Origin: Synergistaceae bacterium
GTDB lineage: Bacteria > Synergistota > Synergistia > Synergistales > Aminobacteriaceae
Assembly (NCBI GenBank): GCA_018436595.1
Contig: JAHDLC010000014.1
Coordinates: 1-64,000 of the forward strand
Length of the DNA: 64,000 nt
Direction: 5' to 3'
Below the pieces are notes generated by a model. It saw only the letters and a program-made list of their open reading frames with translations, searched no databases and was not told the DNA's origin. Every line of letters begins with the position of its first letter. The stretch's first letter is position 1. This document shows, piece by piece, positions 1-64,000 of the stretch. The translations under genes were made by a program, and so were the position numbers.

Positions 1-1049
1 ATGTCGGAAACGAAGGGCCAGAGACTGCTTCCTCCCGCGAGGATGACCAGCGAAATCCTCAGGGGATCGATTCCCTTTTCCCGCAGCCCGGAAAGGAGGC
101 ACTCCCTGAACAGGCCGAAAAGGTCCACTTTTTCCTGCAAGAACCGGGTTCCTCCTTCCGCCTGCGCCTCCCGCCGGAGAAAGGCCGACGGGGACCAGGA
201 TGCCCCCCGGCGCCGGAATCCCGCCCATGTCATGTTCCGTATCCCCCCGCAGCCCGGAAGGATTTTTGAAACGGTCTCGTCCCTGTCCCGGGCCATGGAC
301 CGGGAGAAAAACTCCTTCGCCTCCCGGCAGAGGTGGGACTGGACGAAGTAGGCGGACCCCTGTTCCTCCAGAGTTTCTTCCAGGCCGGGGTTCCGGTCGA
401 GGAGCCACTGGTAGAACAGGTCGTCGAAAAGCCGCCCGCCCAGGTTCATGTCGCCCCATGAATGGATGGGTTTTCCACCTTCCAGGAAAGCGAAGTCGCA
501 GGTGCCCCCTCCGAAATCCGCAACGAGGACACCCTCCAGGGCCTGTTCGGCGGAAATGTCCCCCTGCCTGAGGTGGTAGAGCAGGGCGCCCTTCGGCTCG
601 TCCACGAGATCCGGGAGGCCGAACCCCCCCTGCCGGGCCGTTTCCCGGAGGGCGGCCCGGAAGGCTCCGTCTGCCTCGCTGGGAACGCCGAACAGAACCT
701 GCCTGCGGTCCGGCTCCAGGTCGAGATGCTGTTTTCTCGCACCGGCGAGCACGGCGGCAAGAAAATCGGCGGCCGCTGTCCTTGCCGCTTCCGAGCGGGC
801 AAGGTCGGCCTTGAAGTTGGTGCGCAGGCGAAGGGTGCGCCGTTCTTCCGGAGAGGCTTCGCCGTAGGCGTCCAGGGCCGTCTGGCCCACCAGGGGGTCC
901 TTCCCTTCCCTGTAGAGGACGGCGGAGGGGATGCCGTCCCTTCCGTCGCCGAAATCGACGCTCACCGGCGAGGGATCGTCGCCGGGGCACTTGGAGAAGT
1001 AGGTCTTCGTGGTGCCGAAGTCCACGGCGAGCACGGAACGGCCGCTCAT
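1..1049 (-). CDS. Hsp70 (DnaK-like) family ATPase, C-terminus beyond window
   Basis: The start codon and about 349 residues are visible; the 3' end lies outside the window. The actin/Hsp70 nucleotide-binding fold is recognisable: phosphate-1 loop VDFGTTKT (residues 9-16), phosphate-2 loop DFGGGTCDF (about 178-186) and an adenosine-type motif LVILAGGSS near residue 335-345. Unlike canonical DnaK it lacks the standard DLGTTNS start and shows no sign of the usual length, so it is a divergent Hsp70 rather than the housekeeping chaperone. Its ATG overlaps the stop of the upstream membrane-protein gene (ATGA), so the two are translationally coupled and probably act together at the membrane. Client unknown. 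Confidence 0.85.
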   Translation of the reverse strand, partial: MSGRSVLAVDFGTTKTYFSKCPGDDPSPVSVDFGDGRDGIPSAVLYREGKDPLVGQTALDAYGEASPEERRTLRLRTNFKADLARSEAARTAAADFLAAVLAGARKQHLDLEPDRRQVLFGVPSEADGAFRAALRETARQGGFGLPDLVDEPKGALLYHLRQGDISAEQALEGVLVADFGGGTCDFAFLEGGKPIHSWGDMNLGGRLFDDLFYQWLLDRNPGLEETLEEQGSAYFVQSHLCREAKEFFSRSMARDRDETVSKILPGCGGIRNMTWAGFRRRGASWSPSAFLRREAQAEGGTRFLQEKVDLFGLFRECLLSGLREKGIDPLRISLVILAGGSSLWPFVSD

Positions 1050-2116
1050 GGCCTGTGCACCTTCCGCACCAGCCCCCGGCGGATGACCAGCCCGTCCCGG
1101 AGAAGGGGAGGGCGTTCCACCCTCACCCGGTCGCCCGGTTCGACATACCCGAAGACCTCGAACCGGTCCGCCCTCTCCGGATACCAGCCGAATTCCTCAG
1201 CTTCTCCGCCGCTGCCGAAGCCGAGGTTGCGTACCTCTCCGGCGAGTTCGTCCACTCCGGCATCCAGGTCGTCCCGGGAAGCTCCCTCCAGGGCGAGAAT
1301 TTTCGCCGCGAGGGCCGGCAGTTCTCCTCCGGCCGGGACTCTATCGGCGCCTGTTTCAGCGGTCCCCAGCAGAAAAGCCATTCGGGCGGCCGCTTCGAGC
1401 CAGGAGGAGAGGTCTTCTTCGATCCTGTCCGCCCACGCCCTCCGGTCCACCCGTTCCGTTCTTCTTCCGAGCAGGAGCACCAGCGCCAGGAGGGCTGGAA
1501 AGAGCACCAGGCGGGAAAAGGAGCCCCTGTTCTTCGTGAGGAGGTTCCAGCCCCTGGAAAAAAGAGATCCGGACCCGAGGAAGGCGAGGGCTTCCCTGAG
1601 GCCGGCCAGGCCGAGGAGGGCCGCCAGAGCCCACAGCAGCTTCCGGTTTTCGGGAAGGCGGAGGGCGGCCAGGGAAAGGGCAAAGGCCCCCAGGGGCGCG
1701 CCCAGGAGAAATCCCGCTTCACGGGAGCCGAAAAAGAGGGCTGTGAGGGGAGAGAAAAGACCCGTGCCGATAAGGGCCCCCGCTGCTGCGGCAAGTCCCG
1801 TCCGGAGAGGAGGAGTGCTCCGGTCGACGGCCGGGGCGGACGCCGCAAAGGGTGGCAGGTGCTCCTGCAGTCTCAGCGTGAAGAGCGCTGCCTTTCCTTC
1901 GTCCTCCAGGCCGAGGGCCCGGGCGAACCCGGGCTGGACAATCTCCAGAACCCGGTTTTCCACACGGACGGCAGCCCTGGGGGTGTCCCCGGCCCCGGGA
2001 ATTCCCTCTTCGGGAAGGAGGGCCAGGAAGGCGTCCCTGCCTTCTTCCGCAGCCCTTTTCCGAAGGGGTGCCGTTGTCAGTAAAAACTGGTCAAGGCCTG
2101 ATGGTCCCGGTTTCAC
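1046..2116 (-). CDS. Membrane protein coupled to the Hsp70-like gene, function unknown
   Basis: A 356-residue protein I do not recognise as a named family. It has a soluble N-terminal part (about 1-100), several hydrophobic segments between about 105 and 220 (Leu/Ala-rich, with a GLFSPLTALFFG stretch), then an acidic soluble tail ending in a region rich in V/R (RVRVERPPLLRDG) that could be a small beta domain. It overlaps the downstream Hsp70-like gene by 4 bp. The pairing suggests a membrane anchor, co-chaperone or client for that ATPase; this is inference from gene order only. Confidence 0.7.
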   Translation of the reverse strand: MKPGPSGLDQFLLTTAPLRKRAAEEGRDAFLALLPEEGIPGAGDTPRAAVRVENRVLEIVQPGFARALGLEDEGKAALFTLRLQEHLPPFAASAPAVDRSTPPLRTGLAAAAGALIGTGLFSPLTALFFGSREAGFLLGAPLGAFALSLAALRLPENRKLLWALAALLGLAGLREALAFLGSGSLFSRGWNLLTKNRGSFSRLVLFPALLALVLLLGRRTERVDRRAWADRIEEDLSSWLEAAARMAFLLGTAETGADRVPAGGELPALAAKILALEGASRDDLDAGVDELAGEVRNLGFGSGGEAEEFGWYPERADRFEVFGYVEPGDRVRVERPPLLRDGLVIRRGLVRKVHRP

Positions 2117-2214
2117 GGGATCGCCTCCTTTGGATCTTCATGAATGGACACTAGCGTATCCTCCCCGGGGCGGAAGGGCAAGGGGATTTTTCAGGAAAAA
2201 GGGGCGGGGTATTC

Positions 2215-2249
2215 CTGAAAAAAGAAGCGGACCCCGAAGGGTCCGCTTC
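2215..2249 (-). terminator. Rho-independent terminator after the C45 hydrolase gene
   Basis: Perfect 11-bp stem GAAGCGGACCC / GGGTCCGCTTC (2224-2234 with 2239-2249, loop CGAA). Read on the minus strand it is followed by a T-run (complement of 2218-2223). Confidence 0.85.
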
Positions 2250-2267
2250 CTGAAGTACGGCACTAGT

Positions 2268-4166
2268 CTACTTGTACGGGTGGAGATCGAAAATCCTGGG
2301 CATTCCCTCGTACTCGCAGGGTCTGCCGACGGAATACCGGACCTGGTTGAAGTCCACCGTCGCGATCTTGGTGTCGGTGGTGGAACCGATGTAGCTTTCC
2401 GGGTAGCCCCCGTCATGGCTGCAGATGGTGTTGCTGGCGAGGTTGGCAGGAATCCATTCCTTGCCGTTGGTGATCTTTTCCACCAGCTCGCCCTTCTTCG
2501 TGATGTAGGAGTGGGAGGTCCAGATCTTTCTGATCTTGTCGGCGTCGAGCGCGCCGAAGTTCATTTTGGCCTGCCAGAACCCGGTGTAGTAGCGGGTTGC
2601 GCTCATGGGTGCGTACTCGTCGTCGCCGAAGAAGGTCATGGGGAAGTCGGTCTTCTCGTTGTTGACGTCGTAACTGTAATTGGCCACGAAATGGTTGGTT
2701 GCCACCACATAGCCCGGGTCCTCTCCGTTGTCGCCGGGGCGGCGGATCGCATACCGGTTGGCTGTGACCTCGACCACGGCCGCCTCGTTCCTGTCGAGCA
2801 TGATGTAGTTGTTGTGCCTTGTCCTCAGGAGGGTCTTCCTTCCGGTGGCCTTGCGGTATTCAGGAGTCGCCACGGTCACGAACTCGAGGGCCTCCGGAAC
2901 GCTCTTCGCGGTGGAAAGAGCCTTGAGCAGGATATACTGGAAGGTGACGCCGAAGGCACGCTCATAGATATTCTGGCTCGGGATCCACGTCTTGTTTCCT
3001 CCCACGGTCAGCGCCATGGCGAGACCCTGGTTGTTGGCGCCCATGATGTCGAAGAACTTGCCCGGGGTGGTGGAGGACCAGAAGGCGTTGCCGTTCGTCG
3101 GGGCGGCGATGTAGGTGTATCTCCAGGTCTCGTCGATGAAATCGCCGTCGTTGTTGTGAACCAGCATGGACGTGCCGTCGGCAGTGGCTCCCTTCGAGCC
3201 GAGAAGGGCGATCATGGAGCAGGCGTCCATTACGGGAGAGGGATCCCTGACGTCGGCTATTCTCTCGGGAGGAAGGCCGTGGTCGGCGTCCGCAGGTCCG
3301 GGGTGTCCGTAGAAGAGGCAGTTGTCGCAGTTCATGAAGACGATCTTGAGATAGTTGGAAATGTCGTTATGGAACTTCGACTGGGAGAGGAATTTCTCAG
3401 CCCCGTCGCCGATGCCCCTGGCGAATTCGAGGCCTTCGGGGAAGAAGAGCTTCGCCTGGGCCTCGTAGCGGCTGATGTCCTCCATAAGGTGCTTGAGGCC
3501 GTATTTATTCACGTGGGCACCGAACCGGTAGTCGAAGAAATCCACGATCTCACGGCCGGAACGCTCGCCGTACTGGACTCCCATCTCGTACCAGGAACCG
3601 GTCAGCACGCCGAGGTCCTTGCCGGAGGGATAGTACTTCGGAAGCTCGGGGGTCCGGGCGTACTTGTCGATGACGGTGCATTTGCCGCCCACGAAGCCGT
3701 CGCCGCCGACGGTTTCAGTCTTCGTCGAGACATCCTTCCCATTTTCCTTCCAGAAGATTTCCGCGGAAACGGGTTTCACGGCATCGGGCCCGGCGGCGTC
3801 GGTGAGGACGGTGTATTCCAGCATGGGAACCTTGCCCGGGGTCGTCTTGTCCACCGAGAGGGCCACCTTGTCCTCCGCTGCGGCGGCTCCGGCGGTCACC
3901 ACGGATACTTTTCCCTTCGCCGGTACGGCCGCGACGATTTTCAGGCCTTCAAGAACGGTGTCCCCGGCGGGCTGAACGGCGATGCGGTACCGGACAATTC
4001 CCTTGCCTTCCCAGGTGGCCGCCAGGGAATACATGAAGGGGGCTTTTTCGGCTGCCTCAGTTTGCGTACCCTGGGCAAATCCTGTCTGCTCGGACAGGGG
4101 CGAAAGCATCAGGACGAAAAGAACGAAGAATGAAACGCTGAGCTTCAGAAATCGCTGCTTCACCAT
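2268..4166 (-). CDS. Exported C45-type Ntn-hydrolase (acyltransferase/phospholipase-B-like)
   Basis: A 632-residue protein with an N-terminal signal peptide (hydrophobic residues 8-22, possible cleavage after GFAQG). Residues 35-160 form an extra N-terminal beta-rich domain. The rest resembles the C45 family of self-processing acyltransferases/amidohydrolases: GSWYEMGVQYG (about 190-200), a predicted N-terminal nucleophile Cys316 in DACSMIALLG, then LVHNNDGD and the asparagine-rich core. Family members cleave amide or ester bonds of small substrates; the substrate here is unknown. Start ATG at 4166 is chosen because AAAAGGAG lies 6 nt upstream; in-frame ATG codons further upstream have no usable ribosome site. 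Monocistronic, ending at a strong terminator. Confidence 0.72.
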   Translation of the reverse strand: MVKQRFLKLSVSFFVLFVLMLSPLSEQTGFAQGTQTEAAEKAPFMYSLAATWEGKGIVRYRIAVQPAGDTVLEGLKIVAAVPAKGKVSVVTAGAAAAEDKVALSVDKTTPGKVPMLEYTVLTDAAGPDAVKPVSAEIFWKENGKDVSTKTETVGGDGFVGGKCTVIDKYARTPELPKYYPSGKDLGVLTGSWYEMGVQYGERSGREIVDFFDYRFGAHVNKYGLKHLMEDISRYEAQAKLFFPEGLEFARGIGDGAEKFLSQSKFHNDISNYLKIVFMNCDNCLFYGHPGPADADHGLPPERIADVRDPSPVMDACSMIALLGSKGATADGTSMLVHNNDGDFIDETWRYTYIAAPTNGNAFWSSTTPGKFFDIMGANNQGLAMALTVGGNKTWIPSQNIYERAFGVTFQYILLKALSTAKSVPEALEFVTVATPEYRKATGRKTLLRTRHNNYIMLDRNEAAVVEVTANRYAIRRPGDNGEDPGYVVATNHFVANYSYDVNNEKTDFPMTFFGDDEYAPMSATRYYTGFWQAKMNFGALDADKIRKIWTSHSYITKKGELVEKITNGKEWIPANLASNTICSHDGGYPESYIGSTTDTKIATVDFNQVRYSVGRPCEYEGMPRIFDLHPYK

Positions 4167-4353
4167 GGTCATCTCCTTTTCCTGCTGTACGTCGGCGCCC
4201 GGGCAGGGCGCTCCCCAAATACGGTCTTCCTCGCGCATGGAGCCGGAATTTTCTGCAGACCTCCTTTCCCCGGCGTTGGAACAAAGGGCTGTAGTGTCGA
4301 CGTGTGATACAAGCAATAGTTGGCAATGACTAATTATATCGGGCACTGAATAA

Positions 4354-4382
4354 TAAATATCATGCACGGTGTATTTTGTCAA
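4354..4382 (-). promoter_or_regulatory. Sigma70-type promoter for the C45 gene
   Basis: On the minus strand, TTGACA (4382-4377), 17-nt spacer, then TATTTA (4359-4354). It leaves an untranslated leader of about 180 nt before the ATG at 4166. Confidence 0.5.
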
Positions 4383-4488
4383 AAAATGGTGTCCCATTTT
4401 CTGTTGTAATTCAGAAGACAAAGAGGATGGCCGGGTCAGTTTATGCTGTCGCTGCAGGGATATTCTCCTTGCGGCGGTGGTTTGCAAA

Positions 4489-4530
4489 ATGTCACTCCCA
4501 GGTGACATAGGCGGAGAAAAAAACTATAAT
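4489..4530 (+). promoter_or_regulatory. Promoter with overlapping inverted repeat, FakA-FakB/fadL operon
   Basis: GTGACA (4502-4507), 17-nt spacer, perfect TATAAT (4525-4530). The -35 box lies inside an inverted repeat ATGTCAC (4489-4495) / GTGACAT (4502-4508), well placed for a repressor operator. The regulator is not identified. Confidence 0.6.
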
Positions 4531-4659
4531 GCAAAAAAGCAGCAATACAATCCGCTGCAGAGTATCAATTCCTTGCCGTCAATACCCGGTCCTTCCGTGA
4601 GAGGGCGACATCGTCCGCTGTCCTTTTCGGGAAGACTGACAACGGAGGTTTTTCACCCC

Positions 4660-6450
4660 TTGAAGATGAAAATTCGATGTATCGACGGAGAGAGATACAG
4701 GAACGCCTTCCTGGCGGGAACCGCCGCCCTCGAGCGCCGGAGGGAGCACCTCAACAGCATCAACGTCTTTCCGGTCCCTGACGGGGACACGGGGGACAAC
4801 ATGGTCTTCACCTGCCGCTCCATCGCCGAAGGGACACGGGTTTCCAGGTCTCTGGCGGAGACGGCCTCCTCCATGGCGGAGGCCGCCTTTTCGGGGGCCA
4901 GGGGAAACTCGGGGATCATCTTCTGCCAGTACATCCATGGACTCGCCAGGGCGTTCGGGCCCTATCCGAGGGTGGACGCCCCGGCATTCGCCGAGAGCCT
5001 GCTCTCCGCCGTTCCCTTCGCCGAGGAAGCGCTCCACAGGCCGGTGGAGGGCACCATCCTGACGGTCATGAGGGAGTGGTCCCACGCAGTCCGCAGGATC
5101 AGCGAAACAGAGACGGACTTCGCCGTTCTGCTTCCCCTGTCGCTGGAGGATGCCAGGAAATCGCTGCGGGAAACTCCGGCCAGAATGGACCTCCTGGCCC
5201 GGGAGAAGGTGGTGGATGCCGGCGCCCAGGGCTTCGTCGACTTTCTGGAAGGGGTAGTGGAATTCCTGGGGCGTGGAAGCCTGAGGCATTTTTCCCTGCG
5301 TTCAACCACCGCCGCTCCCGCCGGAAGCCACGAGCATTCCCACGGTGATGAAATGCCCCCGTTCCGCTACTGTACCGAGGCTGTTCTCCACGGGGAGAGG
5401 CTTTCGCGCCCCGGGCTGATCGGCGGCCTGTCCCGGTACGGGGATTCCATCGTGGTCGGGGGAGGCGGGGGAAGATTTCGGGTTCATGTCCATACCGACC
5501 GTCCCGCCGAGGTGATGGACCGTCTCTCGGGTATGGGGAGGGTAAGCTTCCAGAAGGTGGATGACATGAAGAGGCAGGTGGAGGCGAGGAATTCTCCCCT
5601 TTCCACCGTCGGACTGCTGACCGATTCCTGCTGTGACCTGCCCCAGGAGCTGCTGGACAGGTACCAGGTGCACACAGTACCCCTCACCGTGTCATCCGGG
5701 GGATGGGAATATCTTGACAAGCTGACCCTGAAGCCGGGAGAAATTTATACCGCCCTCAGGGAGACCGGCAGAACCTTCACCACGTCCCAGCCGGCCTTCG
5801 GCGAATTCGTGAAGCGGTATTCCTTTCTGAAATCCTGTTACGACAGCGTCATTTCCCTCCATCTCTCATCGGCCCTGAGCGGTACATGGAGCGTGAGCCG
5901 GAAGGCGGCCGACCATGCAGGCGGCGAGGGAATCCATGTTCTCGACAGCAAAAATCTGTCCGGCGCCCTCGGCCTCCTGGTGCTGAAGGCCGCCGAAGCG
6001 GCCGCGGCAGGAAAAAGCTGCCCGGAGATCCTGGAAATCCTCCGGAGCGCCATCCCCAGGACGAGGATCTTCGCAGGGCTGAACTCCCTCCGCTATCTCG
6101 TAAGGGGAGGCCGGGCAGGGGCCATGGCAGGTTTCGTGGGGACCATGCTGAACCTGTTCCCCATGATCACCGTGGACCCGGAAGGGAAGGCCTGCGGCTT
6201 CGGACGGCCCGGCAGCGAACGGTCCAACAGGAAGAAGATGCTCGATGAGTTCAAAAGGCTGACCGACCGGCACGGCCTGGAGAAATACTCGGTCCTCCAC
6301 GCCGACGCTCCCGGTACGGCGGAAGAACTGGCGGCGGACCTGGAAGAAGCCTGCGGCAGGGCCCCTGAATACACAATGGAGATTTCACCTGTGGTAGGTA
6401 TCAATACGGGGCCCGGATCGGCCGGGTTCGCTCTGATCCTGGAAGACTGA
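4660..6450 (+). CDS. FakA-FakB fusion: DAK2/DhaL kinase plus DegV fatty-acid-binding protein
   Basis: About 596 residues. The N-terminal half is a FakA-type kinase: DhaL domain with the nucleotide/Mg loop NVFPVPDGDTGDNM (about 35-48) and SGARGNSGII, followed by a FakA middle domain with a GGGGGRFRVHVHTD motif (about 270-295). From about residue 317 a DegV domain begins (TVGLLTDSCCDLPQELL), with SSALSGTW typical of lipid-binding FakB proteins. In Firmicutes FakA phosphorylates fatty acids presented by separate FakB subunits; here both are one polypeptide. Start: TTG at 4660, 11 nt after CGGAGG; ATG at 4666 is the alternative but is 17 nt away. A FadL-type porin follows 87 nt downstream, consistent with uptake of exogenous fatty acids. 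Confidence 0.85.
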   Translation: MKMKIRCIDGERYRNAFLAGTAALERRREHLNSINVFPVPDGDTGDNMVFTCRSIAEGTRVSRSLAETASSMAEAAFSGARGNSGIIFCQYIHGLARAFGPYPRVDAPAFAESLLSAVPFAEEALHRPVEGTILTVMREWSHAVRRISETETDFAVLLPLSLEDARKSLRETPARMDLLAREKVVDAGAQGFVDFLEGVVEFLGRGSLRHFSLRSTTAAPAGSHEHSHGDEMPPFRYCTEAVLHGERLSRPGLIGGLSRYGDSIVVGGGGGRFRVHVHTDRPAEVMDRLSGMGRVSFQKVDDMKRQVEARNSPLSTVGLLTDSCCDLPQELLDRYQVHTVPLTVSSGGWEYLDKLTLKPGEIYTALRETGRTFTTSQPAFGEFVKRYSFLKSCYDSVISLHLSSALSGTWSVSRKAADHAGGEGIHVLDSKNLSGALGLLVLKAAEAAAAGKSCPEILEILRSAIPRTRIFAGLNSLRYLVRGGRAGAMAGFVGTMLNLFPMITVDPEGKACGFGRPGSERSNRKKMLDEFKRLTDRHGLEKYSVLHADAPGTAEELAADLEEACGRAPEYTMEISPVVGINTGPGSAGFALILED

Positions 6451-6537
6451 AGCGAAAAAAATCTGGGGGGCGTGGTGCGGCTGGACCGGTTTCAAGCCGT
6501 CGGTGCCGCAGGACATGCCCGGAAGGGGTGGAAAGTT

Positions 6538-7782
6538 TTGAAGTATCTGGGACGTATCGCATGCATCGCGCTTTTGTTGTCTCTCGCGGCAGGTTCTGCG
6601 GCATTCGGGGCCGGGTTTGCCCTCTACGACTTCAGCGCCAGGGGGAACGCCCTCGGCGGGGCCATGGTGGGGCGGGCGGACGATCCGTCGGCCCTCGCCC
6701 TGAACCCGGCCGGCATCACCCAGATCCCGGGGAGCTCCCTTATGACGTCCGCAGGCTTTCTGCTGCCCTACGGCACTGTCTCTGTCGCAGGCGGAGGTAT
6801 TTCCACCGATCAGAATGATAGGACCTTCATCCTGCCGAATCTGTACTATACGAGACAGATGAGCGACTCCCTCTGGTTCGGCATCGGCGTCATGTCCCGC
6901 TTCGGTCTCGGGACCGATTTTCCCGCGGACTGGTTCGGCAGGTACAACAGCTACCGGGCGATGATCGAATCGGTTTCGGTCAACCCTAATCTCGCCTGGA
7001 AAGTCAATGATTCCCTCTCCCTTTCCGTTGGCGTGGAGGCCCTGTGGTTCGAGGCCGACCTGAGAAAAAAGATCGATCCCACGGGGGGAGCGGCTTCACA
7101 TCCTGCGACGGATATCGACTTCCGGCTCAAGGGAGACGACATCGCCTTCGGATGGAACGTGGGGCTCCACTACAGGATGGACGAGGCGACGAGGATCGGC
7201 CTCCACTACCGGAGCAGGGTGAAGCTGGCCCTTTCGGGGACAGCGGCCGCCCAGTGGCTCATGGGGTCGGACTCCACGGGTGGGTACGTGGACCTCACCC
7301 TCCCGGAGATGTACATGTTCGGCATCAGCAGGCAGCTTACCCCGAAGCTCAATGTGGAGGCCGGGGCCATCTACACCGGCTGGGACAGCTATGAATCCCT
7401 GGCCTTCACGTTCGACAAGCCTCTTCTGGGCATACTGCCCACCAGGTCCTTCTCTCCGAAAAACTGGGGCAGCGTCTGGCGGTACCAGATCGGCTTCGAA
7501 TACAAACATTCCCCCGAGTGGACCTGGAGGCTTGGGTACACCTACGACCAGGAACCCATGCCCCTGTCGACCCTTGACTATCAGGTTCCCACGGGAGACC
7601 GTCAGCTCCTGTCCGTCGGCTTCGGCTACTCGAAGGACAACTGGTCCCTGGATTTGGCCTACACCTACCTGATCGCCGGCGACAGATATTTCGAAGCGCG
7701 GCCCCGGGAAGGAATCCGGAATTCCCGCTCCCATGACATGGGCGCCAACATTTTTATGATCAGCTTCAGCATGAGGCTCTAA
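6538..7782 (+). CDS. FadL/OMPP1/TodX-family outer-membrane protein
   Basis: A 414-residue protein with a signal peptide (hydrophobic core IACIALLLSLAAGSAAFG) and the family start of the mature chain: GFALYDFSARGNALGGAMVGRA, then DDPSALALNPAGI (shown in two parts), the hatch region of FadL channels. The remainder is alternating beta-strands with aromatic girdles and ends in SFSMRL, an outer-membrane C-terminal strand. Family members let long-chain fatty acids or hydrophobic compounds through the outer membrane. TTG at 6538 is chosen as start: AAGGGGTGG lies about 6 nt upstream and it places the signal peptide at the N-terminus. Downstream of the FakA-FakB fusion, probably in one transcript. 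Confidence 0.85.
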   Translation: MKYLGRIACIALLLSLAAGSAAFGAGFALYDFSARGNALGGAMVGRADDPSALALNPAGITQIPGSSLMTSAGFLLPYGTVSVAGGGISTDQNDRTFILPNLYYTRQMSDSLWFGIGVMSRFGLGTDFPADWFGRYNSYRAMIESVSVNPNLAWKVNDSLSLSVGVEALWFEADLRKKIDPTGGAASHPATDIDFRLKGDDIAFGWNVGLHYRMDEATRIGLHYRSRVKLALSGTAAAQWLMGSDSTGGYVDLTLPEMYMFGISRQLTPKLNVEAGAIYTGWDSYESLAFTFDKPLLGILPTRSFSPKNWGSVWRYQIGFEYKHSPEWTWRLGYTYDQEPMPLSTLDYQVPTGDRQLLSVGFGYSKDNWSLDLAYTYLIAGDRYFEARPREGIRNSRSHDMGANIFMISFSMRL

Positions 7783-7819
7783 CAGATTCCGGGGGAATAC
7801 GGGGCGGAGAAAAAAATCG

Positions 7820-7851
7820 AAAGCGGACCCTGAAAAGGGTCCGCTTTTTTT
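7820..7851. terminator. Bidirectional terminator between convergent genes
   Basis: 11-bp stem AAAGCGGACCC / GGGTCCGCTTT (7820-7830 with 7837-7847) followed by a T-run on the plus strand, and an A-run just before it that can act on the minus strand. Confidence 0.85.
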
Positions 7852-7870
7852 CCGGCAGGATATCTGTCCG

Positions 7871-8815
7871 TCAGACCTTCGGAACGTGCAGGTCCGGCGC
7901 TCCCTGGGGCGAAACCCGCACCCCCGGCTCGTTGAGGGCGACGTGCTCGATGGCCCATTCAGCCCACTTGACCTTTTTCTCCATGAGGCGCATGTGCTCC
8001 TCGTCGGAGTTGAAGGGGTTGTAATACCCCGCGGTCGGCGCCGGTTCGAACTTGAAGTAGCATGGCGCGTAGACCTTCGCGACTTCCGGGGCGTCGTACA
8101 TGCGGTTCGATCCGCCGTAGGAGTCGAAAGTCCAGATATAGAAGTCGATGGGGATGTCCGTCACCGACCGGATGGCGGCCATCTGGGGCAGGGTGAGGTC
8201 CGCCACGGGGTTGAAGGAGCTTGCGCCGAGCTGCTGGGCCAGAAGAGCCCCGGCGGGGGAGGAAACTCCTGCCCAGACGGAGAGCTTGATCACGATATCC
8301 TTCGGGAAGTTCCCCTGCTCCTGCATTTTCCCCACGAGGGCCAGAACGCCCCGGTCAACGAGCATGAAACCCCGGAAACCGATGTCGTACATCCTCAGCA
8401 TGTCGGCGATAACCTTGCGGATTTCGTCCGATCCGCGATGGTTCAGCCCCCCGCAGCGCTGGCCGTCGGGGGTGACGAACTGCCGCCCGATGTCCCACGC
8501 GTTCCTCGGCCCGGGGATGGCGATGACCTCCATTTTTTCCTCTGCGGCCATCTGGGCGAAGTCCTTCAGTTCGGCGTCGTCGTAGAGGGTTCCTCCCTGG
8601 CAGAAAGAGACCAGCCGGTGAATGGGCACGTTCCGCTTTCTCCGCTCACGGATCAGGGCCTCAAGGACCTTCGGCCCCTCCACGCCCGACATTTCGATGC
8701 GGTAGTGGCATCCGTCGGGGAAGCTCTTTCCGCTCCCGGGCCGGTCGTAGAGATCCCGTCCGGGAATTCCCGCCTGTTCCATCATTTTTGACACTGCATC
8801 CAGAGTAACTGCCAT
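7871..8815 (-). CDS. Peptidase-U32-like TIM-barrel protein
   Basis: A 314-residue cytoplasmic protein with no signal or membrane segment. Its motifs (SFCQGGTLYDD, CGGLNHRGSDE, IDFYIWTFDSYGGSNRMYD, APCYFKFEPAP) resemble proteins usually labelled U32-family peptidase in anaerobes, but I recognise it only by general similarity and the reaction is unknown. Start: the second ATG (8815) is taken because AGGAGG is 7 nt upstream; the first ATG (8821) would sit almost on the ribosome site. The gene begins 2 nt after the IclR stop, so it is the third gene of a coupled MFS-IclR-U32 operon and is probably the enzyme acting on the transported compound. Confidence 0.6.
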   Translation of the reverse strand: MAVTLDAVSKMMEQAGIPGRDLYDRPGSGKSFPDGCHYRIEMSGVEGPKVLEALIRERRKRNVPIHRLVSFCQGGTLYDDAELKDFAQMAAEEKMEVIAIPGPRNAWDIGRQFVTPDGQRCGGLNHRGSDEIRKVIADMLRMYDIGFRGFMLVDRGVLALVGKMQEQGNFPKDIVIKLSVWAGVSSPAGALLAQQLGASSFNPVADLTLPQMAAIRSVTDIPIDFYIWTFDSYGGSNRMYDAPEVAKVYAPCYFKFEPAPTAGYYNPFNSDEEHMRLMEKKVKWAEWAIEHVALNEPGVRVSPQGAPDLHVPKV

Positions 8816-8817
8816 GT

Positions 8818-9663
8818 TCATTCCTCCTGTCGTTTTCTCTCCGGGACCGGCTGCCCGCCCGGATGATCATGTTCCCGGTTCCGTCCGCTGTATCCCAGTT
8901 CCCCGCTGATGCTTTCCGCTGCGTCCAGAAGGGCGGGGACGATGGTTCTTTCGGCTTTCTCCATGTCGGGATGCCGGAAGGCGGGAAAAGAAACGCTGAT
9001 GCCCGCGGCGACCTTTCCCGAGGCAAGGAAGACCGGGGCAGCAAGGCAGGACAGTCCCGGGTGGGATTCCTGCAGATCCCGGGCGAAGCGGTCCGACCGT
9101 ATCGTTTCAAGTTCCGCTAGCAGCATGGTCAGCGATTTCACCGTCCGCTCCGTGTATGGCGCGAAGGAGGTGCCCGAGAAAAGCTTTTTCACGGTTTCGG
9201 CGGACAGAAATGCGAGGATCGCCTTTCCGAGGGCCGAGCAGTAAGCGGGCATTCTCCGGCCCACCGGAAGGTTCACCTGGATCATCTCGTCGCACTGGAT
9301 CCTTTCCACGTACACAATGTCGGTCCCGTCGAGGCAGCCGAGATTCACCGCCTCGCCCACCCTTTCGGACAGGGAGCGCAGCACCGGCCGGGCCCGTTCA
9401 CGGATCTGCTGCATATCCGGAGCCGTTCCCCCGAGAAGGGAGAACTTCGGCGTATTGGAGTACTTGCTGTTCAGGGGGTTCTGCCGTACATAGCCCATTT
9501 CCCGCAGGGTCGCGAGAATCCTGTAGGCCGTGCTCTTGTCGATGCCGAGCCGCCCGTCGATCTCCGTGACCCCGAGTTCCCCCTCTTCGGCCAGCATCTC
9601 GGCGATCCGGAACGCCCTGATGACGGACTGGAGCAGCTGCCGCGGATTTTCTTCCCGCCTCAC
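8818..9663 (-). CDS. IclR-family transcriptional regulator
   Basis: A 281-residue protein: N-terminal winged helix-turn-helix (about 8-75, with LGIDKSTAYRILATLREMGYV as recognition region) and C-terminal IclR effector domain (VNLGCLDGTDIVYVERI, PAYCSALGKAILAF, GISVSFP). Start GTG at 9663 is preceded by GGGAGGGG at 7 nt. It overlaps the stop of the MFS gene (GTGA) and is followed 2 nt later by the U32-like gene. It probably controls this operon through palindromes at 10918-10942; effector unknown. Confidence 0.9.
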   Translation of the reverse strand: MRREENPRQLLQSVIRAFRIAEMLAEEGELGVTEIDGRLGIDKSTAYRILATLREMGYVRQNPLNSKYSNTPKFSLLGGTAPDMQQIRERARPVLRSLSERVGEAVNLGCLDGTDIVYVERIQCDEMIQVNLPVGRRMPAYCSALGKAILAFLSAETVKKLFSGTSFAPYTERTVKSLTMLLAELETIRSDRFARDLQESHPGLSCLAAPVFLASGKVAAGISVSFPAFRHPDMEKAERTIVPALLDAAESISGELGYSGRNREHDHPGGQPVPERKRQEE

Positions 9664-10904
9664 GACGGATCCCCTCCCGATTTCTTCCCCATCCGGCCAT
9701 CGGGAAGAAAGGAGACGGCCAGCGGCGCGATCATCGCACCCAGGGCCAGGCTCAGGAAGGCCGTTCCCCATCCGGAACCGTTTCCCGCCTCCACCAGCCG
9801 GCCGAAAACGACAGGTGAAATCACCGTGCACAGGAACCCCGCCGCCGACTGGATGCCCAGGGCCGTTCCCCGCATTCCGGGGGCCGTGAGATCGGCAAGC
9901 CCCGCCTTGTACACCGCCGAATCCGCCACCGACCAGAAGCCGATCCACGCTGCCGGCAGCAGAACGAGGAGAAGGGGAATGCCTTCCAGAAAGCCGAAAA
10001 AGAATTCTCCGATGACGCTCGCCGTTCCGGCGATCAGGATCGCCCGGCGACGTCCGGCCCGGTCGGAGAGTTTCCCTACCGACACCACCGCGACGCTGCC
10101 GAAAAGGATGATGACGGCAGCGGCAATCCCCGAGAAAGCCGATGCTCCTTGAAGGGGCCACCCGCGGGAGAGGGCGCATGCGCCGAGATACGGTCCGATC
10201 CATCCCCAGAACGCATACAGTTCCCACATGTGGCCGCAATATGCCACGGTGAGCAGAAGAGGTGCTTTCGGCCCGCCGGGAAACATGGCGCGGAGGTGAA
10301 AGGGTTCTTTGCGAACTGCTGCCGGGGCCGCTTCACCGGGGAAAGCCGGTCTGTCCTCAACGCAGCGCCAAAGAAGGACGGCAGCGGCGAAAGCCGGAAG
10401 GGAGATAGCCGTGATGCCCCATCGCCATGAGAACAGCGAGGCAAGGGGGGCGGCGATGCCGTATCCGCCGGCATAGGAGGCCGTAAGGGCTGCCGTGTAG
10501 GCCCCGAGGGCCATGCCCCGCCTGTCGGGAGGAAACCACGAGGAAAGGAGCGACATGCCGGGAGCATAGATTGCACCTGCGGAGAGGCCGGTCAGCAGGC
10601 GAAAGGCGAGAATGCTCGGAAAGCCCCGTGAAAAGAGCGCGAAAAGAAGGGAAAAGACGCCTGTCGCAAGAGTGGCGCCCACGAGCACGGGTTTGTTTCC
10701 TATCCTGTCGGCAAGAATGCCGCTCGCGATGACCGTGAGGACATACCCCAGCTGGAAAACGGCGAGGATGATGCCCATGTCCGAGGCAGCCAGGCCGAAC
10801 TCCTCCGACATGGGCGACGATACGGCCGAAAAACCGTACCAGGGCATATATCCCAAAAAGATTGATACTGTCATGACGACAAGCAGACGATGTTCGGGTT
10901 TCAT
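9660..10904 (-). CDS. Major facilitator superfamily transporter
   Basis: A 414-residue protein with about 12 hydrophobic segments. The MFS signature after TM2 is present as GILADRIGNKPVL, and a second one in the C-terminal half as GKLSDRAGRRRAIL. Start ATG 10904 (MKPEHRLLVV) has GAGG about 8 nt upstream; the open frame extends much further upstream but without transporter character. First gene of the operon with IclR and the U32-like protein. Substrate unknown; the company suggests an organic acid or amino-acid derivative that is then metabolised. Confidence 0.88.
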   Translation of the reverse strand: MKPEHRLLVVMTVSIFLGYMPWYGFSAVSSPMSEEFGLAASDMGIILAVFQLGYVLTVIASGILADRIGNKPVLVGATLATGVFSLLFALFSRGFPSILAFRLLTGLSAGAIYAPGMSLLSSWFPPDRRGMALGAYTAALTASYAGGYGIAAPLASLFSWRWGITAISLPAFAAAVLLWRCVEDRPAFPGEAAPAAVRKEPFHLRAMFPGGPKAPLLLTVAYCGHMWELYAFWGWIGPYLGACALSRGWPLQGASAFSGIAAAVIILFGSVAVVSVGKLSDRAGRRRAILIAGTASVIGEFFFGFLEGIPLLLVLLPAAWIGFWSVADSAVYKAGLADLTAPGMRGTALGIQSAAGFLCTVISPVVFGRLVEAGNGSGWGTAFLSLALGAMIAPLAVSFLPDGRMGKKSGGDPS

Positions 10905-10917
10905 TCCGATGACCTCA

Positions 10918-10942
10918 TTTTGACTGTCAAAACGATGTTTTG
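10918..10942. promoter_or_regulatory. Two overlapping palindromes, candidate IclR operator
   Basis: TTTTGAC-T-GTCAAAA (10918-10932) and CAAAAC-GAT-GTTTTG (10928-10942) overlap just upstream of the MFS start. IclR-family regulators bind such palindromes; assignment to the local IclR is inference. Confidence 0.5.
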
Positions 10943-10984
10943 CAGGTATGACATCAGAGTATCTCTTCAGAGCCCGGGTGTCAA

Positions 10985-11014
10985 GTGCGGCAGTGTGCAG
11001 TGCGGCAGTGTGCA
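10985..11014. repeat. Tandem duplication of a 15-bp unit
   Basis: GTGCGGCAGTGTGCA occurs twice head-to-tail in the MFS/NlpC intergenic region. No further copies seen nearby. Confidence 0.75.
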
Positions 11015-11027
11015 TATATGACCGGAC

Positions 11028-11082
11028 AAAAGGTGGGGCGGCCGGCCCCGCCTTTTGTTCCCCCGGCAGAGGCGTGTACAAT
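11028..11082 (+). promoter_or_regulatory. Terminator-like hairpin and promoter upstream of the NlpC gene
   Basis: A 12-bp stem, AAAAGGTGGGGC with GCCCCGCCTTTT (11028-11039 with 11045-11056), would stop read-through from upstream. Its 3' arm overlaps a possible -35 TTGTTC (11055-11060), with TACAAT (11077-11082) 16 nt later as -10. Confidence 0.45.
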
Positions 11083-11134
11083 AGAGACGGCGGCCGGACG
11101 TTCCTTCCACGGCCGCACGGACGGAGGGATTTCC

Positions 11135-12475
11135 ATGAATGGAGAAATACGGCTGAGGAGTTTCTGTGCGTTCCTGTTCCTGACGGGCTTTCTTGTCTTT
11201 TTTTCTGTGCGGGCCGAGGCCCTGGCGGGGCTGTCGGTGCCCCAGTCTCCCATGTTCCATGCGGCTTCCCTCCCGGACGTTCCCCTTGTTCCGGCGGAAC
11301 GGCGGAAGGAGCTCCTCCATGAGATGAGGGAACGCTTTTTCTCCCCCTGGTCACAGACGGAGCCGAGGAAAGCGAAAGAAACCCTGGAATGGGTTTTCGA
11401 CCGCTACGGAAAGGGCGGGATCTTCGGAGAGAACCTCCAGCCCAGGCCTTCCTCGTGGGCGGAGGAACAGCGGAAGGCATCCAGGATCGGGGCGGCAGGG
11501 GAGCTGAACCGGCTCGCCGCCTCCGTTCGCCCCTCATCCCTCAGGCTCATGCCCACCGACGAGCCCGTCTTTCTGTCCCCCGACCTTCCGGGAGAGGGAT
11601 ACCCCTTCGATTATCTCCAGAACAGTCTCGTTCACCCCGGTGAGCCCCTTTTCGTCTCCCACCTGTCGGAGGACGGCCTCTGGGCGTGGTGCGACACGTC
11701 CTATGCCTCGGGGTGGATGAAAATCCACGATCTGGCCTTCGCCGACAGAGCGGCGGCGGAGCGATGGATGGGCTTCCCTCTCGCCGCGGTGGTTTCCGAG
11801 AACACCGTGTTCCGCCGCGAGGGAACGGCCCTCTTCCGGGCGAAGGTGGGAACCCTCCTGCCCCTGGTTCGGAAGGGCATTGCCGGACACCTGGTGGCCG
11901 TTCCCTTCCGCGACAGGGACGGGAATCTCGGGGTGAGCCAGGCTGCCGTTTCTGCCGATGATGTGGAGCCCGTGCCGCTGCCAATGACGCCCTGGAAGCT
12001 GGCCTCCGCGGCTGAGGAATTTTCCGGAGAGCTCTACGGCTGGGGCGGGTTTCTGGGCAACCGGGACTGCAGCGCCATGACAAGGGATCTGCTGCTGCCC
12101 TTCGGGATCTGGCTTCCCCGCAACTCGGCGGCCCAGGCCGGAACGGGTGAAGTGATCCCCCTGGACGGTCTTTCCCCCGCTGAAAAGAAGGCCCTCATCG
12201 CCGGAAAGGGCGTTCCCTTCCTGACGCTCCTCGGAATGCCGGGGCACGTCATGCTCTACATCGGCACCTACAGGGGAGAGCCCCTTGTCCTGCACACCAT
12301 GTGGGGCATACGGACCGAACGGAACGGAAAGGAAGGCCGGCACGTGGTGGGGAAAAACGTTATCTCTACCCTCGACCTGGGATCGGACCTGTCCGACCAT
12401 GTGCCCGGACGGCTTCTCGCGGACCGGCTGAACAGGATGGCCCTTCCTGCCTCAGGAGGGATCATGCCGGACTGA
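11135..12475 (+). CDS. Exported NlpC/P60 cell-wall hydrolase with SH3 domains
   Basis: A 446-residue protein with an N-terminal signal segment (residues 8-27). After an N-terminal helical stabilising region come two SH3-like domains (about 140-300, with SGWMKIHDLAF and GHLVAVPFRDRDG) and a C-terminal NlpC/P60 domain: the nucleophile Cys is in GFLGNRDCSAMTRDLL and the catalytic His in GMPGHVMLYIG. Such proteins cut gamma-D-glutamyl-diamino acid bonds in peptidoglycan peptides during remodelling or recycling. Start ATG 11135 has GGAGGG about 7 nt upstream. Single gene. Confidence 0.87.
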   Translation: MNGEIRLRSFCAFLFLTGFLVFFSVRAEALAGLSVPQSPMFHAASLPDVPLVPAERRKELLHEMRERFFSPWSQTEPRKAKETLEWVFDRYGKGGIFGENLQPRPSSWAEEQRKASRIGAAGELNRLAASVRPSSLRLMPTDEPVFLSPDLPGEGYPFDYLQNSLVHPGEPLFVSHLSEDGLWAWCDTSYASGWMKIHDLAFADRAAAERWMGFPLAAVVSENTVFRREGTALFRAKVGTLLPLVRKGIAGHLVAVPFRDRDGNLGVSQAAVSADDVEPVPLPMTPWKLASAAEEFSGELYGWGGFLGNRDCSAMTRDLLLPFGIWLPRNSAAQAGTGEVIPLDGLSPAEKKALIAGKGVPFLTLLGMPGHVMLYIGTYRGEPLVLHTMWGIRTERNGKEGRHVVGKNVISTLDLGSDLSDHVPGRLLADRLNRMALPASGGIMPD

Positions 12476-12605
12476 GGAAAATGGTTACGGTGAGCTCTTC
12501 AAGAGGCATGGGCCGAAGGAGTATGGGTTCCCGAAGGAACCGCTGCCCGGGGATGGGGGGCAAAAAAACTGATTCCGGGAAAATGGCAGAGTCAGCCTGG
12601 ATGTC

Positions 12606-12830
12606 CTAAAGAAGCTGTTCGAGAGTCTCCCGGGAAAGGTCGCAGTCTTTGAGGATTTTCGCCAGCAGACCGTGCCCTATGGTTTCACCGGCATGAACAG
12701 GGACAACGGTGCAGCGGCCGTCATTGTGCCGCAGAAAATAATGGCTGCCCCTGATACGGACAACATTGAATCCTGCTTTTGACAGGGCGGTCACCAGTAA
12801 TTTTCCGGTGAGGGCAGGCAGCGGCGTCAT
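12606..12830 (-). CDS. hicA: HicA toxin (mRNA interferase)
   Basis: 74 residues, the normal HicA length. It has the dsRNA-binding-like fold motif with the catalytic His in RIRGSHYFLRH and the GRCTVVPVHAGETIG strand and conserved LLAKILKD. It overlaps the antitoxin gene by 4 bp, antitoxin first. HicA cleaves mRNA during translation-independent decay when not bound by HicB. Confidence 0.93.
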   Translation of the reverse strand: MTPLPALTGKLLVTALSKAGFNVVRIRGSHYFLRHNDGRCTVVPVHAGETIGHGLLAKILKDCDLSRETLEQLL

Positions 12831-13042
12831 ACCGGAACGCTGACCTGCTGAACCCCGATGAAGTCAAGAAATTCCGGATCGTCGCCCTCCACTTCAAGGC
12901 ACAGCTCGATTGCCTCCTTTATGCGGACTGAAAGCTCATCAAGCGATTTTGCCTGGGTATGGCATCCCCGCAGGGAAGGTACCGAAGCGACGTAATAACC
13001 GTCCCGGTCCTGCTCAATGATCACACTGAATTGCCTGGTCAT
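12827..13042 (-). CDS. hicB: HicB antitoxin
   Basis: 71 residues with the HicB partial RNase-H-like fold: VIIEQDRDGYYVASVPSLRGCHTQ (in two parts, DGYYVASVPSL and GCHTQ) and SLDELSVRIKEAIELCLE. No separate C-terminal DNA-binding domain is present, so this is the short HicB form and any autoregulation would need another mode. Preceded by GGGGAGGTGA and a promoter at 13073-13101. Confidence 0.93.
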   Translation of the reverse strand: MTRQFSVIIEQDRDGYYVASVPSLRGCHTQAKSLDELSVRIKEAIELCLEVEGDDPEFLDFIGVQQVSVPV

Positions 13043-13072
13043 GGACTGTCACCTCCCCGAATGTGCAAGAGA

Positions 13073-13101
13073 ATTCTATCATGATCACGCCGCGCATCCA
13101 A
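13073..13101 (-). promoter_or_regulatory. Promoter for hicBA
   Basis: On the minus strand TTGGAT (13101-13096), 17-nt spacer, TAGAAT (13078-13073). The spacer carries the small palindrome ATCATGAT. Confidence 0.45.
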
Positions 13102-13133
13102 GAGAGGGAAGGCGGAAGCGATGTCTTCCGGTA

Positions 13134-13162
13134 TTGCGCTCCGCAACCCTTTCCGCTACACT
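13134..13162 (+). promoter_or_regulatory. Promoter for the ade-purine permease operon
   Basis: TTGCGC (13134-13139), 17-nt spacer, TACACT (13157-13162), about 30 nt upstream of the GTG start. No purine riboswitch is visible. Confidence 0.45.
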
Positions 13163-13193
13163 TCACCATGGAAAAGAACGGGGGGATGAACCT

Positions 13194-14915
13194 GTGAATG
13201 TTTCGGAATATCTCGCTGTTGCCAGGGGTGACCGCCCCGCGGACCTGGTGCTCCGGGGAGCCCGGGTGGCCAACGTCTTCACCCTGGAGTACGAAGAAGC
13301 GGACGTGGCCCTTTACGGCGACCGCATCGCCGGGGTCGGGAAGGGCTACGGGGGCGTCAGGGAAGAAGACCTCTCGGGGATGGTGATCGTCCCCGGTTTC
13401 ATTGACGGCCACTGCCACATCGAGAGCACCATGCTCACCCCGGCCGCTTTTTCGGAACTCGCCGCGGTGAGGGGCACCGCTTCGGCGGCGCCTGATCCCC
13501 ACGAGATAGCCAACACCTGCGGAATGGCAGGAGTGGAGTACATGTGGAGAGAGAGCCTGAACTGTCCGGTGGACCTCTTCTTCACGGCGCCGTCCTGCGT
13601 TCCCGCCTCGTCCTTCGAGACGCCCTTCGAGGAGCTTGACGCCAAAGCTGTGGCGGAGATGTTCGCCAGGGGATGGTGCGATTCCCTCGGAGAGGTGATG
13701 AATTACCCCGGAGTGATCGGGGGAGACCCTGCTCTCTGGGCGAAGATTTACGCTTCGGGTACGCGGGCAAAGTCCGGCCACGCGCCCGGCCTGACGGGGA
13801 AGGACCTGTGCGCCTATCTTCTCAGCGGGTGCGACTCGGACCATGAGAGTTTTTCCGCTGAGGAAGGGCTGGACAAGCTCCGCCGGGGCATGACGCTCAT
13901 GATCCGTGAAGGGGCCACGGAGCACAATCTGGAGGACCTGGCCTGCCTGGTGCGGGAGAACGAGGCCCGGTCGAGCCGGTGCATGATGGTGAGCGACGAT
14001 CTTTCCGCCCGGTATCTCCGCGACCGGGGCCACATGGACGAAAAGATCCGGCTGGCCGTCAGGCACGGCATATCGCCCCTGGCGGCCCTGCGCATGGTGA
14101 CCCTCACTCCTGCGGAGTACTTCGGATGGAAGGACCGGGGGGCGGTGGCCCCGGGGAGGATAGCCGACCTTGCCGCGGTTGACTCCCTGGAGAACTGCTC
14201 CGTGAAAAGAGTATGGAAGCGGGGACGGCTCACGGCACGGGACGGCAGGCTTCTCTGCGGACCTGTTCCAAGGGTTGATGCGCCTGTCTCCGCAAAAGGG
14301 AATGTCTCCGTCCCCGGAAAAGAAGCTTTTGAAATTTACGCTCCCGGCGGCGCGAAGATCCGGGTGGTGGGACTGCGGCCCGGACAGGTGGTGACGAACC
14401 ACCTGACGACGGAGCCTGCGGTATCGGATGGTCTTGCTGTTGCCGATCCCTCGAGGGACCTTTCCTGGCTGGCCGTCCTGGAGAAAAACAGGGGCACGGG
14501 ACGGCTGTCCCTGGGCTTTGTCAGCGGCCTGGGGCTGAAGGAAGGGGCCATAGGGTCCTCCGTGGCCCACGACGCCCACAATTTTGTGGCCGCCGGGACT
14601 GATATCCTTTCCCTGAGAACGGCCCTCGAATTTTTGGCCTCCGAAGGAGGCGGCATCGTGGCGGCCCGGGGCGGCGACGTCCTTGGCTCCCTCGGTCTTC
14701 CGGTGGGAGGTCTCATGAATCCGGGAAGTGCCGACGAGGTCATCTCCGGCCTGGAGGCGGCTGAAGAGGCCGCCCGGTCTCTCGGCACCGGGGTGGACCA
14801 TCCCTTTATGGCCATGAGCTTCCTCTCCCTGTCGGTGATCCCCGAACTCAAGCTTACTGACCAGGGTTACGTGGACCTGGGCAGGGGAGGCATCCAGTCA
14901 CTTTTTACGGAATGA
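13194..14915 (+). CDS. ade: Adenine deaminase
   Basis: A 573-residue amidohydrolase of the AdeC type, converting adenine to hypoxanthine and ammonia. Metal-site and family motifs: GHCHIESTML, PHEIANTCG, GHAPGLTGKDLCAYLLSG, CDSDHE and VSDDLSARYL, followed by the AdeC C-terminal domain. GTG at 13194 is chosen as start because a GGGGG ribosome site lies about 8 nt upstream and family alignment starts here; the open frame continues upstream without homology. The purine permease gene follows after 31 nt, so this is an adenine uptake and deamination operon. Confidence 0.95.
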   Translation: MNVSEYLAVARGDRPADLVLRGARVANVFTLEYEEADVALYGDRIAGVGKGYGGVREEDLSGMVIVPGFIDGHCHIESTMLTPAAFSELAAVRGTASAAPDPHEIANTCGMAGVEYMWRESLNCPVDLFFTAPSCVPASSFETPFEELDAKAVAEMFARGWCDSLGEVMNYPGVIGGDPALWAKIYASGTRAKSGHAPGLTGKDLCAYLLSGCDSDHESFSAEEGLDKLRRGMTLMIREGATEHNLEDLACLVRENEARSSRCMMVSDDLSARYLRDRGHMDEKIRLAVRHGISPLAALRMVTLTPAEYFGWKDRGAVAPGRIADLAAVDSLENCSVKRVWKRGRLTARDGRLLCGPVPRVDAPVSAKGNVSVPGKEAFEIYAPGGAKIRVVGLRPGQVVTNHLTTEPAVSDGLAVADPSRDLSWLAVLEKNRGTGRLSLGFVSGLGLKEGAIGSSVAHDAHNFVAAGTDILSLRTALEFLASEGGGIVAARGGDVLGSLGLPVGGLMNPGSADEVISGLEAAEEAARSLGTGVDHPFMAMSFLSLSVIPELKLTDQGYVDLGRGGIQSLFTE

Positions 14916-14946
14916 ATTCATTCTCAATAGAAGGGGAGGAGTTGCA

Positions 14947-16248
14947 ATGGCTTCATTGCTTGAAAACCGCTTTCATCTGAAGGAGGCGGGAACGGACGTC
15001 CGCACGGAGGTCCTGGCCGGAATCACCACGTTTATGACCATGGCGTACATTATCTTCGTGAACCCCGGAATTCTGCAGAACGCCGGGATGCCTTTCGGGG
15101 CCCTCATGACGGCCACGTGCCTGGCGAGCGCCCTGGCCACGTTCCTCATGGCCTTCATGGCCAACTATCCCATCGCCCTCGCGCCGGGCATGGGGCTCAA
15201 CGCGTTCTTCGCCTTCGGCGTGGTTCTCGGCATGGGGATCTCCTGGCAGGTTGCCCTGGCAGCCATCTTCATCGAGGGTATTCTTTTCATTCTGCTGACC
15301 CTGACCAAAGTCAGGGAAACCATTGTGAACGGCTTCCCGAAATCCCTCAAGATAGGCATCTCCACGGGAATCGGCCTGTTCATCGCCTTCATCGGCCTCC
15401 AGAGCGCGGGGGTCATAGTGAAGAACGACGCCGTGCTTGTCGGCCTCGGGAACCTGAAATCCGTGGAAGTCCTTCTTGCCTTTGCCGGGTTCTTCATCAT
15501 GGTGACCCTGGAAGTGCGCAGGGTCAAAGGATCCATCCTCTGGGGGATCCTTGCCGTAACGGGACTCGCCATCGCCCTGGGCGTTGCGAAGATGCCCGAC
15601 GGAGTGGTCTCCATGCCTCCTTCCGTTATGCCTATTTTCGGAAAAATGGATTTCTCGGGGATCGCCAATCCAAACTTCTGGATCGTCATGTTCTCCTTCT
15701 TCTTCGTTGACTTTTTCGACACGGTGGGAACCCTCGTGGGCGTCACCAACCGGGCAGGGATGCTCGACTCCGAGGGCAGGCTGCCGAATGCCCGGCAGGC
15801 CCTCATGGCCGACGCCATCGGCACCACTGCGGGAGCAATCCTCGGAACGTCAACGGTCACGTCCTACGTGGAAAGCGCCAGCGGCGTGGAGCAGGGCGGC
15901 AGGACTGGGCTCACGGCCTTCGTCACGGCAGTTCTTTTCCTCCTTGCCCTCTTCTTCTCTCCGGTGGTTGCCATCGTCCCGGCCTGCGCAACCGCACCGG
16001 CACTGGTACTCGTGGGCATCTTCATGATGGCGAGCCTGAAGGACCTGGATTTCTCCGACTGGACAAATTTCGTTCCCGCCTGCGTGGCCCTCTTCGTCAT
16101 GCCCTTTGCCTACAGCATCGCTCACGGCATCGAGTTCGGCATCATTTCCTTCGCGGTGCTCAAGATCCTCGGCGGCAAGGCGAAGGAAGTCAGCCCCATC
16201 ATGCTTGCCCTGACGGTGCTCTTCATCGCGAAGGAAATCTTTTTCTAG
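14947..16248 (+). CDS. NCS2-family adenine/guanine/hypoxanthine permease (AzgA type)
   Basis: A 433-residue membrane protein with about 13 segments. Family motifs are clear: GITTFMTMAYIIFVNPGIL, GMGLNAFFAFGVVLGMG, the substrate-site region FFFVDFFDTVGTLVGV and the conserved TSTVTSYVESASGVEQGGR. AzgA-type transporters are proton-purine symporters in the inner membrane. Good ribosome site GGGGAGGAG. Co-transcribed with ade and closed by the terminator at 16273-16306. Confidence 0.94.
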   Translation: MASLLENRFHLKEAGTDVRTEVLAGITTFMTMAYIIFVNPGILQNAGMPFGALMTATCLASALATFLMAFMANYPIALAPGMGLNAFFAFGVVLGMGISWQVALAAIFIEGILFILLTLTKVRETIVNGFPKSLKIGISTGIGLFIAFIGLQSAGVIVKNDAVLVGLGNLKSVEVLLAFAGFFIMVTLEVRRVKGSILWGILAVTGLAIALGVAKMPDGVVSMPPSVMPIFGKMDFSGIANPNFWIVMFSFFFVDFFDTVGTLVGVTNRAGMLDSEGRLPNARQALMADAIGTTAGAILGTSTVTSYVESASGVEQGGRTGLTAFVTAVLFLLALFFSPVVAIVPACATAPALVLVGIFMMASLKDLDFSDWTNFVPACVALFVMPFAYSIAHGIEFGIISFAVLKILGGKAKEVSPIMLALTVLFIAKEIFF

Positions 16249-16272
16249 GGGCCGTCGTTTCAACAATCCGGA

Positions 16273-16306
16273 AAGAAGGGCCTTCCCCTGAGGGAAGGCC
16301 CTTCTT
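16273..16306. terminator. Bidirectional terminator between convergent genes
   Basis: 15-bp perfect stem, 16273-16287 with 16292-16306, loop CTGA, followed by TTTT on the plus strand and preceded by an A-rich stretch for the minus strand. Confidence 0.9.
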
Positions 16307-16336
16307 TTATGCTGACGGCAGATTGTTGGAACGGTC

Positions 16337-17637
16337 CTATTTGTTCCCCATCCTCCCGAGCAGGAATCCTGCCGCGAGTCCGGCGAGAGTGGGAACTATC
16401 CACGGGAACCCCTGTCCGGAGAGGGGCATGGCTGCAGCAGCCTGCTGCATCCAGGGGACGGTGAATCCCGCTTCCTTTACCGCGTCGAACAAACCGAAAA
16501 GAAGGGCCATGAAAACTCCGCCGAGAAGCATTGCATGGTATTTCCGCACGTCAAGGAAGAACGTGCCGAGGATGATCACGATCAGCGCCGGGTAGAGAAG
16601 AGACAAAAAGGGGACCGTGTATCCGACGATCTTCGAGAGTCCCACCATGCCGAGAGCAAAGCCGCATATGCTGGAAGCAATGACCATGGGTTTGTACTTG
16701 ACCGCCCCGTCGGTGATCTGCTCAAAAAAGGTTCCGGCGGCTGCCGTGAGCCCCGCACTCGTGGTAAAGCATGCCAGTGCCATGAGGGCCGCGAATATGG
16801 CCATTCCGATTGTCCCGTAGAGATGGGTTGTCACCTTGAGGGGCAGATCTCCGAGGGTTGCCTCGGGGTAGACTCCTCCGGCGCTGGCCCCGAGCCAGGT
16901 AAGGCTCATCTGGGTCACCCCCAGGAGGACCACCGTCAGAAAACCGACCCTGACGAGATTTTTCTTCTGCGCCTCCTGGTCGGTTATCCCCTGCAGGGTG
17001 AAGACGTTGAGTATCCAGCCTCCCATGAGGACTGCGGCGATGGCGTTCATGGTGTTGTAGCCGAAATTGAAGCCCACGCCGAAGGCTGCCTGGGTAGTGG
17101 TCTTGCTTGCGACAGGGTCGGCGATGGGGAAGAAAATGCCCTTGAGGGCTATGGCCGCGATGAAGACAACCAGGCCCGGTGAGAGTATTTTTCCCAGCCT
17201 GTCGACAACGGCGGTCCTGTTCAGGCAGACGTAGGCGTTCAGGACAAAAAAGACCGCCAGGGTTGCCGCAATGGGAACATTGGGGAAAAACGGAAGTATG
17301 GACATCTCGTGGGTGGCCGAGGCGACCCTGGGAAGAATGAAGACGGGTCCGACCACGAGCATGAGGATGGCGCCGAACACCTTGCCCCAGAAGGGGCTGA
17401 GGATTTCTCCGGCCATGTGGGCGATTCCGACCCGGTCTTTCGCAATGGCAAGGTATCCGAGAAAAGCGATAATCGTGTTCACGAAGAAATACCCGAATCC
17501 GGCAATCAGCCAGAGAGATCCTGTATCAAAGCCGAGCTTGCCCGGAAAAATAATGCCCCCCCCACGCCGAAGTGGGCGCTGAAGAGCGCGAGTCCGGATG
17601 TGACGATTCCAAGTGCGGACAGGTCCTGGCGCGTCAT
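16337..17637 (-). pseudogene. brnQ: BrnQ branched-chain amino-acid transporter, frameshifted in a G8 tract
   Basis: LIVCS-family carrier (about 433 codons). The start MTRQDLSALGIVTSGLALFS is in one frame (17637 to about 17560) and the rest, from IIFPGKLGFDTGSLWLIAGF to the end, is in another. The switch is at eight consecutive G on the coding strand (17556-17563 region): one extra G, or two fewer, restores FGVGG followed by IIFPG, the family's conserved GAGNIIFP region. Everything else is intact (12 hydrophobic segments, FNFGYNTMDA-like FNFGYNTMNA motif). ATG overlaps the stop of the preceding gene (ATGA), AGGAG 10 nt upstream. It may be a sequencing/assembly error, phase-variable tract or recent pseudogene. 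Confidence 0.82.
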
Positions 17638-18527
17638 TCTGATTTGTCTCCTTTCTCCGTCTGCCCATAAAAGCAAAACACCGTCCCTGATCCCATGGTG
17701 GCGAAGCGCTCCCTGAACGCCCCGTACAGGGCCCACTGAGCCCGGAACCCCGTGCAGTGACCGGCGGCGACGAGAGACGGGGAAAATTCCCCAAGGGCGG
17801 AGACCGTCTTTTCAATCCGGTCTTCCGAAGCTTCCACCAGGTGAAGGCCCCCGATGACCCCTTCGAGCCTTTCCTCCTTTTTGAGGCAGTGCCTGAGGAT
17901 GTTGATGATGCCGGCATGGCTGCATCCTGTGACCACAACCGCTCCCAGCCCCTTTACCCGGGCGGTGAGAGCGAGGTCGTCCTTCATGAGATCCTTTTCA
18001 ACCCTTCCGTCTTCCGTCACCGTGGAAAGACTGATTCCCACCTCCTCGAAGTCCGTGACCCTGGGGACTTCGCCCGTGGTGGAAAGACCCGGCATCAGCT
18101 GCAGGGGGTCTGCAGCCGGTACCAGTTCAGCCCCTGCTTTCCGCAGGTCGTCCGCTTCGTCGCCCTGCATGACCCCGACGTGGCGGAAGAAAGGATCGGT
18201 GATGAAATTGAGACGGAAGAGTGAGGGATGGGCGATGACAGGCAGATCTCTTTTTCCGATGGCTTTCAGTATCGCCGAAAGCCCTTTCGTGTGGTCGTAA
18301 TGGCAATGGGTGATCACGATGGCGTCTGTCTGATGGAGAGGAATCTGAAGCTGGTTGATGTTGTACAGAAGAGCGTCGGGGTTTTGCCCCACATCGACGA
18401 GTATTCTCCGGACATGGCCTTTCCGCTCCGCCTCCAGCCAGAAGGAAACGCCGTGCTGGCCGAGGAGGGGGCTTTCATAAGGGACACTGTCCTCCGCAAG
18501 TACCGTGACTTTCAGTGAATCGAGCAT
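17634..18527 (-). CDS. Metallo-beta-lactamase-fold hydrolase
   Basis: 297 residues. Zinc-site motif THCHYDHTKG (HxHxDH at 74-79), then VTGCSHAGIINI and GGLHL, the pattern of the MBL subgroup that includes methanopterin-pathway DHPPPS-like proteins found widely in anaerobes. Substrate unknown. Start ATG 18527 follows GGAG by 8 nt. It lies between fur and brnQ on the same strand and is coupled to brnQ by a 4-bp overlap. Confidence 0.85.
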   Translation of the reverse strand: MLDSLKVTVLAEDSVPYESPLLGQHGVSFWLEAERKGHVRRILVDVGQNPDALLYNINQLQIPLHQTDAIVITHCHYDHTKGLSAILKAIGKRDLPVIAHPSLFRLNFITDPFFRHVGVMQGDEADDLRKAGAELVPAADPLQLMPGLSTTGEVPRVTDFEEVGISLSTVTEDGRVEKDLMKDDLALTARVKGLGAVVVTGCSHAGIINILRHCLKKEERLEGVIGGLHLVEASEDRIEKTVSALGEFSPSLVAAGHCTGFRAQWALYGAFRERFATMGSGTVFCFYGQTEKGDKSE

Positions 18528-18618
18528 GATCTCATCTCCTGCCCCATGGAATAGTCCCTGAACGCGAAAAAACGCCCGTGCCCTTCCCCCTCCTCTCTTT
18601 TCGGCAATCGGCGGGCGC

Positions 18619-19164
18619 CTACTGTCCCTGGCCTCCCCGGAATCTCCGGCGCCTGGGACAGTGGCCGGAGCGGCCGAAGGGCCCCTGGTCCGCCGGGGAG
18701 GCATTTTCATCCTTCAGCTCTTCCCGGCATTTTCCGCACAGCCCGGCAATGGCGATGGACTGGGGGAGAAGTTCCATTCCGGTATCCCCAAGCCATTGTT
18801 CCAGGGTTTCCTGTTTCCTGTCCTCTCCCCCGAGAGGGAAGAGGGATCCGCAGTGCCTGCAGAAGGCGGACACGTGGAGCTTCTGCTCTGGCATCTCAAG
18901 CCGGAACTGTCCCTCGTTCAGGTAGATGACGTTCACCACGCCCATCTCGGCGAGAAGGTTGATGGTCCGGTAGACGGTGGCGATGCCGATGGACGGGTCG
19001 AGATCCCTCGTCTTTCCCCAGATGTCCTGCACCGTGGAAGGAATCCCGATATTTTCGGCGATCACCCGGAAAAGGACCTCCCGTTGGGCCGTGAGGCGGA
19101 GTCCCCTGTTCTTCAGTTTTTCAAGAAAGCCGGTCACAGCGGTTTCGTGCTGTTGTTCGTCCAT
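18619..19164 (-). CDS. Fur-family metal-responsive repressor
   Basis: 181 residues: winged-helix domain (RLTAQREVLFRVIAENIG, then GIATVYRTINLLAEMGVV) and a dimerisation domain with two structural-zinc CxxC pairs (Cys102/105 in FCRHCGS, Cys143/146 in GLCGKCREEL). The C-terminal 30 residues are basic and low-complexity, longer than usual. The dimerisation domain lacks most of the His cluster of classic Fur, so Fur, Zur and PerR cannot be told apart. Ribosome site CAGGAGGAAACAAATG. It is divergent from the Fe-S carrier operon, and a Fur-type box lies between them. Confidence 0.88.
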   Translation of the reverse strand: MDEQQHETAVTGFLEKLKNRGLRLTAQREVLFRVIAENIGIPSTVQDIWGKTRDLDPSIGIATVYRTINLLAEMGVVNVIYLNEGQFRLEMPEQKLHVSAFCRHCGSLFPLGGEDRKQETLEQWLGDTGMELLPQSIAIAGLCGKCREELKDENASPADQGPFGRSGHCPRRRRFRGGQGQ

Positions 19165-19198
19165 TTGTTTCCTCCTGGGGCAGATCGTGTTTTTCCTC

Positions 19199-19248
19199 TT
19201 GACATAATGGCACAAAGGGGTCTATTATGCAACTGATAATCAGTATCA
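19199..19248 (+). promoter_or_regulatory. Promoter with Fur-type box for the Fe-S carrier operon
   Basis: TTGACA (19199-19204), 18-nt spacer, TATTAT (19223-19228). A 7-1-7 inverted repeat TGATAAT-C-AGTATCA (19234-19248; one mismatched position between arms) covers the expected transcription start. It matches the Fur/PerR/Zur box type closely, so repression by the divergent Fur-family protein is likely. Confidence 0.75.
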
Positions 19249-19266
19249 TTAAAGGAGGAATGAATA

Positions 19267-19527
19267 ATGCCTGCACGGAACGGAACAGGACCCCTCGGAA
19301 TGGGGCCCATGACAGGTTGGGGAAGAGGATGGTGTGCCGGAGGCAGAGGTATGGGCCGCGGTTTCGCCGGATACGGCAGGTTCGGCATGGGGCGTGGTTT
19401 CGGCGGCGTATGGGGATCTCCCGTCACTCCTGAAATGGAAGAGCAGGTTCTTCGGCAGGAGATGGAGATGCTGAAAGCCAGGATGGATGAGCTTCAGGCC
19501 CGGCTCGGAAAGGACAGCAAGGAATGA
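19267..19527 (+). CDS. DUF5320 small Gly/Met-rich protein
   Basis: 86 residues: N-terminal part rich in Gly, Met, Arg and aromatics (GPLGMGPMTGWGRGWCAG, repeats of GRGFxGxGRFGMG) and a C-terminal amphipathic helix (EEQVLRQEMEMLKARMDELQ). This is the DUF5320 pattern, regularly found beside NifX-like and MinD-like genes in anaerobes; function unknown. Preceded by AAAGGAGG. Overlaps the next gene by 4 bp. Confidence 0.85.
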   Translation: MPARNGTGPLGMGPMTGWGRGWCAGGRGMGRGFAGYGRFGMGRGFGGVWGSPVTPEMEEQVLRQEMEMLKARMDELQARLGKDSKE

Positions 19528-19886
19528 CGAAGGCGGCCATCGCTCTTGACGGCAGCGTTGTTTCCGAGCATTTCGGAAAGGTCCGGGAGTTTCTTTTCCT
19601 TACCTTTGAAAACGGAAGGGAGATTTCCAGGGAGGTTCTTCCTGCCCCCACGGCTGATCATGCGCCGGGCGTTTTCCCCAACTGGGTGAAATCCATGGGG
19701 GCGGACGTGGTTATGGCGGGGGGCATGGGCGTCAAGGCCAAGCAGTTTTTCGAGACCCTCGGAGTCCAGGTCCTCACGGTGCCTCCCATGGATGTTGAAG
19801 AGGGTGTGAAAGCCCTTCTTCTGGGAACAGTCCGGACAGTGGAAACCGACTGCGGTCACGGTTCGGATCACGACTGCGGCAAATGA
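19524..19886 (+). CDS. NifX/NifB-C-terminal-like iron-molybdenum-cofactor-binding-fold protein
   Basis: 120 residues of the dinitrogenase iron-molybdenum cofactor family: AIALDGSVVSEHFGK, MGADVVMAGGMGVKAKQFFETLG and a Cys/His-rich tail (DCGHGSDHDCGK) that could bind metal. No nitrogenase genes are in the window; homologues in non-diazotrophs are of unknown function and probably carry or shield an Fe-S cluster. Overlaps both neighbours by 4 bp. Confidence 0.87.
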   Translation: MTKAAIALDGSVVSEHFGKVREFLFLTFENGREISREVLPAPTADHAPGVFPNWVKSMGADVVMAGGMGVKAKQFFETLGVQVLTVPPMDVEEGVKALLLGTVRTVETDCGHGSDHDCGK

Positions 19887-20725
19887 AGATAGCGGTGGCC
19901 AGCGGCAAGGGAGGCACGGGAAAGACAAGCATCTCGGCCTCCCTTGTGCTTGCACGCCCGGAAAACCTCGCGCTTGATCTCGATGTGGAGGAGCCGAACC
20001 TGAGTATTCTCCTCGGTGCCTTCGAGGGGGGCGTGTTGCCCGTCACGATGCCCATCGCCAGGATTGAAGGAAGCAAGTGCGTTGAATGCGGGAAATGCGC
20101 CCGGAGCTGTGTCTTCGGAGCCATAGCGTGGATGGGTGCGGGATTCCCCGTCATCAACGATTCACTGTGCCGGGGATGCGGCCTTTGTCCCAGGGTTTGC
20201 CCCACGGAAGCCATATATGAGGAGGATCAGACCGTCGGGGAAGTCCGGTCAGGAACCTGCGGCGGGGTCCCTTTTCTCGAAGGGCGGCTCCGGGTCGGGA
20301 GCGTCAACACAGTCCGCGTCATCGAGGAAACGGTAAAAAAGGCGAAGGCGTTCAACCGGCCCGACTGGCTGATGGACTGCCCTCCGGGAACGGCCTGTCC
20401 TGTCGCGGCATCACTCCGCCACGCGGACATGGCCCTTCTGGTGACGGAGCCTACACCGTTCGGACGGTCCGATCTGGAGGGAATGCTTGAATTGACGGCG
20501 GACATGAACATTCCGACGGCTCTCGTGATCAACAAAACGGGAATCGGCGATCTCTCTCTCGACGATCTGTGCACACGGTTCGGTGTGGATGTGCTTGCCC
20601 GCTATCCCTTTTCCCGGTCTGCCGCGGAATGCGGGGCCAGGGGGGAATCGCCTTTCAAAACCGATGCGGGATGGGCTGAAATTACCCGTACGCTCTGGTC
20701 GAGGATCGAAAGGAGATACTCATGA
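19883..20725 (+). CDS. MinD-superfamily P-loop ATPase with inserted ferredoxin domain (copy 1)
   Basis: 280 residues. Deviant Walker A ASGKGGTGKTSISASL at the start, switch-like DLDVEEPNL, then a two-[4Fe-4S] ferredoxin insert (CVECGKCARSCVFGAI and CRGCGLCPRVCPTEAI, about 72-115), then the rest of the ATPase with DCPPGTACPVAASL and VTEPTPFGRSDLEGM. Such proteins come in pairs beside NifX-like proteins in many anaerobes and are thought to be Fe-S assembly or transfer ATPases; the client is not known. Confidence 0.9.
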   Translation: MKIAVASGKGGTGKTSISASLVLARPENLALDLDVEEPNLSILLGAFEGGVLPVTMPIARIEGSKCVECGKCARSCVFGAIAWMGAGFPVINDSLCRGCGLCPRVCPTEAIYEEDQTVGEVRSGTCGGVPFLEGRLRVGSVNTVRVIEETVKKAKAFNRPDWLMDCPPGTACPVAASLRHADMALLVTEPTPFGRSDLEGMLELTADMNIPTALVINKTGIGDLSLDDLCTRFGVDVLARYPFSRSAAECGARGESPFKTDAGWAEITRTLWSRIERRYS

Positions 20726-21597
20726 GCATCCGGGAGATCGTGATCATCAGCGGCAAGGGCGGCACGGGAAAGACGACGCTGACAGCCTCTCTCGCCGCCG
20801 TGGCGGAAGAGGGAAAAATTCTCGCCGATGCCGACGTTGACGCTCCCAACCTGGCGCTTCTGCTCCATCCGGAGGAGACGTTCAGAGAACCCTTCCGCGG
20901 CATGTCCGTTGCCGAAGTCGACCGGGCGCGGTGCCTGGGGTGCGGAGTGTGCGAAGAGAGCTGCAGATACGACGCCATTCACGTCCGGGACGGGAAAGCC
21001 GTCGTGGACGAGGGATTCTGCGAGGGATGCAGGGTATGCCTTCATGTCTGTCCCGAGCAGTGCATTTCGCTGAAAAATTTTGAGCGGGGAACCATACGCC
21101 GGGGGGATACTGCTCTGGGCCCCCTGTGGCACGCCCGGCTCAATCCCGGAGGGGAGAACACCGGCCTGATGGTGGCACTGCTCAGGAGGGAAGCGAGAAA
21201 GGAAGCGGAGGCCTCCGGTGCGCAGCTCATACTAACCGACGGACCTCCGGGCATCGGCTGTCCGGTGACGTCGTCGGTCACGGGAGCCGATTTTGCGGTC
21301 ATTGTCTCCGAGCCTTCCCGGTCCGCCCTGTCGGATCTCCGGCGGGCTGCGGAATTGTGCGGTATACTGTCGGTGCCCTTCGGAATAGTGGTCAACCGCT
21401 GGAACCTCTCGGAGGAGCTCACCGATGCGATACGGACAACGTGCGGAGATGAAGGATGGTCCCTTCTCGGAACAATACCCTTCGACGTGAAGATCGCGGA
21501 GGCTGTTGGTGCCGGACGGATACCCGCCGAGGAAATGGGGGGGGACCTCCCGGAATTATGGCGTTCAATACAGAAAACAGGGAGGCTGAAACGATGA
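20722..21597 (+). CDS. MinD-superfamily P-loop ATPase with inserted ferredoxin domain (copy 2)
   Basis: 291 residues with the same architecture as its upstream partner: Walker A ISGKGGTGKTTLTASL, DADVDAPNL, ferredoxin insert (CLGCGVCEESCRYDAI, CEGCRVCLHVCPEQCI), then DGPPGIGCPVTSSVTGADF and VSEPSRSALSDLRRA. Sequence identity to copy 1 is moderate, so the pair is an old duplication and probably forms a heterodimer. 4-bp overlaps on both sides indicate fixed stoichiometry. Confidence 0.9.
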   Translation: MSIREIVIISGKGGTGKTTLTASLAAVAEEGKILADADVDAPNLALLLHPEETFREPFRGMSVAEVDRARCLGCGVCEESCRYDAIHVRDGKAVVDEGFCEGCRVCLHVCPEQCISLKNFERGTIRRGDTALGPLWHARLNPGGENTGLMVALLRREARKEAEASGAQLILTDGPPGIGCPVTSSVTGADFAVIVSEPSRSALSDLRRAAELCGILSVPFGIVVNRWNLSEELTDAIRTTCGDEGWSLLGTIPFDVKIAEAVGAGRIPAEEMGGDLPELWRSIQKTGRLKR

Positions 21598-21932
21598 TCC
21601 GGATAGCGGTCGCCGCGTCAGGAAAAGAAGAAACGTCCCAGGTAGCCGACAGGTTTGCACGGGCTCCTTTTTTTATCATTGCGGACGAAGAAGGAAAAAT
21701 CCTTGAGGCGTTTGAAAACGACGCCGGGGCCGAACAGCACGGCGCCGCTTCCAAGGCTCTCATGACGCTGTCCCAGAAGCAGGTTTCGGTACTGCTCGCC
21801 CCGAGGATGGGGCCGAATGCCCTCGGGTTTATCCGGCAGGCGAACATGGATGCGTTCTGTGCCGAAGGAATGACGGTGAGGGAAGCCCTGGACAAGTATA
21901 AAAGCGCCTCCCTGGAAAAAATAAACAAGTAG
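21594..21932 (+). CDS. NifX-like cofactor-binding-fold protein (copy 2)
   Basis: 112 residues, family fold as in the upstream copy: RIAVAASGKEETSQVADRFA and QVSVLLAPRMGPNALGFIR. It lacks the Cys/His-rich tail of copy 1. The ATG overlaps the stop of the second MinD-type ATPase (ATGA); earlier in-frame starts lie inside that gene. Confidence 0.85.
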   Translation: MIRIAVAASGKEETSQVADRFARAPFFIIADEEGKILEAFENDAGAEQHGAASKALMTLSQKQVSVLLAPRMGPNALGFIRQANMDAFCAEGMTVREALDKYKSASLEKINK

Positions 21933-21950
21933 AAGGAGCGGACTTCATTC

Positions 21951-22715
21951 ATGACATTACCGCCGAAAAGCGACAGGAAGCAGATTAAAAAGATATACGC
22001 CGTGGGCAGCGGAAAGGGAGGCGTGGGAAAGAGCTCCGTCACGTCCCTTCTCGCCGTCTCCGCGGCCAGGATGGGCAAAAAAGTGGGCATTCTGGACGCC
22101 GACATAACCGGGCCGTCCATTCCCACTTTCTTCGGGCTCAGCACGTTCCCCTTCGGGAATGCCGAGGGCATCGAGCCTCCGAAGACCAGCCTCGGAATCA
22201 AGGTCATCTCCATGAACCTCCTGCTGGACGATCCGGCGAAGCCCGTGGTCTGGCGGGGTCCCCTTCTGGGGAATGCGGTGACTCAGTTCTTTACCGACGT
22301 GCAGTGGAATGACCTGGACGTTCTCTTCATCGACCTTCCTCCCGGAACGGCCGATGCAGTGCTCACAGTAATGCAGACCATACCCCTCGACGGCTTCCTT
22401 CTTGTCACGTCCCCCCAGGAAATCGCGTCCCTGGTGGTCCGGAAGGCGGCGAAGATGGCGGAGATGCTCTCCGTTCCCCTCGTGGGGGTGGTCGAAAACA
22501 TGAGCGCCTTTGTCTGCCCGGACTGCGGCAAGAGGGTAGAGCTTTTCGGCAAAAGCCATTCGCCCGCCCTTATGGATGATCTCGGCACCTCCTTCTGGGG
22601 CAGCCTTCCCCTCGACCCCTCCCTGGCGGAGATGGCGGACGGGGGAAAAATCGAAGCATACGAAAACAAAGAGGTTTTTGATATACTTGCACAGGGGCTG
22701 CAGGGCAGAATCTAG
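21951..22715 (+). CDS. mrp: Mrp/NBP35-family Fe-S cluster carrier ATPase
   Basis: 254 residues. Walker A VGSGKGGVGKSSVTSLLA, the DADITGPSIP switch, FIDLPPGTADAVLTVMQ and the cluster-binding CxxC in AFVCPDCGKRVELFG. ApbC/Mrp proteins hold a [4Fe-4S] cluster at the dimer interface and pass it to apoproteins. Without the N-terminal DUF59 domain of larger Mrp proteins. Last clear member of the Fur-box operon, 18 nt after the NifX-like gene. Confidence 0.93.
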   Translation: MTLPPKSDRKQIKKIYAVGSGKGGVGKSSVTSLLAVSAARMGKKVGILDADITGPSIPTFFGLSTFPFGNAEGIEPPKTSLGIKVISMNLLLDDPAKPVVWRGPLLGNAVTQFFTDVQWNDLDVLFIDLPPGTADAVLTVMQTIPLDGFLLVTSPQEIASLVVRKAAKMAEMLSVPLVGVVENMSAFVCPDCGKRVELFGKSHSPALMDDLGTSFWGSLPLDPSLAEMADGGKIEAYENKEVFDILAQGLQGRI

Positions 22716-22750
22716 GCTCAAAAAGTATGCCCCGGGGGAGTAATGAGGGC

Positions 22751-23440
22751 ATGCAGGAGAGCATTGAAAACAGGCAGGACTCCGTTCCCGGTGGCGCAGC
22801 GGCACCGGGAACGGCTATTGAAGAGCGGTCGATCACCGAAAAGCTTGAGACCGTATTGGGGAACCTCCCCCCGGACAGGGTCACCCTGGAGGAAATACGG
22901 GACCTCATCGGCCAGGACGGCCTGCTTCTGCTGTCGGCCTTTCTGACCCTCGTGTTTCTTGTTCCCGTGTCCATTCCGGGGGTCAGTACCGTGTTCGGGG
23001 CTGCGATCCTCCTGATCGGCATCAGCCGCCTCATGGGAAGGAACCTGTGGCTTCCGGGGCGGATAGCGAGGAAGACCCTTCCAGCCGAAAACATACGGAA
23101 CGCCATCAGGCGGGGATCCAGGTGGCTCAGCTCTCTCGAAAAAATCAGCCGGCCCCACAGGATGAGCGGGTTCGTGACCGCTCCCATGGCTGACAGGATA
23201 AACAGCCTTGCCATGATCGCGGGGGCGGTTCTGCTGATGGCGCCCTTCGGTCTCGTTCCGTTCAGCAATACGCTCCCGGCTCTTGCGCTCCTGTTCCTGG
23301 CAATCGGGCTGCTCCAGAAGGACGGGTTCCATATCCTCTGCGGCCACCTGCTTAATGTCGCCACCGTGGTCTATTTCACGGTGCTCGTCGTCGGCGGGGG
23401 AGTGGCCGTCAGGGAGCTGTTCAGGAGGCTCGCCGGGTAG
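22751..23440 (+). CDS. ExoD-family membrane protein
   Basis: 229 residues with the ExoD domain: LPPDRVTLEEIRDLIGQDGL, FLVPVSIPGVSTVFGAAILLIG and MAPFGLVPFSNTLPALALLF, containing about four membrane segments. In rhizobia ExoD affects exopolysaccharide and alkaline tolerance, but the molecular role is unknown. ATG 22751 is chosen since GGGGGAG lies upstream at a usable distance; an earlier in-frame ATG (22727) has no ribosome site. Only 35 nt after mrp, so it may be the tail of that operon. Confidence 0.8.
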   Translation: MQESIENRQDSVPGGAAAPGTAIEERSITEKLETVLGNLPPDRVTLEEIRDLIGQDGLLLLSAFLTLVFLVPVSIPGVSTVFGAAILLIGISRLMGRNLWLPGRIARKTLPAENIRNAIRRGSRWLSSLEKISRPHRMSGFVTAPMADRINSLAMIAGAVLLMAPFGLVPFSNTLPALALLFLAIGLLQKDGFHILCGHLLNVATVVYFTVLVVGGGVAVRELFRRLAG

Positions 23441-23471
23441 GCCCGGGCACGGTCCCGGGGAAAAAAACGAG

Positions 23472-23512
23472 GCAGCCGCGTCCATCCCACGGATGGATGC
23501 GGCTGCTTTTTT
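23472..23512 (+). terminator. Strong rho-independent terminator
   Basis: 16-bp stem GCAGCCGC-GTCCATCC with GGATGGAT-GCGGCTGC (one mismatch-free arm of 8 plus 8 with a G-T pair), loop CAC, then six T. Confidence 0.9.
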
Positions 23513-23557
23513 CATGGGCGGCCATGCTCTCCCAAGTGCCGGGGCACCTCCTCAGGA

Positions 23558-23586
23558 TTGACAAATTTCGTTTCCTCCTGTACCGT
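23558..23586 (+). promoter_or_regulatory. Candidate promoter for carAB
   Basis: TTGACA (23558-23563), 17-nt spacer, TACCGT (23581-23586); the -10 match is weak. The following 75 nt are very AT-rich. Confidence 0.4.
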
Positions 23587-23665
23587 GAGTGAAACAAAAG
23601 TTTATTTCATATATATTTATGTACCTTATTTTATATTTGTTGGCAGGAAGGAAGATCAGGAGAAA

Positions 23666-24862
23666 ATGAATGACTGTTTTCTGGTTCTGGAGGACGGGGA
23701 ATGCTTCGGGGGAATATCATTCGGGTGCAGGGCTCCGAAGGCGGGAGAGCTTGGTTTTCCGCCGGCCGGCGGGGCAGGAGCGGGAGAAGTGGTGTTCAAC
23801 ACGGCCATGGGAGGCTACCACGAGATGCTGACCGATCCGTCCTACGCCGGGCAGATTGTGGCTCTCACCTGTCCCCACGGGGGGAACTACGGGTGTTCCG
23901 ATGACTGGTCGGAACGGGGCCCCGACGAGCCGGGTCTTCCCGAGATCAAGCTTTCCGGCCTGGTGGTGCGGTCCCTGTACTCCGGGCCGGTGCCGAAAGG
24001 ACGGATACCCCTCTCCGAATTTCTCCGAAGAAACGGCGTGCCGGGGATAGAGGGGGTCGATACCCGGGCGCTGACCCTCCGGCTGCGGGACAGGGGCAGC
24101 TGCACCGGACTCCTTGTGAGTTCCTCCTCCGGCAGCGCCCTTTCCGCTTCGGAGATGGACCGTGCCCTCGCCTTCCTGAAGGCCGTTCCGTCCATGGAGG
24201 GACGGAACCTCCTCCCGTCGGTGGGGACGCGGTCACTGAAATGCCGGGATGTGCCCGGAAACTGCAGATTTGCAGTAGTGGACTGCGGGATCAAGGGAAA
24301 CATCCTCCGGGAACTCTCCCTCCGGGGAGTGTCTTCAACGGTGTTTCCCTGGACGGCAACGGCGGAGGACATTCTCCGGTCTTCCCCGGACGGGGTCCTT
24401 TTTTCCAACGGACCGGGGGACCCTGCCGTTCTTTCTTCCCTGGCGGAGGTGATCCGGGAGCTCCTGGGCCGCCTTCCGGTGTTCGGCATCTGCCTGGGGC
24501 ACCAGCTGATCGCCCACGCCCTGGGAGGAACGACACAGAAGATGAAGTTCGGCCACCACGGGTGCAACCACCCCGTCCGGGACGAGCGGACGGGGCAGGT
24601 CCAGGTGACCAGCCAGAACCACGGTTTCGAGGTGGACGGCTCCTCCCTTCCCCCCGGGGTGAACGTCTGGTTCCGGAACGCCAATGACGGCACGGTGGAG
24701 GGACTGTACCACGAATGCCTTCCGGTGCTTTCCTGCCAGTTTCACCCGGAGGGCGCGCCCGGTCCCCGGGACTCCCTGTGGGTCTTCGACGAGTTCGTGA
24801 AGGCCGCCGCCGTCTTTTCCGCAGAAAAGGAGATGATTCCATGCCGGCACGCAGGGATCTGA
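23666..24862 (+). CDS. carA: Carbamoyl-phosphate synthase small (glutaminase) subunit
   Basis: 398 residues. CarA N-terminal domain (LEDGECFGGISFG, FNTAMGGYHEMLTDPSY) and class-I glutamine amidotransferase domain with nucleophile Cys in FGICLGHQLIAHALGG (about 275) and the His/Glu pair in QFHPEGAPGP. It releases ammonia from glutamine for CarB, feeding pyrimidine and arginine synthesis. ATG 23666 is chosen; GGAG is close upstream and CarA homology starts here. The 3' end overlaps carB by 22 bp. Confidence 0.96.
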   Translation: MNDCFLVLEDGECFGGISFGCRAPKAGELGFPPAGGAGAGEVVFNTAMGGYHEMLTDPSYAGQIVALTCPHGGNYGCSDDWSERGPDEPGLPEIKLSGLVVRSLYSGPVPKGRIPLSEFLRRNGVPGIEGVDTRALTLRLRDRGSCTGLLVSSSSGSALSASEMDRALAFLKAVPSMEGRNLLPSVGTRSLKCRDVPGNCRFAVVDCGIKGNILRELSLRGVSSTVFPWTATAEDILRSSPDGVLFSNGPGDPAVLSSLAEVIRELLGRLPVFGICLGHQLIAHALGGTTQKMKFGHHGCNHPVRDERTGQVQVTSQNHGFEVDGSSLPPGVNVWFRNANDGTVEGLYHECLPVLSCQFHPEGAPGPRDSLWVFDEFVKAAAVFSAEKEMIPCRHAGI

Positions 24863-27800
24863 AGAAAATCCTCCTTCCCGGATCGGGAGCCATCGTCATC
24901 GGCCAGGCCTGCGAATTCGACTACTCCGGTGTCCAGGCCGTCAAGGCCCTGAAGGAGGAAGGGTACGAGGTGGTGCTCGTGAACCCCAATCCCGCGACGG
25001 TGATGACATCGCCCGGCATTGCGGACAGAGTGTACCTCGAACCTCTCAAGGTTCCCTACCTGGAGGAGATAATCAAAACGGAGCGCCCCGACGCCATTTT
25101 GCCCACCATGGGAGGGCAGACAGCCCTGAACCTGGTGCTGGAACTGGCGGACGAAGGCATTCTGGACCGGTGGGGCGTGGAGGTCATCGGCGCGTCGGTG
25201 GAGTCCATCCGGCTGGCGGAGGACCGGGGGCGGTTCAAGAGGGCCATGGAGGATATCGGCCTTGATGTTCCGAAGTCAGTCCTTGCCCGATCGGTACAGG
25301 AAGCCGAGGCGTTCGCCTCGGAAACCGGTCTGCCGGTGGTCATCCGCCCCTCCTTCACCCTCGGGGGTGTGGGTGGGGCTGTCGCCTCAACGAAAGAGGA
25401 GCTCAGGGCCCGGGTCGAGCGGGCCCTCCTTGAAAGCCCGGTCAAGTCGGCTCTCGTGGAGGAATCTCTCCTGGGATGGAAGGAATTCGAGATGGAGGTC
25501 ATGCGGGACAGGAAGGACAACGCCGTGGTGGTCTGCTCCATCGAGAATATCGATCCCATGGGAGTCCACACCGGGGACAGCATCACCGTAGCCCCCGTGC
25601 AGACCCTGAGCGACAGGGAATACCAGGCGATGAGGTCAGCCGCCATCGATGTGCTCCGGGCGGTGGGGGTAGACTGCGGAGGTTCCAACGTCCAGTTCGC
25701 CGTGCATCCCGGTTCGGGAAGGATGACGGTGATCGAGATGAACCCCCGGGTGAGCCGCTCGTCGGCCATGGCCTCCAAGGCTACGGGATTTCCCATAGCC
25801 CGGGCTGCGGCCAAGCTGGCTGTGGGCTATACCCTCGACGAGATTTCAAACGAGATCACCGGCAGCACTACCGGCTGCTTCGAGCCCGCCCTGGATTACG
25901 TTGCCGTGAAGTTTCCGAGGTTCGAGACGGACAAGTTCCCGGCGGAATATGACCGTCTCGGAACCCAGATGAAATCAGTCGGTGAGGCCCTTTCCCTGGG
26001 CAGGACCTTCATGGAGGCGCTGAACAAGGCGGCCCGGGCCTCCGAACAGGGGTACGGGGGAATCCACGAACTTCCCATGGGGTACGACGGCCTCGATGAA
26101 ATGCTGACCACTCCCCACCCGAAGAAAATTTTCGCTGCCTACACGGTACTGAAGCGGGAGGGCCGCCGGGCTCTCCGGGACCTTGCGGAAAAAACGGCCT
26201 ACGATCCCTGGTTTCTCTCCCAGATGGCAGACCAGGCGGAATGTGAGGACAGCATCGCCGGGGAACCGCTCACGGAGGATCTCCTCCTGAAGGCGAAGCG
26301 CTTCGGTCTTTCGGACAGGCGGATCGCCCGCCTGTCGTCGAAGACGGAAGAGGAAGTGGAGTCCCTCCGGGACAGCCTCGGAATCCGTCCGTGCTTTCAT
26401 TTCGTGGATACCTGCGCCGGCGAATTTCCGGCGGAGACTCCCTATTTTTACTCCACCTGGGGGGAAATCGATGAAGGAGAGCCCACCGGGGAACAGGGGG
26501 TGGCCATTGTGGCTTCGGGCCCGAACAGGATAGGGCAGGGGCTCGAATTCGACACCTGCTGCACCCTGGCGTCCCTCGCCTGGAAGGAGGCGGGGAGAAA
26601 GACGGTCATCATCAACTCGAACCCGGAAACCGTCTCCACCGACTACAACGTGTCCGACCGGCTCTACCTTGAACCTCTCACGGCGGAACACGTCAAGGCC
26701 GTCCTCGCCAGGGAGGGCATCCGGGATGTCCTGGTGCAGCTCGGCGGGCAGACTCCTCTCAACCTGGCACAGGACCTGGAGAAATGGGGAGCCCGTATCG
26801 TGGGAACATCCCTGGCCGGCATCGACGAGGCGGAGGACAGGGGCAAATTTTCAGCCCTGCTGAAGCGCCTCGGGCTCCGGCAGCCGGAGAGCAGGATGGC
26901 CGGCTCCAGGGACGAGGTGGCCGGTGCGGCGCGGGCCGTTGGTTTCCCCGTTCTTCTGCGTCCCTCCTACGTGATTGGGGGAAAGAACATGTTCGTCGCC
27001 CACGGGATGGAGGACCTGGAACTGTATCTCTCCAGGGGGCTGCCCCTTGACGGGAACCATCGCCTCCTGGTGGACAGGTTTATCGAGGACGCCTTTGAAT
27101 ATGACCTCGACGCTCTCAGCGACGGCCGGAACGTCTACGTGGCCGGAATTCTCGAGCACATCGAGGCGGCGGGGATTCATTCAGGGGACAGCGCCTGCGT
27201 CTTTCCCGCCTACAAATGCACCTCCGGTCTCTCCCGGGAGATGGCGGCCGCAGCCGTCCGGATTGCCCAGGAGATCGGCATCAGCGGCTTTCTGAACATC
27301 CAGTTCGCCGCAAAAGACGGGGAGCTTTACATTCTCGAGGTTAATCCGCGGGCCTCCAGGACGGTGCCCTTCCTTTCCAGGGCAAGCGGGGTCAACCTCG
27401 TGAAGGCCGCCGTACGGCTCTGGCAGGGAGAGGACCTGGAGGTCCAGGGACTCACGAAGGACGGGTACGGGGAGGGGCGGTGCATTTCCGAATGGGCCGT
27501 CAAGGAGGCGGTGTTCTCCTTCGACAGGTTTTCCTCCGTGGATCCGGTCCTGGGCCCCGAAATGCGGTCCACCGGTGAAGTGATGGGAACGGGAGCCACT
27601 GTGGGGGAAGCCTTCGCCAAAAGCCAGGCGGCGGGAGGAACCATGCTTCCGGTGAAGGGAAGGGTGTTCATTTCGGTGAACGATTTCGACAAGGCAACAA
27701 TCCTCCCTGTGGCGAAGAAGCTTGCGGACCTCGGGTTTTCCCTTGCGGCCACCAGGGGAACCGCCGGGTATCTTTTTGAGCGGGGGCTGTTTCCCGAGGT

Positions 27801-28047
27801 GGTCCTCAAGGTCCACGAAGGACGGCCGAACGTGGTGGATTATATGCGGGCGGGGAAAATCCAGATGCTCATCAACACTCCTTTCGGCTCCAACAGCCTT
27901 TCGGGAGGCAGGGAGATGCGCATCGAGGCAGTCCGAAGGAAAATTCCATATACGACGACGACTTCAGCCGCCGAAGCGGCTGTGGATGCCATCGCCGAAC
28001 TGCAGAAGGGAGGCTTCTCCGTCCGTTCCTGGGCGGAGGAGAAGTGA
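24841..28047 (+). CDS. carB: Carbamoyl-phosphate synthase large subunit
   Basis: 1068 residues, normal length. Two homologous halves: first ATP-grasp half beginning KKILLPGSGAIVIGQACEFD, second beginning ASGPNRIGQGLEFDTCC, each with its own EMNPRVSRSSA / EVNPRASRTVPF metal-site motif; C-terminal MGS-like allosteric domain (from about residue 930, FISVNDFDKATILPVAKKL and NTPFGSNSLSG). Makes carbamoyl phosphate from bicarbonate, ammonia and two ATP with CarA. Confidence 0.97.
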   Translation: MPARRDLKKILLPGSGAIVIGQACEFDYSGVQAVKALKEEGYEVVLVNPNPATVMTSPGIADRVYLEPLKVPYLEEIIKTERPDAILPTMGGQTALNLVLELADEGILDRWGVEVIGASVESIRLAEDRGRFKRAMEDIGLDVPKSVLARSVQEAEAFASETGLPVVIRPSFTLGGVGGAVASTKEELRARVERALLESPVKSALVEESLLGWKEFEMEVMRDRKDNAVVVCSIENIDPMGVHTGDSITVAPVQTLSDREYQAMRSAAIDVLRAVGVDCGGSNVQFAVHPGSGRMTVIEMNPRVSRSSAMASKATGFPIARAAAKLAVGYTLDEISNEITGSTTGCFEPALDYVAVKFPRFETDKFPAEYDRLGTQMKSVGEALSLGRTFMEALNKAARASEQGYGGIHELPMGYDGLDEMLTTPHPKKIFAAYTVLKREGRRALRDLAEKTAYDPWFLSQMADQAECEDSIAGEPLTEDLLLKAKRFGLSDRRIARLSSKTEEEVESLRDSLGIRPCFHFVDTCAGEFPAETPYFYSTWGEIDEGEPTGEQGVAIVASGPNRIGQGLEFDTCCTLASLAWKEAGRKTVIINSNPETVSTDYNVSDRLYLEPLTAEHVKAVLAREGIRDVLVQLGGQTPLNLAQDLEKWGARIVGTSLAGIDEAEDRGKFSALLKRLGLRQPESRMAGSRDEVAGAARAVGFPVLLRPSYVIGGKNMFVAHGMEDLELYLSRGLPLDGNHRLLVDRFIEDAFEYDLDALSDGRNVYVAGILEHIEAAGIHSGDSACVFPAYKCTSGLSREMAAAAVRIAQEIGISGFLNIQFAAKDGELYILEVNPRASRTVPFLSRASGVNLVKAAVRLWQGEDLEVQGLTKDGYGEGRCISEWAVKEAVFSFDRFSSVDPVLGPEMRSTGEVMGTGATVGEAFAKSQAAGGTMLPVKGRVFISVNDFDKATILPVAKKLADLGFSLAATRGTAGYLFERGLFPEVVLKVHEGRPNVVDYMRAGKIQMLINTPFGSNSLSGGREMRIEAVRRKIPYTTTTSAAEAAVDAIAELQKGGFSVRSWAEEK

Positions 28048-28080
28048 CCGCCGCGGAAAAAGAAGTTGCCTTTTCCGTTA

Positions 28081-28118
28081 TTGACTGTGCTTCGCTTTAG
28101 TAATACCATAAAATGGTA
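28081..28118 (+). promoter_or_regulatory. Promoter with palindromic operator for the YeeE operon
   Basis: TTGACT (28081-28086), 17-nt spacer, TACCAT (28104-28109). The -10 box is the left arm of a perfect palindrome TACCAT-AAA-ATGGTA (28104-28118), so a repressor bound there would block transcription. The regulator is not encoded nearby. Confidence 0.55.
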
Positions 28119-28152
28119 CCGCAGAATCATCATCGGCAAAGGAGGGATGGGT

Positions 28153-28677
28153 GTGAGCAAAACGCGGGAAGGATGGAATCCTTATCTTCTCGGCGGACTG
28201 GCCGGACTGCTTTCCGTATGGTCGACCTACTATACCGGAAAGTTCTTCGGCGCGTCCACATCCTTCGTGAGGGCTGCGGCCTTCGTGGAGGATAAGGTCA
28301 TTCCGGAACGGGCGGCGACACTTGAATATCTGGTGAAGAACGCCGCAAAAATGGACTGGCAGATGATGTTCATTATCGGCATTTTTATCGGGGCCCTGCT
28401 TTCTGCCACTCTGTTCGGCGATTTCAAGTTCCAGGCCGTGCCGGACATGTGGAAGAGGCATTTCGGTGAAAGTGCAGTATCCAGGGGACTGGTGGCCTTT
28501 CTCGGCGGTGCGGTGGCCATGTTCGGCGCCCGCCTCGCCGACGGGTGACCCAGCGGTCACGGGCTGAGCGGGACGCTTCAGCTTGCTGCCAGCGGATTTT
28601 TGGCTCTCATCTGCTTTTTCGTGGCAGGTGCCATAGTGGCCAGAATGATTTACGGGGGTGGACAGAATGGATCTTGA
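28153..28677 (+). CDS. YeeE/YedE-family transporter subunit with in-frame TGA (probable selenocysteine)
   Basis: 174 residues if TGA at 28546-28548 is read as selenocysteine (residue 132). The frame continues intact for 42 codons to TGA at 28675. The family motif, normally a Cys in a GARLAGGCxSGHGxSG pattern, appears as GARLADG-TGA-PSGHGLSG, followed by the expected last membrane segment (LALICFFVAGAIVARMIYGG). A hairpin fitting the bSECIS pattern starts 15 nt after the TGA. YeeE/YedE proteins carry thiosulfate or related sulfur (some are linked to selenium) across the inner membrane through conserved Cys residues. Start GTG 28153: AGGAGG is 7 nt upstream; ATG 28147 sits on the ribosome site. 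The downstream YeeE gene starts inside the last codons, which fits read-through of the TGA. Confidence 0.78.
28546..28582 (+). promoter_or_regulatory. TGA codon and bSECIS-like hairpin
   Basis: After TGA (28546-28548), GCTGAGC (28563-28569) pairs with GC-T-TCAGC (28575-28582; one bulged T), leaving a 5-nt loop GGGAC. UGA-to-loop distance is 21 nt and the loop begins with G, both within the known bacterial SECIS consensus. Not folded computationally. Confidence 0.6.
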
Positions 28678-29266
28678 TCAGATCATTGTCCATTTGAATG
28701 AAATTCTCGTGTCTCTCAAGGGCATCGCGAACGCCGTCGATCTCCAGCTCCGTTTCGGCCTGGTCACCGGAATGGTATTCGGCGTTCTTCTCCAGAGGGC
28801 AAAGGTGCTCCGGTACGACAAGCAGCTTGCCGCCCTCCGCTTCCAGGATTTCACCATCCTGAAGTTCATGATGTCCACCATCATCGTCGGCATGATCGGA
28901 ACGTACTTCCTCTACGACCAGGGGCTGGTGAAGCTTTCCATAAAACCCACCATCCTGGGCGGAACCATAACGGGAGGGCTTCTCTTCGGCGTGGGCTGGG
29001 CCCTTCTCGGCTATTGCCCGGGTACCTCCATGGGCGCCCTTGGGGAGGGACGGACCGATGCCTTCTGGGGCATTCTCGGCGCCGTCGCCGGTGCTGCCCT
29101 CTATGCCGAGATGTTCCCTTACCTCCAGGATACACTCCTGAAGATGCACGACTACGGGAAAATCACCCTTCCCCAGCTTCTCGGGGTCAATCACTGGATC
29201 GTCATCGCCGGAGTCTCCGTGATCTTCCTCCTGTCCTTCATGTTGATGGAGAAAAAGGGATTGTAG
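28667..29266 (+). CDS. YeeE/YedE-family transporter, second subunit
   Basis: 199 residues with about five hydrophobic segments. Family signature WALLGYCPGTSMGALGEGR keeps its Cys. In many genomes the YeeE channel is split into two adjacent genes, as here; together they supply both Cys (or Sec) motifs. ATG 28667 is chosen because GGGGGTGG lies about 5 nt upstream and it overlaps the end of the upstream gene by 11 nt. The C-terminal helix is followed by a bidirectional terminator. Confidence 0.88.
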   Translation: MDLDQIIVHLNEILVSLKGIANAVDLQLRFGLVTGMVFGVLLQRAKVLRYDKQLAALRFQDFTILKFMMSTIIVGMIGTYFLYDQGLVKLSIKPTILGGTITGGLLFGVGWALLGYCPGTSMGALGEGRTDAFWGILGAVAGAALYAEMFPYLQDTLLKMHDYGKITLPQLLGVNHWIVIAGVSVIFLLSFMLMEKKGL

Positions 29267-29286
29267 CTTTTCCCCTTTACCGCAGC

Positions 29287-29316
29287 AGCGGCCCCCGGAA
29301 TTTCCCGGGGGCCGCT
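29287..29316. terminator. Bidirectional terminator
   Basis: GC-rich stem AGCGGCCCCCG / CGGGGGCCGCT (29287-29297 with about 29306-29316) followed by TTTT, between convergent genes that end at 29266 and 29320. Confidence 0.85.
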
Positions 29317-29319
29317 TTT

Positions 29320-32070
29320 CTATTGTTTTTTCAGCAGGAGTGCGAGTGGGACGAGAAGCAGGACTCCCCAGGGAGAGACTCCCGAAGTGCATCCTGCAGG
29401 GGAGCTTTCCGGCGAAGGCAGGGAGAAGAGCTGGTATCCCCTGTCGTACTGGTCGCCCCACCCTCTCGAAAGGAGATGATGGGTCCCTCCTGTCGAGAAG
29501 GCCCAGCCTCCGTCCCCGGAAATAAAAGGAAAACGGGGGGAGGCCAGTTCCCATTCACTGCCCCTTCCGTCGGGGCTGGTCCATGCGGCCAGGGGGGAGG
29601 CCATGCTGAGGTCGCCGAAATACACAAGGCCACCGAAGAAAAGAACGGCCTCCCTTTCCCTGTCGATTGCCAGGGTCCCCTTCCACGTGCTGAAGGGGAG
29701 GACGGCGTCCTGCCGTGATCCGTTCTCCAGGGAAAAGACGTTCACCGATGATGTGGGGATTTCCACCGTCGAGGAGGAGGTTCCGACGGTGAACAGTTCG
29801 TAGTGTTTCCCGCCGGCGACGAAGAGCTTCCCGTCCTCAATGGCGGCTGCCGCGGCGAACCGCTTCTCCGACAGGGTCCCCCACCGCCGCCACTCGAGGG
29901 TTTCCAGGTCGAGGCGGTAGACTGAGTCAATGGTTCTGTCCGAAAGATCAAGGGACTGGCCCAGGATGAAGCCTCCGGCCAGATAGAAGTATTTCCCTCC
30001 CACGGCCGTGGCCGGGGAGCCGAGATTGCTTTCCCTGAGTTCTTCGGGCAGGCGGGTAAGACGGCGGAGCACACCCTCTCCCGTGTCGTAGGCATAAACC
30101 CATCCGCCTGTCGACTGCCCCGCCAGGAACACCGTCCTTCCCAGGGAGCAGTAGCTTGTGTAGCGGAAGTCGAGGTCGGTTCGGGCCCATTCCTCCCCTT
30201 CTTCCCCGAGGGGGGCCTTCCGCAGGGTTCTGTCCCGGAGGGAGAAAACGGCTGGCCGGTAGCTGCGAACAAGGTTGCCGTACTCGTTCAGTTCCTCGAA
30301 TCCGGCGGTGCCGTAGACGTATTCTCCCGCCACGGCGGCCTGCCCTGACACGGGAACGGCATGGAAATCCCTGCCGCCTTCTGAAAGAAACACGATGTCC
30401 GCCGGGGAAGCCTCTCCGGGGTGGGTGAGCAGGAAGGGGAGGGATGTCAGGCTGTCCTGTCCGTCCCCTCCGATTTCAAGGGTTACCCTGGCGTCGGGGA
30501 GTTCCCCCGGGGGCAGTATGACGACCGCCTCGCCGGAGGTCCGCCCGGTCTCGGGAAGAGTAATCTTCCGGCCGTCCCTTGAGACGAGGGAGAGGGCTCC
30601 CCCTTCGGTGAGGTTGTAGCCGGAGAGCCTGACCTGCTCTCCCGGAAGGGGATACTGGCTCGAGAGACGGAAGAGGGCCGGCCGGGTGCGCAGGGGCTCC
30701 GTGAGGGCCCGGCCCGCGTTGAGCCTCCCTCCCGTCCTGCTGAGCCCTTCCAGGGAGGGCAGCCTGTCAGCGGCGGAGAGAAGCTGGGCCTTCACGGCCC
30801 TCCAGTCCGCCTCCGGATGGGCGGAAAAGAGCAGGGCGGCGGCCCCCAGGGTCAGCGGCGTGGACATGGAGGTACCGGATTTCAGCGTCCAGGTGTTCCA
30901 TGTTCCGTCGATCCGGGATGAGTAGCCGAATTGGACGTATTTGCTCGGAATGGTGGAGAGGATGGCCTCCCCGGGGGCGTGGATGTCCACCGTCCGCCGT
31001 CCCCACTGGGAGAAATTGGAGGGCTCGTCGGTCCCTCCGGTGGACCCCACGGAGACGATGTTCCCGAAAGGGAGGGAGGACGGGTAGCTGAAGGAGGCGA
31101 AGTCGTTGTCCGTGGCGAAGTTGCCCGCAGCGGCGAACACCAGGACGCCCCCTTCCTCGAGTTTCGCCAGGGCCTCCTCGATGGCCCGGCTGTAGGGGAT
31201 TCCCGTGCCGAAGGACATGTTCACCGCCCTCACGTTCACGCCCCGGGCCTTCTGGGCGAGGAGATACTCGGTGTTGGCCAGCACGTGGGCGGTCTCGAAG
31301 CCCACCAGCGCCATGATCCGCACGTCCGGGGCGATGCCGGAGATGCCGTATTCGTCCTGCCTGGCGGCGATGATGCCGGCGCAATGGCTGCCGTGCTCGC
31401 CCTGGTCGCTGATGTTCCCGTTTCCGTCCAGGGCGTTCCATCCGTTCACGTCGTCGATGAAGCCGTTGCCGTCGTCGTCGATGTCGTTGCCGGGGATCTC
31501 GCCCCCGTTCACCCAGAGATTTCCGTCGAGGTCGTGGATGTAGGGTCCTATCCCGGTGTCCATGACGGCCACCACCACCGAAGGGTCTCCCCTGGTGACG
31601 GTCCAGGCCCGCGGGGCGTCCACGTCCGCCCCGGCGGTGAGGTTCACGGGCGCGAATCCGCTGAGCCATGACAGCTCCTCACTGGCGTAGGGGGAGGCCG
31701 TGTTGGAGAGACTCCACTGGATCCAGTAGTGTTCGTCCTCCGGGGCATCGAACCAGGTGAGGGGAAGACTGGGCTCCGCCCAGGCCACTCCCTCGAGCCC
31801 TGCGAGTTTCCGGGCAGCGGCTCCGGGGTCGCTCCCTCCGTCGGCAAGATATACGCCGGTCCGCTCGAGTCTTTGAATTCCCGAGGAAAAAATGCCCGCT
31901 CCCGCGAGAAGGGAGCGGGCGGAAAGCGTTCCTTTTTCGCCGGCAGGCTGTTCACGGAGAGCGAACACCACCGTGCCGGAGGGGGCGGAACGCCCCTCCC
32001 CGGCACGGGCGGCGGAAGGAAGCAGGAAAAATACCGCAAAAAGCAGCGCAGCGGCAAGGCTTTTTTTCAT
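29320..32070 (-). CDS. Subtilisin-like (S8) secreted protease with Kelch-like region and Synergist-CTERM-type tail
   Basis: 916 residues. Signal peptide (KSLAAALLFAVFFLLPSAARA), a propeptide, then an S8 catalytic domain with Asp171 (VAVMDTGIG), His226 (GEHGSHCAG), oxyanion Asn317 (AAAGNFATD) and Ser401 (SGTSMSTP). A calcium-like Asp-rich insert (GNDIDDDGNGFIDD) follows Asp171. Residues about 530-620 look like an IPT-type beta domain and 630-870 contain Kelch-like repeats (GGKYFYLAGG, DGKLFVAGG). The C-terminus is a Ser/Pro linker, PAGCTSG, a hydrophobic helix GVLLLVPLALLL and KKQ, the layout of the Synergist-CTERM sorting signal. Probably exported and surface-attached, supplying peptides from protein. 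The start has a weak ribosome site. Confidence 0.88.
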   Translation of the reverse strand: MKKSLAAALLFAVFFLLPSAARAGEGRSAPSGTVVFALREQPAGEKGTLSARSLLAGAGIFSSGIQRLERTGVYLADGGSDPGAAARKLAGLEGVAWAEPSLPLTWFDAPEDEHYWIQWSLSNTASPYASEELSWLSGFAPVNLTAGADVDAPRAWTVTRGDPSVVVAVMDTGIGPYIHDLDGNLWVNGGEIPGNDIDDDGNGFIDDVNGWNALDGNGNISDQGEHGSHCAGIIAARQDEYGISGIAPDVRIMALVGFETAHVLANTEYLLAQKARGVNVRAVNMSFGTGIPYSRAIEEALAKLEEGGVLVFAAAGNFATDNDFASFSYPSSLPFGNIVSVGSTGGTDEPSNFSQWGRRTVDIHAPGEAILSTIPSKYVQFGYSSRIDGTWNTWTLKSGTSMSTPLTLGAAALLFSAHPEADWRAVKAQLLSAADRLPSLEGLSRTGGRLNAGRALTEPLRTRPALFRLSSQYPLPGEQVRLSGYNLTEGGALSLVSRDGRKITLPETGRTSGEAVVILPPGELPDARVTLEIGGDGQDSLTSLPFLLTHPGEASPADIVFLSEGGRDFHAVPVSGQAAVAGEYVYGTAGFEELNEYGNLVRSYRPAVFSLRDRTLRKAPLGEEGEEWARTDLDFRYTSYCSLGRTVFLAGQSTGGWVYAYDTGEGVLRRLTRLPEELRESNLGSPATAVGGKYFYLAGGFILGQSLDLSDRTIDSVYRLDLETLEWRRWGTLSEKRFAAAAAIEDGKLFVAGGKHYELFTVGTSSSTVEIPTSSVNVFSLENGSRQDAVLPFSTWKGTLAIDREREAVLFFGGLVYFGDLSMASPLAAWTSPDGRGSEWELASPRFPFISGDGGWAFSTGGTHHLLSRGWGDQYDRGYQLFSLPSPESSPAGCTSGVSPWGVLLLVPLALLLKKQ

Positions 32071-32089
32071 GGGTGCCCGGCGGCGTACC

Positions 32090-33109
32090 TCAGTTGAAGG
32101 CCCGCTTGTACTGTTCCGGCCAGGGCAGCTCGATCCCCCGCTTCCGGGCTTCAAGAAGGGGGAAGAAGGGGTTCCTGAGGAGTTCCCGGCCGAGGGCCAC
32201 GAGATCGGCCCGGTGATTGCACAGGGCTTCCTCAACCATTTCCAGGGTGGTGATAAGCCCTACGGCGATGGTGGGCACTTCGCAGGCCACTTTGATCATC
32301 TCGGCGAAGGGGATCTGGTATCCGGGAAACACGGGGGGAGGAACGGGCGTCACCCCGCCGGAGCTGACGTGGACCACATCCACGTCCCGGGTCACCCGGT
32401 CGATGATGCGGGCCATCTCCGTGGGGGTCATGCCTCCTTCGGCATAGTCCTCGGCGGAGACCCGCAGGAACAGAGGTTTCTCCTCCGGCCATTCTGTGCG
32501 CACGGCCCGGACGACGTCCTGCAGGAACCGTGAACGGCCCTCGAAGTTGACGCCGTATCCGTCATGCCGTTTGTTGCTCAGAGGGGAGAGAAACTGGTTC
32601 ACCAGGTAGCCGTGGGCGCCGTGGATCTCCACCACGTCGAATCCTGCCTTCAGGGCCCGCCCGGCAGCCGAGGCAAAGGCCCCGGCGACGAAGCCGATGT
32701 CCTCCCCGGACATTTCGACGGGGTCGGGATATTTTCCGTCGTCGCTGTAGTTCTGTGCGCTGGGGCCGTAAATTTTCCCGACGGCTGCTCCGCACTTCCG
32801 GCCGGCATGGTTGAGCTGGATGCCGATTTTCGCCCCCAGGCCGTGCACATGGTCCGCCAGCCGGGCGAGAGGAGCGACCTGGTCGTCGCTCCAGAGCCCG
32901 AGGCAGTTGTCGGAGATGCGTCCCTCCGGAACGACTCCCGTGGCTTCCACGATGATGAGCCCTGCGCCCCCGAGAGCTCGGGCACCGTAGTGGAGGAAAT
33001 GAAATTCCGTGGGAATCGAATCCGGAGCGCTGTACATGCACATGGGGGGCATGACGATCCGGTTTTTGAGAACAAGATCCTTGATTTTAAAAGGTTCGTA
33101 GGTCTTCAC
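32090..33109 (-). CDS. Old-yellow-enzyme family NADH:flavin oxidoreductase
   Basis: 339 residues, FMN-dependent TIM barrel of the YqjM/NamA class: NRIVMPPMCMYSA (with the YqjM-type Cys), IQLNHAGRKC, FDVVEIHGAHGYLVNQFLSP, RVSAEDY and ALGRELLRNPFF. It reduces activated C=C bonds of enones or similar compounds. Starts with GTG, 10 nt after AGGAGG. The subtilase gene starts 19 nt downstream, so the two may share a transcript, although a functional link is not obvious. It begins just past the terminator of the YfcC operon. Confidence 0.92.
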   Translation of the reverse strand: MKTYEPFKIKDLVLKNRIVMPPMCMYSAPDSIPTEFHFLHYGARALGGAGLIIVEATGVVPEGRISDNCLGLWSDDQVAPLARLADHVHGLGAKIGIQLNHAGRKCGAAVGKIYGPSAQNYSDDGKYPDPVEMSGEDIGFVAGAFASAAGRALKAGFDVVEIHGAHGYLVNQFLSPLSNKRHDGYGVNFEGRSRFLQDVVRAVRTEWPEEKPLFLRVSAEDYAEGGMTPTEMARIIDRVTRDVDVVHVSSGGVTPVPPPVFPGYQIPFAEMIKVACEVPTIAVGLITTLEMVEEALCNHRADLVALGRELLRNPFFPLLEARKRGIELPWPEQYKRAFN

Positions 33110-33181
33110 GAAGAACAGGCCTCCTTTATGACAGCATGGTATGGTGAGAGTAGGGTATCACGAACGGTTCCTTTTTGCATT

Positions 33182-33214
33182 GAAAAAAACGCCGCCTCCG
33201 GACCGGAGGCGGCG
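33182..33214 (-). terminator. Terminator of the amidohydrolase-YfcC operon
   Basis: 11-bp stem CGCCGCCTCCG / CGGAGGCGGCG (33190-33200 with 33204-33214), followed on the minus strand by seven T. Confidence 0.92.
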
Positions 33215-33240
33215 CTGCTGTCGTGAACGGTTTGTTTTGC

Positions 33241-34632
33241 CTAGGACCAGCCGATGGTCTGGAGCACCGTGAGGGCAACCATGGCCAGGACGACCTGGGT
33301 GAGGATGAGGGGGAAGATCCACTTCACGTACTTCTCGTAGGCGATGCCCGAAAGACCGAGACATCCCATGACAACGCTCGCCGTGGGGATGAAGCAGTTG
33401 GTGAAGCCGTCGCCGAACTGGAAAGCCTGGACGGCCACCTGCCGGGTGATTCCCGTAAGATCCGCCAGGGGCACCATGATGGGCATGACGGTAACCGCCT
33501 GTCCCGAGCCTGAGGGGATGAAGAAGTTGATGACCACGTTGGCGAAAAACATGAGGTTCGCGCCGATGACGGGGCCGTACTTGGCGATGGGCAGGGAGAG
33601 GTAGTAGACCACCGTGTCGATGATTTTGCCGTCGCTCATGACCACGGAGATGGCCCGGGCCATGCCGATGACGAGAGCTGCGTAGGCCATGGAACCGCAT
33701 CCCTTGACGAAGGCCTGGGCGGTGCCGTTCAGGCCGAGGCCGCCGATGAGACCGCAGAAGACGGCCATCATCAGGAAAATGGCGGAGTAGTGGTTGATCC
33801 CCCACTTGAGCTGCAGGGAACCGTAGATGATGGCGCCGAAGGAGATGACCACGATGGCCGTGCAGAGCATGTGCCGGAGGTCCATGGACTCGTGCTCTTC
33901 AAAATGGTTGGTCTGCTGGGCCGCTTCTTCGGCGGAGTACACCAGGCTCTTGGTGGGGTCGGCCTGGATCTTCCTGATGTAGAGATAAACGAATCCGAAG
34001 GTGAGAAGGAGATTCACGACGTGGAAGAAGACCCGGACGCCGAAGCCGGAGAACATGGGAAGTTCGGCGATACTGTGGGCGATGCCCACGGTGAAGACGT
34101 TGCCCCAGCCGACGTTGAAGCCGGCGTAGGAGCCGAGGTAGATCATGGCGAAGCCCACCACGCTGTCATAGCCGAGGCCCTTGGCAAGGAGGATGCCCAG
34201 GGGGATGAGGGCAACCACGGGGTTGGCGAAGACGCCGGTGGCGCCGCCGATGGACATGAGAAGCATGATGATGGCCACGGCCCAGAGCTCTTTGCCCTTC
34301 AGCTTGTGGACGATGCGGTTCATGCCCACCCGGATGGTACCTGTCTCCTCAAGGATCTTGATGGCCCCGCCGACGAAGAAAACCATGAAGATCATGGAGG
34401 CGGACTGGATCCATCCCTTGACGACGGCGTCGAAAACGCCCCAGAAGCCCTGGGGGTTGGAATCGACCACTTTGAAGGAGTTTGCTACGACGACGGTCCT
34501 GGCTCCTTCTTTCACCCTTTCGTACTCTCCCGCAGGAATCAGCCAGGTCAGTACCGCCATAAGGATGGTGATGATGAACATCAGCGCGAATACGTGTGGA
34601 ACCCTGCTCTTTTTCTGCACTGCTTCTGCCAT
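33241..34632 (-). CDS. YfcC-family (C4-dicarboxylate/basic amino acid) membrane carrier
   Basis: 463 residues, about 12 membrane segments. Typical family motifs: TILTWLIPAGEY-like MAVLTWLIPAGEYERV, GWIQSASMIFMVFFVGG, GANLMFFANVVINFFIPSGS and GDGFTNCFIPTASVVMG. YfcC-like carriers are related to DcuC and arginine/ornithine-type antiporters and import or exchange small carboxylates or amino acids. It follows an M20 amidohydrolase by 21 nt, so it may bring in the acyl-amino acid that enzyme cleaves. Good ribosome site AAAAGGAGAG. Confidence 0.88.
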   Translation of the reverse strand: MAEAVQKKSRVPHVFALMFIITILMAVLTWLIPAGEYERVKEGARTVVVANSFKVVDSNPQGFWGVFDAVVKGWIQSASMIFMVFFVGGAIKILEETGTIRVGMNRIVHKLKGKELWAVAIIMLLMSIGGATGVFANPVVALIPLGILLAKGLGYDSVVGFAMIYLGSYAGFNVGWGNVFTVGIAHSIAELPMFSGFGVRVFFHVVNLLLTFGFVYLYIRKIQADPTKSLVYSAEEAAQQTNHFEEHESMDLRHMLCTAIVVISFGAIIYGSLQLKWGINHYSAIFLMMAVFCGLIGGLGLNGTAQAFVKGCGSMAYAALVIGMARAISVVMSDGKIIDTVVYYLSLPIAKYGPVIGANLMFFANVVINFFIPSGSGQAVTVMPIMVPLADLTGITRQVAVQAFQFGDGFTNCFIPTASVVMGCLGLSGIAYEKYVKWIFPLILTQVVLAMVALTVLQTIGWS

Positions 34633-34653
34633 TGCTCTCTCTCCTTTTCGTTT

Positions 34654-35862
34654 CTAGGATTTCGCCCCTTCGGGGGCGAGCACGTCGAAAATATACCGGA
34701 CGAAGACCGCCACACCCAGGGGCAGTGCCTCGTCGGGAAAATTGAAGCCCGGGTTGTGGAGGGACACCGGGATCTCTCCGCCCACTCCGAGACGGAAGAT
34801 GACCCCTGCGGGCACGCCCTGGATGAAGTAGGCGAAGTCTTCCGACCCCATCATGGGGTTGGCGAGACGAATGACCTTCTCCGTGCCGAGGATGTCCTCC
34901 GCCGCCCGTGCGATCCGTTCCGTCTCTCCGGCGTCGTTGATCACCGGGGGAATGCCGAACTGGTAGTCGCAGACGGCCTCGCACCGGTAGGATGCCGCCA
35001 CGTGGGTGCAGATGGAGACGAGCCGGTCCCGGATCTTCTGCCGGACGTCGGGGGAGAAGCACCGGACTGTGCCGCCGATCTCCACTTCCTGGGGCACGAT
35101 GTTGAAGGCGCTGCCGCCGTGGATCTGGCAGACGGACAGGACGGCCCGGTCGTTGGCTTCGATCTCCCGGGCCAGGATCATCTGGAGGCTGATGACCGCC
35201 TGGGCCGCCGCCGCCAGGGCGTCGCTTCCCCTGTGGGGGTAGGCGCCGTGGGTTCCCTTGCCGACGAACTTTACCTTGAAGATGTCTCCCGAGGCCATGA
35301 AGGGGCCGGCGTAAACGCCCACGGAGCCGACGGGAACTTCCACCCCGCCGTGAAGGGCCGCCACGGTGTCCACCTTCGGGTTGTCCAGGATGCCGCAGGC
35401 GATCATCTTCTCGGCGCCGTACAAAGTTTCCTCCGCAGGCTGGAAGAAGAGCTTCACCGTTCCGGCGAAAGAGGAGCGGGATTTCTGGAGGACCTTTGCC
35501 GCAGCCAGCAGGATGGCCGTGTGGCCGTCATGGCCGCAGGCGTGCATGACTCCCTTGTTTTTCGAGGAGTAGGGAACTCCTGTGGCCTCTTCGATGGGAA
35601 GGGCGTCCATATCGGCCCGAAGGCCTGCCACGGGGGGTTCTCCCTGTCCCTTCCATTCAGCCGTTCCCCGGATGACGGCCAGAACGCCGGTCTCCAGATC
35701 CAGGGGCACCACTTCGATTCCCGCCGACTCAAGTTCTTTTTTGACGAACGCCGTGGTCTCGAATTCCTTGAATCCGAGCTCCGGGTTTTCATGAATGCGG
35801 TGCCGTGCCTCGACCACAAACTCCTTCACTTCGTCCACGAGCTTCCAGACCTGTTCCTTCAT
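34654..35862 (-). CDS. M20-family (M20D) amidohydrolase
   Basis: 402 residues. Zinc-site motifs of the IAA-amino-acid/N-acyl-amino-acid hydrolase branch: GLRADMDALPIEE, MHACGHDGHTAILL (metal-binding Cys and His), FFQPAEET and GSEDFAYF, with a dimerisation domain between (KGTHGAYPHRGSDAL). It hydrolyses N-acyl or similar amides to free amino acids. Start ATG 35862 follows GGGAGG at a normal distance; the longer open frame upstream runs through a hairpin. First gene of the pair with the YfcC carrier. Confidence 0.92.
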   Translation of the reverse strand: MKEQVWKLVDEVKEFVVEARHRIHENPELGFKEFETTAFVKKELESAGIEVVPLDLETGVLAVIRGTAEWKGQGEPPVAGLRADMDALPIEEATGVPYSSKNKGVMHACGHDGHTAILLAAAKVLQKSRSSFAGTVKLFFQPAEETLYGAEKMIACGILDNPKVDTVAALHGGVEVPVGSVGVYAGPFMASGDIFKVKFVGKGTHGAYPHRGSDALAAAAQAVISLQMILAREIEANDRAVLSVCQIHGGSAFNIVPQEVEIGGTVRCFSPDVRQKIRDRLVSICTHVAASYRCEAVCDYQFGIPPVINDAGETERIARAAEDILGTEKVIRLANPMMGSEDFAYFIQGVPAGVIFRLGVGGEIPVSLHNPGFNFPDEALPLGVAVFVRYIFDVLAPEGAKS

Positions 35863-35881
35863 CTCCCGGCCTCCCTTTTTG

Positions 35882-35939
35882 AAAAAAACCGTGCTCCTTC
35901 TGCAGAAGGGGCACGGTGGATTTCGCTCTTGATAATATA
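35882..35939 (-). terminator. Terminator hairpin between HMG-CoA-lyase gene and amidohydrolase; possible attenuator
   Basis: 14-bp stem with one G-T pair (35889-35902 with 35905-35918) followed on the minus strand by seven T (35888-35882). It most simply ends the upstream operon. A promoter-like TTGCAT, 16 nt, TATATT (-10 at 35939-35934) lies just before it, in which case the hairpin would be in the leader of the amidohydrolase transcript. Confidence 0.65.
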
Positions 35940-36006
35940 ATACACAGTCTGCATAATGCAACCCCAAGCCGAAGATTTCCGGACTCTTCGGCTAATTATC
36001 AGCTTC

Positions 36007-36939
36007 TCAGGAACAGCATCCCTCGCCGCTCTCCCGGCCCATCTTCGTTGCCGCCAGGTGGCTGTTGATCTTCAGCCCGTAGAGGGACTCCATGGTCCGC
36101 ACCACGGAAAGGACCTTCAGGATATCGATGCCCGTTTTGATCCCCATGCTCTCGGCCATGTTCACCATGTCCTCCGTGGCGGCGTTCCCCGCCGCGCCCG
36201 GTGCGAATGGGCATCCTCCAAGTCCGCCGGCGGCCGCGTCGAAGGACGCGAAGCCGAGTCCCATGGCGGCGGCCATGTTGGCCAGGGCCATGCCGTAGGT
36301 GTCGTGAAGATGGAGTGTGAAGGGATAATCGCCGTATTTCTCCCGGATGACCGACAGGGTGGAGGTCACGTACTTCGGGTCCGCTGTGCCGATGGTGTCG
36401 GCCATGGTGATTCCGTCCGCCCCGGCCTCGAGGGCCCTGTCGATGACCCTGAGCACCTTTTCCGGCGCCACGGGACCGGCGAAGGGGCAGGCGAAGGCGG
36501 TGGCCACGGAGACCCGGAGCTTCGTGGATCCCTTCAGGGCGGCGACCTTCTCCATCTCCGCAATGGATTCATCCACCGTTCTCCTGGTATTGGCCATGTT
36601 GTGGTCTCCGCTGGCGGAAATGACGAAGTTGATCCAGTCAACGCCGGAGGCCAGGGCGCCCTCGGCTCCCCGGAGGTTGGGAATGAGGGCGATGGACGTG
36701 ACCTTTCCCTTCCATTTTGTATTGAATTCCGCCATTACGTCGGCGGCGTCGGCCATCTGGGGAATGGCCTTCGGGCTGACGAAGGAGGTCACTTCCATGG
36801 CGGAAATGCCCGTCCCGGCCAGGCCGTCGATGATGGCCACCTTGTGCTCCGTGGGGATGAATTCTTTCACGCTCTGGAAGCCGTCCCTGGGGCAGACCTC
36901 CATGATTTCGACTGCGCCGGGGAGGGACAGGAAGGCCAT
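36007..36939 (-). CDS. Hydroxymethylglutaryl-CoA lyase family protein
   Basis: 310 residues. HMGL-like TIM barrel: EVCPRDGFQS at the start, FTLHLHDTYGMALAN and the diagnostic C-terminal signature GLGGCPFAPGAAGNAATED containing the catalytic-loop Cys. Members split 3-hydroxy-3-methylglutaryl-CoA (or related tertiary 3-hydroxyacyl-CoAs) into acetyl-CoA and a ketoacid. The C-terminus ends in a Cys-rich GEGCCS. Starts 1 nt after the stop of the CoA-transferase gene, so the two act as a pair. Confidence 0.92.
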   Translation of the reverse strand: MAFLSLPGAVEIMEVCPRDGFQSVKEFIPTEHKVAIIDGLAGTGISAMEVTSFVSPKAIPQMADAADVMAEFNTKWKGKVTSIALIPNLRGAEGALASGVDWINFVISASGDHNMANTRRTVDESIAEMEKVAALKGSTKLRVSVATAFACPFAGPVAPEKVLRVIDRALEAGADGITMADTIGTADPKYVTSTLSVIREKYGDYPFTLHLHDTYGMALANMAAAMGLGFASFDAAAGGLGGCPFAPGAAGNAATEDMVNMAESMGIKTGIDILKVLSVVRTMESLYGLKINSHLAATKMGRESGEGCCS

Positions 36940-36940
36940 G

Positions 36941-38140
36941 TCAGATCGCTCCCTCTTCGCTGAGGGCCTTCAGGTCCTCAGCGGTAAGACCGAGGAGTTC
37001 GCCGAGCACGTCCCCGTTGTGCTGACCCAGTGTCGGGGAGGGGGTGCGCACGCCCGACGGAGTGCCGGAGAGCTTGATGTGGCTTCCCGTCACCTTGAGT
37101 TTGCCCGCCGTGGGATGGTCCATCTCCACGAACATCTCCCGGTCTCCGGCGATGTGGGGGTCATTGACCACCTGTTCGATGTTGTAGATGGGGGCGCAGG
37201 GAATGCCCGCGTTGTTGACCTTCTCGTAGATTTCGTCCACGGTGAGCTTCGTGGACCATTCCTCCACGACGGCTTTCAGCTCCTCGTGCCTGGCCACGCG
37301 GTCGGGAACATGAAGGTACCGTGGGTCTTCGGCGAGTTCCGGCTTTCCCATGACCTTGCAGAGGCTGACCCAGAGCTTGTCGTTGCCGGCGCCGATGACC
37401 AGGCTGCCGTCGGAGCCCCGGAAGGAGTCGTAGGGGTAGGTGGATTCGTACCGGTTGCCGATGCGCTGGGGAATCCGGCCTTCCACAAGGTAGATCATGT
37501 TGATGATCTCGAGGCTGGCCACTGCCGAGTCCACCAGGGCCACATCCACTTTCTGGCCCTCGCCGGTCTGGATTTTGTTGAACACCGCCGCCAGAATGCC
37601 GATGGCGCAGGAGAGTCCGCCGAGGACGTCCCCCATGGCGGTGCCGGTGCGGGTGGGCTCCCCTCCCGGCCAGCCGGTGGTGCTCATGAGGCCGCTCATG
37701 GCCTGGGAGATGATGTCATAGCCGGGGCGCTGGCTGTACCGTCCAGTGTGGCCGAAACCGGAAATGGCGGCGTAGACGATGGCCGGGTTGACCTTCTTCA
37801 GTTCCTCGTAGCCCAGGCCGAGCTTTTCCATGGTGCCGGGCCGGAAGTTCTCGATCACTACGTCCGCCTGTTTCACCAGGTCGAGGAAGATGGCTTTCCC
37901 CTTCGGGTTCTTCAGGTTCAGGGTGATGCCCTTCTTGTTCCTGTTGAGGTTCATGAAGTAGGCGCTTTCGCCGTTCTTGAACGGCCCCATCTGGCGGGTG
38001 TCGTCACCGGTGCCTGCCTGTTCGATCTTGATGATCTCCGCCCCCATGTCGGCGAACATCATGGTGCAGAACGGCCCGGCAAGCACCCGGGTGAGGTCCA
38101 GGACGCGAAGTCCATCGAGGGCTCCTTTTCGTGTCATCAT
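36941..38140 (-). CDS. CaiB/BaiF-family (class III) CoA-transferase
   Basis: 399 residues. Family hallmarks: VLDLTRVLAGPFCTMMFADMG, ADVVIENFRPGTMEKLGLGY, the catalytic Asp region TGTAMGDVLGGLSC and TYPYDSFRGSDG. It moves CoA between carboxylates, for example from succinyl-CoA to a C5-C6 diacid. With the HMG-CoA-lyase-like gene it would form an activate-then-cleave route for a hydroxy-methyl dicarboxylate such as 3-hydroxy-3-methylglutarate; the substrate is inference. Overlaps the GntR stop by 4 bp. Confidence 0.92.
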   Translation of the reverse strand: MMTRKGALDGLRVLDLTRVLAGPFCTMMFADMGAEIIKIEQAGTGDDTRQMGPFKNGESAYFMNLNRNKKGITLNLKNPKGKAIFLDLVKQADVVIENFRPGTMEKLGLGYEELKKVNPAIVYAAISGFGHTGRYSQRPGYDIISQAMSGLMSTTGWPGGEPTRTGTAMGDVLGGLSCAIGILAAVFNKIQTGEGQKVDVALVDSAVASLEIINMIYLVEGRIPQRIGNRYESTYPYDSFRGSDGSLVIGAGNDKLWVSLCKVMGKPELAEDPRYLHVPDRVARHEELKAVVEEWSTKLTVDEIYEKVNNAGIPCAPIYNIEQVVNDPHIAGDREMFVEMDHPTAGKLKVTGSHIKLSGTPSGVRTPSPTLGQHNGDVLGELLGLTAEDLKALSEEGAI

Positions 38141-38883
38141 GCTTTTTCCCCTTTCTTCTGTCCGGTTTGATTGTCTTCGCCCGGGGTTTCCGAAAGCTCC
38201 GGGCGCACTTTTCCCTTGTTTGGATCCAGCCTGCGCTCGAAATAGCTGAAGAACCGTCCTTTCCTGAGTTCCTCAAGGTCTCCCCGCTGCAGGCCGTCGA
38301 GGATCTCCTCGTGTTCCGCCACCAGGGCATCCATGTCCGACTCGGTGGCGAGGTCGCGGAGAAGGGCGTGCTGGATCTGGTGGTACACCGTTCTGAGGAG
38401 CCGCAGGGTCCATTCCCTGCCGGCGAGGGCCGCCAGGGAGAGGTGGAATTCCATGTCCAGCCTGCTGAATTCGAGGAGAATTTCCTCCCTGGAGTCACCG
38501 GAAGAGCCGAGGAGCCCCATCCGGGAGAGGATTTTCTTCAGGGCTCCCTGCTGCTCTCCGGTGAAGGTGCCCCTGCGGATGATCTCCCGGAAGAGAATCT
38601 CCTCGAGGGCATAGCGGATGTCGTACAGTTCCTCGATTTCCCCCGGGGAAAAGGCCACCACGAGGGAGCCCTTCTGGGGGATGGAGCGGAGGAGTCCCAG
38701 CCCCTCCAGCATCTTGAGCCCTTCCCTGACAGGGGCACGGCTGATGCCGAGCTTCGTGGCGAGTTCCTCCTCCCGGATAAAGGAGCCGGGGGGGTACGTA
38801 TCGGAGAGGAGCAGCTCCTTCCGGACGTAGGAGGCCACTTCTTCGGCGAGGGTTTTGGGGCGGAACGGATTTGCCGGGGCCAT
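38137..38883 (-). CDS. GntR/FCD-family regulator of the CoA-transferase-lyase operon
   Basis: 248 residues: winged helix (PPGSFIREEELATKLGISRAPVREGLKMLEGLGLL in parts, with ISRAPVREGLKML as recognition helix) and a C-terminal FCD domain with metal/effector His in DMEFHLSL and EHEEIL. ATG 38883 has AGGAGG 7 nt upstream. It is the first gene of the operon and likely autoregulates through the palindrome at 38902-38915. Confidence 0.92.
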   Translation of the reverse strand: MAPANPFRPKTLAEEVASYVRKELLLSDTYPPGSFIREEELATKLGISRAPVREGLKMLEGLGLLRSIPQKGSLVVAFSPGEIEELYDIRYALEEILFREIIRRGTFTGEQQGALKKILSRMGLLGSSGDSREEILLEFSRLDMEFHLSLAALAGREWTLRLLRTVYHQIQHALLRDLATESDMDALVAEHEEILDGLQRGDLEELRKGRFFSYFERRLDPNKGKVRPELSETPGEDNQTGQKKGEKA

Positions 38884-38901
38884 GAAACGCCCTCCTTCCG
38901 T

Positions 38902-38957
38902 AAATGTCGACATTTAACATGTAGACTTAATTCTACCCCTCTTTTTTCTTCTGTCAA
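38902..38957 (-). promoter_or_regulatory. Promoter and palindromic operator of the GntR-CaiB-HMGL operon
   Basis: On the minus strand TTGACA (38957-38952), 16-nt spacer, TAGAAT (38935-38930). Immediately downstream is the perfect palindrome AAATGTCGACATTT (38902-38915), and a related ATGTAGACTT lies next to it (38919-38928). Confidence 0.75.
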
Positions 38958-38960
38958 GAT

Positions 38961-38990
38961 AAAAGCCCCGGCCGGCGGCCGGGGCTTTTA
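38961..38990 (-). terminator. Terminator of the C13-like protease gene
   Basis: Perfect stem AAAGCCCCGGCC / GGCCGGGGCTTT around GGC, followed on the minus strand by TTTT. It abuts the -35 box of the next operon. Confidence 0.85.
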
Positions 38991-39025
38991 TCGGGAATCG
39001 TTTTTCCGGGGGAGAAGGTCGTTTC

Positions 39026-40495
39026 TCAGAAGAAGGTTCTGCTGCCGAGCCACCCGTCCCTGCCCTCGGACACGTTCCGGGTGTCCACGTTTACCGTGAT
39101 GCAGCCCGGCCGGTTGTTGTCCTCGTACCAGGGCAGGCCGTCCTTCAGGTTCATCCTCCGGGCGAACATGAAGGCCTCGAACACGCTGATCCTGCCGTTG
39201 CCGTCGTAATCGGCGTTCGGGGTCCAGGGGGCGCCGTTCCGGTCCAGGGCGTAGTCACCGTCGGGAGTTTCTCCAAGGAGGGCGGTCACGAACCAGTAGA
39301 AAATTTCGTTGTAGGGCTGAACGGGCTGCAGATTTACGGAACTCGCCGAATGGGCCCTGGAGACCCGCTGTTCGCTCGTGGCGGAGAAGATGATCCTCCG
39401 GGGAGCCCGGAGGTCATCGAGAAAGCCGCCGGAGAAGCACTGCTCCAGGTGGATCACCATGGTGCCGTACCGGGAGATCCGGTTCAGGTCGGCGGCGAAG
39501 TCGTCGTCGTAATACCGGCCGGTCCACATGTTCAGGCTCTCGTCAGCCCGCAGCACGTCCGTTGTGTCGCCGTCGCCGTTCAGGTCGAGGCTGAACTGCG
39601 CCTCGGAAATGGAATCGTTTGCCTCCCCGGCCGAGGCGACCCGCCCGCCGTACAGTCCCGGGTCGAGGGAGCCGGTCCGTACTTCGAGAAAGCCTCCCCC
39701 GTGGTCGTTGGTCATAATGAAGATGAAGTCGTTGTCCCGCGACACGGTCCCGATGGTCCGGAAGCACCGCTGGATGTTCGTCCTGCTTGCCGTGCCGTTC
39801 ACCGGCATGGAGCCTTCGATCTTCCCCTCCACGTCGCCCGGAGGGGCGCCGTCGGCGTAGAACACGAAAATGTCGGCGGCGGCGAAGCCCCTGCCCAGAA
39901 GGATGTTGTACATGGTGAGCAGGTCGTTCCAGTAGCGGATGTGGTTGTTCTCCGGCCCGCCCCCTCCGGCGATGAGAACGGCGAACTTCCGTCCCGGAAC
40001 GAGGTCGCCGGGCCGGTATTTCTCCAGTCTCCGGAGCATTTCCGGTTTCCTCGGCTTCATTGTCGCGGGGGGAAGAATGCGGGGCGCGATGATCCGGACG
40101 TTTTCAGGAGAGGAAATCTTCAGCACCGCAGGGGAATTCTTCAGGGAGGATGTCTTTCCCGGCCGCTCCAGCATGCCCGAGACGGTGATCCTGTCGCCGG
40201 ACTTCAGCCCCGACGGCCGGGGACCCGACAGAGGGACGAAGCAGCCCGCCGGGAGCTCCATATTGTAGTCGGTCCGCGAGATGTCGTCGATGACCATGGG
40301 GATGGATCCGCCGTAGTAAAAACCGGACAGGGAGACCTTCTGCCCGATCCGGGACAGGACCGGAAGGGACACGGGAACGGTCTGAAGAGCCACCCCCGAG
40401 CCGCTTCCGGGAGGAACCTTCGGGGCGCTCCAGGCATTCGGGGCAGGGAGCCCCAGCAACAACACGCAGAGCAGCGCAGCCGCGGAACGGTTCAT
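39026..40495 (-). CDS. Exported C13/caspase-like cysteine protease with EF-hand-like segments
   Basis: 489 residues with a signal peptide (SAAALLCVLLLGLPAPNAWSA). Residues 45-140 form a beta-rich N-terminal domain. From 168 a legumain/caspase-like fold follows: KFAVLIAGGGG, YWNDLLTMYNILLGRGF, DIFVFYADG, catalytic His265 in MTNDHGGG and Cys353 in HLEQCFSGGF, the expected His-Cys dyad. DLNGDGDTTDVLRADE (304-319) and NADYDGNGRISVFEAF near the C-terminus look like calcium-binding EF-hand/dockerin loops. ATG 40495 is preceded by GGAGG at 11 nt. No named bacterial family is certain; a calcium-dependent exported protease is inferred. Confidence 0.72.
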   Translation of the reverse strand: MNRSAAALLCVLLLGLPAPNAWSAPKVPPGSGSGVALQTVPVSLPVLSRIGQKVSLSGFYYGGSIPMVIDDISRTDYNMELPAGCFVPLSGPRPSGLKSGDRITVSGMLERPGKTSSLKNSPAVLKISSPENVRIIAPRILPPATMKPRKPEMLRRLEKYRPGDLVPGRKFAVLIAGGGGPENNHIRYWNDLLTMYNILLGRGFAAADIFVFYADGAPPGDVEGKIEGSMPVNGTASRTNIQRCFRTIGTVSRDNDFIFIMTNDHGGGFLEVRTGSLDPGLYGGRVASAGEANDSISEAQFSLDLNGDGDTTDVLRADESLNMWTGRYYDDDFAADLNRISRYGTMVIHLEQCFSGGFLDDLRAPRRIIFSATSEQRVSRAHSASSVNLQPVQPYNEIFYWFVTALLGETPDGDYALDRNGAPWTPNADYDGNGRISVFEAFMFARRMNLKDGLPWYEDNNRPGCITVNVDTRNVSEGRDGWLGSRTFF

Positions 40496-40615
40496 CTTCC
40501 CGACCACCTCCGATGAGGGTATATGGAAAGATTATACAGTCATTTTTCGTCTTTTTGTGGGTGTTGAGTCCGGCGGCCCCGGCGGGCGCCGGTGACACTC
40601 CCTGCAGAAAGGTTT

Positions 40616-41200
40616 TTACCGGATGAGGGTGCTGATGCGCTTGTAGAGCTGGACCGTCGCCAGGGAGACCACTGTCCCCTTGAGGAGGTTGAAGGGCACC
40701 ACGGCGTACAGCACCAGGGTCCCCATGTCGCGGACCGCGGGAATGGCCGCCGAGGACATGGCGATGATCTTCTCCAGGGGGAGAAAGTTCGAATAGAAGG
40801 GGAGTAAAAAGAAGTAGTTCGCCAGGGCCGCCGTGACGGTCATGGACAGGGTGCCCGCCGCCAGCCCTGCGAGGGCTCCTTTCCGGGTCCTGTTCCGCCG
40901 GTAGATCAAGCCCGCGGGGACCACCAGGGCGCTCCCCATCAGGAAATTCGCCAGTTCGCCCACCCCGGCGGTGGAGGTGGTCAGCGAATGTATCAGGTTC
41001 TTGATCAGCTCGGTGAAGACCCCCGCAGCCGGTCCCCACGCGAAGGCGGCCACCAGGGCCGGAAGGTCCGACAGGTCGAGCTTGAGAAAACGGGGGAAGA
41101 GGGGCACTGCCATGTCGATGTACATGAGCACCGCCGCCACTGCGGACAGAAGGGCTGTCCAGACCATGCGGCGGGTTGAATTTACGGTCGTCGCTTCCAT
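40616..41200 (-). CDS. ribU: Riboflavin ECF-transporter substrate-binding protein
   Basis: 194 residues and about six membrane segments, the usual size of an ECF S-component. RibU-type features: PRFLKLDLSDLPALVAAFAWGP, GPAAGVFTELIKNLIHSLT and GELANFLMGSALVVPAGLIY. The FMN riboswitch directly upstream independently supports riboflavin as substrate. The energising ECF module (EcfA/T) is not in the window. ATG 41200 follows GGGAGG by 11 nt. Confidence 0.93.
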   Translation of the reverse strand: MEATTVNSTRRMVWTALLSAVAAVLMYIDMAVPLFPRFLKLDLSDLPALVAAFAWGPAAGVFTELIKNLIHSLTTSTAGVGELANFLMGSALVVPAGLIYRRNRTRKGALAGLAAGTLSMTVTAALANYFFLLPFYSNFLPLEKIIAMSSAAIPAVRDMGTLVLYAVVPFNLLKGTVVSLATVQLYKRISTLIR

Positions 41201-41220
41201 GAAAAATTTCGCCTCCCGAA

Positions 41221-41255
41221 AAAGAAAAGCCCCGGACGCACAGGCATCCGGGGCA
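41221..41255 (-). terminator. Expression-platform terminator of the FMN riboswitch
   Basis: Stem GCCCCGGA / TCCGGGGC (41248-41255 with 41230-41237, minus-strand reading), loop of 10 nt, then TTTTCTTTT. It lies between the aptamer and ribU, so FMN binding would favour premature termination. Confidence 0.8.
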
Positions 41256-41273
41256 AAAATGCGGATCTCGCCA

Positions 41274-41419
41274 TCTTCTTCCATCCTGACTTCGCGGACG
41301 CCTTGCCTGTCCGCCTCACAGTCGGCTCCGGAATCGCACCGGATCAGCCTTTCGGCTCGCGGGCTGCGGACCTGGAGGTCCTTCACCGCCGGTGGGGAAT
41401 TCCACCCCGCCCCGAAGAT
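41274..41419 (-). ncRNA. FMN riboswitch (RFN element)
   Basis: Read on the minus strand, the conserved RFN blocks appear in order: ATCTTCGGGGCGGGGTGGAA, CCCCACCGGCGGTGA, GGTCCGCAGCCCGCGAGCC, GATCCGGTGCGATTCCGGAG, CCGACTGTGAGGCGGAC and GTCAGGATGGAAGAAGAT. The first and last blocks pair as P1. It controls ribU through the terminator at 41221-41255. Confidence 0.93.
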
Positions 41420-41477
41420 TTCGGGAATATGATACTCCATTTCCGCCGTCAGTGCCAGAGAGGGAAATGTTTTTGCT

Positions 41478-41850
41478 GTCATCCTGAACGACCGCAACAG
41501 CTTGTCATCCCGAGGAGCGGTTTCGGCGACGAGGGATCTCGGATTCCGAGGTCTTAAAACCAGATTCCTCGGGCTTCGCCCTTCGGAATGACAAACCTTT
41601 ATGGTACGGCAACAGAGGCGGGATCGTCCCCGTTTTTTGTCATCCCGAACGAGCGCAACAGCTTGTCATCCCGAGGAGCGCAGCGACGATCGCGGAGCAT
41701 CCCCGGGGGGGAAGGATCTTGCCGTTGGTTCTTCGGTTGCTCAAACCCGAGATCCTCGCCTTCGCCCGGGATGAAAATCCGTTCTGTCATCCTGAGGAGC
41801 GCAGAGACGAAGGATCTCGCCGTTGTCCTTGATTCTTTGTATCCTGCCCT
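41478..41850. repeat. Dispersed repeat cluster 1 (TGTCATCC...GGATGACA family)
   Basis: No gene in this stretch. It contains several degenerate copies of a motif beginning TTGTCATCCCGAGGAGCG or TGTCATCCTGAGGAGCGCAG, followed by (G)GGATCTCG, with inverted copies ending in GGAATGACAAA or GGGATGAAAA. The same family occurs at 57181-57652 and 63505-63885. Confidence 0.8.
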
Positions 41851-41854
41851 TCCC

Positions 41855-42967
41855 CTACTGCGACTTCCCCCTGCAGAGAATGGGAAGTTCGTCCGCGACC
41901 CGGCCGTCCTCCACGAGGTACATCCGGTCGTAGAGGTTGCAGGTGGGGCAGATGTGGTTGGGTATGATCTCCACCCGGTCTCCGAGGGAGAGCCGTTCGT
42001 TCGCCTCCTTACCGTAGACCAGCCCGTGCTCGTCATAGAGCTTGCCGATCCTCAGGCCGTCAAAGCCCTTCAGCAGACCGTGGCCGGGAGTGCCGCAGAT
42101 TCCCCCCTCCCTGGTGAAGGCCGTCAGGGCCTTGACCCCCGCGTCGAGGACCACCCTGTCCGCCGTGGGCTTGCTCATCACCGTGGCCAGCACAGTGGCG
42201 GCGCAGGTGTCGTAACTCCCCACCGCCGCGCCCTGGGCGGCGTCCATCAGGACGTAGGTACCCGGGCGGATCTCCGTCACGCCGGGGAGGATGTCCCCGC
42301 CGACCAGAATGGACGGCGTTGCGCCGATGCTCACCGTGCCCACCGGAATGCCCTCCGCCCGGATCATTTCCGCTGCCCCGAGGGTCTCCTCCTGGGCCTT
42401 CCGGAAAAAGGCGGCGCACTGCTCACGGTCCTTCGCGCCGTAGGTGTGTCCCTCGTGGGAAAAAATGCCCTTCAGACGCACGTTCGGCGCGGCGGCAATG
42501 AATTTTGCCAGCTCCACCAGCTCCGGGCCGGGGAGCATGCCCGACCGTACCTCTCCAGTTTCCACCTCGATCAGGACGTCCGCCGGTTCAGGGGCACCCT
42601 CGAAAAACCGGGAAATAGCGGAAACCTGCTCCCGGTTGTCCACCCCCACGCTGAGCCGCGTTTTTGCGGCCAGGTTGCGGAGCCGGGCGAACTTCAGGTC
42701 GCCGTAGATCTCGTTGGCGATGAAAATGTCGTCCATGCCGTTTTCGGCCATGACTTCCGCCTCGCCGATCTTGGCCACTGTGATGCCCTTCGCTCCGGCC
42801 TTCACCTGCATGGCCGCGATCGCGGGGGTCCTGTGGGTCTTCGTGTGGGGTCTCAGGGCGACACCCGCCCTGTCAGCCAGATCCTGCATTCCCGTTATAT
42901 TGCGGAGCAGAATGGTCCTGTCCACAAGGAGGGAGGGAGTATCAAGGCTGCTGTACAGGTCTTTCAT
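41855..42967 (-). CDS. DSD1/D-threonine-aldolase-family PLP enzyme
   Basis: 370 residues. Alanine-racemase-type TIM barrel with the PLP Lys43 in RPHTKTHRTP, then GITVAKIGEAEVMAENG, and a C-terminal beta-barrel with the family's metal-binding His and Cys in IIPNHICPTCNLYD. Members cleave D-threonine or other D-3-hydroxy amino acids to glycine and an aldehyde, or deaminate D-serine; which applies is not decidable here. Follows ridA by 27 nt, consistent with removal of the reactive enamine/imine intermediates that these PLP enzymes make. Confidence 0.9.
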   Translation of the reverse strand: MKDLYSSLDTPSLLVDRTILLRNITGMQDLADRAGVALRPHTKTHRTPAIAAMQVKAGAKGITVAKIGEAEVMAENGMDDIFIANEIYGDLKFARLRNLAAKTRLSVGVDNREQVSAISRFFEGAPEPADVLIEVETGEVRSGMLPGPELVELAKFIAAAPNVRLKGIFSHEGHTYGAKDREQCAAFFRKAQEETLGAAEMIRAEGIPVGTVSIGATPSILVGGDILPGVTEIRPGTYVLMDAAQGAAVGSYDTCAATVLATVMSKPTADRVVLDAGVKALTAFTREGGICGTPGHGLLKGFDGLRIGKLYDEHGLVYGKEANERLSLGDRVEIIPNHICPTCNLYDRMYLVEDGRVADELPILCRGKSQ

Positions 42968-42994
42968 TGCTGTCGTTCCTCCGTTCTTCAGGCA

Positions 42995-43384
42995 TCAGTC
43001 GGTCCCTGAATTCGTCGCCGCGACGGCGTCGATTTCCACAAGGAATCCGTAGTGCAGATCCCGTGTCGGCACCACGGTCCGCGCCGGCCGATGATCCCCG
43101 AAGAATTCGGCATACACGGCATTCACCCTGTTCCAGAGCGAAATGTCCGAGACGTAGACGGTGACCCGGAGCACCCTGTCCCTGCCGCTTCCCGCAGCCT
43201 CCAGGACAGCCTCCAGGTTCATGAGGGCCCGTTCCGTCTGTTCCTCCACTGTGCCCAGGCATTTCTCCCCTGTTTCCGGCACTATGGGAAGCTGCCCCGC
43301 CGCATACACAACGCCCCGGTGCACCACTGCCTGGGAATAATGGCCCCCCGGCCGGGGAGCGTTTTCTGTCGAAATGAACTGCAT
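42995..43384 (-). CDS. ridA: RidA/YjgF-family enamine/imine deaminase
   Basis: 129 residues, normal length. Motifs AAGQLPIVPETG, EQTERALMNLEAVLEAAG and the substrate-binding Arg in RPARTVVPTRDL with the terminal EIDAVA. RidA hydrolyses 2-aminoacrylate-type intermediates to ketoacids. Sits between the GntR regulator and the D-amino-acid PLP enzyme in one operon. Ribosome site GGAGGTG. Confidence 0.93.
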   Translation of the reverse strand: MQFISTENAPRPGGHYSQAVVHRGVVYAAGQLPIVPETGEKCLGTVEEQTERALMNLEAVLEAAGSGRDRVLRVTVYVSDISLWNRVNAVYAEFFGDHRPARTVVPTRDLHYGFLVEIDAVAATNSGTD

Positions 43385-43443
43385 ACTATACCGGCACCTC
43401 CGTTCAGAATAGAAGTCGATGTTCCGTCCCGCGTTTCCTGTTC

Positions 43444-44184
43444 CTAGCCGCAGGTCTCATCCCGCCGTGAATCCAGCTTTCTGATCTCTTCGTCAATGTA
43501 GTCGGCCAGGATGCTGTTGTGGAAAGCCATGGCTTTCACGGCGGCCTTTATATTGCCGCTTTCCATGGTCCTGATGATCTCCATGTGGTGGTTGTACCGC
43601 TCTCTTGCCGGAAAGGGCGTTGTGGACAGCCTCCGGAACGTTTTTTTCCACAGGGATTCCACTTTCTTGTGCATTTCCCAGATCACCGGGTTGTCAAGGA
43701 GGGAGGTGATGGCCAGCTCGAAATTCATGTTGGGCAGCTCGTACCGGGATCCCTGTTCGGCCAGGCCTTTTTCGGCCGCCTCGAGCTGCTCGTCCTCCAT
43801 CCGCCGGAGGGAAAGGGCCTGCGATTCCGTCAGATGGGGGACCACCTCCGCCACGGCCCGTTCCTCGATCATTCTCCGGGCCTGGATGAGCTGCCGGAGA
43901 AAGACGAAATGGTCTCTCTGGGCGGAACTGTATTCAGAAACCGGCATGGCGGCCGTGGAGAGGAGAAAAGCTCCGCCTCCGTGCCTGATTTCCAGCATCC
44001 CGGCGTATTCCAGGGTTTTCAGGGCTTCCCGTACGGAACTCCGGCTTACTTTCATGGCGGCGGCGAGGGTCCGTTCCGATGGAATACGGTCTCCCACCTT
44101 CAGGCTGTTTTCCCTGATGTACCTTGTGATGTTCTCGATGATCGCGTCCCGTACAATGACCTTTTTTATCTGCTGGAGCGCCAC
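43444..44184 (-). CDS. GntR/FCD (FadR-like) regulator
   Basis: About 246 residues: winged helix (VGDRIPSERTLAAAM, VSRSSVREALKTLEYAGML) and an FCD domain with NFELAITSL and HMEIIRTME. GTG 44184 is chosen because AGGGGATGGAG lies just upstream; the ATG at 44205 is an alternative with a poor site. First gene of the operon with ridA and the D-threonine-aldolase-like gene and divergent from the LeuC/D-TctCBA cluster, so it may control either or both. Confidence 0.9.
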   Translation of the reverse strand: MALQQIKKVIVRDAIIENITRYIRENSLKVGDRIPSERTLAAAMKVSRSSVREALKTLEYAGMLEIRHGGGAFLLSTAAMPVSEYSSAQRDHFVFLRQLIQARRMIEERAVAEVVPHLTESQALSLRRMEDEQLEAAEKGLAEQGSRYELPNMNFELAITSLLDNPVIWEMHKKVESLWKKTFRRLSTTPFPARERYNHHMEIIRTMESGNIKAAVKAMAFHNSILADYIDEEIRKLDSRRDETCG

Positions 44185-44224
44185 GTTTCTCCATCCCCTT
44201 TGCATCCGCCTGACAATCTGCTAT

Positions 44225-44254
44225 ACTTTTCAAAAGTTTTAACTGGTAGGACCA
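44225..44254. promoter_or_regulatory. GntR/FadR-type operator sites in the divergent promoter region
   Basis: ACTTTT-C-AAAAGT (44225-44237) is a perfect palindrome, and TGGTAGGACCA (44244-44254) matches the FadR-subfamily operator consensus TGGTNNNACCA exactly. A -10-like TATAGC occurs on each strand nearby but no full promoter is convincing. Confidence 0.6.
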
Positions 44255-44342
44255 CTTGCCACTTTCCGGATCCATTATAGCACTCTGCCACATCTTACAT
44301 CATGAACCCACCGGTTCGAATCCTCGGAATTCGGGCCGCAGA

Positions 44343-44378
44343 AACGGCACATAGGGCCGTTCCCGAAAGGGAAACGGC
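44343..44378 (+). promoter_or_regulatory. Two mutually exclusive hairpins upstream of the LeuC-like gene
   Basis: GCCGTT (44356-44361) can pair with AACGGC on either side (44343-44348 or 44373-44378; the latter hairpin extends through CCC/GGG). This could be a leader switch or chance. Confidence 0.3.
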
Positions 44379-44417
44379 ATTGGAACCGGATCTTACGACA
44401 TGAGGAGAGATAACGGC

Positions 44418-45662
44418 ATGCACGCTCTGGAAAAAACCCTCGCCCGGGCTTCCGGGAAGACGCAGGTATCGGCAGGGGAAATTGTCCTGGCGGAGGTGGA
44501 CCTCGCCGAGGTCAACGACCTCTACCTCCAGGTGATCAAATCCTTCCGCGAGCTTGGGGGAGAGAAAGTCCGCCACCCTGAAAAGACATCCTTCGTCTTC
44601 GATCACTATTCACCCGCACCCACCATCAAGGCAGCGGACAACCACAAAAAAATGAGGGAATTCTGCGCCGGGCAGGGCATCCCCCACCTTTTCGACATCG
44701 GCGAGGGAGTCTGCCACCAGGTACTGACCGAGAGCGGCATGGTCGGTCCCGGCACCATCGTCGTGGAGACCGATTCCCATACCACCACCATGGGGGCCCT
44801 CGGGGCCTTCGGAACTGGGGTGGGCGCCACCGACATGGCCACCATCCTGATCACCGGCAAGCTCTGGTTCAAGGTCCCCCGGGTGATGAACATCGTCTTC
44901 GAAGGCACTCCTCCCAAGGGGGTCATGGCCAAGGACATGATTCTCCACGCCATCGGCGACCTCAGGCAGGACGCCGCCATCTACAAGGCGGTGGAGTTCA
45001 GCGGCGGCGCTGTCCGTGAGATGGCCCAGGAGGAGCGCTTCGTCCTGTGCAACATGGCCGTGGAGATGGGGGCCAAGGCGGCCTTTATCGCCCCGGACGG
45101 CACGACTCTCGAGTATCTCTCCCGGTATGGCTGGAAGGGCGGGGAGATTCCCGCGACCGACCCGGGGTACGAATACGACTCCGTGGTCCGGTACGATGTC
45201 TCCTCGCTGACGCCGAGAGTCGCCCTTCCCGGCAGTGTGGACGCCGTTTCCGCCATTCCCGGAGAGAAGATCACCGTGGACCAGGTGTTCCTGGGCACCT
45301 GCACCGGCGGGCGGCTCAACGACATCCGCACCGCCGCTGAGATCCTGGCGGGAAAGCGTGTCGCCCCGGGAACCAGGTTCGTCGTTATTCCCGCCTCGAG
45401 GCGGATTTTTCAGGATGCCCTTCTGGCCGGATACATCGAAACGCTGGTGAACGCCGGCGCCGTCCTTTCCACTCCGGGGTGCGGTCCCTGTCTCGGCGCC
45501 CATGAAGGAATCCTGGCGCCGGGGGAAACCTGTGTTACCACCTCGAGCCGGAATTTCCCGGGAAGAATGGGAAGCACCGAGGCGGACATCTACATCGCGT
45601 CGCCCGCCACCGCAGCCGCCACAGCGCTCATGGGCAGGCTTTGCGGCGCCGACTCGCTGTAA
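44418..45662 (+). CDS. Aconitase-family hydro-lyase, large subunit (LeuC-like)
   Basis: 414 residues, the short prokaryotic LeuC/homoaconitase type. [4Fe-4S] ligand Cys residues in LGTCTGGRLNDI and STPGCGPCLGAHEG, substrate motifs ETDSHTTTMGALGAFGTGVG and SSRNFPGRMGSTEADIYIASP. Makes a two-subunit dehydratase with the next gene, isomerising or (de)hydrating a malate-type acid. Biosynthetic isopropylmalate isomerase is one possibility, but the genes sit with a TctCBA uptake system and PdxA/LeuB-type dehydrogenases and no leuA, so a catabolic acid (isopropylmalate-, citramalate- or dimethylmalate-like) is more likely. ATG 44418 follows AGGAG by about 10 nt. Confidence 0.9.
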   Translation: MHALEKTLARASGKTQVSAGEIVLAEVDLAEVNDLYLQVIKSFRELGGEKVRHPEKTSFVFDHYSPAPTIKAADNHKKMREFCAGQGIPHLFDIGEGVCHQVLTESGMVGPGTIVVETDSHTTTMGALGAFGTGVGATDMATILITGKLWFKVPRVMNIVFEGTPPKGVMAKDMILHAIGDLRQDAAIYKAVEFSGGAVREMAQEERFVLCNMAVEMGAKAAFIAPDGTTLEYLSRYGWKGGEIPATDPGYEYDSVVRYDVSSLTPRVALPGSVDAVSAIPGEKITVDQVFLGTCTGGRLNDIRTAAEILAGKRVAPGTRFVVIPASRRIFQDALLAGYIETLVNAGAVLSTPGCGPCLGAHEGILAPGETCVTTSSRNFPGRMGSTEADIYIASPATAAATALMGRLCGADSL

Positions 45663-45676
45663 GGGAGGACAGGGAA

Positions 45677-46180
45677 ATGAACATCATCAGGGGAAGGGTT
45701 TTTACCTTCGGCAACAACATCGATACGGACCAGATTTATCCCGGGCGCTATCTCGAACTCACCGAGCACGATGAAATCGCCGCCCATGTCATGGAAGGAG
45801 CGGACCCGTCCTTTGCGTCGAAAATGAAACGGGGGGACATCATCGCGGCGGGTACCAACTTCGGCTGCGGCTCCAGCCGGGAGCATGCCGTTATCACCCT
45901 GAAAAACTCGGGAGTGGCCGCGGTGGTGGCCAGGTCCTTTGCCAGAATCTTTTTCAGGAATGCCGTGAACCTCGGGCTTCTCGTGGTGGAGATCCCCGAC
46001 CTTGGAGACCTTGGGCTCCGGGACGGCGACGAAGGGGAACTTGATGTTCTCCGGGGCGTGTTTGCCGCCCCGGGCGGGAGCAGGACCTTCGCGCCCCTGC
46101 CCCCCCACGTGCTGGCCATCATCGAGGCGGGAGGGATCTTCCGCCTGTTCCGGGAAAAGGGCGCCGGTGTCTTCGGTTAG
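45677..46180 (+). CDS. Aconitase-family hydro-lyase, small subunit (LeuD-like)
   Basis: 167 residues, standard LeuD length. Swivelling-domain motifs GNNIDTDQIYPGRYLEL and GTNFGCGSSREHAVITLKNSG. It completes the active site of the LeuC-like subunit, 14 nt upstream. ATG 45677 follows GGGAGG; longer in-frame starts overlap the previous gene. Confidence 0.92.
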   Translation: MNIIRGRVFTFGNNIDTDQIYPGRYLELTEHDEIAAHVMEGADPSFASKMKRGDIIAAGTNFGCGSSREHAVITLKNSGVAAVVARSFARIFFRNAVNLGLLVVEIPDLGDLGLRDGDEGELDVLRGVFAAPGGSRTFAPLPPHVLAIIEAGGIFRLFREKGAGVFG

Positions 46181-46226
46181 TACGGAGACGGTTTTGCCGA
46201 TCCCGGACGAAAGAAAGGAGTTTTTC

Positions 46227-47243
46227 ATGGAAATGAAGCGGAAAAAGCCTGTTCTGGCAGTTCCCCTGGGAGATGCCGCCGGGATCGGTCCCGAGATAGT
46301 GGCAAAGACGGCGGCGGCGGGATTCCTCGAAAAGCATGCCCGTCCTGTGATCGTGGGTGATGAAAGAGTGCTCCGGCTGGGCATGACCATTGCCGGGAAA
46401 ATTTTTCCTTTCCGAAGTGCGGATTCCCTGGAGGAAGCGGCCGCAGGGGAGGGGCTCGCGCTGTGGAACACGGGAAGTCTCGATGCCGCAACCCTTGAGC
46501 TTGGCACAGTCTCGCCGGTCAACGGAAAAGAAGAGGGGGACAACCTTGCGGCCTGTATCGACGGCTGCAGACGGGGACTTCTGGACGGCATCTGCTTCGC
46601 CCCTCTCAACAAGGCGGCCCTGAAGCTTGGAGGGTACGGCTTCCCCAGCGAGCATGAGATGTTCGCCCATCTGTACGGAATAACGGAGGGCTTCGGCGAG
46701 ATGAACGTTCTTGAAGGTCTCTGGAATATACGGGTCACCAGTCATATCCCGCTGAAGGACGTGGCGCGGAACATCACGGTGGAGTCGGTGCTGGATACGG
46801 TCCGCCTGGGATACAAAACACTGCGGAGGGCAGGGTGCGAAGCTCCCCGGATGGCCATGGCCGCCCTGAACCCCCACGGGGGGGAGAGCGGAACCTGCGG
46901 CCGGGAGGAGATCGACGTGCTGCTTCCGGCCATCGGTGCAGCGGAAAAAGAGGGCTTTTCCGTGGAGGGGCCCTTTCCGTCGGACACCCTGTTCATCCGG
47001 GCCTTTGAAGGAAAATACGACGGCGTGGTCACCATGTACCACGACCAGGGACAGATCGCCATTAAGCTCAGGGGATTCCATCACTGCGTCACCGTCTCGG
47101 CGGGGCTGCCCCACCCGATCACCACGCCCGCCCACGGAACGGCCTACGACATCGCGGGAAAGGGGATATGCACCACGTCAGCCTTTGAGGACGCCTATGC
47201 CCTCGCCGCCAGAATGGCCCTGGGAGATATCACGGAGCGATAA
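46227..47243 (+). CDS. PdxA-family NAD-dependent dehydrogenase
   Basis: 338 residues. PdxA fold with GDAAGIGPEIVAKTAA, the metal-site His in TMYHDQGQIAIK and HHCVTVSAGLPHPITTPAHG. True PdxA makes the pyridoxal precursor by oxidative decarboxylation of 4-phosphohydroxythreonine; paralogues (PdxA2, TphB) act in catabolic operons on other 3-hydroxy acids. The cluster context points to the catabolic type. The DUF1537 acid kinase that often accompanies PdxA2 is absent, so a non-phosphorylated substrate is possible. ATG 46227 has AAAGGAG at 6 nt. Confidence 0.88.
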   Translation: MEMKRKKPVLAVPLGDAAGIGPEIVAKTAAAGFLEKHARPVIVGDERVLRLGMTIAGKIFPFRSADSLEEAAAGEGLALWNTGSLDAATLELGTVSPVNGKEEGDNLAACIDGCRRGLLDGICFAPLNKAALKLGGYGFPSEHEMFAHLYGITEGFGEMNVLEGLWNIRVTSHIPLKDVARNITVESVLDTVRLGYKTLRRAGCEAPRMAMAALNPHGGESGTCGREEIDVLLPAIGAAEKEGFSVEGPFPSDTLFIRAFEGKYDGVVTMYHDQGQIAIKLRGFHHCVTVSAGLPHPITTPAHGTAYDIAGKGICTTSAFEDAYALAARMALGDITER

Positions 47244-47373
47244 GAGAAAGAGCCGGCAGGAACGGCGGCCGGTTCTTCCGGATGGCGAAGGGAGGGATGG
47301 ATGAAGAAAGAAACCTTGCGGCAGCAGCGTGGAGAGAAGCAGGAATAACAAAAATAAGGAGGGTTACACGAAA

Positions 47374-48327
47374 ATGAAAAAAAGACATCTTCTGGTACTT
47401 CTGGTTCTGGCCGTGTCTCTGGCGTGCGCGGGCGCCCTTTCCGCCGCGGAGAACTATCCCGCGAAGCCGGTCGTGCTCGTGTACCATTCCCAGGCAGGTT
47501 CCGGAGGGGACATCTTCCTGAGGAACATGGGAAAGGCCATCGAGAAGATCATCGGCCAGCCCATCATCGTGGAAAACAGGACGGGCGGCGGCGGCTCCAA
47601 CGCCTGGATGTATTCCAAGAACGCGAAGCCCGACGGCTATACCCTGCTCGGCATTTCGTCCTCCGTCATCGCCGGTCCGCTCCAGACAAAGATGGCGGTT
47701 TCCTACGCCGACTTCAAGCCTGTAGCCCAGGTCTTCTTCGATCCCACGGTTATTTTCGTCCCCGCAAAGAGTCCGTTCAAGACCTTTGACGACGTGATCA
47801 AGGATGCCAGGGCGAATCCCGGAAAGCAGAACTGGGGCGCCGGAAACCCCGGCAGCGCCGAGACCATGTGCATCGAGAAGGTCGCCCAGATGGCCGACAT
47901 GAAGATCACCGTGGTGCCTTTCGAGGGCGGCGCCGACGTCATGGTGGAGATCATCGCCGGACGGATCGATGCGGCCATCGGCGAATATGCCGAGATCGCC
48001 AGCCAGGTGGAGGCGGGGAACATCCGCATCATCGCCTGCCTGAACACCGAGAGGATGGAGGAAGCTCCCGACGTCCCCACCCTCAAGGAGAGCGGCGTGG
48101 ACTTCGTCTTCGAGAAGATCCGCGGCATTGTTGCCCCCAAGGATGTACCGGATTCCGTGGTCAAGGTGTGGACGGACTCTCTTGCCAAGATTTACGACGA
48201 TCCCGAATTCAAGAAATACTACCGGGAGAACATGCTCGTTCCGAGATTTGTTCCCGCCGAGAAAATGCAGAAGGTCATGGACGATCAGCACGCCTTCTTC
48301 AAGGAAATGGGCAAGGGGCTCTACTAG
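47374..48327 (+). CDS. Tripartite tricarboxylate transporter substrate-binding protein (TctC)
   Basis: 317 residues with a signal peptide (HLLVLLVLAVSLACAGALSAA). BugT/TctC features: YPAKPVVLVYHSQAGSGGD, NRTGGGGSNAWMYS and VVPFEGGADVMVEIIAGRID, in the periplasmic two-lobe fold. Binds a di- or tricarboxylate and delivers it to TctA/TctB. It lies between the PdxA-like gene and tctB. Confidence 0.92.
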   Translation: MKKRHLLVLLVLAVSLACAGALSAAENYPAKPVVLVYHSQAGSGGDIFLRNMGKAIEKIIGQPIIVENRTGGGGSNAWMYSKNAKPDGYTLLGISSSVIAGPLQTKMAVSYADFKPVAQVFFDPTVIFVPAKSPFKTFDDVIKDARANPGKQNWGAGNPGSAETMCIEKVAQMADMKITVVPFEGGADVMVEIIAGRIDAAIGEYAEIASQVEAGNIRIIACLNTERMEEAPDVPTLKESGVDFVFEKIRGIVAPKDVPDSVVKVWTDSLAKIYDDPEFKKYYRENMLVPRFVPAEKMQKVMDDQHAFFKEMGKGLY

Positions 48328-48447
48328 AGCCCGTTCCGCTCACCGGATCAGACGATTTCTCGTAACCAATACTGCCTTTCGGCGTCCCTCCGCTCCCGGA
48401 TTCTTTGGGGCGGAAGGGGCGCCGGAGGCAACACAGGAAGGGAAATT

Positions 48448-48921
48448 ATGACGATTACAAACAAAAGCAAGGCTGTGCTCAATATCCTGTGGATCCTCGC
48501 CGCCGCGGCATTTTACTGGACATCAATTCCCTACAGCGAGGCGAGGACTTTCGATCCCATCGGTCCCCACGTTTTTCCCCAGATCATGTCCGGGGTCATT
48601 ATTCTCTGTTCCCTGGGCAACCTGCTTGTGATCTACCGGCATTCAAAAACAGGAACGGACACCCCGGAAACCTTCCACCCCGGAGATGCCCTCAGGATGC
48701 TCCTTGTCCTGGTTGTAAGCGGGCTGTACATCTGGCTTATGCCCGCTGCGGGCTACCTGGTCGCCACCATTTTCCTGATCTTCCTGCTCATAGCGGTCCA
48801 GGGAGAGGTGGGGCTGAGAGTCAACATTCTCGTCAGCTGCGGGTTCGCCCTGGTGCTGTACCTCCTTTTTTCAAAGGTGCTTCATATTCTTCTGCCCCAC
48901 GGATTTCTCGAGTTCATCTAG
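48448..48921 (+). CDS. Tripartite tricarboxylate transporter small membrane subunit (TctB)
   Basis: 157 residues, four hydrophobic segments, typical of the poorly conserved TctB family (FDPIGPHVFPQIMSGVI, LMPAAGYLVATIFLIFLL). Between tctC and tctA as usual. Ribosome site AGGAAGGGAAAT. Confidence 0.88.
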   Translation: MTITNKSKAVLNILWILAAAAFYWTSIPYSEARTFDPIGPHVFPQIMSGVIILCSLGNLLVIYRHSKTGTDTPETFHPGDALRMLLVLVVSGLYIWLMPAAGYLVATIFLIFLLIAVQGEVGLRVNILVSCGFALVLYLLFSKVLHILLPHGFLEFI

Positions 48922-48991
48922 TGCCCGCCCCCTGAGAGAATCTGCGCCCGCGGGTGTTTTTTAGCTTGTCATACTGGAGGCTGAGCGTCTC

Positions 48992-50485
48992 ATGGAATTT
49001 CTGCAGAATATAGCTCTCGGTTCGAGCGTGGTTTTCACTTTCAAGGGTCTCGCATCCATCATCGCCGGCGTGGTCGCCGGAACCATCGGCGGCGCCATTC
49101 CCGGCATCAACGCCACCATGACCATGGCCATCCTTCTGCCCTTCACGTGGGGGATGGACCCCACGGCGGCCATTCTCATGTACGTGGGCATTTACTGCGG
49201 TGGACAGTACGGGGGGTCCATCCCGTCGGTCCTCATCGGGACTCCCGGGACGCCCTCATCGGCGGCGACGGTGATGGACGGCTATCCTCTTCACCTTCAG
49301 GGGAAAACCGGCCTTGCCCTCGGCATGTCGCTCTACGCCAGCGTATTCGGGGGCATTGTCTCGAGCGTCGCCCTGATGATTTTCGCCATTCCCCTGGCGA
49401 AGGTGGCCCTCGCCTTCGGCCCCCCCGAGTACTTTGCCCTCGCGCTCCTCGGCCTGACCCTGGTGGCCTCCCTGTCCACGGACGTGTTCAAGGGACTGAT
49501 CGCCGCGGCTCTCGGTCTTCTTCTTGCCACCATCGGTCTCGATCCCTTCGCCGGCATCGTCCGGTTCGGTTTCGGCAGCGAACACCTGATCGAGGGGTTT
49601 GAAATAATCCCCTTCTACATGGGAATCTTCGCCCTGAGCCAGGTGCTGTACATCATTTTCAAGAAGATCCGCCGTGAGGTGGTGGAGTACAGGATAACCT
49701 CAAAGTATCCATCGACCCTCGATTTCATCCGCTGCCTTCCCTCCATGCTCATGGGATCGGCCATCGGCATGTTCGTGGGTGCCATGCCGGGAGCGGGAGC
49801 ATCCATAGCCTGCTGGCTCGGCTATAACGAGGCAAAACGGTGGTCCAGGCACCCCGAGGAGTTCGGCAAGGGCGCCCTGGAAGGAGTAGCGGCCCCGGAA
49901 GCGACGAACAACGCCGTGACGGGAGGGGCCATGGTACCTCTTCTTTCCCTGGGCATACCGGGCTCCGGCTCGACGGCGGTCATGCTTGGAGTGCTGATCA
50001 TTCACGGTCTTCGTCCGGGCCCCATGCTCTTCGTCACCAACCCGGAAATCCCCTATTCGATCTTCGTCTCCCTGTTCGTCTCGAACGTCATCATGATCTT
50101 CGTCGCCCTGATGCTGATCAAGCTCCTGATCAAGGTGGTCAACATCCCCGAGACTATAATGAACGCCTGCATCCTGGCCATCATTTTCGTCGGGGCCTAC
50201 TCGGTGAACAACAGCATGTTCGACATCTTCACGGTCCTTCTCTTCGGTGTCCTCGGGCTGATCATGAAAATTTACGATTACCCCATTACGGCCACGGCCC
50301 TCGGTTTCGTGCTTGGATACCTCGTGGAGACGAATTTCAGGAGGTCCCTCACCCTTTCCAAGGGCGACTGGTCTGTTTTCATGACAAACCCCATCTCTAT
50401 GGTGATCATCATCCTTTCCATCCTGAGCGTGGCCTACGCGGTCTACTGCAACCACTTCAGGAGAAAACGGGGGGCGGCGGAATAG
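48992..50485 (+). CDS. Tripartite tricarboxylate transporter large membrane subunit (TctA)
   Basis: 497 residues, about 12 segments. TctA motifs GGAIPGINATMTMAILLPFTWG, GGQYGGSIPSVLIGTPGTPS and the second-half EATNNAVTGGAMVPLLSLGIPGS (quoted in parts in the protein). It is the sodium- or proton-driven channel of the TctCBA system. Preceded by GGAGG. Confidence 0.94.
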   Translation: MEFLQNIALGSSVVFTFKGLASIIAGVVAGTIGGAIPGINATMTMAILLPFTWGMDPTAAILMYVGIYCGGQYGGSIPSVLIGTPGTPSSAATVMDGYPLHLQGKTGLALGMSLYASVFGGIVSSVALMIFAIPLAKVALAFGPPEYFALALLGLTLVASLSTDVFKGLIAAALGLLLATIGLDPFAGIVRFGFGSEHLIEGFEIIPFYMGIFALSQVLYIIFKKIRREVVEYRITSKYPSTLDFIRCLPSMLMGSAIGMFVGAMPGAGASIACWLGYNEAKRWSRHPEEFGKGALEGVAAPEATNNAVTGGAMVPLLSLGIPGSGSTAVMLGVLIIHGLRPGPMLFVTNPEIPYSIFVSLFVSNVIMIFVALMLIKLLIKVVNIPETIMNACILAIIFVGAYSVNNSMFDIFTVLLFGVLGLIMKIYDYPITATALGFVLGYLVETNFRRSLTLSKGDWSVFMTNPISMVIIILSILSVAYAVYCNHFRRKRGAAE

Positions 50486-50561
50486 AAAACCCCTGCCCGG
50501 AACGCTCCTGGCCGGGAAAAATGACAAGATACTCCAAAAATATGCGAGGGAGAGTCGAGAC

Positions 50562-51644
50562 ATGGCGGTCTACAAGCTTGGAATGCTGAAAGGCGACGAT
50601 ATCGGGCTGGAAGTGGTGCCGGAGGCCGTAAAGGTGCTGAACGCCGCCGCCGGAAGGTACAGCGGCGTGACGCTGGACTGGTGCGAGCTGCCGGTTGGGT
50701 ACCCCTCCTACGTCACAAGAGGGGAGACCCTTCCGGCCTCGACGCTGGAAGCCCTGTACGGGCTTGAAGGATGGATTCTCGGCCCCATAGGCCACATGGC
50801 TTACCCGAAGGACGACCCCAAGGCCATCAATCCACACCCCATCCTTCGGAGGAATTTCGACCTGGCGAGCAACATCCGGCCTTCACGGTCCCACCCTTCC
50901 CTGCCGTGTCTTCACCAGGACGTGGATCTGGTCATCATCAGGGAAAACAACGAGGGGTTCCAGCCTGACAGGAATATGTACAAAGGAATGGGGGAGTGCA
51001 TGCCCACACCGGACATGGCCCTGTCCCTCCGGGTGATCACCAGGAGAAATTCCTCCATGGTGGCCAGGACGGCCTTCGAACTGGCCCGGCAGCGGAACGG
51101 AAAGAAAAAGGTCACGGCGATCCACAAAAATACGGTCTTCAAGCTGGGATGCGGCCTCTTCATCGATACATGCAGGGAAGTGAGCAGGGAGTACCCCGAC
51201 GTGGAATTCGACACGGCGGTGGTGGACACCTTTGCCATGCACCTCGTCATGCGGCCGCAGAAATTTGACGTGGTGGTGACCACGAACATGTTCGGCGACA
51301 TCCTCTCCGACGAAGCAGCCGGGCTTGTGGGCGGTCTCGGCATGGCCCCCGGCCTCTGCGTCGGTCCCCGGTACGCCATGGCCCAGGCCACTCACGGGTC
51401 GGCGCCGGACATTGCGGGGAAGAACATCGCCAACCCCTACGCCATGATCATGTCCGCCCAGATGCTGCTCTCGTGGCTCGGGAACGGCAAAGGAGACACG
51501 GAAGCGGTCCGGGCGGCGAAAGACATAGAAACTGCCCTCGGAATGGTGCTCTCCGATAAAGAAAGCGTTACCCCGGACCTCGGGGGGACGGCGGGGACCG
51601 ATGCCATGGGCGATGCCGTCTGCAAGGCCCTCGCGTCCCTGTAG
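50562..51644 (+). CDS. Isocitrate/isopropylmalate dehydrogenase-family beta-decarboxylating dehydrogenase
   Basis: 360 residues. Family residues present: substrate Arg pair in LRRNFDLASNIRPSRS, catalytic Lys in AIHKNTVFKLG, metal Asp in TTNMFGDILSDEAAGL and the NAD motif THGSAPDIAGKNIANPYA. NAD-type rather than NADP-type spacing. Substrate could be isopropylmalate-, tartrate- or malate-like: the C-terminal parts of the substrate pocket (HMAYPKDDPKAINPHP) differ from LeuB, so biosynthetic LeuB is not assumed. Last gene of the LeuC/D-PdxA-TctCBA cluster, ending at the 18-bp terminator. Confidence 0.9.
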   Translation: MAVYKLGMLKGDDIGLEVVPEAVKVLNAAAGRYSGVTLDWCELPVGYPSYVTRGETLPASTLEALYGLEGWILGPIGHMAYPKDDPKAINPHPILRRNFDLASNIRPSRSHPSLPCLHQDVDLVIIRENNEGFQPDRNMYKGMGECMPTPDMALSLRVITRRNSSMVARTAFELARQRNGKKKVTAIHKNTVFKLGCGLFIDTCREVSREYPDVEFDTAVVDTFAMHLVMRPQKFDVVVTTNMFGDILSDEAAGLVGGLGMAPGLCVGPRYAMAQATHGSAPDIAGKNIANPYAMIMSAQMLLSWLGNGKGDTEAVRAAKDIETALGMVLSDKESVTPDLGGTAGTDAMGDAVCKALASL

Positions 51645-51660
51645 CGGAAGCTGATAACGA

Positions 51661-51699
51661 AAGAGCCCCTTCCCGGAGAATCCGGGAAGGGGCTCTTTC
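51661..51699. terminator. Bidirectional terminator between the two Tct clusters
   Basis: Perfect 18-bp stem (51661-51678 with 51682-51699), loop GAA; arms begin with AAAG and end with CTTT, so it can terminate both convergent operons. Confidence 0.93.
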
Positions 51700-51708
51700 G
51701 TAGGGTTG

Positions 51709-52356
51709 TCAGGCGCCGGCGGCGTCCCTCTTCTTCTTCTCGGAGACGATGTTCAGGATCTCGGCGCAGCGGATCTGGTTGAAAATTCCGCAGTAGCAGA
51801 AGTTGGAGAGTTTTTTCGCTCCCTCTTCGGCAGTGAGCTTGCCATTGTCCACCTGTTTCTGGACGTCCTCCACGAACTTGGGGGGGATCATGTGGTGGCC
51901 GCACATGGTGGTGATGGACAGGGTGTCGTCGTCGGGAAGACGGCTCTTGTTGCCCCACACGCCGAGGGAGTAGTTGACGGAGTGGGGGGTAACCCCGGCT
52001 TCCCTGCAGGCGGGAAGCACCTCTGACAGGACTCCGGTGATGACCACCGACATGCCGAGATCCTTGGCCTTGATGTCCTTCAGGAAGCCGATCACCTGTT
52101 CCTTGCTGGTGAAGACGCCCCTGATGCGGGACTTGTCGCTGATGTTCTTTCTGATCTCTTCGCTGGAGTACTGGGTCAGGGGGCCGGTTTTCACGTCGCC
52201 CCAGTTTTCCGAATGCCAGGCCTCGGCGGTGGCGATGAACTCGAGGGCCTTGTCCCTGATGTTCTTGTCGTTCACACCCTTGGTCTGGTACATGAACCAG
52301 TTGAAATCCCTCTTCTGGGACTCGATATCTCCCGATCTGTGCAGTGAGTGGGTCAT
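51709..52356 (-). CDS. Unrecognised Cys-containing protein linked to the second Tct operon
   Basis: 215 residues, soluble, no signal. I do not recognise the family. Notable motifs: MTHSLHRSG at the start, ITTMCGHHMIPPKFVEDV, and FCYCGIFNQIRCAEIL with three Cys, possibly metal-binding with CGHH. Charged lysine-rich C-terminus. It is the last gene of the operon, 30 nt after the ferredoxin-like gene, and probably works with it. Confidence 0.75.
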   Translation of the reverse strand: MTHSLHRSGDIESQKRDFNWFMYQTKGVNDKNIRDKALEFIATAEAWHSENWGDVKTGPLTQYSSEEIRKNISDKSRIRGVFTSKEQVIGFLKDIKAKDLGMSVVITGVLSEVLPACREAGVTPHSVNYSLGVWGNKSRLPDDDTLSITTMCGHHMIPPKFVEDVQKQVDNGKLTAEEGAKKLSNFCYCGIFNQIRCAEILNIVSEKKKRDAAGA

Positions 52357-52386
52357 TTCGCTCTTCCTCCTCTTCTCGTCTCTGCC

Positions 52387-53121
52387 CTACAGGGTACTGA
52401 GGGGCCTGCCGAGCCCGACGTTCACCTTGCCGCGGTGGGGCTGCGGGATGCCGAGGGCGTCAAGTTCGCTGAGTATGGGATTCTCTCCGTTTTCATCCAC
52501 CCGGAGGATGAGCCCCACGGAGAAGACGGTGTCGATTTCCTTTTCAACTTTCTGCAGGGCGCGGAAGACGTCGGACATTTTGTCCAGGGTGCAGCTCCCC
52601 TCGATGATGACGGAAAGAAGATGGTAGTCGAGGCAGGCGTCGTCCAGCTTGCCGGTCTTCATATCCGTCATGAGAGCGGAAAGGGGTGTGGTCTCGGGCG
52701 GCTCGAAGACGAGGCCCGCTTCAGCCATGGCCATGGCGACCTTCTCCGCGTCCCGGAGAAACACGCCCAGCCCCGGACGGCCCATGTCGATGGAGAAGCC
52801 CGCGAAGCCCTTCTTCACCCGGCCGCTTACGTCGTTGGTCTTCACTTCTTCGGTGCCCCGTCCCGTGACCCCTGTGACGCCGTGATTCTCCACGGGGTCG
52901 CTCATGACGTGCTGGAACTGCTTGAAAAAGCCGTCAAGCTCCACCGTCTCGATGGCTCCCACGGGACAGACCTTCTGGCGTACGCAGACATAGCACTCGG
53001 TGCACCTGGACTGGTCCACGTAGCACTTCCTCTCCTCGGGAAGATAGTGGATGGCGTCCACAGTGCAGTATTTCATGCACGTTTTGCACCCGACACATTT
53101 TTCCTTGTTGATGACCGTCAT
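52387..53121 (-). CDS. Ferredoxin-like protein with C-terminal oxidoreductase-associated domain
   Basis: 244 residues. N-terminal two-[4Fe-4S] ferredoxin (CVGCKTCMKYCTVDAI and CTECYVCVRQKVCPVGAI, residues about 8-57; the second cluster has an extra residue, CxxCxxCxxxxVCP). The remaining 180 residues are not obviously catalytic; GFSIDMGRPGLGVFLRD followed by KVAMAMAEAGL resembles, from memory, the central part of 6-hydroxynicotinate reductase-type proteins, but this is unverified. ATG 53121 follows AAAGGGTG. Downstream of tctA in the same operon, so likely an electron-transfer partner for metabolism of the imported acid. Confidence 0.8.
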   Translation of the reverse strand: MTVINKEKCVGCKTCMKYCTVDAIHYLPEERKCYVDQSRCTECYVCVRQKVCPVGAIETVELDGFFKQFQHVMSDPVENHGVTGVTGRGTEEVKTNDVSGRVKKGFAGFSIDMGRPGLGVFLRDAEKVAMAMAEAGLVFEPPETTPLSALMTDMKTGKLDDACLDYHLLSVIIEGSCTLDKMSDVFRALQKVEKEIDTVFSVGLILRVDENGENPILSELDALGIPQPHRGKVNVGLGRPLSTL

Positions 53122-53181
53122 TGATCTACACCCTTTCTCTTGTTCTGAAAAAACTGCTTTCGGCCGTCCGCCGGACATGAA

Positions 53182-54693
53182 CTACTCGGACGGAGGAACC
53201 TCTCTCGTCTTTCTGTGGTCCCTGATCATGCGGATGAAGGGCATGATCAGCGTTGCGAATCCCAGCGCGAGGAACACGAGGGAAATTGGACGGGTGAAGA
53301 AGGTGGTCCAGTCCCCGGCTGAAATTATGAGCCCTCGCCGGAAGTTGCTCTCCGCCATGGGCCCGAGGACCAGGGCCAGCACCAGGGGAGCTACGGGAAA
53401 TTCGAACTTTCTCATGAAGTAGCCCACCACGCCGAAGGAGAACATGAGGAACACGTCGGAGAGGCTGTTGTTTTCGGCGAAGGAGCCGATGGTGGCCAGG
53501 ATGAGAATCATGGGCACGAGCACCCGGTTGGGGATCTTGGTGACCTGGGAGAAGAGGCGGGCTCCCAGCATGCCGAGGACGAAGAAGGCGATGTTGGCCA
53601 GGACCATGCCGGCAAAGAGGCCGTACACCAGGTCGGGGTTCTCCCTGAAGAGCAGGGGACCCGGACGGAGTCCCTGGATCATGAAGGCGCCGACGAGAAC
53701 GGCAGTGGTTTCGGACCCGGGAATGCCCAGGGAAAGCAGGGGGACCATGGCGCCGCCGGTGGCGGCGTTGTTGGCAGCTTCAGGGGCGGCGATGCCTTCG
53801 AGGCATCCTTTGCCGAACTTCTCCGGCGTCTTTGACCACCGGCGGGCTTCGTTGTAGCTGATGAAGGAGGACATGGTAGCCCCGGCGCCGGGGAGGATGC
53901 CCACCAGGGTGCCGATTATGGAGGAGCGGATGACTGTGCCCGTCACGGAGACCAGGTCCTTCAGGCTGATGGTGAGGCCTGATATTGCCTGTTTCACGCC
54001 GCCGAGCTCCTGGATTTCCTTCTCAACAGTGATGAAGATCTGGGAGACGGCGAAGAGGCCGATGAGCACGGGGATGAAGGAGATGCCGTTCAGAAGCTCC
54101 ACGATGTCGAAGGTGAACCGGGGCACTCCCGTGACGATGTCAAGTCCCGCCGTGCCGAGGAGCAGGCCGATGACCGCCGAGATGAGTCCCTTCACCATGT
54201 TTTCGGCAGCAAGACTGGAAATGATGCTCAGACCGAAGAAGCACAGGGCGAAGTATTCCGCCGGGCCGAACATGAGGGCCATTCTGGCGAGGGGAGGGGA
54301 GAGGAAAATCAGGACGATCACGCTGAAGATTCCGCCGATGAAGGATGCCGTGGCGGCCATGCTGAGGGCCCGGCCGGGTTCGCCGTTCTGGGCCATCTCG
54401 TAGCCGTCGAAGACGGTGCATGCCGCGGCGGTGGTTCCGGGAGTCCGGAGCAGGATGGCCGTGATGGATCCGCCGTAGATGGCACCGCAGTAGATGCTGA
54501 GCAGCATGACGATGGCGGGCAGGGCGCTCATTCCATAGGTGAGGGGAAGGAGGAGGGCGATGCCCATGGAGGCGTTCAGACCGGGAAGGGCACCGATGGA
54601 GATGCCGAGGGCGCTTCCCACGAACACGCTCAGGAGATTCTGGAGGGTTACTACATCTTTGAAGCCTTCAAGCATCAGAAGGGCTGATTCCAT
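53182..54693 (-). CDS. Tripartite tricarboxylate transporter large membrane subunit (TctA), second system
   Basis: 503 residues, about 12 segments, TctA motifs as in the first system: GALPGLNASMGIALLLPLTYG, YCGAIYGGSITAILLRTPGT and ATGGAMVPLLSLGIPGSETT. Different from the first TctA across its length, so the two systems are not a recent duplication. Followed by the ferredoxin-like gene after about 60 nt. Confidence 0.94.
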   Translation of the reverse strand: MESALLMLEGFKDVVTLQNLLSVFVGSALGISIGALPGLNASMGIALLLPLTYGMSALPAIVMLLSIYCGAIYGGSITAILLRTPGTTAAACTVFDGYEMAQNGEPGRALSMAATASFIGGIFSVIVLIFLSPPLARMALMFGPAEYFALCFFGLSIISSLAAENMVKGLISAVIGLLLGTAGLDIVTGVPRFTFDIVELLNGISFIPVLIGLFAVSQIFITVEKEIQELGGVKQAISGLTISLKDLVSVTGTVIRSSIIGTLVGILPGAGATMSSFISYNEARRWSKTPEKFGKGCLEGIAAPEAANNAATGGAMVPLLSLGIPGSETTAVLVGAFMIQGLRPGPLLFRENPDLVYGLFAGMVLANIAFFVLGMLGARLFSQVTKIPNRVLVPMILILATIGSFAENNSLSDVFLMFSFGVVGYFMRKFEFPVAPLVLALVLGPMAESNFRRGLIISAGDWTTFFTRPISLVFLALGFATLIMPFIRMIRDHRKTREVPPSE

Positions 54694-54708
54694 AATCCGG
54701 TCCCCCTC

Positions 54709-55167
54709 CTATCCCAGGAATCCCGCGGGAACGGGGACCTTGAGCAGATTGGCGAATACGAAGTACACAGCGAAGACGACGAGCAGTACGGGGATCATGT
54801 CCATAATCCGGAACCTCCTGGTGGTGATCGCCGTGACGGTGCATGCGAAAAGGGGAGCCATAATCAGGAAGCCGACCTCCGGAAGGAAGTACCAGAAGGC
54901 GTAGCAGAACCCTGCCGTTACGGCCACGGCACCGATGCCGGCAAAGGAGGCCGTCGTCGGCTTCGTGAGTTTTTTCAGATCAAGCAAAGCCATGAGTGCC
55001 GAAAGAACCATGAGCGCCACCGCAAAGAGCTGCGGAAAGGCATGGGCTCCCACCTGGCCGTCTATTTCGATTTCAGGCACGTAATTTCCGGCTTCCCTGA
55101 ATATGAGGAAGCCGAAGGCAAACAAACAGACCCCGAGTACCGAATTGATATATCGAAAATTTTTCAT
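54709..55167 (-). CDS. TctB small membrane subunit, second system
   Basis: 152 residues, four hydrophobic segments: INSVLGVCLFAFGFLIF, QLFAVALMVLSALMALLD, IGAVAVTAGFCYAFWYF and MIPVLLVVFAVYFVFANLL. Between tctC and tctA. Standard TctB size. Confidence 0.87.
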   Translation of the reverse strand: MKNFRYINSVLGVCLFAFGFLIFREAGNYVPEIEIDGQVGAHAFPQLFAVALMVLSALMALLDLKKLTKPTTASFAGIGAVAVTAGFCYAFWYFLPEVGFLIMAPLFACTVTAITTRRFRIMDMIPVLLVVFAVYFVFANLLKVPVPAGFLG

Positions 55168-55247
55168 GTTTTGCCCCCACAGTTTTTCGTACTGGTGTAC
55201 GGACGGGGTGCGCCCATTTCAGCGCGCACCCCGCAAGAAAAGATGCC

Positions 55248-56219
55248 TTACTTCTTCTTTTTGACGAGCCCCAGTTCCTTCAGCTCGTTTTTGTAGAAGA
55301 GATCCTGCTCCGCCACGAAGAGGGCGAAATCGGTGCTGTTGAGGTATGCCGCCTCGAGCTGATTCTCGGCAAGGTACTTCTGGAAACCTTCCTGGGCCAC
55401 GACCTTCTCGATAGCGGAGGAGAGATAGTCGAGGGCTTCCTTGGGCGTTCCCTTGGGAGCCACGACACCGCGCCACGTGGGAACCACCACGTCAAAGCCG
55501 AGTTCCTTGAAGGTGGGAACGTCGGGGAAAGCCTTCCACCGGTCGGCGCTGAAGCTGCCGAGGAGCCGGACCTGCCCGGCGGCGATCTGCTCGGTCAGTT
55601 CGCTGGGGTTGTTGGTCAGCACGTCGATGTGGCCGCCCATGAGGGAGGCGAGGGAGTCGGCGCCGCCCTCGAAGGGAACGAACCGGGACTTGATCCCCGA
55701 GAGCTTGGAAAGCTTTGCGGAAGCCACGTGGTCGGAGGTTCCCACGCCGAAGGTTCCCCAGCTCACGCCGCCCTTCTGCTTCGCGTAGGCAACGAATTCC
55801 TCCCAGGTTTTGTAGGGAGCGTCGGTGCTCACGGCGACCACGTTGGTCTCCACGGCGACCCGGGCGATCATGTCGAAGTCAGCGGGACCCTTGGGGGAGC
55901 GGCCGAGGGCGGGCGTCAGAACGAAATTGGTGGTGACGGCGAGGATGGTGTGGCCGTCAGCGGGCTTGGAAGCCGTGTAGGCCATTCCCACGGCACCGCC
56001 GCCGCCGCTCTTGTTCACGGGAACGAAGGGCTGGGAAACGTAGGGCTCCATGAGCCTGGCCATGTTCCGGACGAAGATGTCGCTGCCGCCGCCGGGGGAG
56101 GCCCAGATAACCCATTCGATGGGCTTTTCGGGATAGGCCGCGAAGGCCGCTTCGGTCCCGGAAAGCAGAGCCGCGAAGAACGCAAGAACCAGAAATGCTG
56201 CAAGTCTCGTTTTTCTCAC
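55248..56219 (-). CDS. TctC substrate-binding protein, second system
   Basis: 323 residues with a signal peptide (RLAAFLVLAFFAALLSGTEAAFA). Family motifs YPEKPIEWVIWASPGGGSD, VPVNKSGGGGAVGMAY and RFVPFEGGADSLASLMGG. The charged pocket residues cannot name the ligand. Starts with GTG, overlapping the GntR stop (GTGA); GGAGG is 7 nt upstream. Confidence 0.92.
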   Translation of the reverse strand: MRKTRLAAFLVLAFFAALLSGTEAAFAAYPEKPIEWVIWASPGGGSDIFVRNMARLMEPYVSQPFVPVNKSGGGGAVGMAYTASKPADGHTILAVTTNFVLTPALGRSPKGPADFDMIARVAVETNVVAVSTDAPYKTWEEFVAYAKQKGGVSWGTFGVGTSDHVASAKLSKLSGIKSRFVPFEGGADSLASLMGGHIDVLTNNPSELTEQIAAGQVRLLGSFSADRWKAFPDVPTFKELGFDVVVPTWRGVVAPKGTPKEALDYLSSAIEKVVAQEGFQKYLAENQLEAAYLNSTDFALFVAEQDLFYKNELKELGLVKKKK

Positions 56220-56965
56220 AATAATTCCTCCTTCAATTTCGTTTCCCTGTCCTCCTGGTGCGATGAACTGTGAATATGCTCCAGAGTGTTCCTTTCCACC
56301 TCCCCGTCAGCGGAATCGAGCGATGCCAGTATGGAGTTCAAAGCGTTGCCGAGGTGAATCCGGATGCATTCCCCGGCAGCGGCTTCATCCCCTTTTTCGA
56401 GGGCTGCGATGAGGTTCCTGTGTTCTTCGATGACCCTGGGGATGCGGTTGGGCGTATTCACGGACCGGATGCGGAAGAGCCGGGCGCTGCTCTGCACCTG
56501 CTCGATGAAGCCCGTAAGAATGGAACTGTCGGCGGCGGAGAGGATGATTCTGTGGAACTCCACGTTCGCCTCGATGATGCATTCCATGTCGGTACGGCTG
56601 GCACAGGCCTCCATGCGCTTCACGTTCTTCCGGAGCTTTTCGAGAATTCCGGCGGTCAGGTTCGGGAGGGCCCACTGGACCGCGAGAGTCTCCAGGTGGA
56701 GGCGGAGTGTGTAGAGCTGGACGATGTCTTTTTTCTCCAGCCTGGCGACGACAAAACCCCTGTTCGGGAGCTTTTTGACGAGCCGTTTTGCCACGAGGCT
56801 GTTCAGGGCGTCATGGACGGGCGTCCTGCTGATGCCCATGCTCTCCGCCAGCGTACGTTCCACAAGGCGGGTGCCGGGGGGGATCTTTCCCTCCAGGATG
56901 GCGGAGCGGAGTTCTTCGAAGGCTCTTTCGCTGAGACTCTTCATTGCGGGGAGCTTTGAAATCAT
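56216..56965 (-). CDS. GntR/FCD regulator of the second Tct operon
   Basis: 249 residues: winged helix with ESMGISRTPVHDALNSLVAK and FCD domain (NVEFHRIILSAAD, EEHRNLIAALEKGD; ending in acidic HSSSHQEDRE). ATG 56965 has GGAGGG at 6 nt. First gene of the operon and probably its repressor via the palindrome at 57067-57081. Confidence 0.92.
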   Translation of the reverse strand: MISKLPAMKSLSERAFEELRSAILEGKIPPGTRLVERTLAESMGISRTPVHDALNSLVAKRLVKKLPNRGFVVARLEKKDIVQLYTLRLHLETLAVQWALPNLTAGILEKLRKNVKRMEACASRTDMECIIEANVEFHRIILSAADSSILTGFIEQVQSSARLFRIRSVNTPNRIPRVIEEHRNLIAALEKGDEAAAGECIRIHLGNALNSILASLDSADGEVERNTLEHIHSSSHQEDRETKLKEELL

Positions 56966-57066
56966 CTGTTTCCCTCCGCGGCCCGCCCTGGTCTGCATTG
57001 AAAGGGACGTGATCCGCTCCGGAGCTTACTCCAGAAAGCGGGGCATTGGCCTGAATTTTGGAATGC

Positions 57067-57127
57067 GGCATGCGGCATGCCAGATGGAATCGAAAATATT
57101 TTATACAGGTTGCGTCTGACTTGTCAA
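57067..57127 (-). promoter_or_regulatory. Promoter and palindrome for the GntR-TctCBA operon
   Basis: On the minus strand TTGACA (57127-57122), 16-nt spacer, TATAAA (57105-57100), a strong match. GGCATGC-G-GCATGCC (57067-57081), a perfect 7-1-7 palindrome, lies just downstream of the expected start and is a candidate operator. Confidence 0.75.
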
Positions 57128-57180
57128 GGCGGAAGTGCCGTTTTGCTGCAGCATCCCATACGAGTGAGGGGAGCGGCCTT

Positions 57181-57652
57181 TGCTTGTCATCCTGAGCGGA
57201 GGAGGATCTCGGGTTGGACTCTTCCAGATACAAAAGCAGGTCCCTCGTCGCTCCGCTCACTCGGGACGACAAGGCCAGGTTGTCATCCTGAGCGAATGCG
57301 AAGGATCTGCAGTTGGTTCTCTTGAGACGCCTCCAAGATCCTCCCCTTCCGGGGATGTTACGCGATCGCGCCGCTCACTCGGGACGACAAGGCCAGGTTG
57401 TCATCCTGAGCGAATGCGAAGGATCTGCAGTTGGTTCTCATGAGACGCCTCCAAGATCCTCCCCCTCCGGGGATGCTCCCTCCGCTTCGCTCTGGATGCT
57501 CCGCGAGCGCGATCGCTCCGCTCACTCGGGACGACAAGGCCAGGTTGTCATCCTGAGCGAATGCGAAGGATCTGCAGTTGGTTCTCATGAGACACCTCCA
57601 AGATCCTCCCCTTCCGGGGATGTTACGCGATCGCTCCGCTCCGTCGGGACGA
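57181..57652. repeat. Dispersed repeat cluster 2 with three tandem copies
   Basis: No gene; the open frames here are repeats of one peptide and are not coding. A unit beginning TGTCATCCTGAGCGAATGCG, containing GGATCTGCAGTTGGTTCTC and ending in ACTCGGGACGACAAGGCCAG, starts at 57281, 57399 and 57546 (spacing 118 then 147 bp, the second unit carrying a 29-bp insert). An older degenerate copy lies at 57181-57280. Confidence 0.88.
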
Positions 57653-57718
57653 AATCCAAAGGCAAACATCAGGCCCGTCGTTGTATCCCGACACAGTTTT
57701 ATAACGAGACAAACACGG

Positions 57719-57747
57719 TTGACAAAAATTCCCATTTTGCATAGAAT
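57719..57747 (+). promoter_or_regulatory. Promoter for the T-box-asd operon
   Basis: TTGACA (57719-57724), 17-nt spacer, TAGAAT (57742-57747). Expected start about 57754, just before stem I of the T-box. Confidence 0.8.
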
Positions 57748-57765
57748 TCCCGGTAATATCTGAAA

Positions 57766-58019
57766 AGCGATGATCCGGGACGCCCGGTTCCCAAAAATCG
57801 GCGACAGAGAGAAGCGCCCTCCGGCTGAAAGGCGCTTTCGCCGCTGGGAAGGGGCCCAAAGCCCGGTGAGCAGGAGCGGAAAGCGGCATTTTCGCGCCGC
57901 GGAGTACGTTCCCGGGATCGGTTCCCGTCACAGGACCGGAGAGGGACGGTGATTGTGCGCCGTCCAACAAGGGTGGTACCGCGAGTTCCGGCTCGTCCCT
58001 TCGGGGGCGGGCCGTTTTT
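57766..58019 (+). ncRNA. T-box leader (tRNA-sensing), upstream of asd
   Basis: Stem I base CCGGG (57775-57779) with CCCGG (57862-57866); further stem I pairing TTCCC/GGGAA, CGGCGA/TCGCCG and distal AAGCGCC/GGCGCTT next to AGAGAG. The diagnostic T-box sequence AACAAGGGTGGTACCGCG ends at 57983. The terminator is CGGCTCGTCCC / GGGGCGGGCCG (57989-57999 with 58004-58014) plus T5. By position the specifier may be AAA (57858-57860), a Lys codon, which fits asd; this triplet choice is tentative. Confidence 0.9.
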
Positions 58020-58045
58020 GTATTGAAACGAAAGGGGAGATTGCA

Positions 58046-59014
58046 GTGAAGATAGCTGTTGTGGGCGCCACCGGCGAAGTGGGCCGGATGATGACCAGGG
58101 TGCTTCAGGAGCAGAATGTTCGCCCTGAAGAGGTCAGTTTTTTCGCGTCGGCCAGGAGCGCCGGCGACGAGGTGGAGTTTTACGGGCGGAAACACCGGGT
58201 GAAGGAACTGACGGAAGAGGCCATGAGGGAACGGTACGACTATCTTCTCTTCTCGGCGGGGGCCGCGGTGTCCAGGCAGTTTGCCCCGATAGCGGCGGAG
58301 GCGGGAAGCGTGGTCATCGACAATTCGTCCGCCTTCCGCATGGATCCGGCCATCCCCCTGGTGGTGCCGGAGATCAACGGCGATCTCCTGAAAGGCTACC
58401 GCAGCGGCATCGTGGCCAACCCGAACTGCTCCACCATCCAGATGGTCCTCGCCCTGTACAGGGTCCATGAGCGGTACGGCATCCGGTCCATCGTGGTGAG
58501 CACCTACCAGTCCGTCTCCGGGGCGGGCAAAAAAGGCATGAACGAGCTTGAGGATCAGATGAAGGGGCACATTGCCCCGAAGAAGTTCGTGAAGCAGATC
58601 CACCTCAACGTGGTGCCCCAGATCGGCTCGCTGCTCGAGAACGGCTTCACTGACGAGGAAATGAAGATGGTGAACGAGACCCGGAAGATTCTCCGGGACC
58701 CCGACATCTCCGTCTGGCCCACCACCGTGCGTGTTCCGGTGCTCTACTGCCACTCCGAGAGCATCCTCACGGAGACACGAAAGCCCTTCGACCTTCAGGG
58801 AATCGAGGCGGCGCTGGAGGCGGGCGAACACGTGGCCCTTTCACGGGACATGTTCACCCCCCTTGACGCGGCCGGTACGGACCTCACGTACGTAGGGCGC
58901 GTCAGGGCCTTCGACGATACCCGATTCCTGATGTGGAACGTGGCGGACAACATCCGGGTGGGAGCGGCCACCAACGCGGTGAGGATCCTCCTGAAGCACG
59001 GGGAACTGAACTAG
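58046..59014 (+). CDS. asd: Aspartate-semialdehyde dehydrogenase
   Basis: 322 residues. NADP-binding AVVGATGEVGRMM, catalytic Cys in NPNCSTIQMVLAL, QSVSGAGKKGMNEL, and the His/Arg region VRVPVLYCHSES. Makes aspartate semialdehyde, the branch point to lysine, threonine and methionine. GTG 58046 is chosen: AAAGGGGAG lies upstream and the P-loop begins at residue 6. First gene after the T-box leader; an AEC transporter follows 4 nt later. Confidence 0.95.
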   Translation: MKIAVVGATGEVGRMMTRVLQEQNVRPEEVSFFASARSAGDEVEFYGRKHRVKELTEEAMRERYDYLLFSAGAAVSRQFAPIAAEAGSVVIDNSSAFRMDPAIPLVVPEINGDLLKGYRSGIVANPNCSTIQMVLALYRVHERYGIRSIVVSTYQSVSGAGKKGMNELEDQMKGHIAPKKFVKQIHLNVVPQIGSLLENGFTDEEMKMVNETRKILRDPDISVWPTTVRVPVLYCHSESILTETRKPFDLQGIEAALEAGEHVALSRDMFTPLDAAGTDLTYVGRVRAFDDTRFLMWNVADNIRVGAATNAVRILLKHGELN

Positions 59015-59018
59015 GTCC

Positions 59019-59954
59019 ATGCACGGCTTTCTTGTCATCCTTCCGGTGGTGCTGGTCATGGCTGCCGGAAGGATGCTGGCCCGCCGCGGGGTCGTGTCTC
59101 CCGGAGCCTTCGCCCAGATCAACAAGGCCATCTACTGGACGGCCATACCGGCCCTCATCCTCCGGATGACCAGCATGGCCGACATGTCCGCCCTTGCGGA
59201 CAGGAACATGGTGGTGGCAGTATACCTCTCCTTCCTTGCCGCCCCGCCAGCGGCCTGGCTGATCGGGAAGCTCGCCGGGCAGGAGCGGAGGCGCACCGCG
59301 TCGTCCACCCTGATGGTCATCCGGTCCAACACGGTGTTCGTGGGCCTTCCGGTGGTCACCGTGGCGGTGGGGACCCTGGGGGTGGAGGTGCTGTCCCTCT
59401 ACCTGGCCTTCACCTTCATCGGCTACCAGATCATTTCCATCTCCTGGGCCCAGCTCGCCCTGTCGGGGGGCATCTCCTGGAACACCGTGAAGGGCACTTT
59501 GAAGAACATGGCGAAGAACCCCCTGGTGCTGTCGAGTCTCGCAGGGTTCACCCTGGCGGTGACGGGGCTGAACTCTTTTCCCGTGTGGCTGGACGAGACC
59601 CTGAAGCTCCTGGGAAACATCGCCAGCGGCACGGCCCTCCTCTCCCTCGGGGCGACCCTGAAGCTCGAGGCGCTGACCTCCATGCTGCCCAGGGCCTGGA
59701 GGGACGTGATTCTGAAGCTGATCTTCCTGCCGGCCCTTACCTGGGGCCTTTTTCTCCTGTTCCCGGTGAATCCGTTGGTCTTCCGCACGGTGGTCCTCAT
59801 CGCCGCCATGCCCGTGGCTGTGGACTGCTTCATCCTGTCCCAGGTGCTGGAAATGGACCCTGACCAGTCAGCGGCGGCCATCACGGCGAGCACCCTGCTC
59901 TCGGGACTCACCGTCCCCCTGTGGATCACCCTGCTCGACGCCTTCCTGATCTGA
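59019..59954 (+). CDS. AEC-family (auxin-efflux-carrier) transporter
   Basis: 311 residues, about 10 membrane segments in two repeats: LVILPVVLVMAAGRMLARRG, INKAIYWTAIPALILRM at the start and SLGATLKLEAL / AAITASTLLSGLTVPLW in the second half. AEC proteins move small organic anions or amino acids. Sharing the T-box operon with asd suggests a role tied to the amino acid sensed, for example export or uptake of lysine or a related compound (inference). Confidence 0.9.
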   Translation: MHGFLVILPVVLVMAAGRMLARRGVVSPGAFAQINKAIYWTAIPALILRMTSMADMSALADRNMVVAVYLSFLAAPPAAWLIGKLAGQERRRTASSTLMVIRSNTVFVGLPVVTVAVGTLGVEVLSLYLAFTFIGYQIISISWAQLALSGGISWNTVKGTLKNMAKNPLVLSSLAGFTLAVTGLNSFPVWLDETLKLLGNIASGTALLSLGATLKLEALTSMLPRAWRDVILKLIFLPALTWGLFLLFPVNPLVFRTVVLIAAMPVAVDCFILSQVLEMDPDQSAAAITASTLLSGLTVPLWITLLDAFLI

Positions 59955-59987
59955 AAAAAACCCGGCCTTCCCCGAAGGGAGGCCGGG
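59954..59987 (-). terminator. Terminator between asd operon and hutD
   Basis: Stem CCCGGCC-TTCCC with GGGA-GGCCGGG (59961-59987, one bulge), preceded by seven A, so a T-run on the minus strand for hutD; a weaker run on the plus strand. Confidence 0.8.
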
Positions 59988-59996
59988 TCCGTATCG

Positions 59997-60596
59997 TCAG
60001 TCCCGGGCCGTGAGGGTGACCAGGAGGATCTCCCCATCGGGAGCGCCCCTGCATGTCAGGGAGAAATCAGCGGGGTAGTCCTCCAGCACAAGAAGCTCCA
60101 TTCCCTCCAGCTTCGTCCATTCGCCCTCCCATTCCGCCGCCACGCCCCCCCGGAGGCAGAAGAGCACCGTCCAGTCCCCCAGGAGAAAGAGGCGCTTCTG
60201 CAGGGCTGTCACGGGAATCTTCCGGTATTCGCAGGATACCCCGCTTCGTCTGCAGAAGATGTTGAAGTCGGTGCAGGCCCCGCCCGGCAGGGAGCACATC
60301 ACTTCGTCCTCACCCTTGAAGCGGATGGAGGAAAAGGGTGCCGCCAGGGAGACCTTCACGCCCCGGAGTTCCAGGTCCAGGCCGTCGCCGGAGAGAAGGA
60401 ACAGGGACCTGTCGCAGCCGGGGAAGAAAGAAAAGGGCCCCCCCGCAGTCACATCCGCCGAACTGAGCCTCCAGAGGAAAGAGTCCTCTTCAAAGTTCGC
60501 GCCCTCGGGGTGGATGTGGATCTCCCTGGTGACGCCGAGGCCGTTTTTCCAGGGTTTCGGCACGAAATCCCGGGGTGTTTTGCGGATCGCCCTCAT
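59997..60596 (-). CDS. hutD: HutD-family cupin-like protein
   Basis: 199 residues, HutD/Ves family: PWKNGLGVTREI at the start and FLWRLSSADVTAGGPFSFFPGCDR, then a second barrel half. It follows hutU in histidine-utilisation operons and is thought to restrain or tune the pathway; the mechanism is unknown. ATG 60596 begins 8 nt after the hutU stop. Confidence 0.88.
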   Translation of the reverse strand: MRAIRKTPRDFVPKPWKNGLGVTREIHIHPEGANFEEDSFLWRLSSADVTAGGPFSFFPGCDRSLFLLSGDGLDLELRGVKVSLAAPFSSIRFKGEDEVMCSLPGGACTDFNIFCRRSGVSCEYRKIPVTALQKRLFLLGDWTVLFCLRGGVAAEWEGEWTKLEGMELLVLEDYPADFSLTCRGAPDGEILLVTLTARD

Positions 60597-60604
60597 GGCG
60601 GAAG

Positions 60605-62647
60605 TCAGTCCCCTTCCTTCCCGCTGAACAGGACGTCCACGGCCGACATCACGGTGTCGTCTCTGACCGAGTAGGGGAGGGTGATGTGGTATCCCCCGGG
60701 GTATGTGCGGTTCACTTCCCGGCTGACCTCCATGGCGTTGGGGTTCCGGGCCCAGGCCCTGCGGGCCACGCCTCCCAGGACATCCCACATCATGGCCGAA
60801 CGGATGATCTCGTCGGTGGACTCCCGTCCGTCCAGCAGCAGTCCGAAGCCGCCGTTGACCGCCTTGCCGATGCCCACGCCGCCGCCGTTGTGGAGGGCGC
60901 AGAGGGTCATCCCCCGGGCGGCGTTCCCGGCGAAGCAGACGGTGGCCATGTCGGCGCAGATGTTGCTGCCGTCCTTGATGTTGGCCGTCTCCCGGTAGGG
61001 AGAGTCTGTGCCCGACACGTCGTGGTGGTCCCGGCCGAGCATCACGGGGCCGATCTCGCCCTTCCGGACCATCTCGTTGAACTTCAGGGCGATGCGGGTG
61101 CGCCCCTCGGCGTCCTGGTACAGAATCCGGGCCTGGGTGCCCACCACCAGGGCGTTCTTCTCCGCGTCCCGGATCCAGGCCCAGTTGTCGTAGTCCTGGG
61201 CCCTCCGGTCGGGATCGATGCACTCCATGGCCGCCCGGTCGGTCTTCCGCAGGTCCTCGGGGTCGCCGCTGAGGCACACCCACCGGAAGGGGCCGTAGCC
61301 GTAGTCGAAGAGCACGGGGCCCATGATGTCCTCCACGTAGGAGGGCCAGATGAATCCGTCGTAGGTATTCTCGCCGTTTTTGCAGACCTCCGTCACCCCG
61401 GCGTCGAACACCGCCCGGAGGAAGGAGTTGCCGTAGTCGAAGAAGAAGGTCCCCCGATCGGAAAGAACCTTGATCAGCTCGTAGTGCTTCCGGAGGGAAA
61501 TATCCACCAGCCGCCGGTACTCCGCCGGATCCTTCGACAGCAGGGCGGTCCGCTCGTCGAAGGTGAGTCCCTGGGGGCAGTAGCCGCCGTCGTAGGGTGC
61601 GTGGCAGGATGTCTGGTCCGACAGCAGGGGGATCTCGATCTCGTGGTCAACGGCGTACTGGAGCAGGTCCACGATGTTGCCGTGGTAGGCGATGGACAAC
61701 GGCCTTTTCTCCCTGCAGGCTTCGGCGGCCATGGAGAAGGCCTCCCCGCAGGTCTCCGCCACCCGGCTGACCCATCCCTGGCTGTGCCGGGTCCCGATCC
61801 GGGAGGAATCCACTTCGGCGACGATGCCCACCCCTCCGGCGATCTCCACCGCCTTCGGCTGGGCGCCGCTCATGCCGCCGAGGCCCGAGGAGACGAAGAG
61901 GATGCCGGCGAGGTTTTCCTTCTGCCCGACGCCGAGCCGCTGCCGGGCAGCGTTCAGGATTGTGTTGAAGGTGCCGTGGACGATCCCCTGGGGCCCGATG
62001 TACATCCAGCCTCCGGCGGTCATCTGGCCGTAGTTGGTCACGCCGAGCTGCATCCCCCGGTGCCACTCGTCCTGGTTGTCGAACAGCCCCACCAGCATGC
62101 CGTTGGTCAGGATCACCCGGGGCGCGTCGGGGCGGGATCTGAACAGGCCGAGGGGGTGCCCGCTCTCAAGGACGAGGGTGGTGTCCTCGGTGAGCTCCTC
62201 CAGGTATTTTTTGATGAGGCGGTACTGGAGCCAGTTCTGGCACACCTGGCCCGTCTCGCCGTAGGTGACCAGTTCGTAGGGGTAGAGGGCGATGTCGAAG
62301 TCGAGGTTGTTGTCGATCATCACCTGGAAGGCCTTTCCCGCCAGGCATTTCCCCTGGTACTGATTGACTGAAAGCCCCCGGATCCGGCCCTCGGGGCGGA
62401 AACGGTAGGCGTAGATCCGTCCCCGGGTGCGGAGTTCCTCCAGGAACTCGGGGAGAAGGGCTTCGTGGTACTCCTCCGGCACGTACCGGAGGGCGTTCTT
62501 CACCGCCAGCTCCGTCTCGGCCCGGTTCAGGGTCCAGCCCCGGTCGGGCGCCCGGCGGATTCCCTCCGCAAAGGCAGGGTAGTCGGGAAGGGGGCCTTCC
62601 AGCCTGATGGTCATTGCCTCCCGGTTCAGTTCATTCACCTGAAACAT
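60605..62647 (-). CDS. hutU: Urocanate hydratase
   Basis: 680 residues, the long form found in several anaerobes rather than the approximately 555-residue form. NAD-binding region GVTNYGQMTAGGWMYIGPQG, AEVDSSRIGTRHSQGWV, active-site SDQTSCHAPYDGGYCPQG, and the C-terminal LHNGGGVGIGKAVNGGFG. Converts urocanate to imidazolone propionate. ATG 62647 is taken: GGAGG is 8 nt upstream; GTG 62656 sits on the site. Its start overlaps the end of iclR by 17 bp. hutH and hutI are not in the window. Confidence 0.95.
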   Translation of the reverse strand: MFQVNELNREAMTIRLEGPLPDYPAFAEGIRRAPDRGWTLNRAETELAVKNALRYVPEEYHEALLPEFLEELRTRGRIYAYRFRPEGRIRGLSVNQYQGKCLAGKAFQVMIDNNLDFDIALYPYELVTYGETGQVCQNWLQYRLIKKYLEELTEDTTLVLESGHPLGLFRSRPDAPRVILTNGMLVGLFDNQDEWHRGMQLGVTNYGQMTAGGWMYIGPQGIVHGTFNTILNAARQRLGVGQKENLAGILFVSSGLGGMSGAQPKAVEIAGGVGIVAEVDSSRIGTRHSQGWVSRVAETCGEAFSMAAEACREKRPLSIAYHGNIVDLLQYAVDHEIEIPLLSDQTSCHAPYDGGYCPQGLTFDERTALLSKDPAEYRRLVDISLRKHYELIKVLSDRGTFFFDYGNSFLRAVFDAGVTEVCKNGENTYDGFIWPSYVEDIMGPVLFDYGYGPFRWVCLSGDPEDLRKTDRAAMECIDPDRRAQDYDNWAWIRDAEKNALVVGTQARILYQDAEGRTRIALKFNEMVRKGEIGPVMLGRDHHDVSGTDSPYRETANIKDGSNICADMATVCFAGNAARGMTLCALHNGGGVGIGKAVNGGFGLLLDGRESTDEIIRSAMMWDVLGGVARRAWARNPNAMEVSREVNRTYPGGYHITLPYSVRDDTVMSAVDVLFSGKEGD

Positions 62648-63434
62648 GGTTTCCACCTCCGAAAATATGAGTGTCCATCTTCCGTTCCACGCATAGGGCA
62701 GCCTCTTTCAGCCGCCTCAGGTTGCTTTCGAAATCCCGGAACACGCTGTCAGCGATTCCCGCCACGCCCATCTGGGCAACGAAAACGCCCCGTCCGTCGA
62801 AAAGGGGCACGCTGATATCGCCCGCATGGGGCATCCATTCCTCCCTGCTGAAGGCGAACCCCTGTTGCCGGATCCGCACCAGCTCCTTTTCCAGTTCCGT
62901 CCTGTCCACCAATCCGTCTCCCCGGGGCGGACGGAGGGACGATGCCAGCACCCGGGCCCTGATTTCAGGGGCGCAGTGGGCGAGGAGCACCTTTCCCGTG
63001 GCCCCTGCGTGGAGGGGAATGGCCATCCCCCGGTGGGCCGTGAACTTCACCGATGCCGGGGGCTCCACCGAATGGATGCACAGCCCCGAGGTCCCCTCGG
63101 TGACGCTGAGGATCGCCGTGTTTCCTGTCGTCTTCATCAGTTCGCGCATCTCGGGGTCCGCCGTGCGGATCAGTTCGTCGTAAAAGGACGAGGCGCCGGA
63201 AAGAAGAAAGAAGCGGATGCCCGGCCGGTACCCCTCGGTCAGCGGGTCCCGGAAGGCCCACTGCTGCTCCTCCAGGGACAGAAGAAACCGGTGCGCCGTG
63301 CTCCGAGGAATGCCGGTGATCTCTTCCACATCACGGATTGTCAGGGGCGCCCTGGACGAACACAGGGCCTCCATGATCGCCGTTACCTTGACGGCTCCGT
63401 CCATTTTTCCCCCCTGCCCGTTTTCCTGTGCCAT
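62631..63434 (-). CDS. IclR-family regulator of the hut operon
   Basis: 267 residues: winged helix (LTIRDVEEITGIPRSTAHRFL) and IclR effector domain (NTAILSVTEGTSGLCIHSVE, HAGATGKVLLAHCAPEI, DISVPLFDGRGVFVAQMGVA). ATG 63434 has GGAGG 7 nt upstream. Precedes hutU in one transcript, so likely a hut regulator responding to urocanate or histidine; the large palindrome 63448-63474 is its probable operator. Confidence 0.92.
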   Translation of the reverse strand: MAQENGQGGKMDGAVKVTAIMEALCSSRAPLTIRDVEEITGIPRSTAHRFLLSLEEQQWAFRDPLTEGYRPGIRFFLLSGASSFYDELIRTADPEMRELMKTTGNTAILSVTEGTSGLCIHSVEPPASVKFTAHRGMAIPLHAGATGKVLLAHCAPEIRARVLASSLRPPRGDGLVDRTELEKELVRIRQQGFAFSREEWMPHAGDISVPLFDGRGVFVAQMGVAGIADSVFRDFESNLRRLKEAALCVERKMDTHIFGGGNHVSGE

Positions 63435-63447
63435 ACATCAACCTCCG

Positions 63448-63498
63448 AAAAATGGGACATAATGTCCCATTTTTATCATCAAGAGAGTATTCTGTCAA
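63448..63498 (-). promoter_or_regulatory. Promoter and 27-bp perfect palindrome upstream of iclR-hutUD
   Basis: Palindrome with 13-nt arms AAAAATGGGACAT around a single base (63448-63474), perfect over all pairs. On the minus strand TTGACA (63498-63493), 17-nt spacer, TAAAAA (63475-63470); the palindrome covers the -10 and start region, so binding would block transcription. Confidence 0.85.
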
Positions 63499-63504
63499 TA
63501 AGGC

Positions 63505-63885
63505 TTTGTCATTCCGTGTTTTGTCATTCCGAGGAGCGGTTTTTGCTCCGAGGAATCTCGAATTTGATTCTGCTTGCCTGAAAAGCGAGATCCTTCGCGT
63601 TCGCTCAGGATGACAATCCTTTATTATACCGAACGATCGGAGCGATCGCGCAGCATCCCAGGAGGGGGAGGACCCCTGGGCGGTCTTTGTTTGTCTTCCT
63701 GAGGAGCGGGTTTGGGCGACAAAAGATCCGCTATTGATCCCAGGATTCAAGAATCGAGATCCCTCGCGTCCGCTCGGGATGACAACCTAACCCTGTCGTC
63801 CCGAACGAGCGGAGCGAGGAGGGACCTCGATTCTGGTTCTCAGCAGATTCACCCCCGCGATCCCTGCGCTCGGGATGACGCTGTA
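63505..63885. repeat. Dispersed repeat cluster 3 (TGTCATCC...GGATGACA family)
   Basis: No gene. Copies include TTTGTCATTCCGAGGAGCG, a GGAATCTCG core, inverted CTCAGGATGACAATCC near 63606 and TCGGGATGACAACC near 63775. Degenerate, head and tail orientations mixed, matching the other two clusters. Confidence 0.8.
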
Positions 63886-63903
63886 TCCTTCCCCCCGAAA
63901 TGA

Positions 63904-63909
63904 TACAAT
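63904..63909 (+). promoter_or_regulatory. -10-like box upstream of the last gene
   Basis: TACAAT, 49 nt before the ATG. The -35 region (63881-63886, CTGTAT) is poor. Confidence 0.3.
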
Positions 63910-63957
63910 GCGGGCAGTGAACGGGTTGCCAGTCTGCCCGAGAAAAGGGGGAGCATC

Positions 63958-64000
63958 ATGACAGTCTTCGCCCAGAGAATGAAAACCATGGAAAAATCGG
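63958..64000 (+). CDS. N-terminus of a probable PLP-dependent aminotransferase (partial)
   Basis: ATG 63958 follows AAAAGGGGGAG at a good distance. Only 14 residues (MTVFAQRMKTMEKS) are visible. The FAQRMKxMEKS opening resembles LysN/2-aminoadipate-type aminotransferases of anaerobes; with so little sequence the name is tentative. Confidence 0.45.
   Translation, partial: MTVFAQRMKTMEKS

Follow-up and report, generated by a model that had tools for sequence, protein, structure and literature searches.

The last two genes of a carboxylate uptake operon in the window (the whole 64,000-nucleotide stretch of DNA that was analysed) encode a ferredoxin-like protein, here termed FdX, and a cysteine-rich protein, CysX, whose pairing is obligate and co-inherited and is not a local oddity. 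We tentatively propose that the two are subunits of one undescribed Fe-S oxidoreductase, controlled by a GntR/FCD regulator and acting on a di- or tricarboxylate imported by the TctCBA transporter, or on a hydroxy- or unsaturated compound formed from it.

The operon is compact and comprises six minus-strand genes, in the order GntR/FCD, TctC, TctB, TctA, FdX and CysX, as a previous sequence-only reading of this DNA had suggested. The regulator and TctC genes overlap by 4 bp, and the intergenic gaps are 80 bp between TctC and TctB, 15 bp between TctB and TctA, and 30 bp between FdX and CysX; that between TctA and FdX is 3 bp, or 60 bp if FdX starts at 53121. This start, giving a protein of 244 aa, seems more likely from the sequence than the listed one at 53178, because of the AAAGGGTG stretch upstream and because an open reading frame in L002, a relative of the same genus, starts at the same residue. 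Position 56965, previously taken as the boundary of the regulator gene, is a later in-frame start. Pfam matches above the cut-off were found for the regulator (GntR and FCD domains), TctC, TctB, TctA and the 4Fe-4S domains. The three transporter components, encoded together, and the regulator have the standard form of Tct operons with a GntR/FCD regulator, from which this operon differs by two extra genes without a known family; FdX and CysX are, as had been claimed, not standard parts of such systems.

Features of the FdX-CysX operon and its surroundings in the window
Feature	Position	Strand	Evidence
GntR-family regulator with FCD domain, first gene	56216..56998	-	PF00392 4.1e-16, PF07729 2.9e-28
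TctC, periplasmic solute-binding protein	55248..56219	-	PF03401 2.8e-48
TctB, small membrane subunit	54709..55167	-	PF07331 2.6e-12
TctA, large membrane subunit	53182..54693	-	PF01970 5.5e-166
FdX, two [4Fe-4S] binding motifs and undescribed C-terminal domain	52387..53121 (listed ORF from 53178)	-	Fer4 matches
FdX C-terminal domain, GRGTEExKTNDVTGR and KxNxGxGxP motifs	52390..52914	-	alignment A5, 41 sequences
CysX, 215 aa, THxLHR N-terminus, MCGH and CxCGxxN motifs	51709..52356	-	
Iso_dh-family dehydrogenase, convergent	50562..51644	+	PF00180 2.6e-81
Neighbouring operon: aconitase/LeuC-like, LeuD-like, PdxA-like, TctC, TctB, TctA	44400..50485	+	

In a single scan of genomes from bacteria and archaea, 241 relatives of CysX were detected. 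In 97 of the 104 copies examined FdX lies directly upstream, with a median gap of 25 bp, and four of the seven remaining copies are at contig ends. Of 185 Synergistota genomes, the same 19 contain FdX and CysX; the distance matrices of the two proteins, calculated over 94 pairs, correlate with r = 0.94, the best of 500 permutations reaching 0.13. Since orthologues occur across Bacillota, Thermodesulfobacteriota, Chloroflexota and others, the observation is more than chance. An apparent natural fusion of the two proteins in L072 (490 aa) was rejected as a frameshift, because the linking stretch does not share the reading frame of the conserved C-terminus of FdX.

The N-terminal part of FdX resembles 2[4Fe-4S] ferredoxins. 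Two four-cysteine cluster motifs are carried by the first 65 or so residues, which align with solved Fe-S domains with VIA-align Z scores of up to 8.0; seven of the eight cluster cysteines are kept in all 96 sequences, and the other in 95. What sets FdX apart from these ferredoxins is a C-terminal domain of about 175 residues, for which no Pfam, NCBIfam or PDB family was found by sequence, residues 80 to 263, approximately, giving nothing above the Pfam cut-off. The earlier description of a two-cluster protein with an unusual C-terminal domain holds.

CysX was likewise recorded as unrecognised, and its sequence matches no family in Pfam, NCBIfam or the PDB. Weak PDB sequence matches to Hax3 (0.00043) and XPA (0.015) were taken as chance, because they cover short stretches at CGH-like motifs or come without a domain match, and an Astacin match in the Pfam search was below the cut-off. 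Neither protein contains a Pfam Aconitase domain or an Oxidored_FMN domain (old yellow enzyme/enoate reductase), the latter being found elsewhere in a neighbouring gene. Comparison of CysX with the C-terminal domain of FdX gave a probability of 0.5%, so there is no sign of an internal duplication. The AlphaFold models (CysX: pLDDT 94.2, pTM 0.90; FdX: pLDDT 87.7) were compared with the PDB using Foldseek and VIA-align, and no significant fold match was obtained for CysX or the C-terminal domain of FdX, although such a result for predicted structures is no proof of a new fold. The ferredoxin-like beta-alpha-beta arrangement is widespread and no pointer to function.

Nine residues of CysX, H3, H6, R7, N29, C152, H154, C187, C189 and N193, are invariant in all 103 sequences, exactly three of them being cysteines, and H125 is kept in 102. 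The two motifs that first drew attention to the protein are both present but conserved only in parts: CGHH reduces to MCGH (C152 and H154), with H155 variable, and FCYCGxxxxxRC to CxCGxxN..R (C187, C189, N193 and R196), with C197 variable. That H3, H6, H125 and H154 are conserved like the three cysteines would also fit a protein with a mononuclear site for Zn, Fe or Ni, such as a hydrolase, lyase or sensor, to which FdX supplies or reports redox state; this we consider rather unlikely, as the electron-input modules described below, and a two-cluster ferredoxin as constant partner, would be odd for a redox-inert metal enzyme.

Three conserved cysteines are also a feature of IspH (LytB), the HMBPP reductase, in which, according to the part of PMC8837944 consulted, a unique iron binds the substrate oxygen and electrons arrive from NADPH through ferredoxin reductase and ferredoxin. 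The likeness would be one of working, not of membership: no IspH/LytB family was among the Pfam and NCBIfam families listed for 51 CysX members (E <= 0.01), and CysX, unlike IspH, has a dedicated FdX partner and a carboxylate context.

The recurrence of the pair alongside TctCBA in other genomes, named beforehand as the test of its link to uptake, was found at 41 of 80 loci, and TctA adjoins 29 of 48 loci where 0.8 would be expected by chance. Orthologues of the window-type TctA with at least 82% identity are found only in relatives that also have an FdX-CysX pair of the window type, and in the window's own genome just one of 18 TctA matches adjoins the pair. At 26 of the 80 loci, the same-strand genes within 8 kb include neither TctA nor the CODH-like gene, several of these contigs being short. 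Sets made up of a CooF-like, a CODH-like and an FAD-NAD(P)H protein are present at about 20 of the 80 loci, and a gene for an isocitrate-type dehydrogenase (Iso_dh) adjoins CysX at 12. Further partners, each at some loci, are LeuC/LeuD-type hydratases, MmgE/PrpD proteins, a CoA-transferase and an enoate-reductase-like flavoprotein (OYE/BaiCD-type) which, where present, could do the reduction itself. A count of HpcH neighbours was left out; the label fell partly on frames overlapping other genes, and only the L087 protein was confirmed. In the window, the Iso_dh gene and CysX converge with their stop codons 64 bp apart, and we propose that this dehydrogenase is a partner in the same pathway; the kinds of gene in the neighbouring operon also adjoin the pair in other phyla.

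The recurrent neighbours, LeuC/LeuD-type, Iso_dh and MmgE/PrpD proteins, are enzymes of hydroxy- and unsaturated di- and tricarboxylates, and the earlier suggestion of a heterocyclic acid is unsupported. The sequence-only reading had suggested that FdX resembles 6-hydroxynicotinate reductase-type sequences; a kinship of the pair, as a split form, to that enzyme is very improbable: the neighbours point to aliphatic hydroxy- or tricarboxylic acids, no Mo-hydroxylase was among the 25 families listed of 78 (80 flanking proteins of 150 candidates), and the searches gave no long homologue of that type, the only longer protein seen with the FdX C-terminal domain being that of L114, where the extra part is of the NfnB/GltD type. 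The host genome has six MoCoBD_1 matches, all outside the window.

This L114 protein has an NfnB/PreT/GltD-type NAD(P)H module inserted between the ferredoxin and C-terminal parts, and is the only one of the long FdX frames examined (L035, L036, L069, L074, L114 and L145) with a real extra domain; the 464 aa frame of L145 is merely open upstream of the normal start. As no such module is present in the window, FdX there must receive its electrons from elsewhere. A CODH-like partner adjoins the pair in other genomes, though not in the window. This protein, c7 (495 aa), aligns with Ni-CODH over its N-terminal 83 or so residues, but only its four N-terminal cysteines are conserved and it has no C-cluster set; the C, H, D, E or K columns that keep their residue in 16-17 of 17 sequences are limited to K7, E33, D39, C48, C52, C57, C71 and E237. 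The eight FdX cluster cysteines, the NAD(P)H-flavoprotein partners and the NfnB/GltD-type domain in one FdX thus indirectly support the redox step anticipated by the sequence-only reading, whereas its reductive direction and the imported acid as substrate stay at the level of proposal.

The breadth of these partners (OYE/BaiCD-type, CooF/CODH-like/FNOR, CoA-transferase and PrpD), and the up to ten FdX copies in one genome, would suit an adaptor passing electrons from ferredoxin or NAD(P)H to a neighbouring catalyst, be it the enoate-reductase-like flavoprotein, the CODH-like protein or a LeuC-type enzyme. However, the loci do not all share one catalytic partner, some of them, the window operon included, have just FdX, CysX, a transporter and a regulator, and the invariant His/Arg/Asn/Cys set of CysX exceeds the needs of a plain carrier; we regard this role as somewhat unlikely. 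The linked CooF-like and CODH-like proteins, with their FAD-NAD(P)H partners, would work either way, and the pair might instead dehydrogenate the acid and pass low-potential electrons to ferredoxin or NAD through FNOR, but the Tct/LeuCD/Iso_dh sets already have an NAD-type dehydrogenase; such an oxidative role is quite improbable.

We favour the two-subunit oxidoreductase as the best explanation because it draws together the pairing and co-inheritance, the invariant cysteines and histidines of CysX, the FdX cluster cysteines, the electron-input partners, the TctA link, the hydroxyacid hydratase and dehydrogenase partners and the precedent of IspH. TctCBA would import a small di- or tricarboxylate, under transcriptional control by the GntR/FCD regulator, and FdX would pass electrons one at a time along its pair of [4Fe-4S] clusters to CysX. 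There, C152, C187 and C189 are predicted to hold a further [4Fe-4S] cluster, the fourth iron of which, by analogy with IspH, may be free to bind a substrate oxygen. The active site would lie at the interface of the two proteins, completed by THxLHR, H125 and H154 of CysX and by a loop of FdX, the conserved and flexible GRGTEExKTNDVTGR; its substrate would be the imported acid or else a hydroxy- or unsaturated compound made from it. The net reaction is plausibly, and most likely, reductive, with a hydroxyl being removed or a C=C bond saturated, the reverse direction also being possible. A broader proposal, possible but doubtful, is that these pairs represent a new class of ferredoxin-driven reductases in anaerobes, using a three-cysteine, substrate-binding [4Fe-4S] cluster to remove hydroxyls reductively from aliphatic di- and tricarboxylates in the manner of IspH, or to reduce their C=C bonds, with a fold unrelated to that of IspH and with paralogues within a genome each suited to a different acid.

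No paper naming the pair was seen among those listed on 6-hydroxynicotinate reductase, on CODH/CooF/FNOR clusters, on Tct systems in Synergist or with 4Fe-4S proteins, or on tricarballylate, aconitate and the rumen; the portions consulted of PMC3511419 and PMC13056359 make no mention of it. Its position outside Pfam, NCBIfam and the PDB, despite its occurrence in anaerobes of many phyla and its more-than-chance attachment to carboxylate importers, points to a gap in the known reactions by which anaerobes metabolise organic acids. The many Tct transporters have mostly unknown ligands, and a redox enzyme linked to such an importer limits the possible identity of the imported acid. If CysX does carry a substrate-binding cluster on three cysteines, it would add one more type of enzyme to a short list.

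The 215-residue Cys-rich protein encoded by the last gene of the window operon (CysX) is directly preceded by that of a two-[4Fe-4S] protein with a C-terminal domain of no known family (FdX) in 97 of 104 copies; four of the seven exceptions lie at contig ends. Distances within the two families correlate at 0.94 over 94 of these 97 pairs, three having been removed for coverage, and the best of 500 permutations reached 0.13. Across 103 CysX sequences (the window copy and the 102 of 104 copies that passed the coverage filter), H3, H6, R7, N29, C152, H154, C187, C189 and N193 are invariant, H125, D17 and R196 are each kept in 102, and N51 in 101. Seven of the eight FdX cluster cysteines are present in 96/96 sequences and the eighth in 95/96; R85, T87, E89, K91, R112, E171 and K229 are found in all 96. 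An apparent FdX-CysX fusion looks like a frameshift between two genes.

From the observed pairing, conservation and gene context we infer a cluster type, direction and substrate: tentatively, FdX-CysX may be a two-component Fe-S oxidoreductase, in which electrons from an NAD(P)H-type input would pass through the FdX relay to CysX, with the substrate at a putative three-Cys cluster of the latter. IspH provides a precedent, with three conserved cysteines, a unique iron and electrons from a ferredoxin-type donor (PMC8837944). By sequence, CysX falls outside the IspH family. Conserved histidines accompany the CysX cysteines, and the metal site is possibly mononuclear instead of a cluster.

Several loci encode candidate electron inputs. 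In L114, an NfnB/PreT/GltD-like stretch (residues about 52-454 or beyond) separates the ferredoxin part of FdX from its C-terminal part, and other loci encode a CooF-like 4Fe-4S protein, a 495-residue CODH-like protein and a PadH-like FAD/NAD(P)H protein. The CODH-like protein aligns with CODH over its N-terminal ~83 residues only and lacks a conserved C-cluster ligand set, keeping only four N-terminal cysteines. All are electron-transfer parts, leading from NAD(P)H to Fe-S. The pair itself could be a pure electron-transfer adaptor rather than a catalyst, which we think less likely; the partners seem to fit FdX as relay and CysX as end point of the proposed oxidoreductase.

Features of the window and of loci of CysX relatives
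Feature	Location	Strand	Remarks
GntR/FCD, TctC, TctB, TctA, FdX, CysX, in this order	window 56998-51709	-	first four identified by Pfam without doubt
Aconitase/LeuC-like, LeuD-like, PdxA-like, TctC, TctB, TctA, Iso_dh	window 44400-51644	+	Pfam and NCBIfam
Direct repeat	window 57313-57744		upstream of the operon's regulator gene
FdX with inserted NfnB/PreT/GltD-type NAD(P)H-FAD domain	L114:5864-7984
CODH-like protein	L054:2999-4483		also in 16 relatives; encoded next to FdX-CysX, together with CooF-like and FAD/NAD(P)H proteins
Apparent FdX-CysX fusion	L072:7158-8630

In FdX, Pfam recognises nothing beyond 4Fe-4S motifs, which lie in its N-terminal part, and among the 25 of 76 NCBIfam matches listed the sole additions are generic ferredoxin models below cut-off. 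In scans of individual members at E <= 0.01, a few of 51 diverse CysX and 41 FdX C-terminal domains match unrelated models, the most frequent being SHOCT-like (5/51), and no consistent family emerges. Profile searches of PDB sequences gave no convincing match for CysX or the FdX C-terminal domain. AlphaFold monomers are confident (CysX, pLDDT 94.2, pTM 0.90; FdX, pLDDT 87.7, pTM 0.86), and Foldseek against the PDB at E <= 0.001 returned zero matches for either. VIA-align gave Z <= 8.0 for the ferredoxin part of FdX (61 residues, 1.9 A) and Z < 8 for its remainder and for CysX, levels often reached between ferredoxin-like arrangements that are not related. In FdX, conservation peaks at GRGTEExKTNDVTGR (about residues 84-98 of the 241-residue model), a stretch within the lowest-confidence blocks of the monomer; it may be a loop ordered only with CysX or ligand.

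One scan of bacterial and archaeal genome contigs matched 272 stretches, 241 of them CysX relatives, with record titles including Bacillota, Thermodesulfobacteriota, Synergistota, Chloroflexota, Bipolaricaulota, Methylomirabilota and two archaeal MAGs; MAGs predominate among these records, such that single odd placements may reflect misbinning. The FdX C-terminal domain and CysX each occur in 19/185 Synergistota genomes, the identical 19. FdX was found in 5/391 Clostridia sampled from a larger group, centre genome counted, and in 8/8 genomes of the small class of G202 (one to six copies); copy number reaches 10 per genome. The plasmids searched gave no FdX or CysX match, one search yielding chance-level matches only.

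The sequence-only reading of a single operon, whose last two genes are non-standard for Tct (tripartite tricarboxylate transporter) operons, holds: the run is compact, with neighbouring genes overlapping by 4 bp at one extreme and lying 80 bp apart at the other, and FdX likely starts at 53121 (244 residues). Upstream of the regulator gene, one ORF translation contains a short direct repeat of two nearly identical stretches (ILSECEGSAVGSHETPPRSSPSGD). The plus-strand set lies tail-to-tail with CysX; since LeuC/LeuD-like, PdxA-like, TctCBA and Iso_dh genes form a single run with FdX-CysX in other phyla, both window operons probably serve one pathway. For the LeuC/LeuD, Iso_dh, PrpD, NfnB and PreT families, roles beyond the model names are general background.

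The expected co-occurrence with Tct was recovered elsewhere. Within 8 kb on the same strand, the best-scoring 80 of the 241 relatives, counts from which are therefore biased toward closer relatives, have TctA at 41 loci, TctB at 38, TctC at 37, FNOR at 21, CODH-like and CooF-like genes at 20 each, GntR at 17, Iso_dh at 12, LeuC at 10, LeuD at 8, PrpD-type at 4 and OYE at 2; 26, several on short contigs, have neither TctA nor a CODH-like gene. In the 48 genomes with TctA counts, 29 loci have such a TctA against 0.8 expected by chance, an expectation still below 2 after doubling all counts, which are minimum values for genomes that hit the scoring limit of 28. The Tct label requires 20 changes on the CysX tree (31.9 on average when shuffled; starred branches force at least 14), hence the association has changed repeatedly and is recurrent. 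Among the window's relatives, G001, G002 and G005, which carry window-type FdX-CysX, have an orthologous TctA (82% or more), accompanied by an Iso_dh orthologue in G001 and G002 only; in G003, G004, G006 and G023 the best TctA reaches 49% or less, with no ortholog at 82%.

The suggested hydroxynicotinate substrate is not favoured by gene context (25 of 78 flanking families listed); the host genome has six MoCoBD_1 matches, on contigs other than the window's. That genome is 3.2 Mb, and several of its TctA matches are broken or at contig ends. Operation of the pair in the oxidative direction appears less likely, and the proposed reductive step on the imported acid is plausible. Against 18 TctA matches, the host genome has a single FdX and a single CysX, so that the pair serves one transporter, not the whole Tct family.
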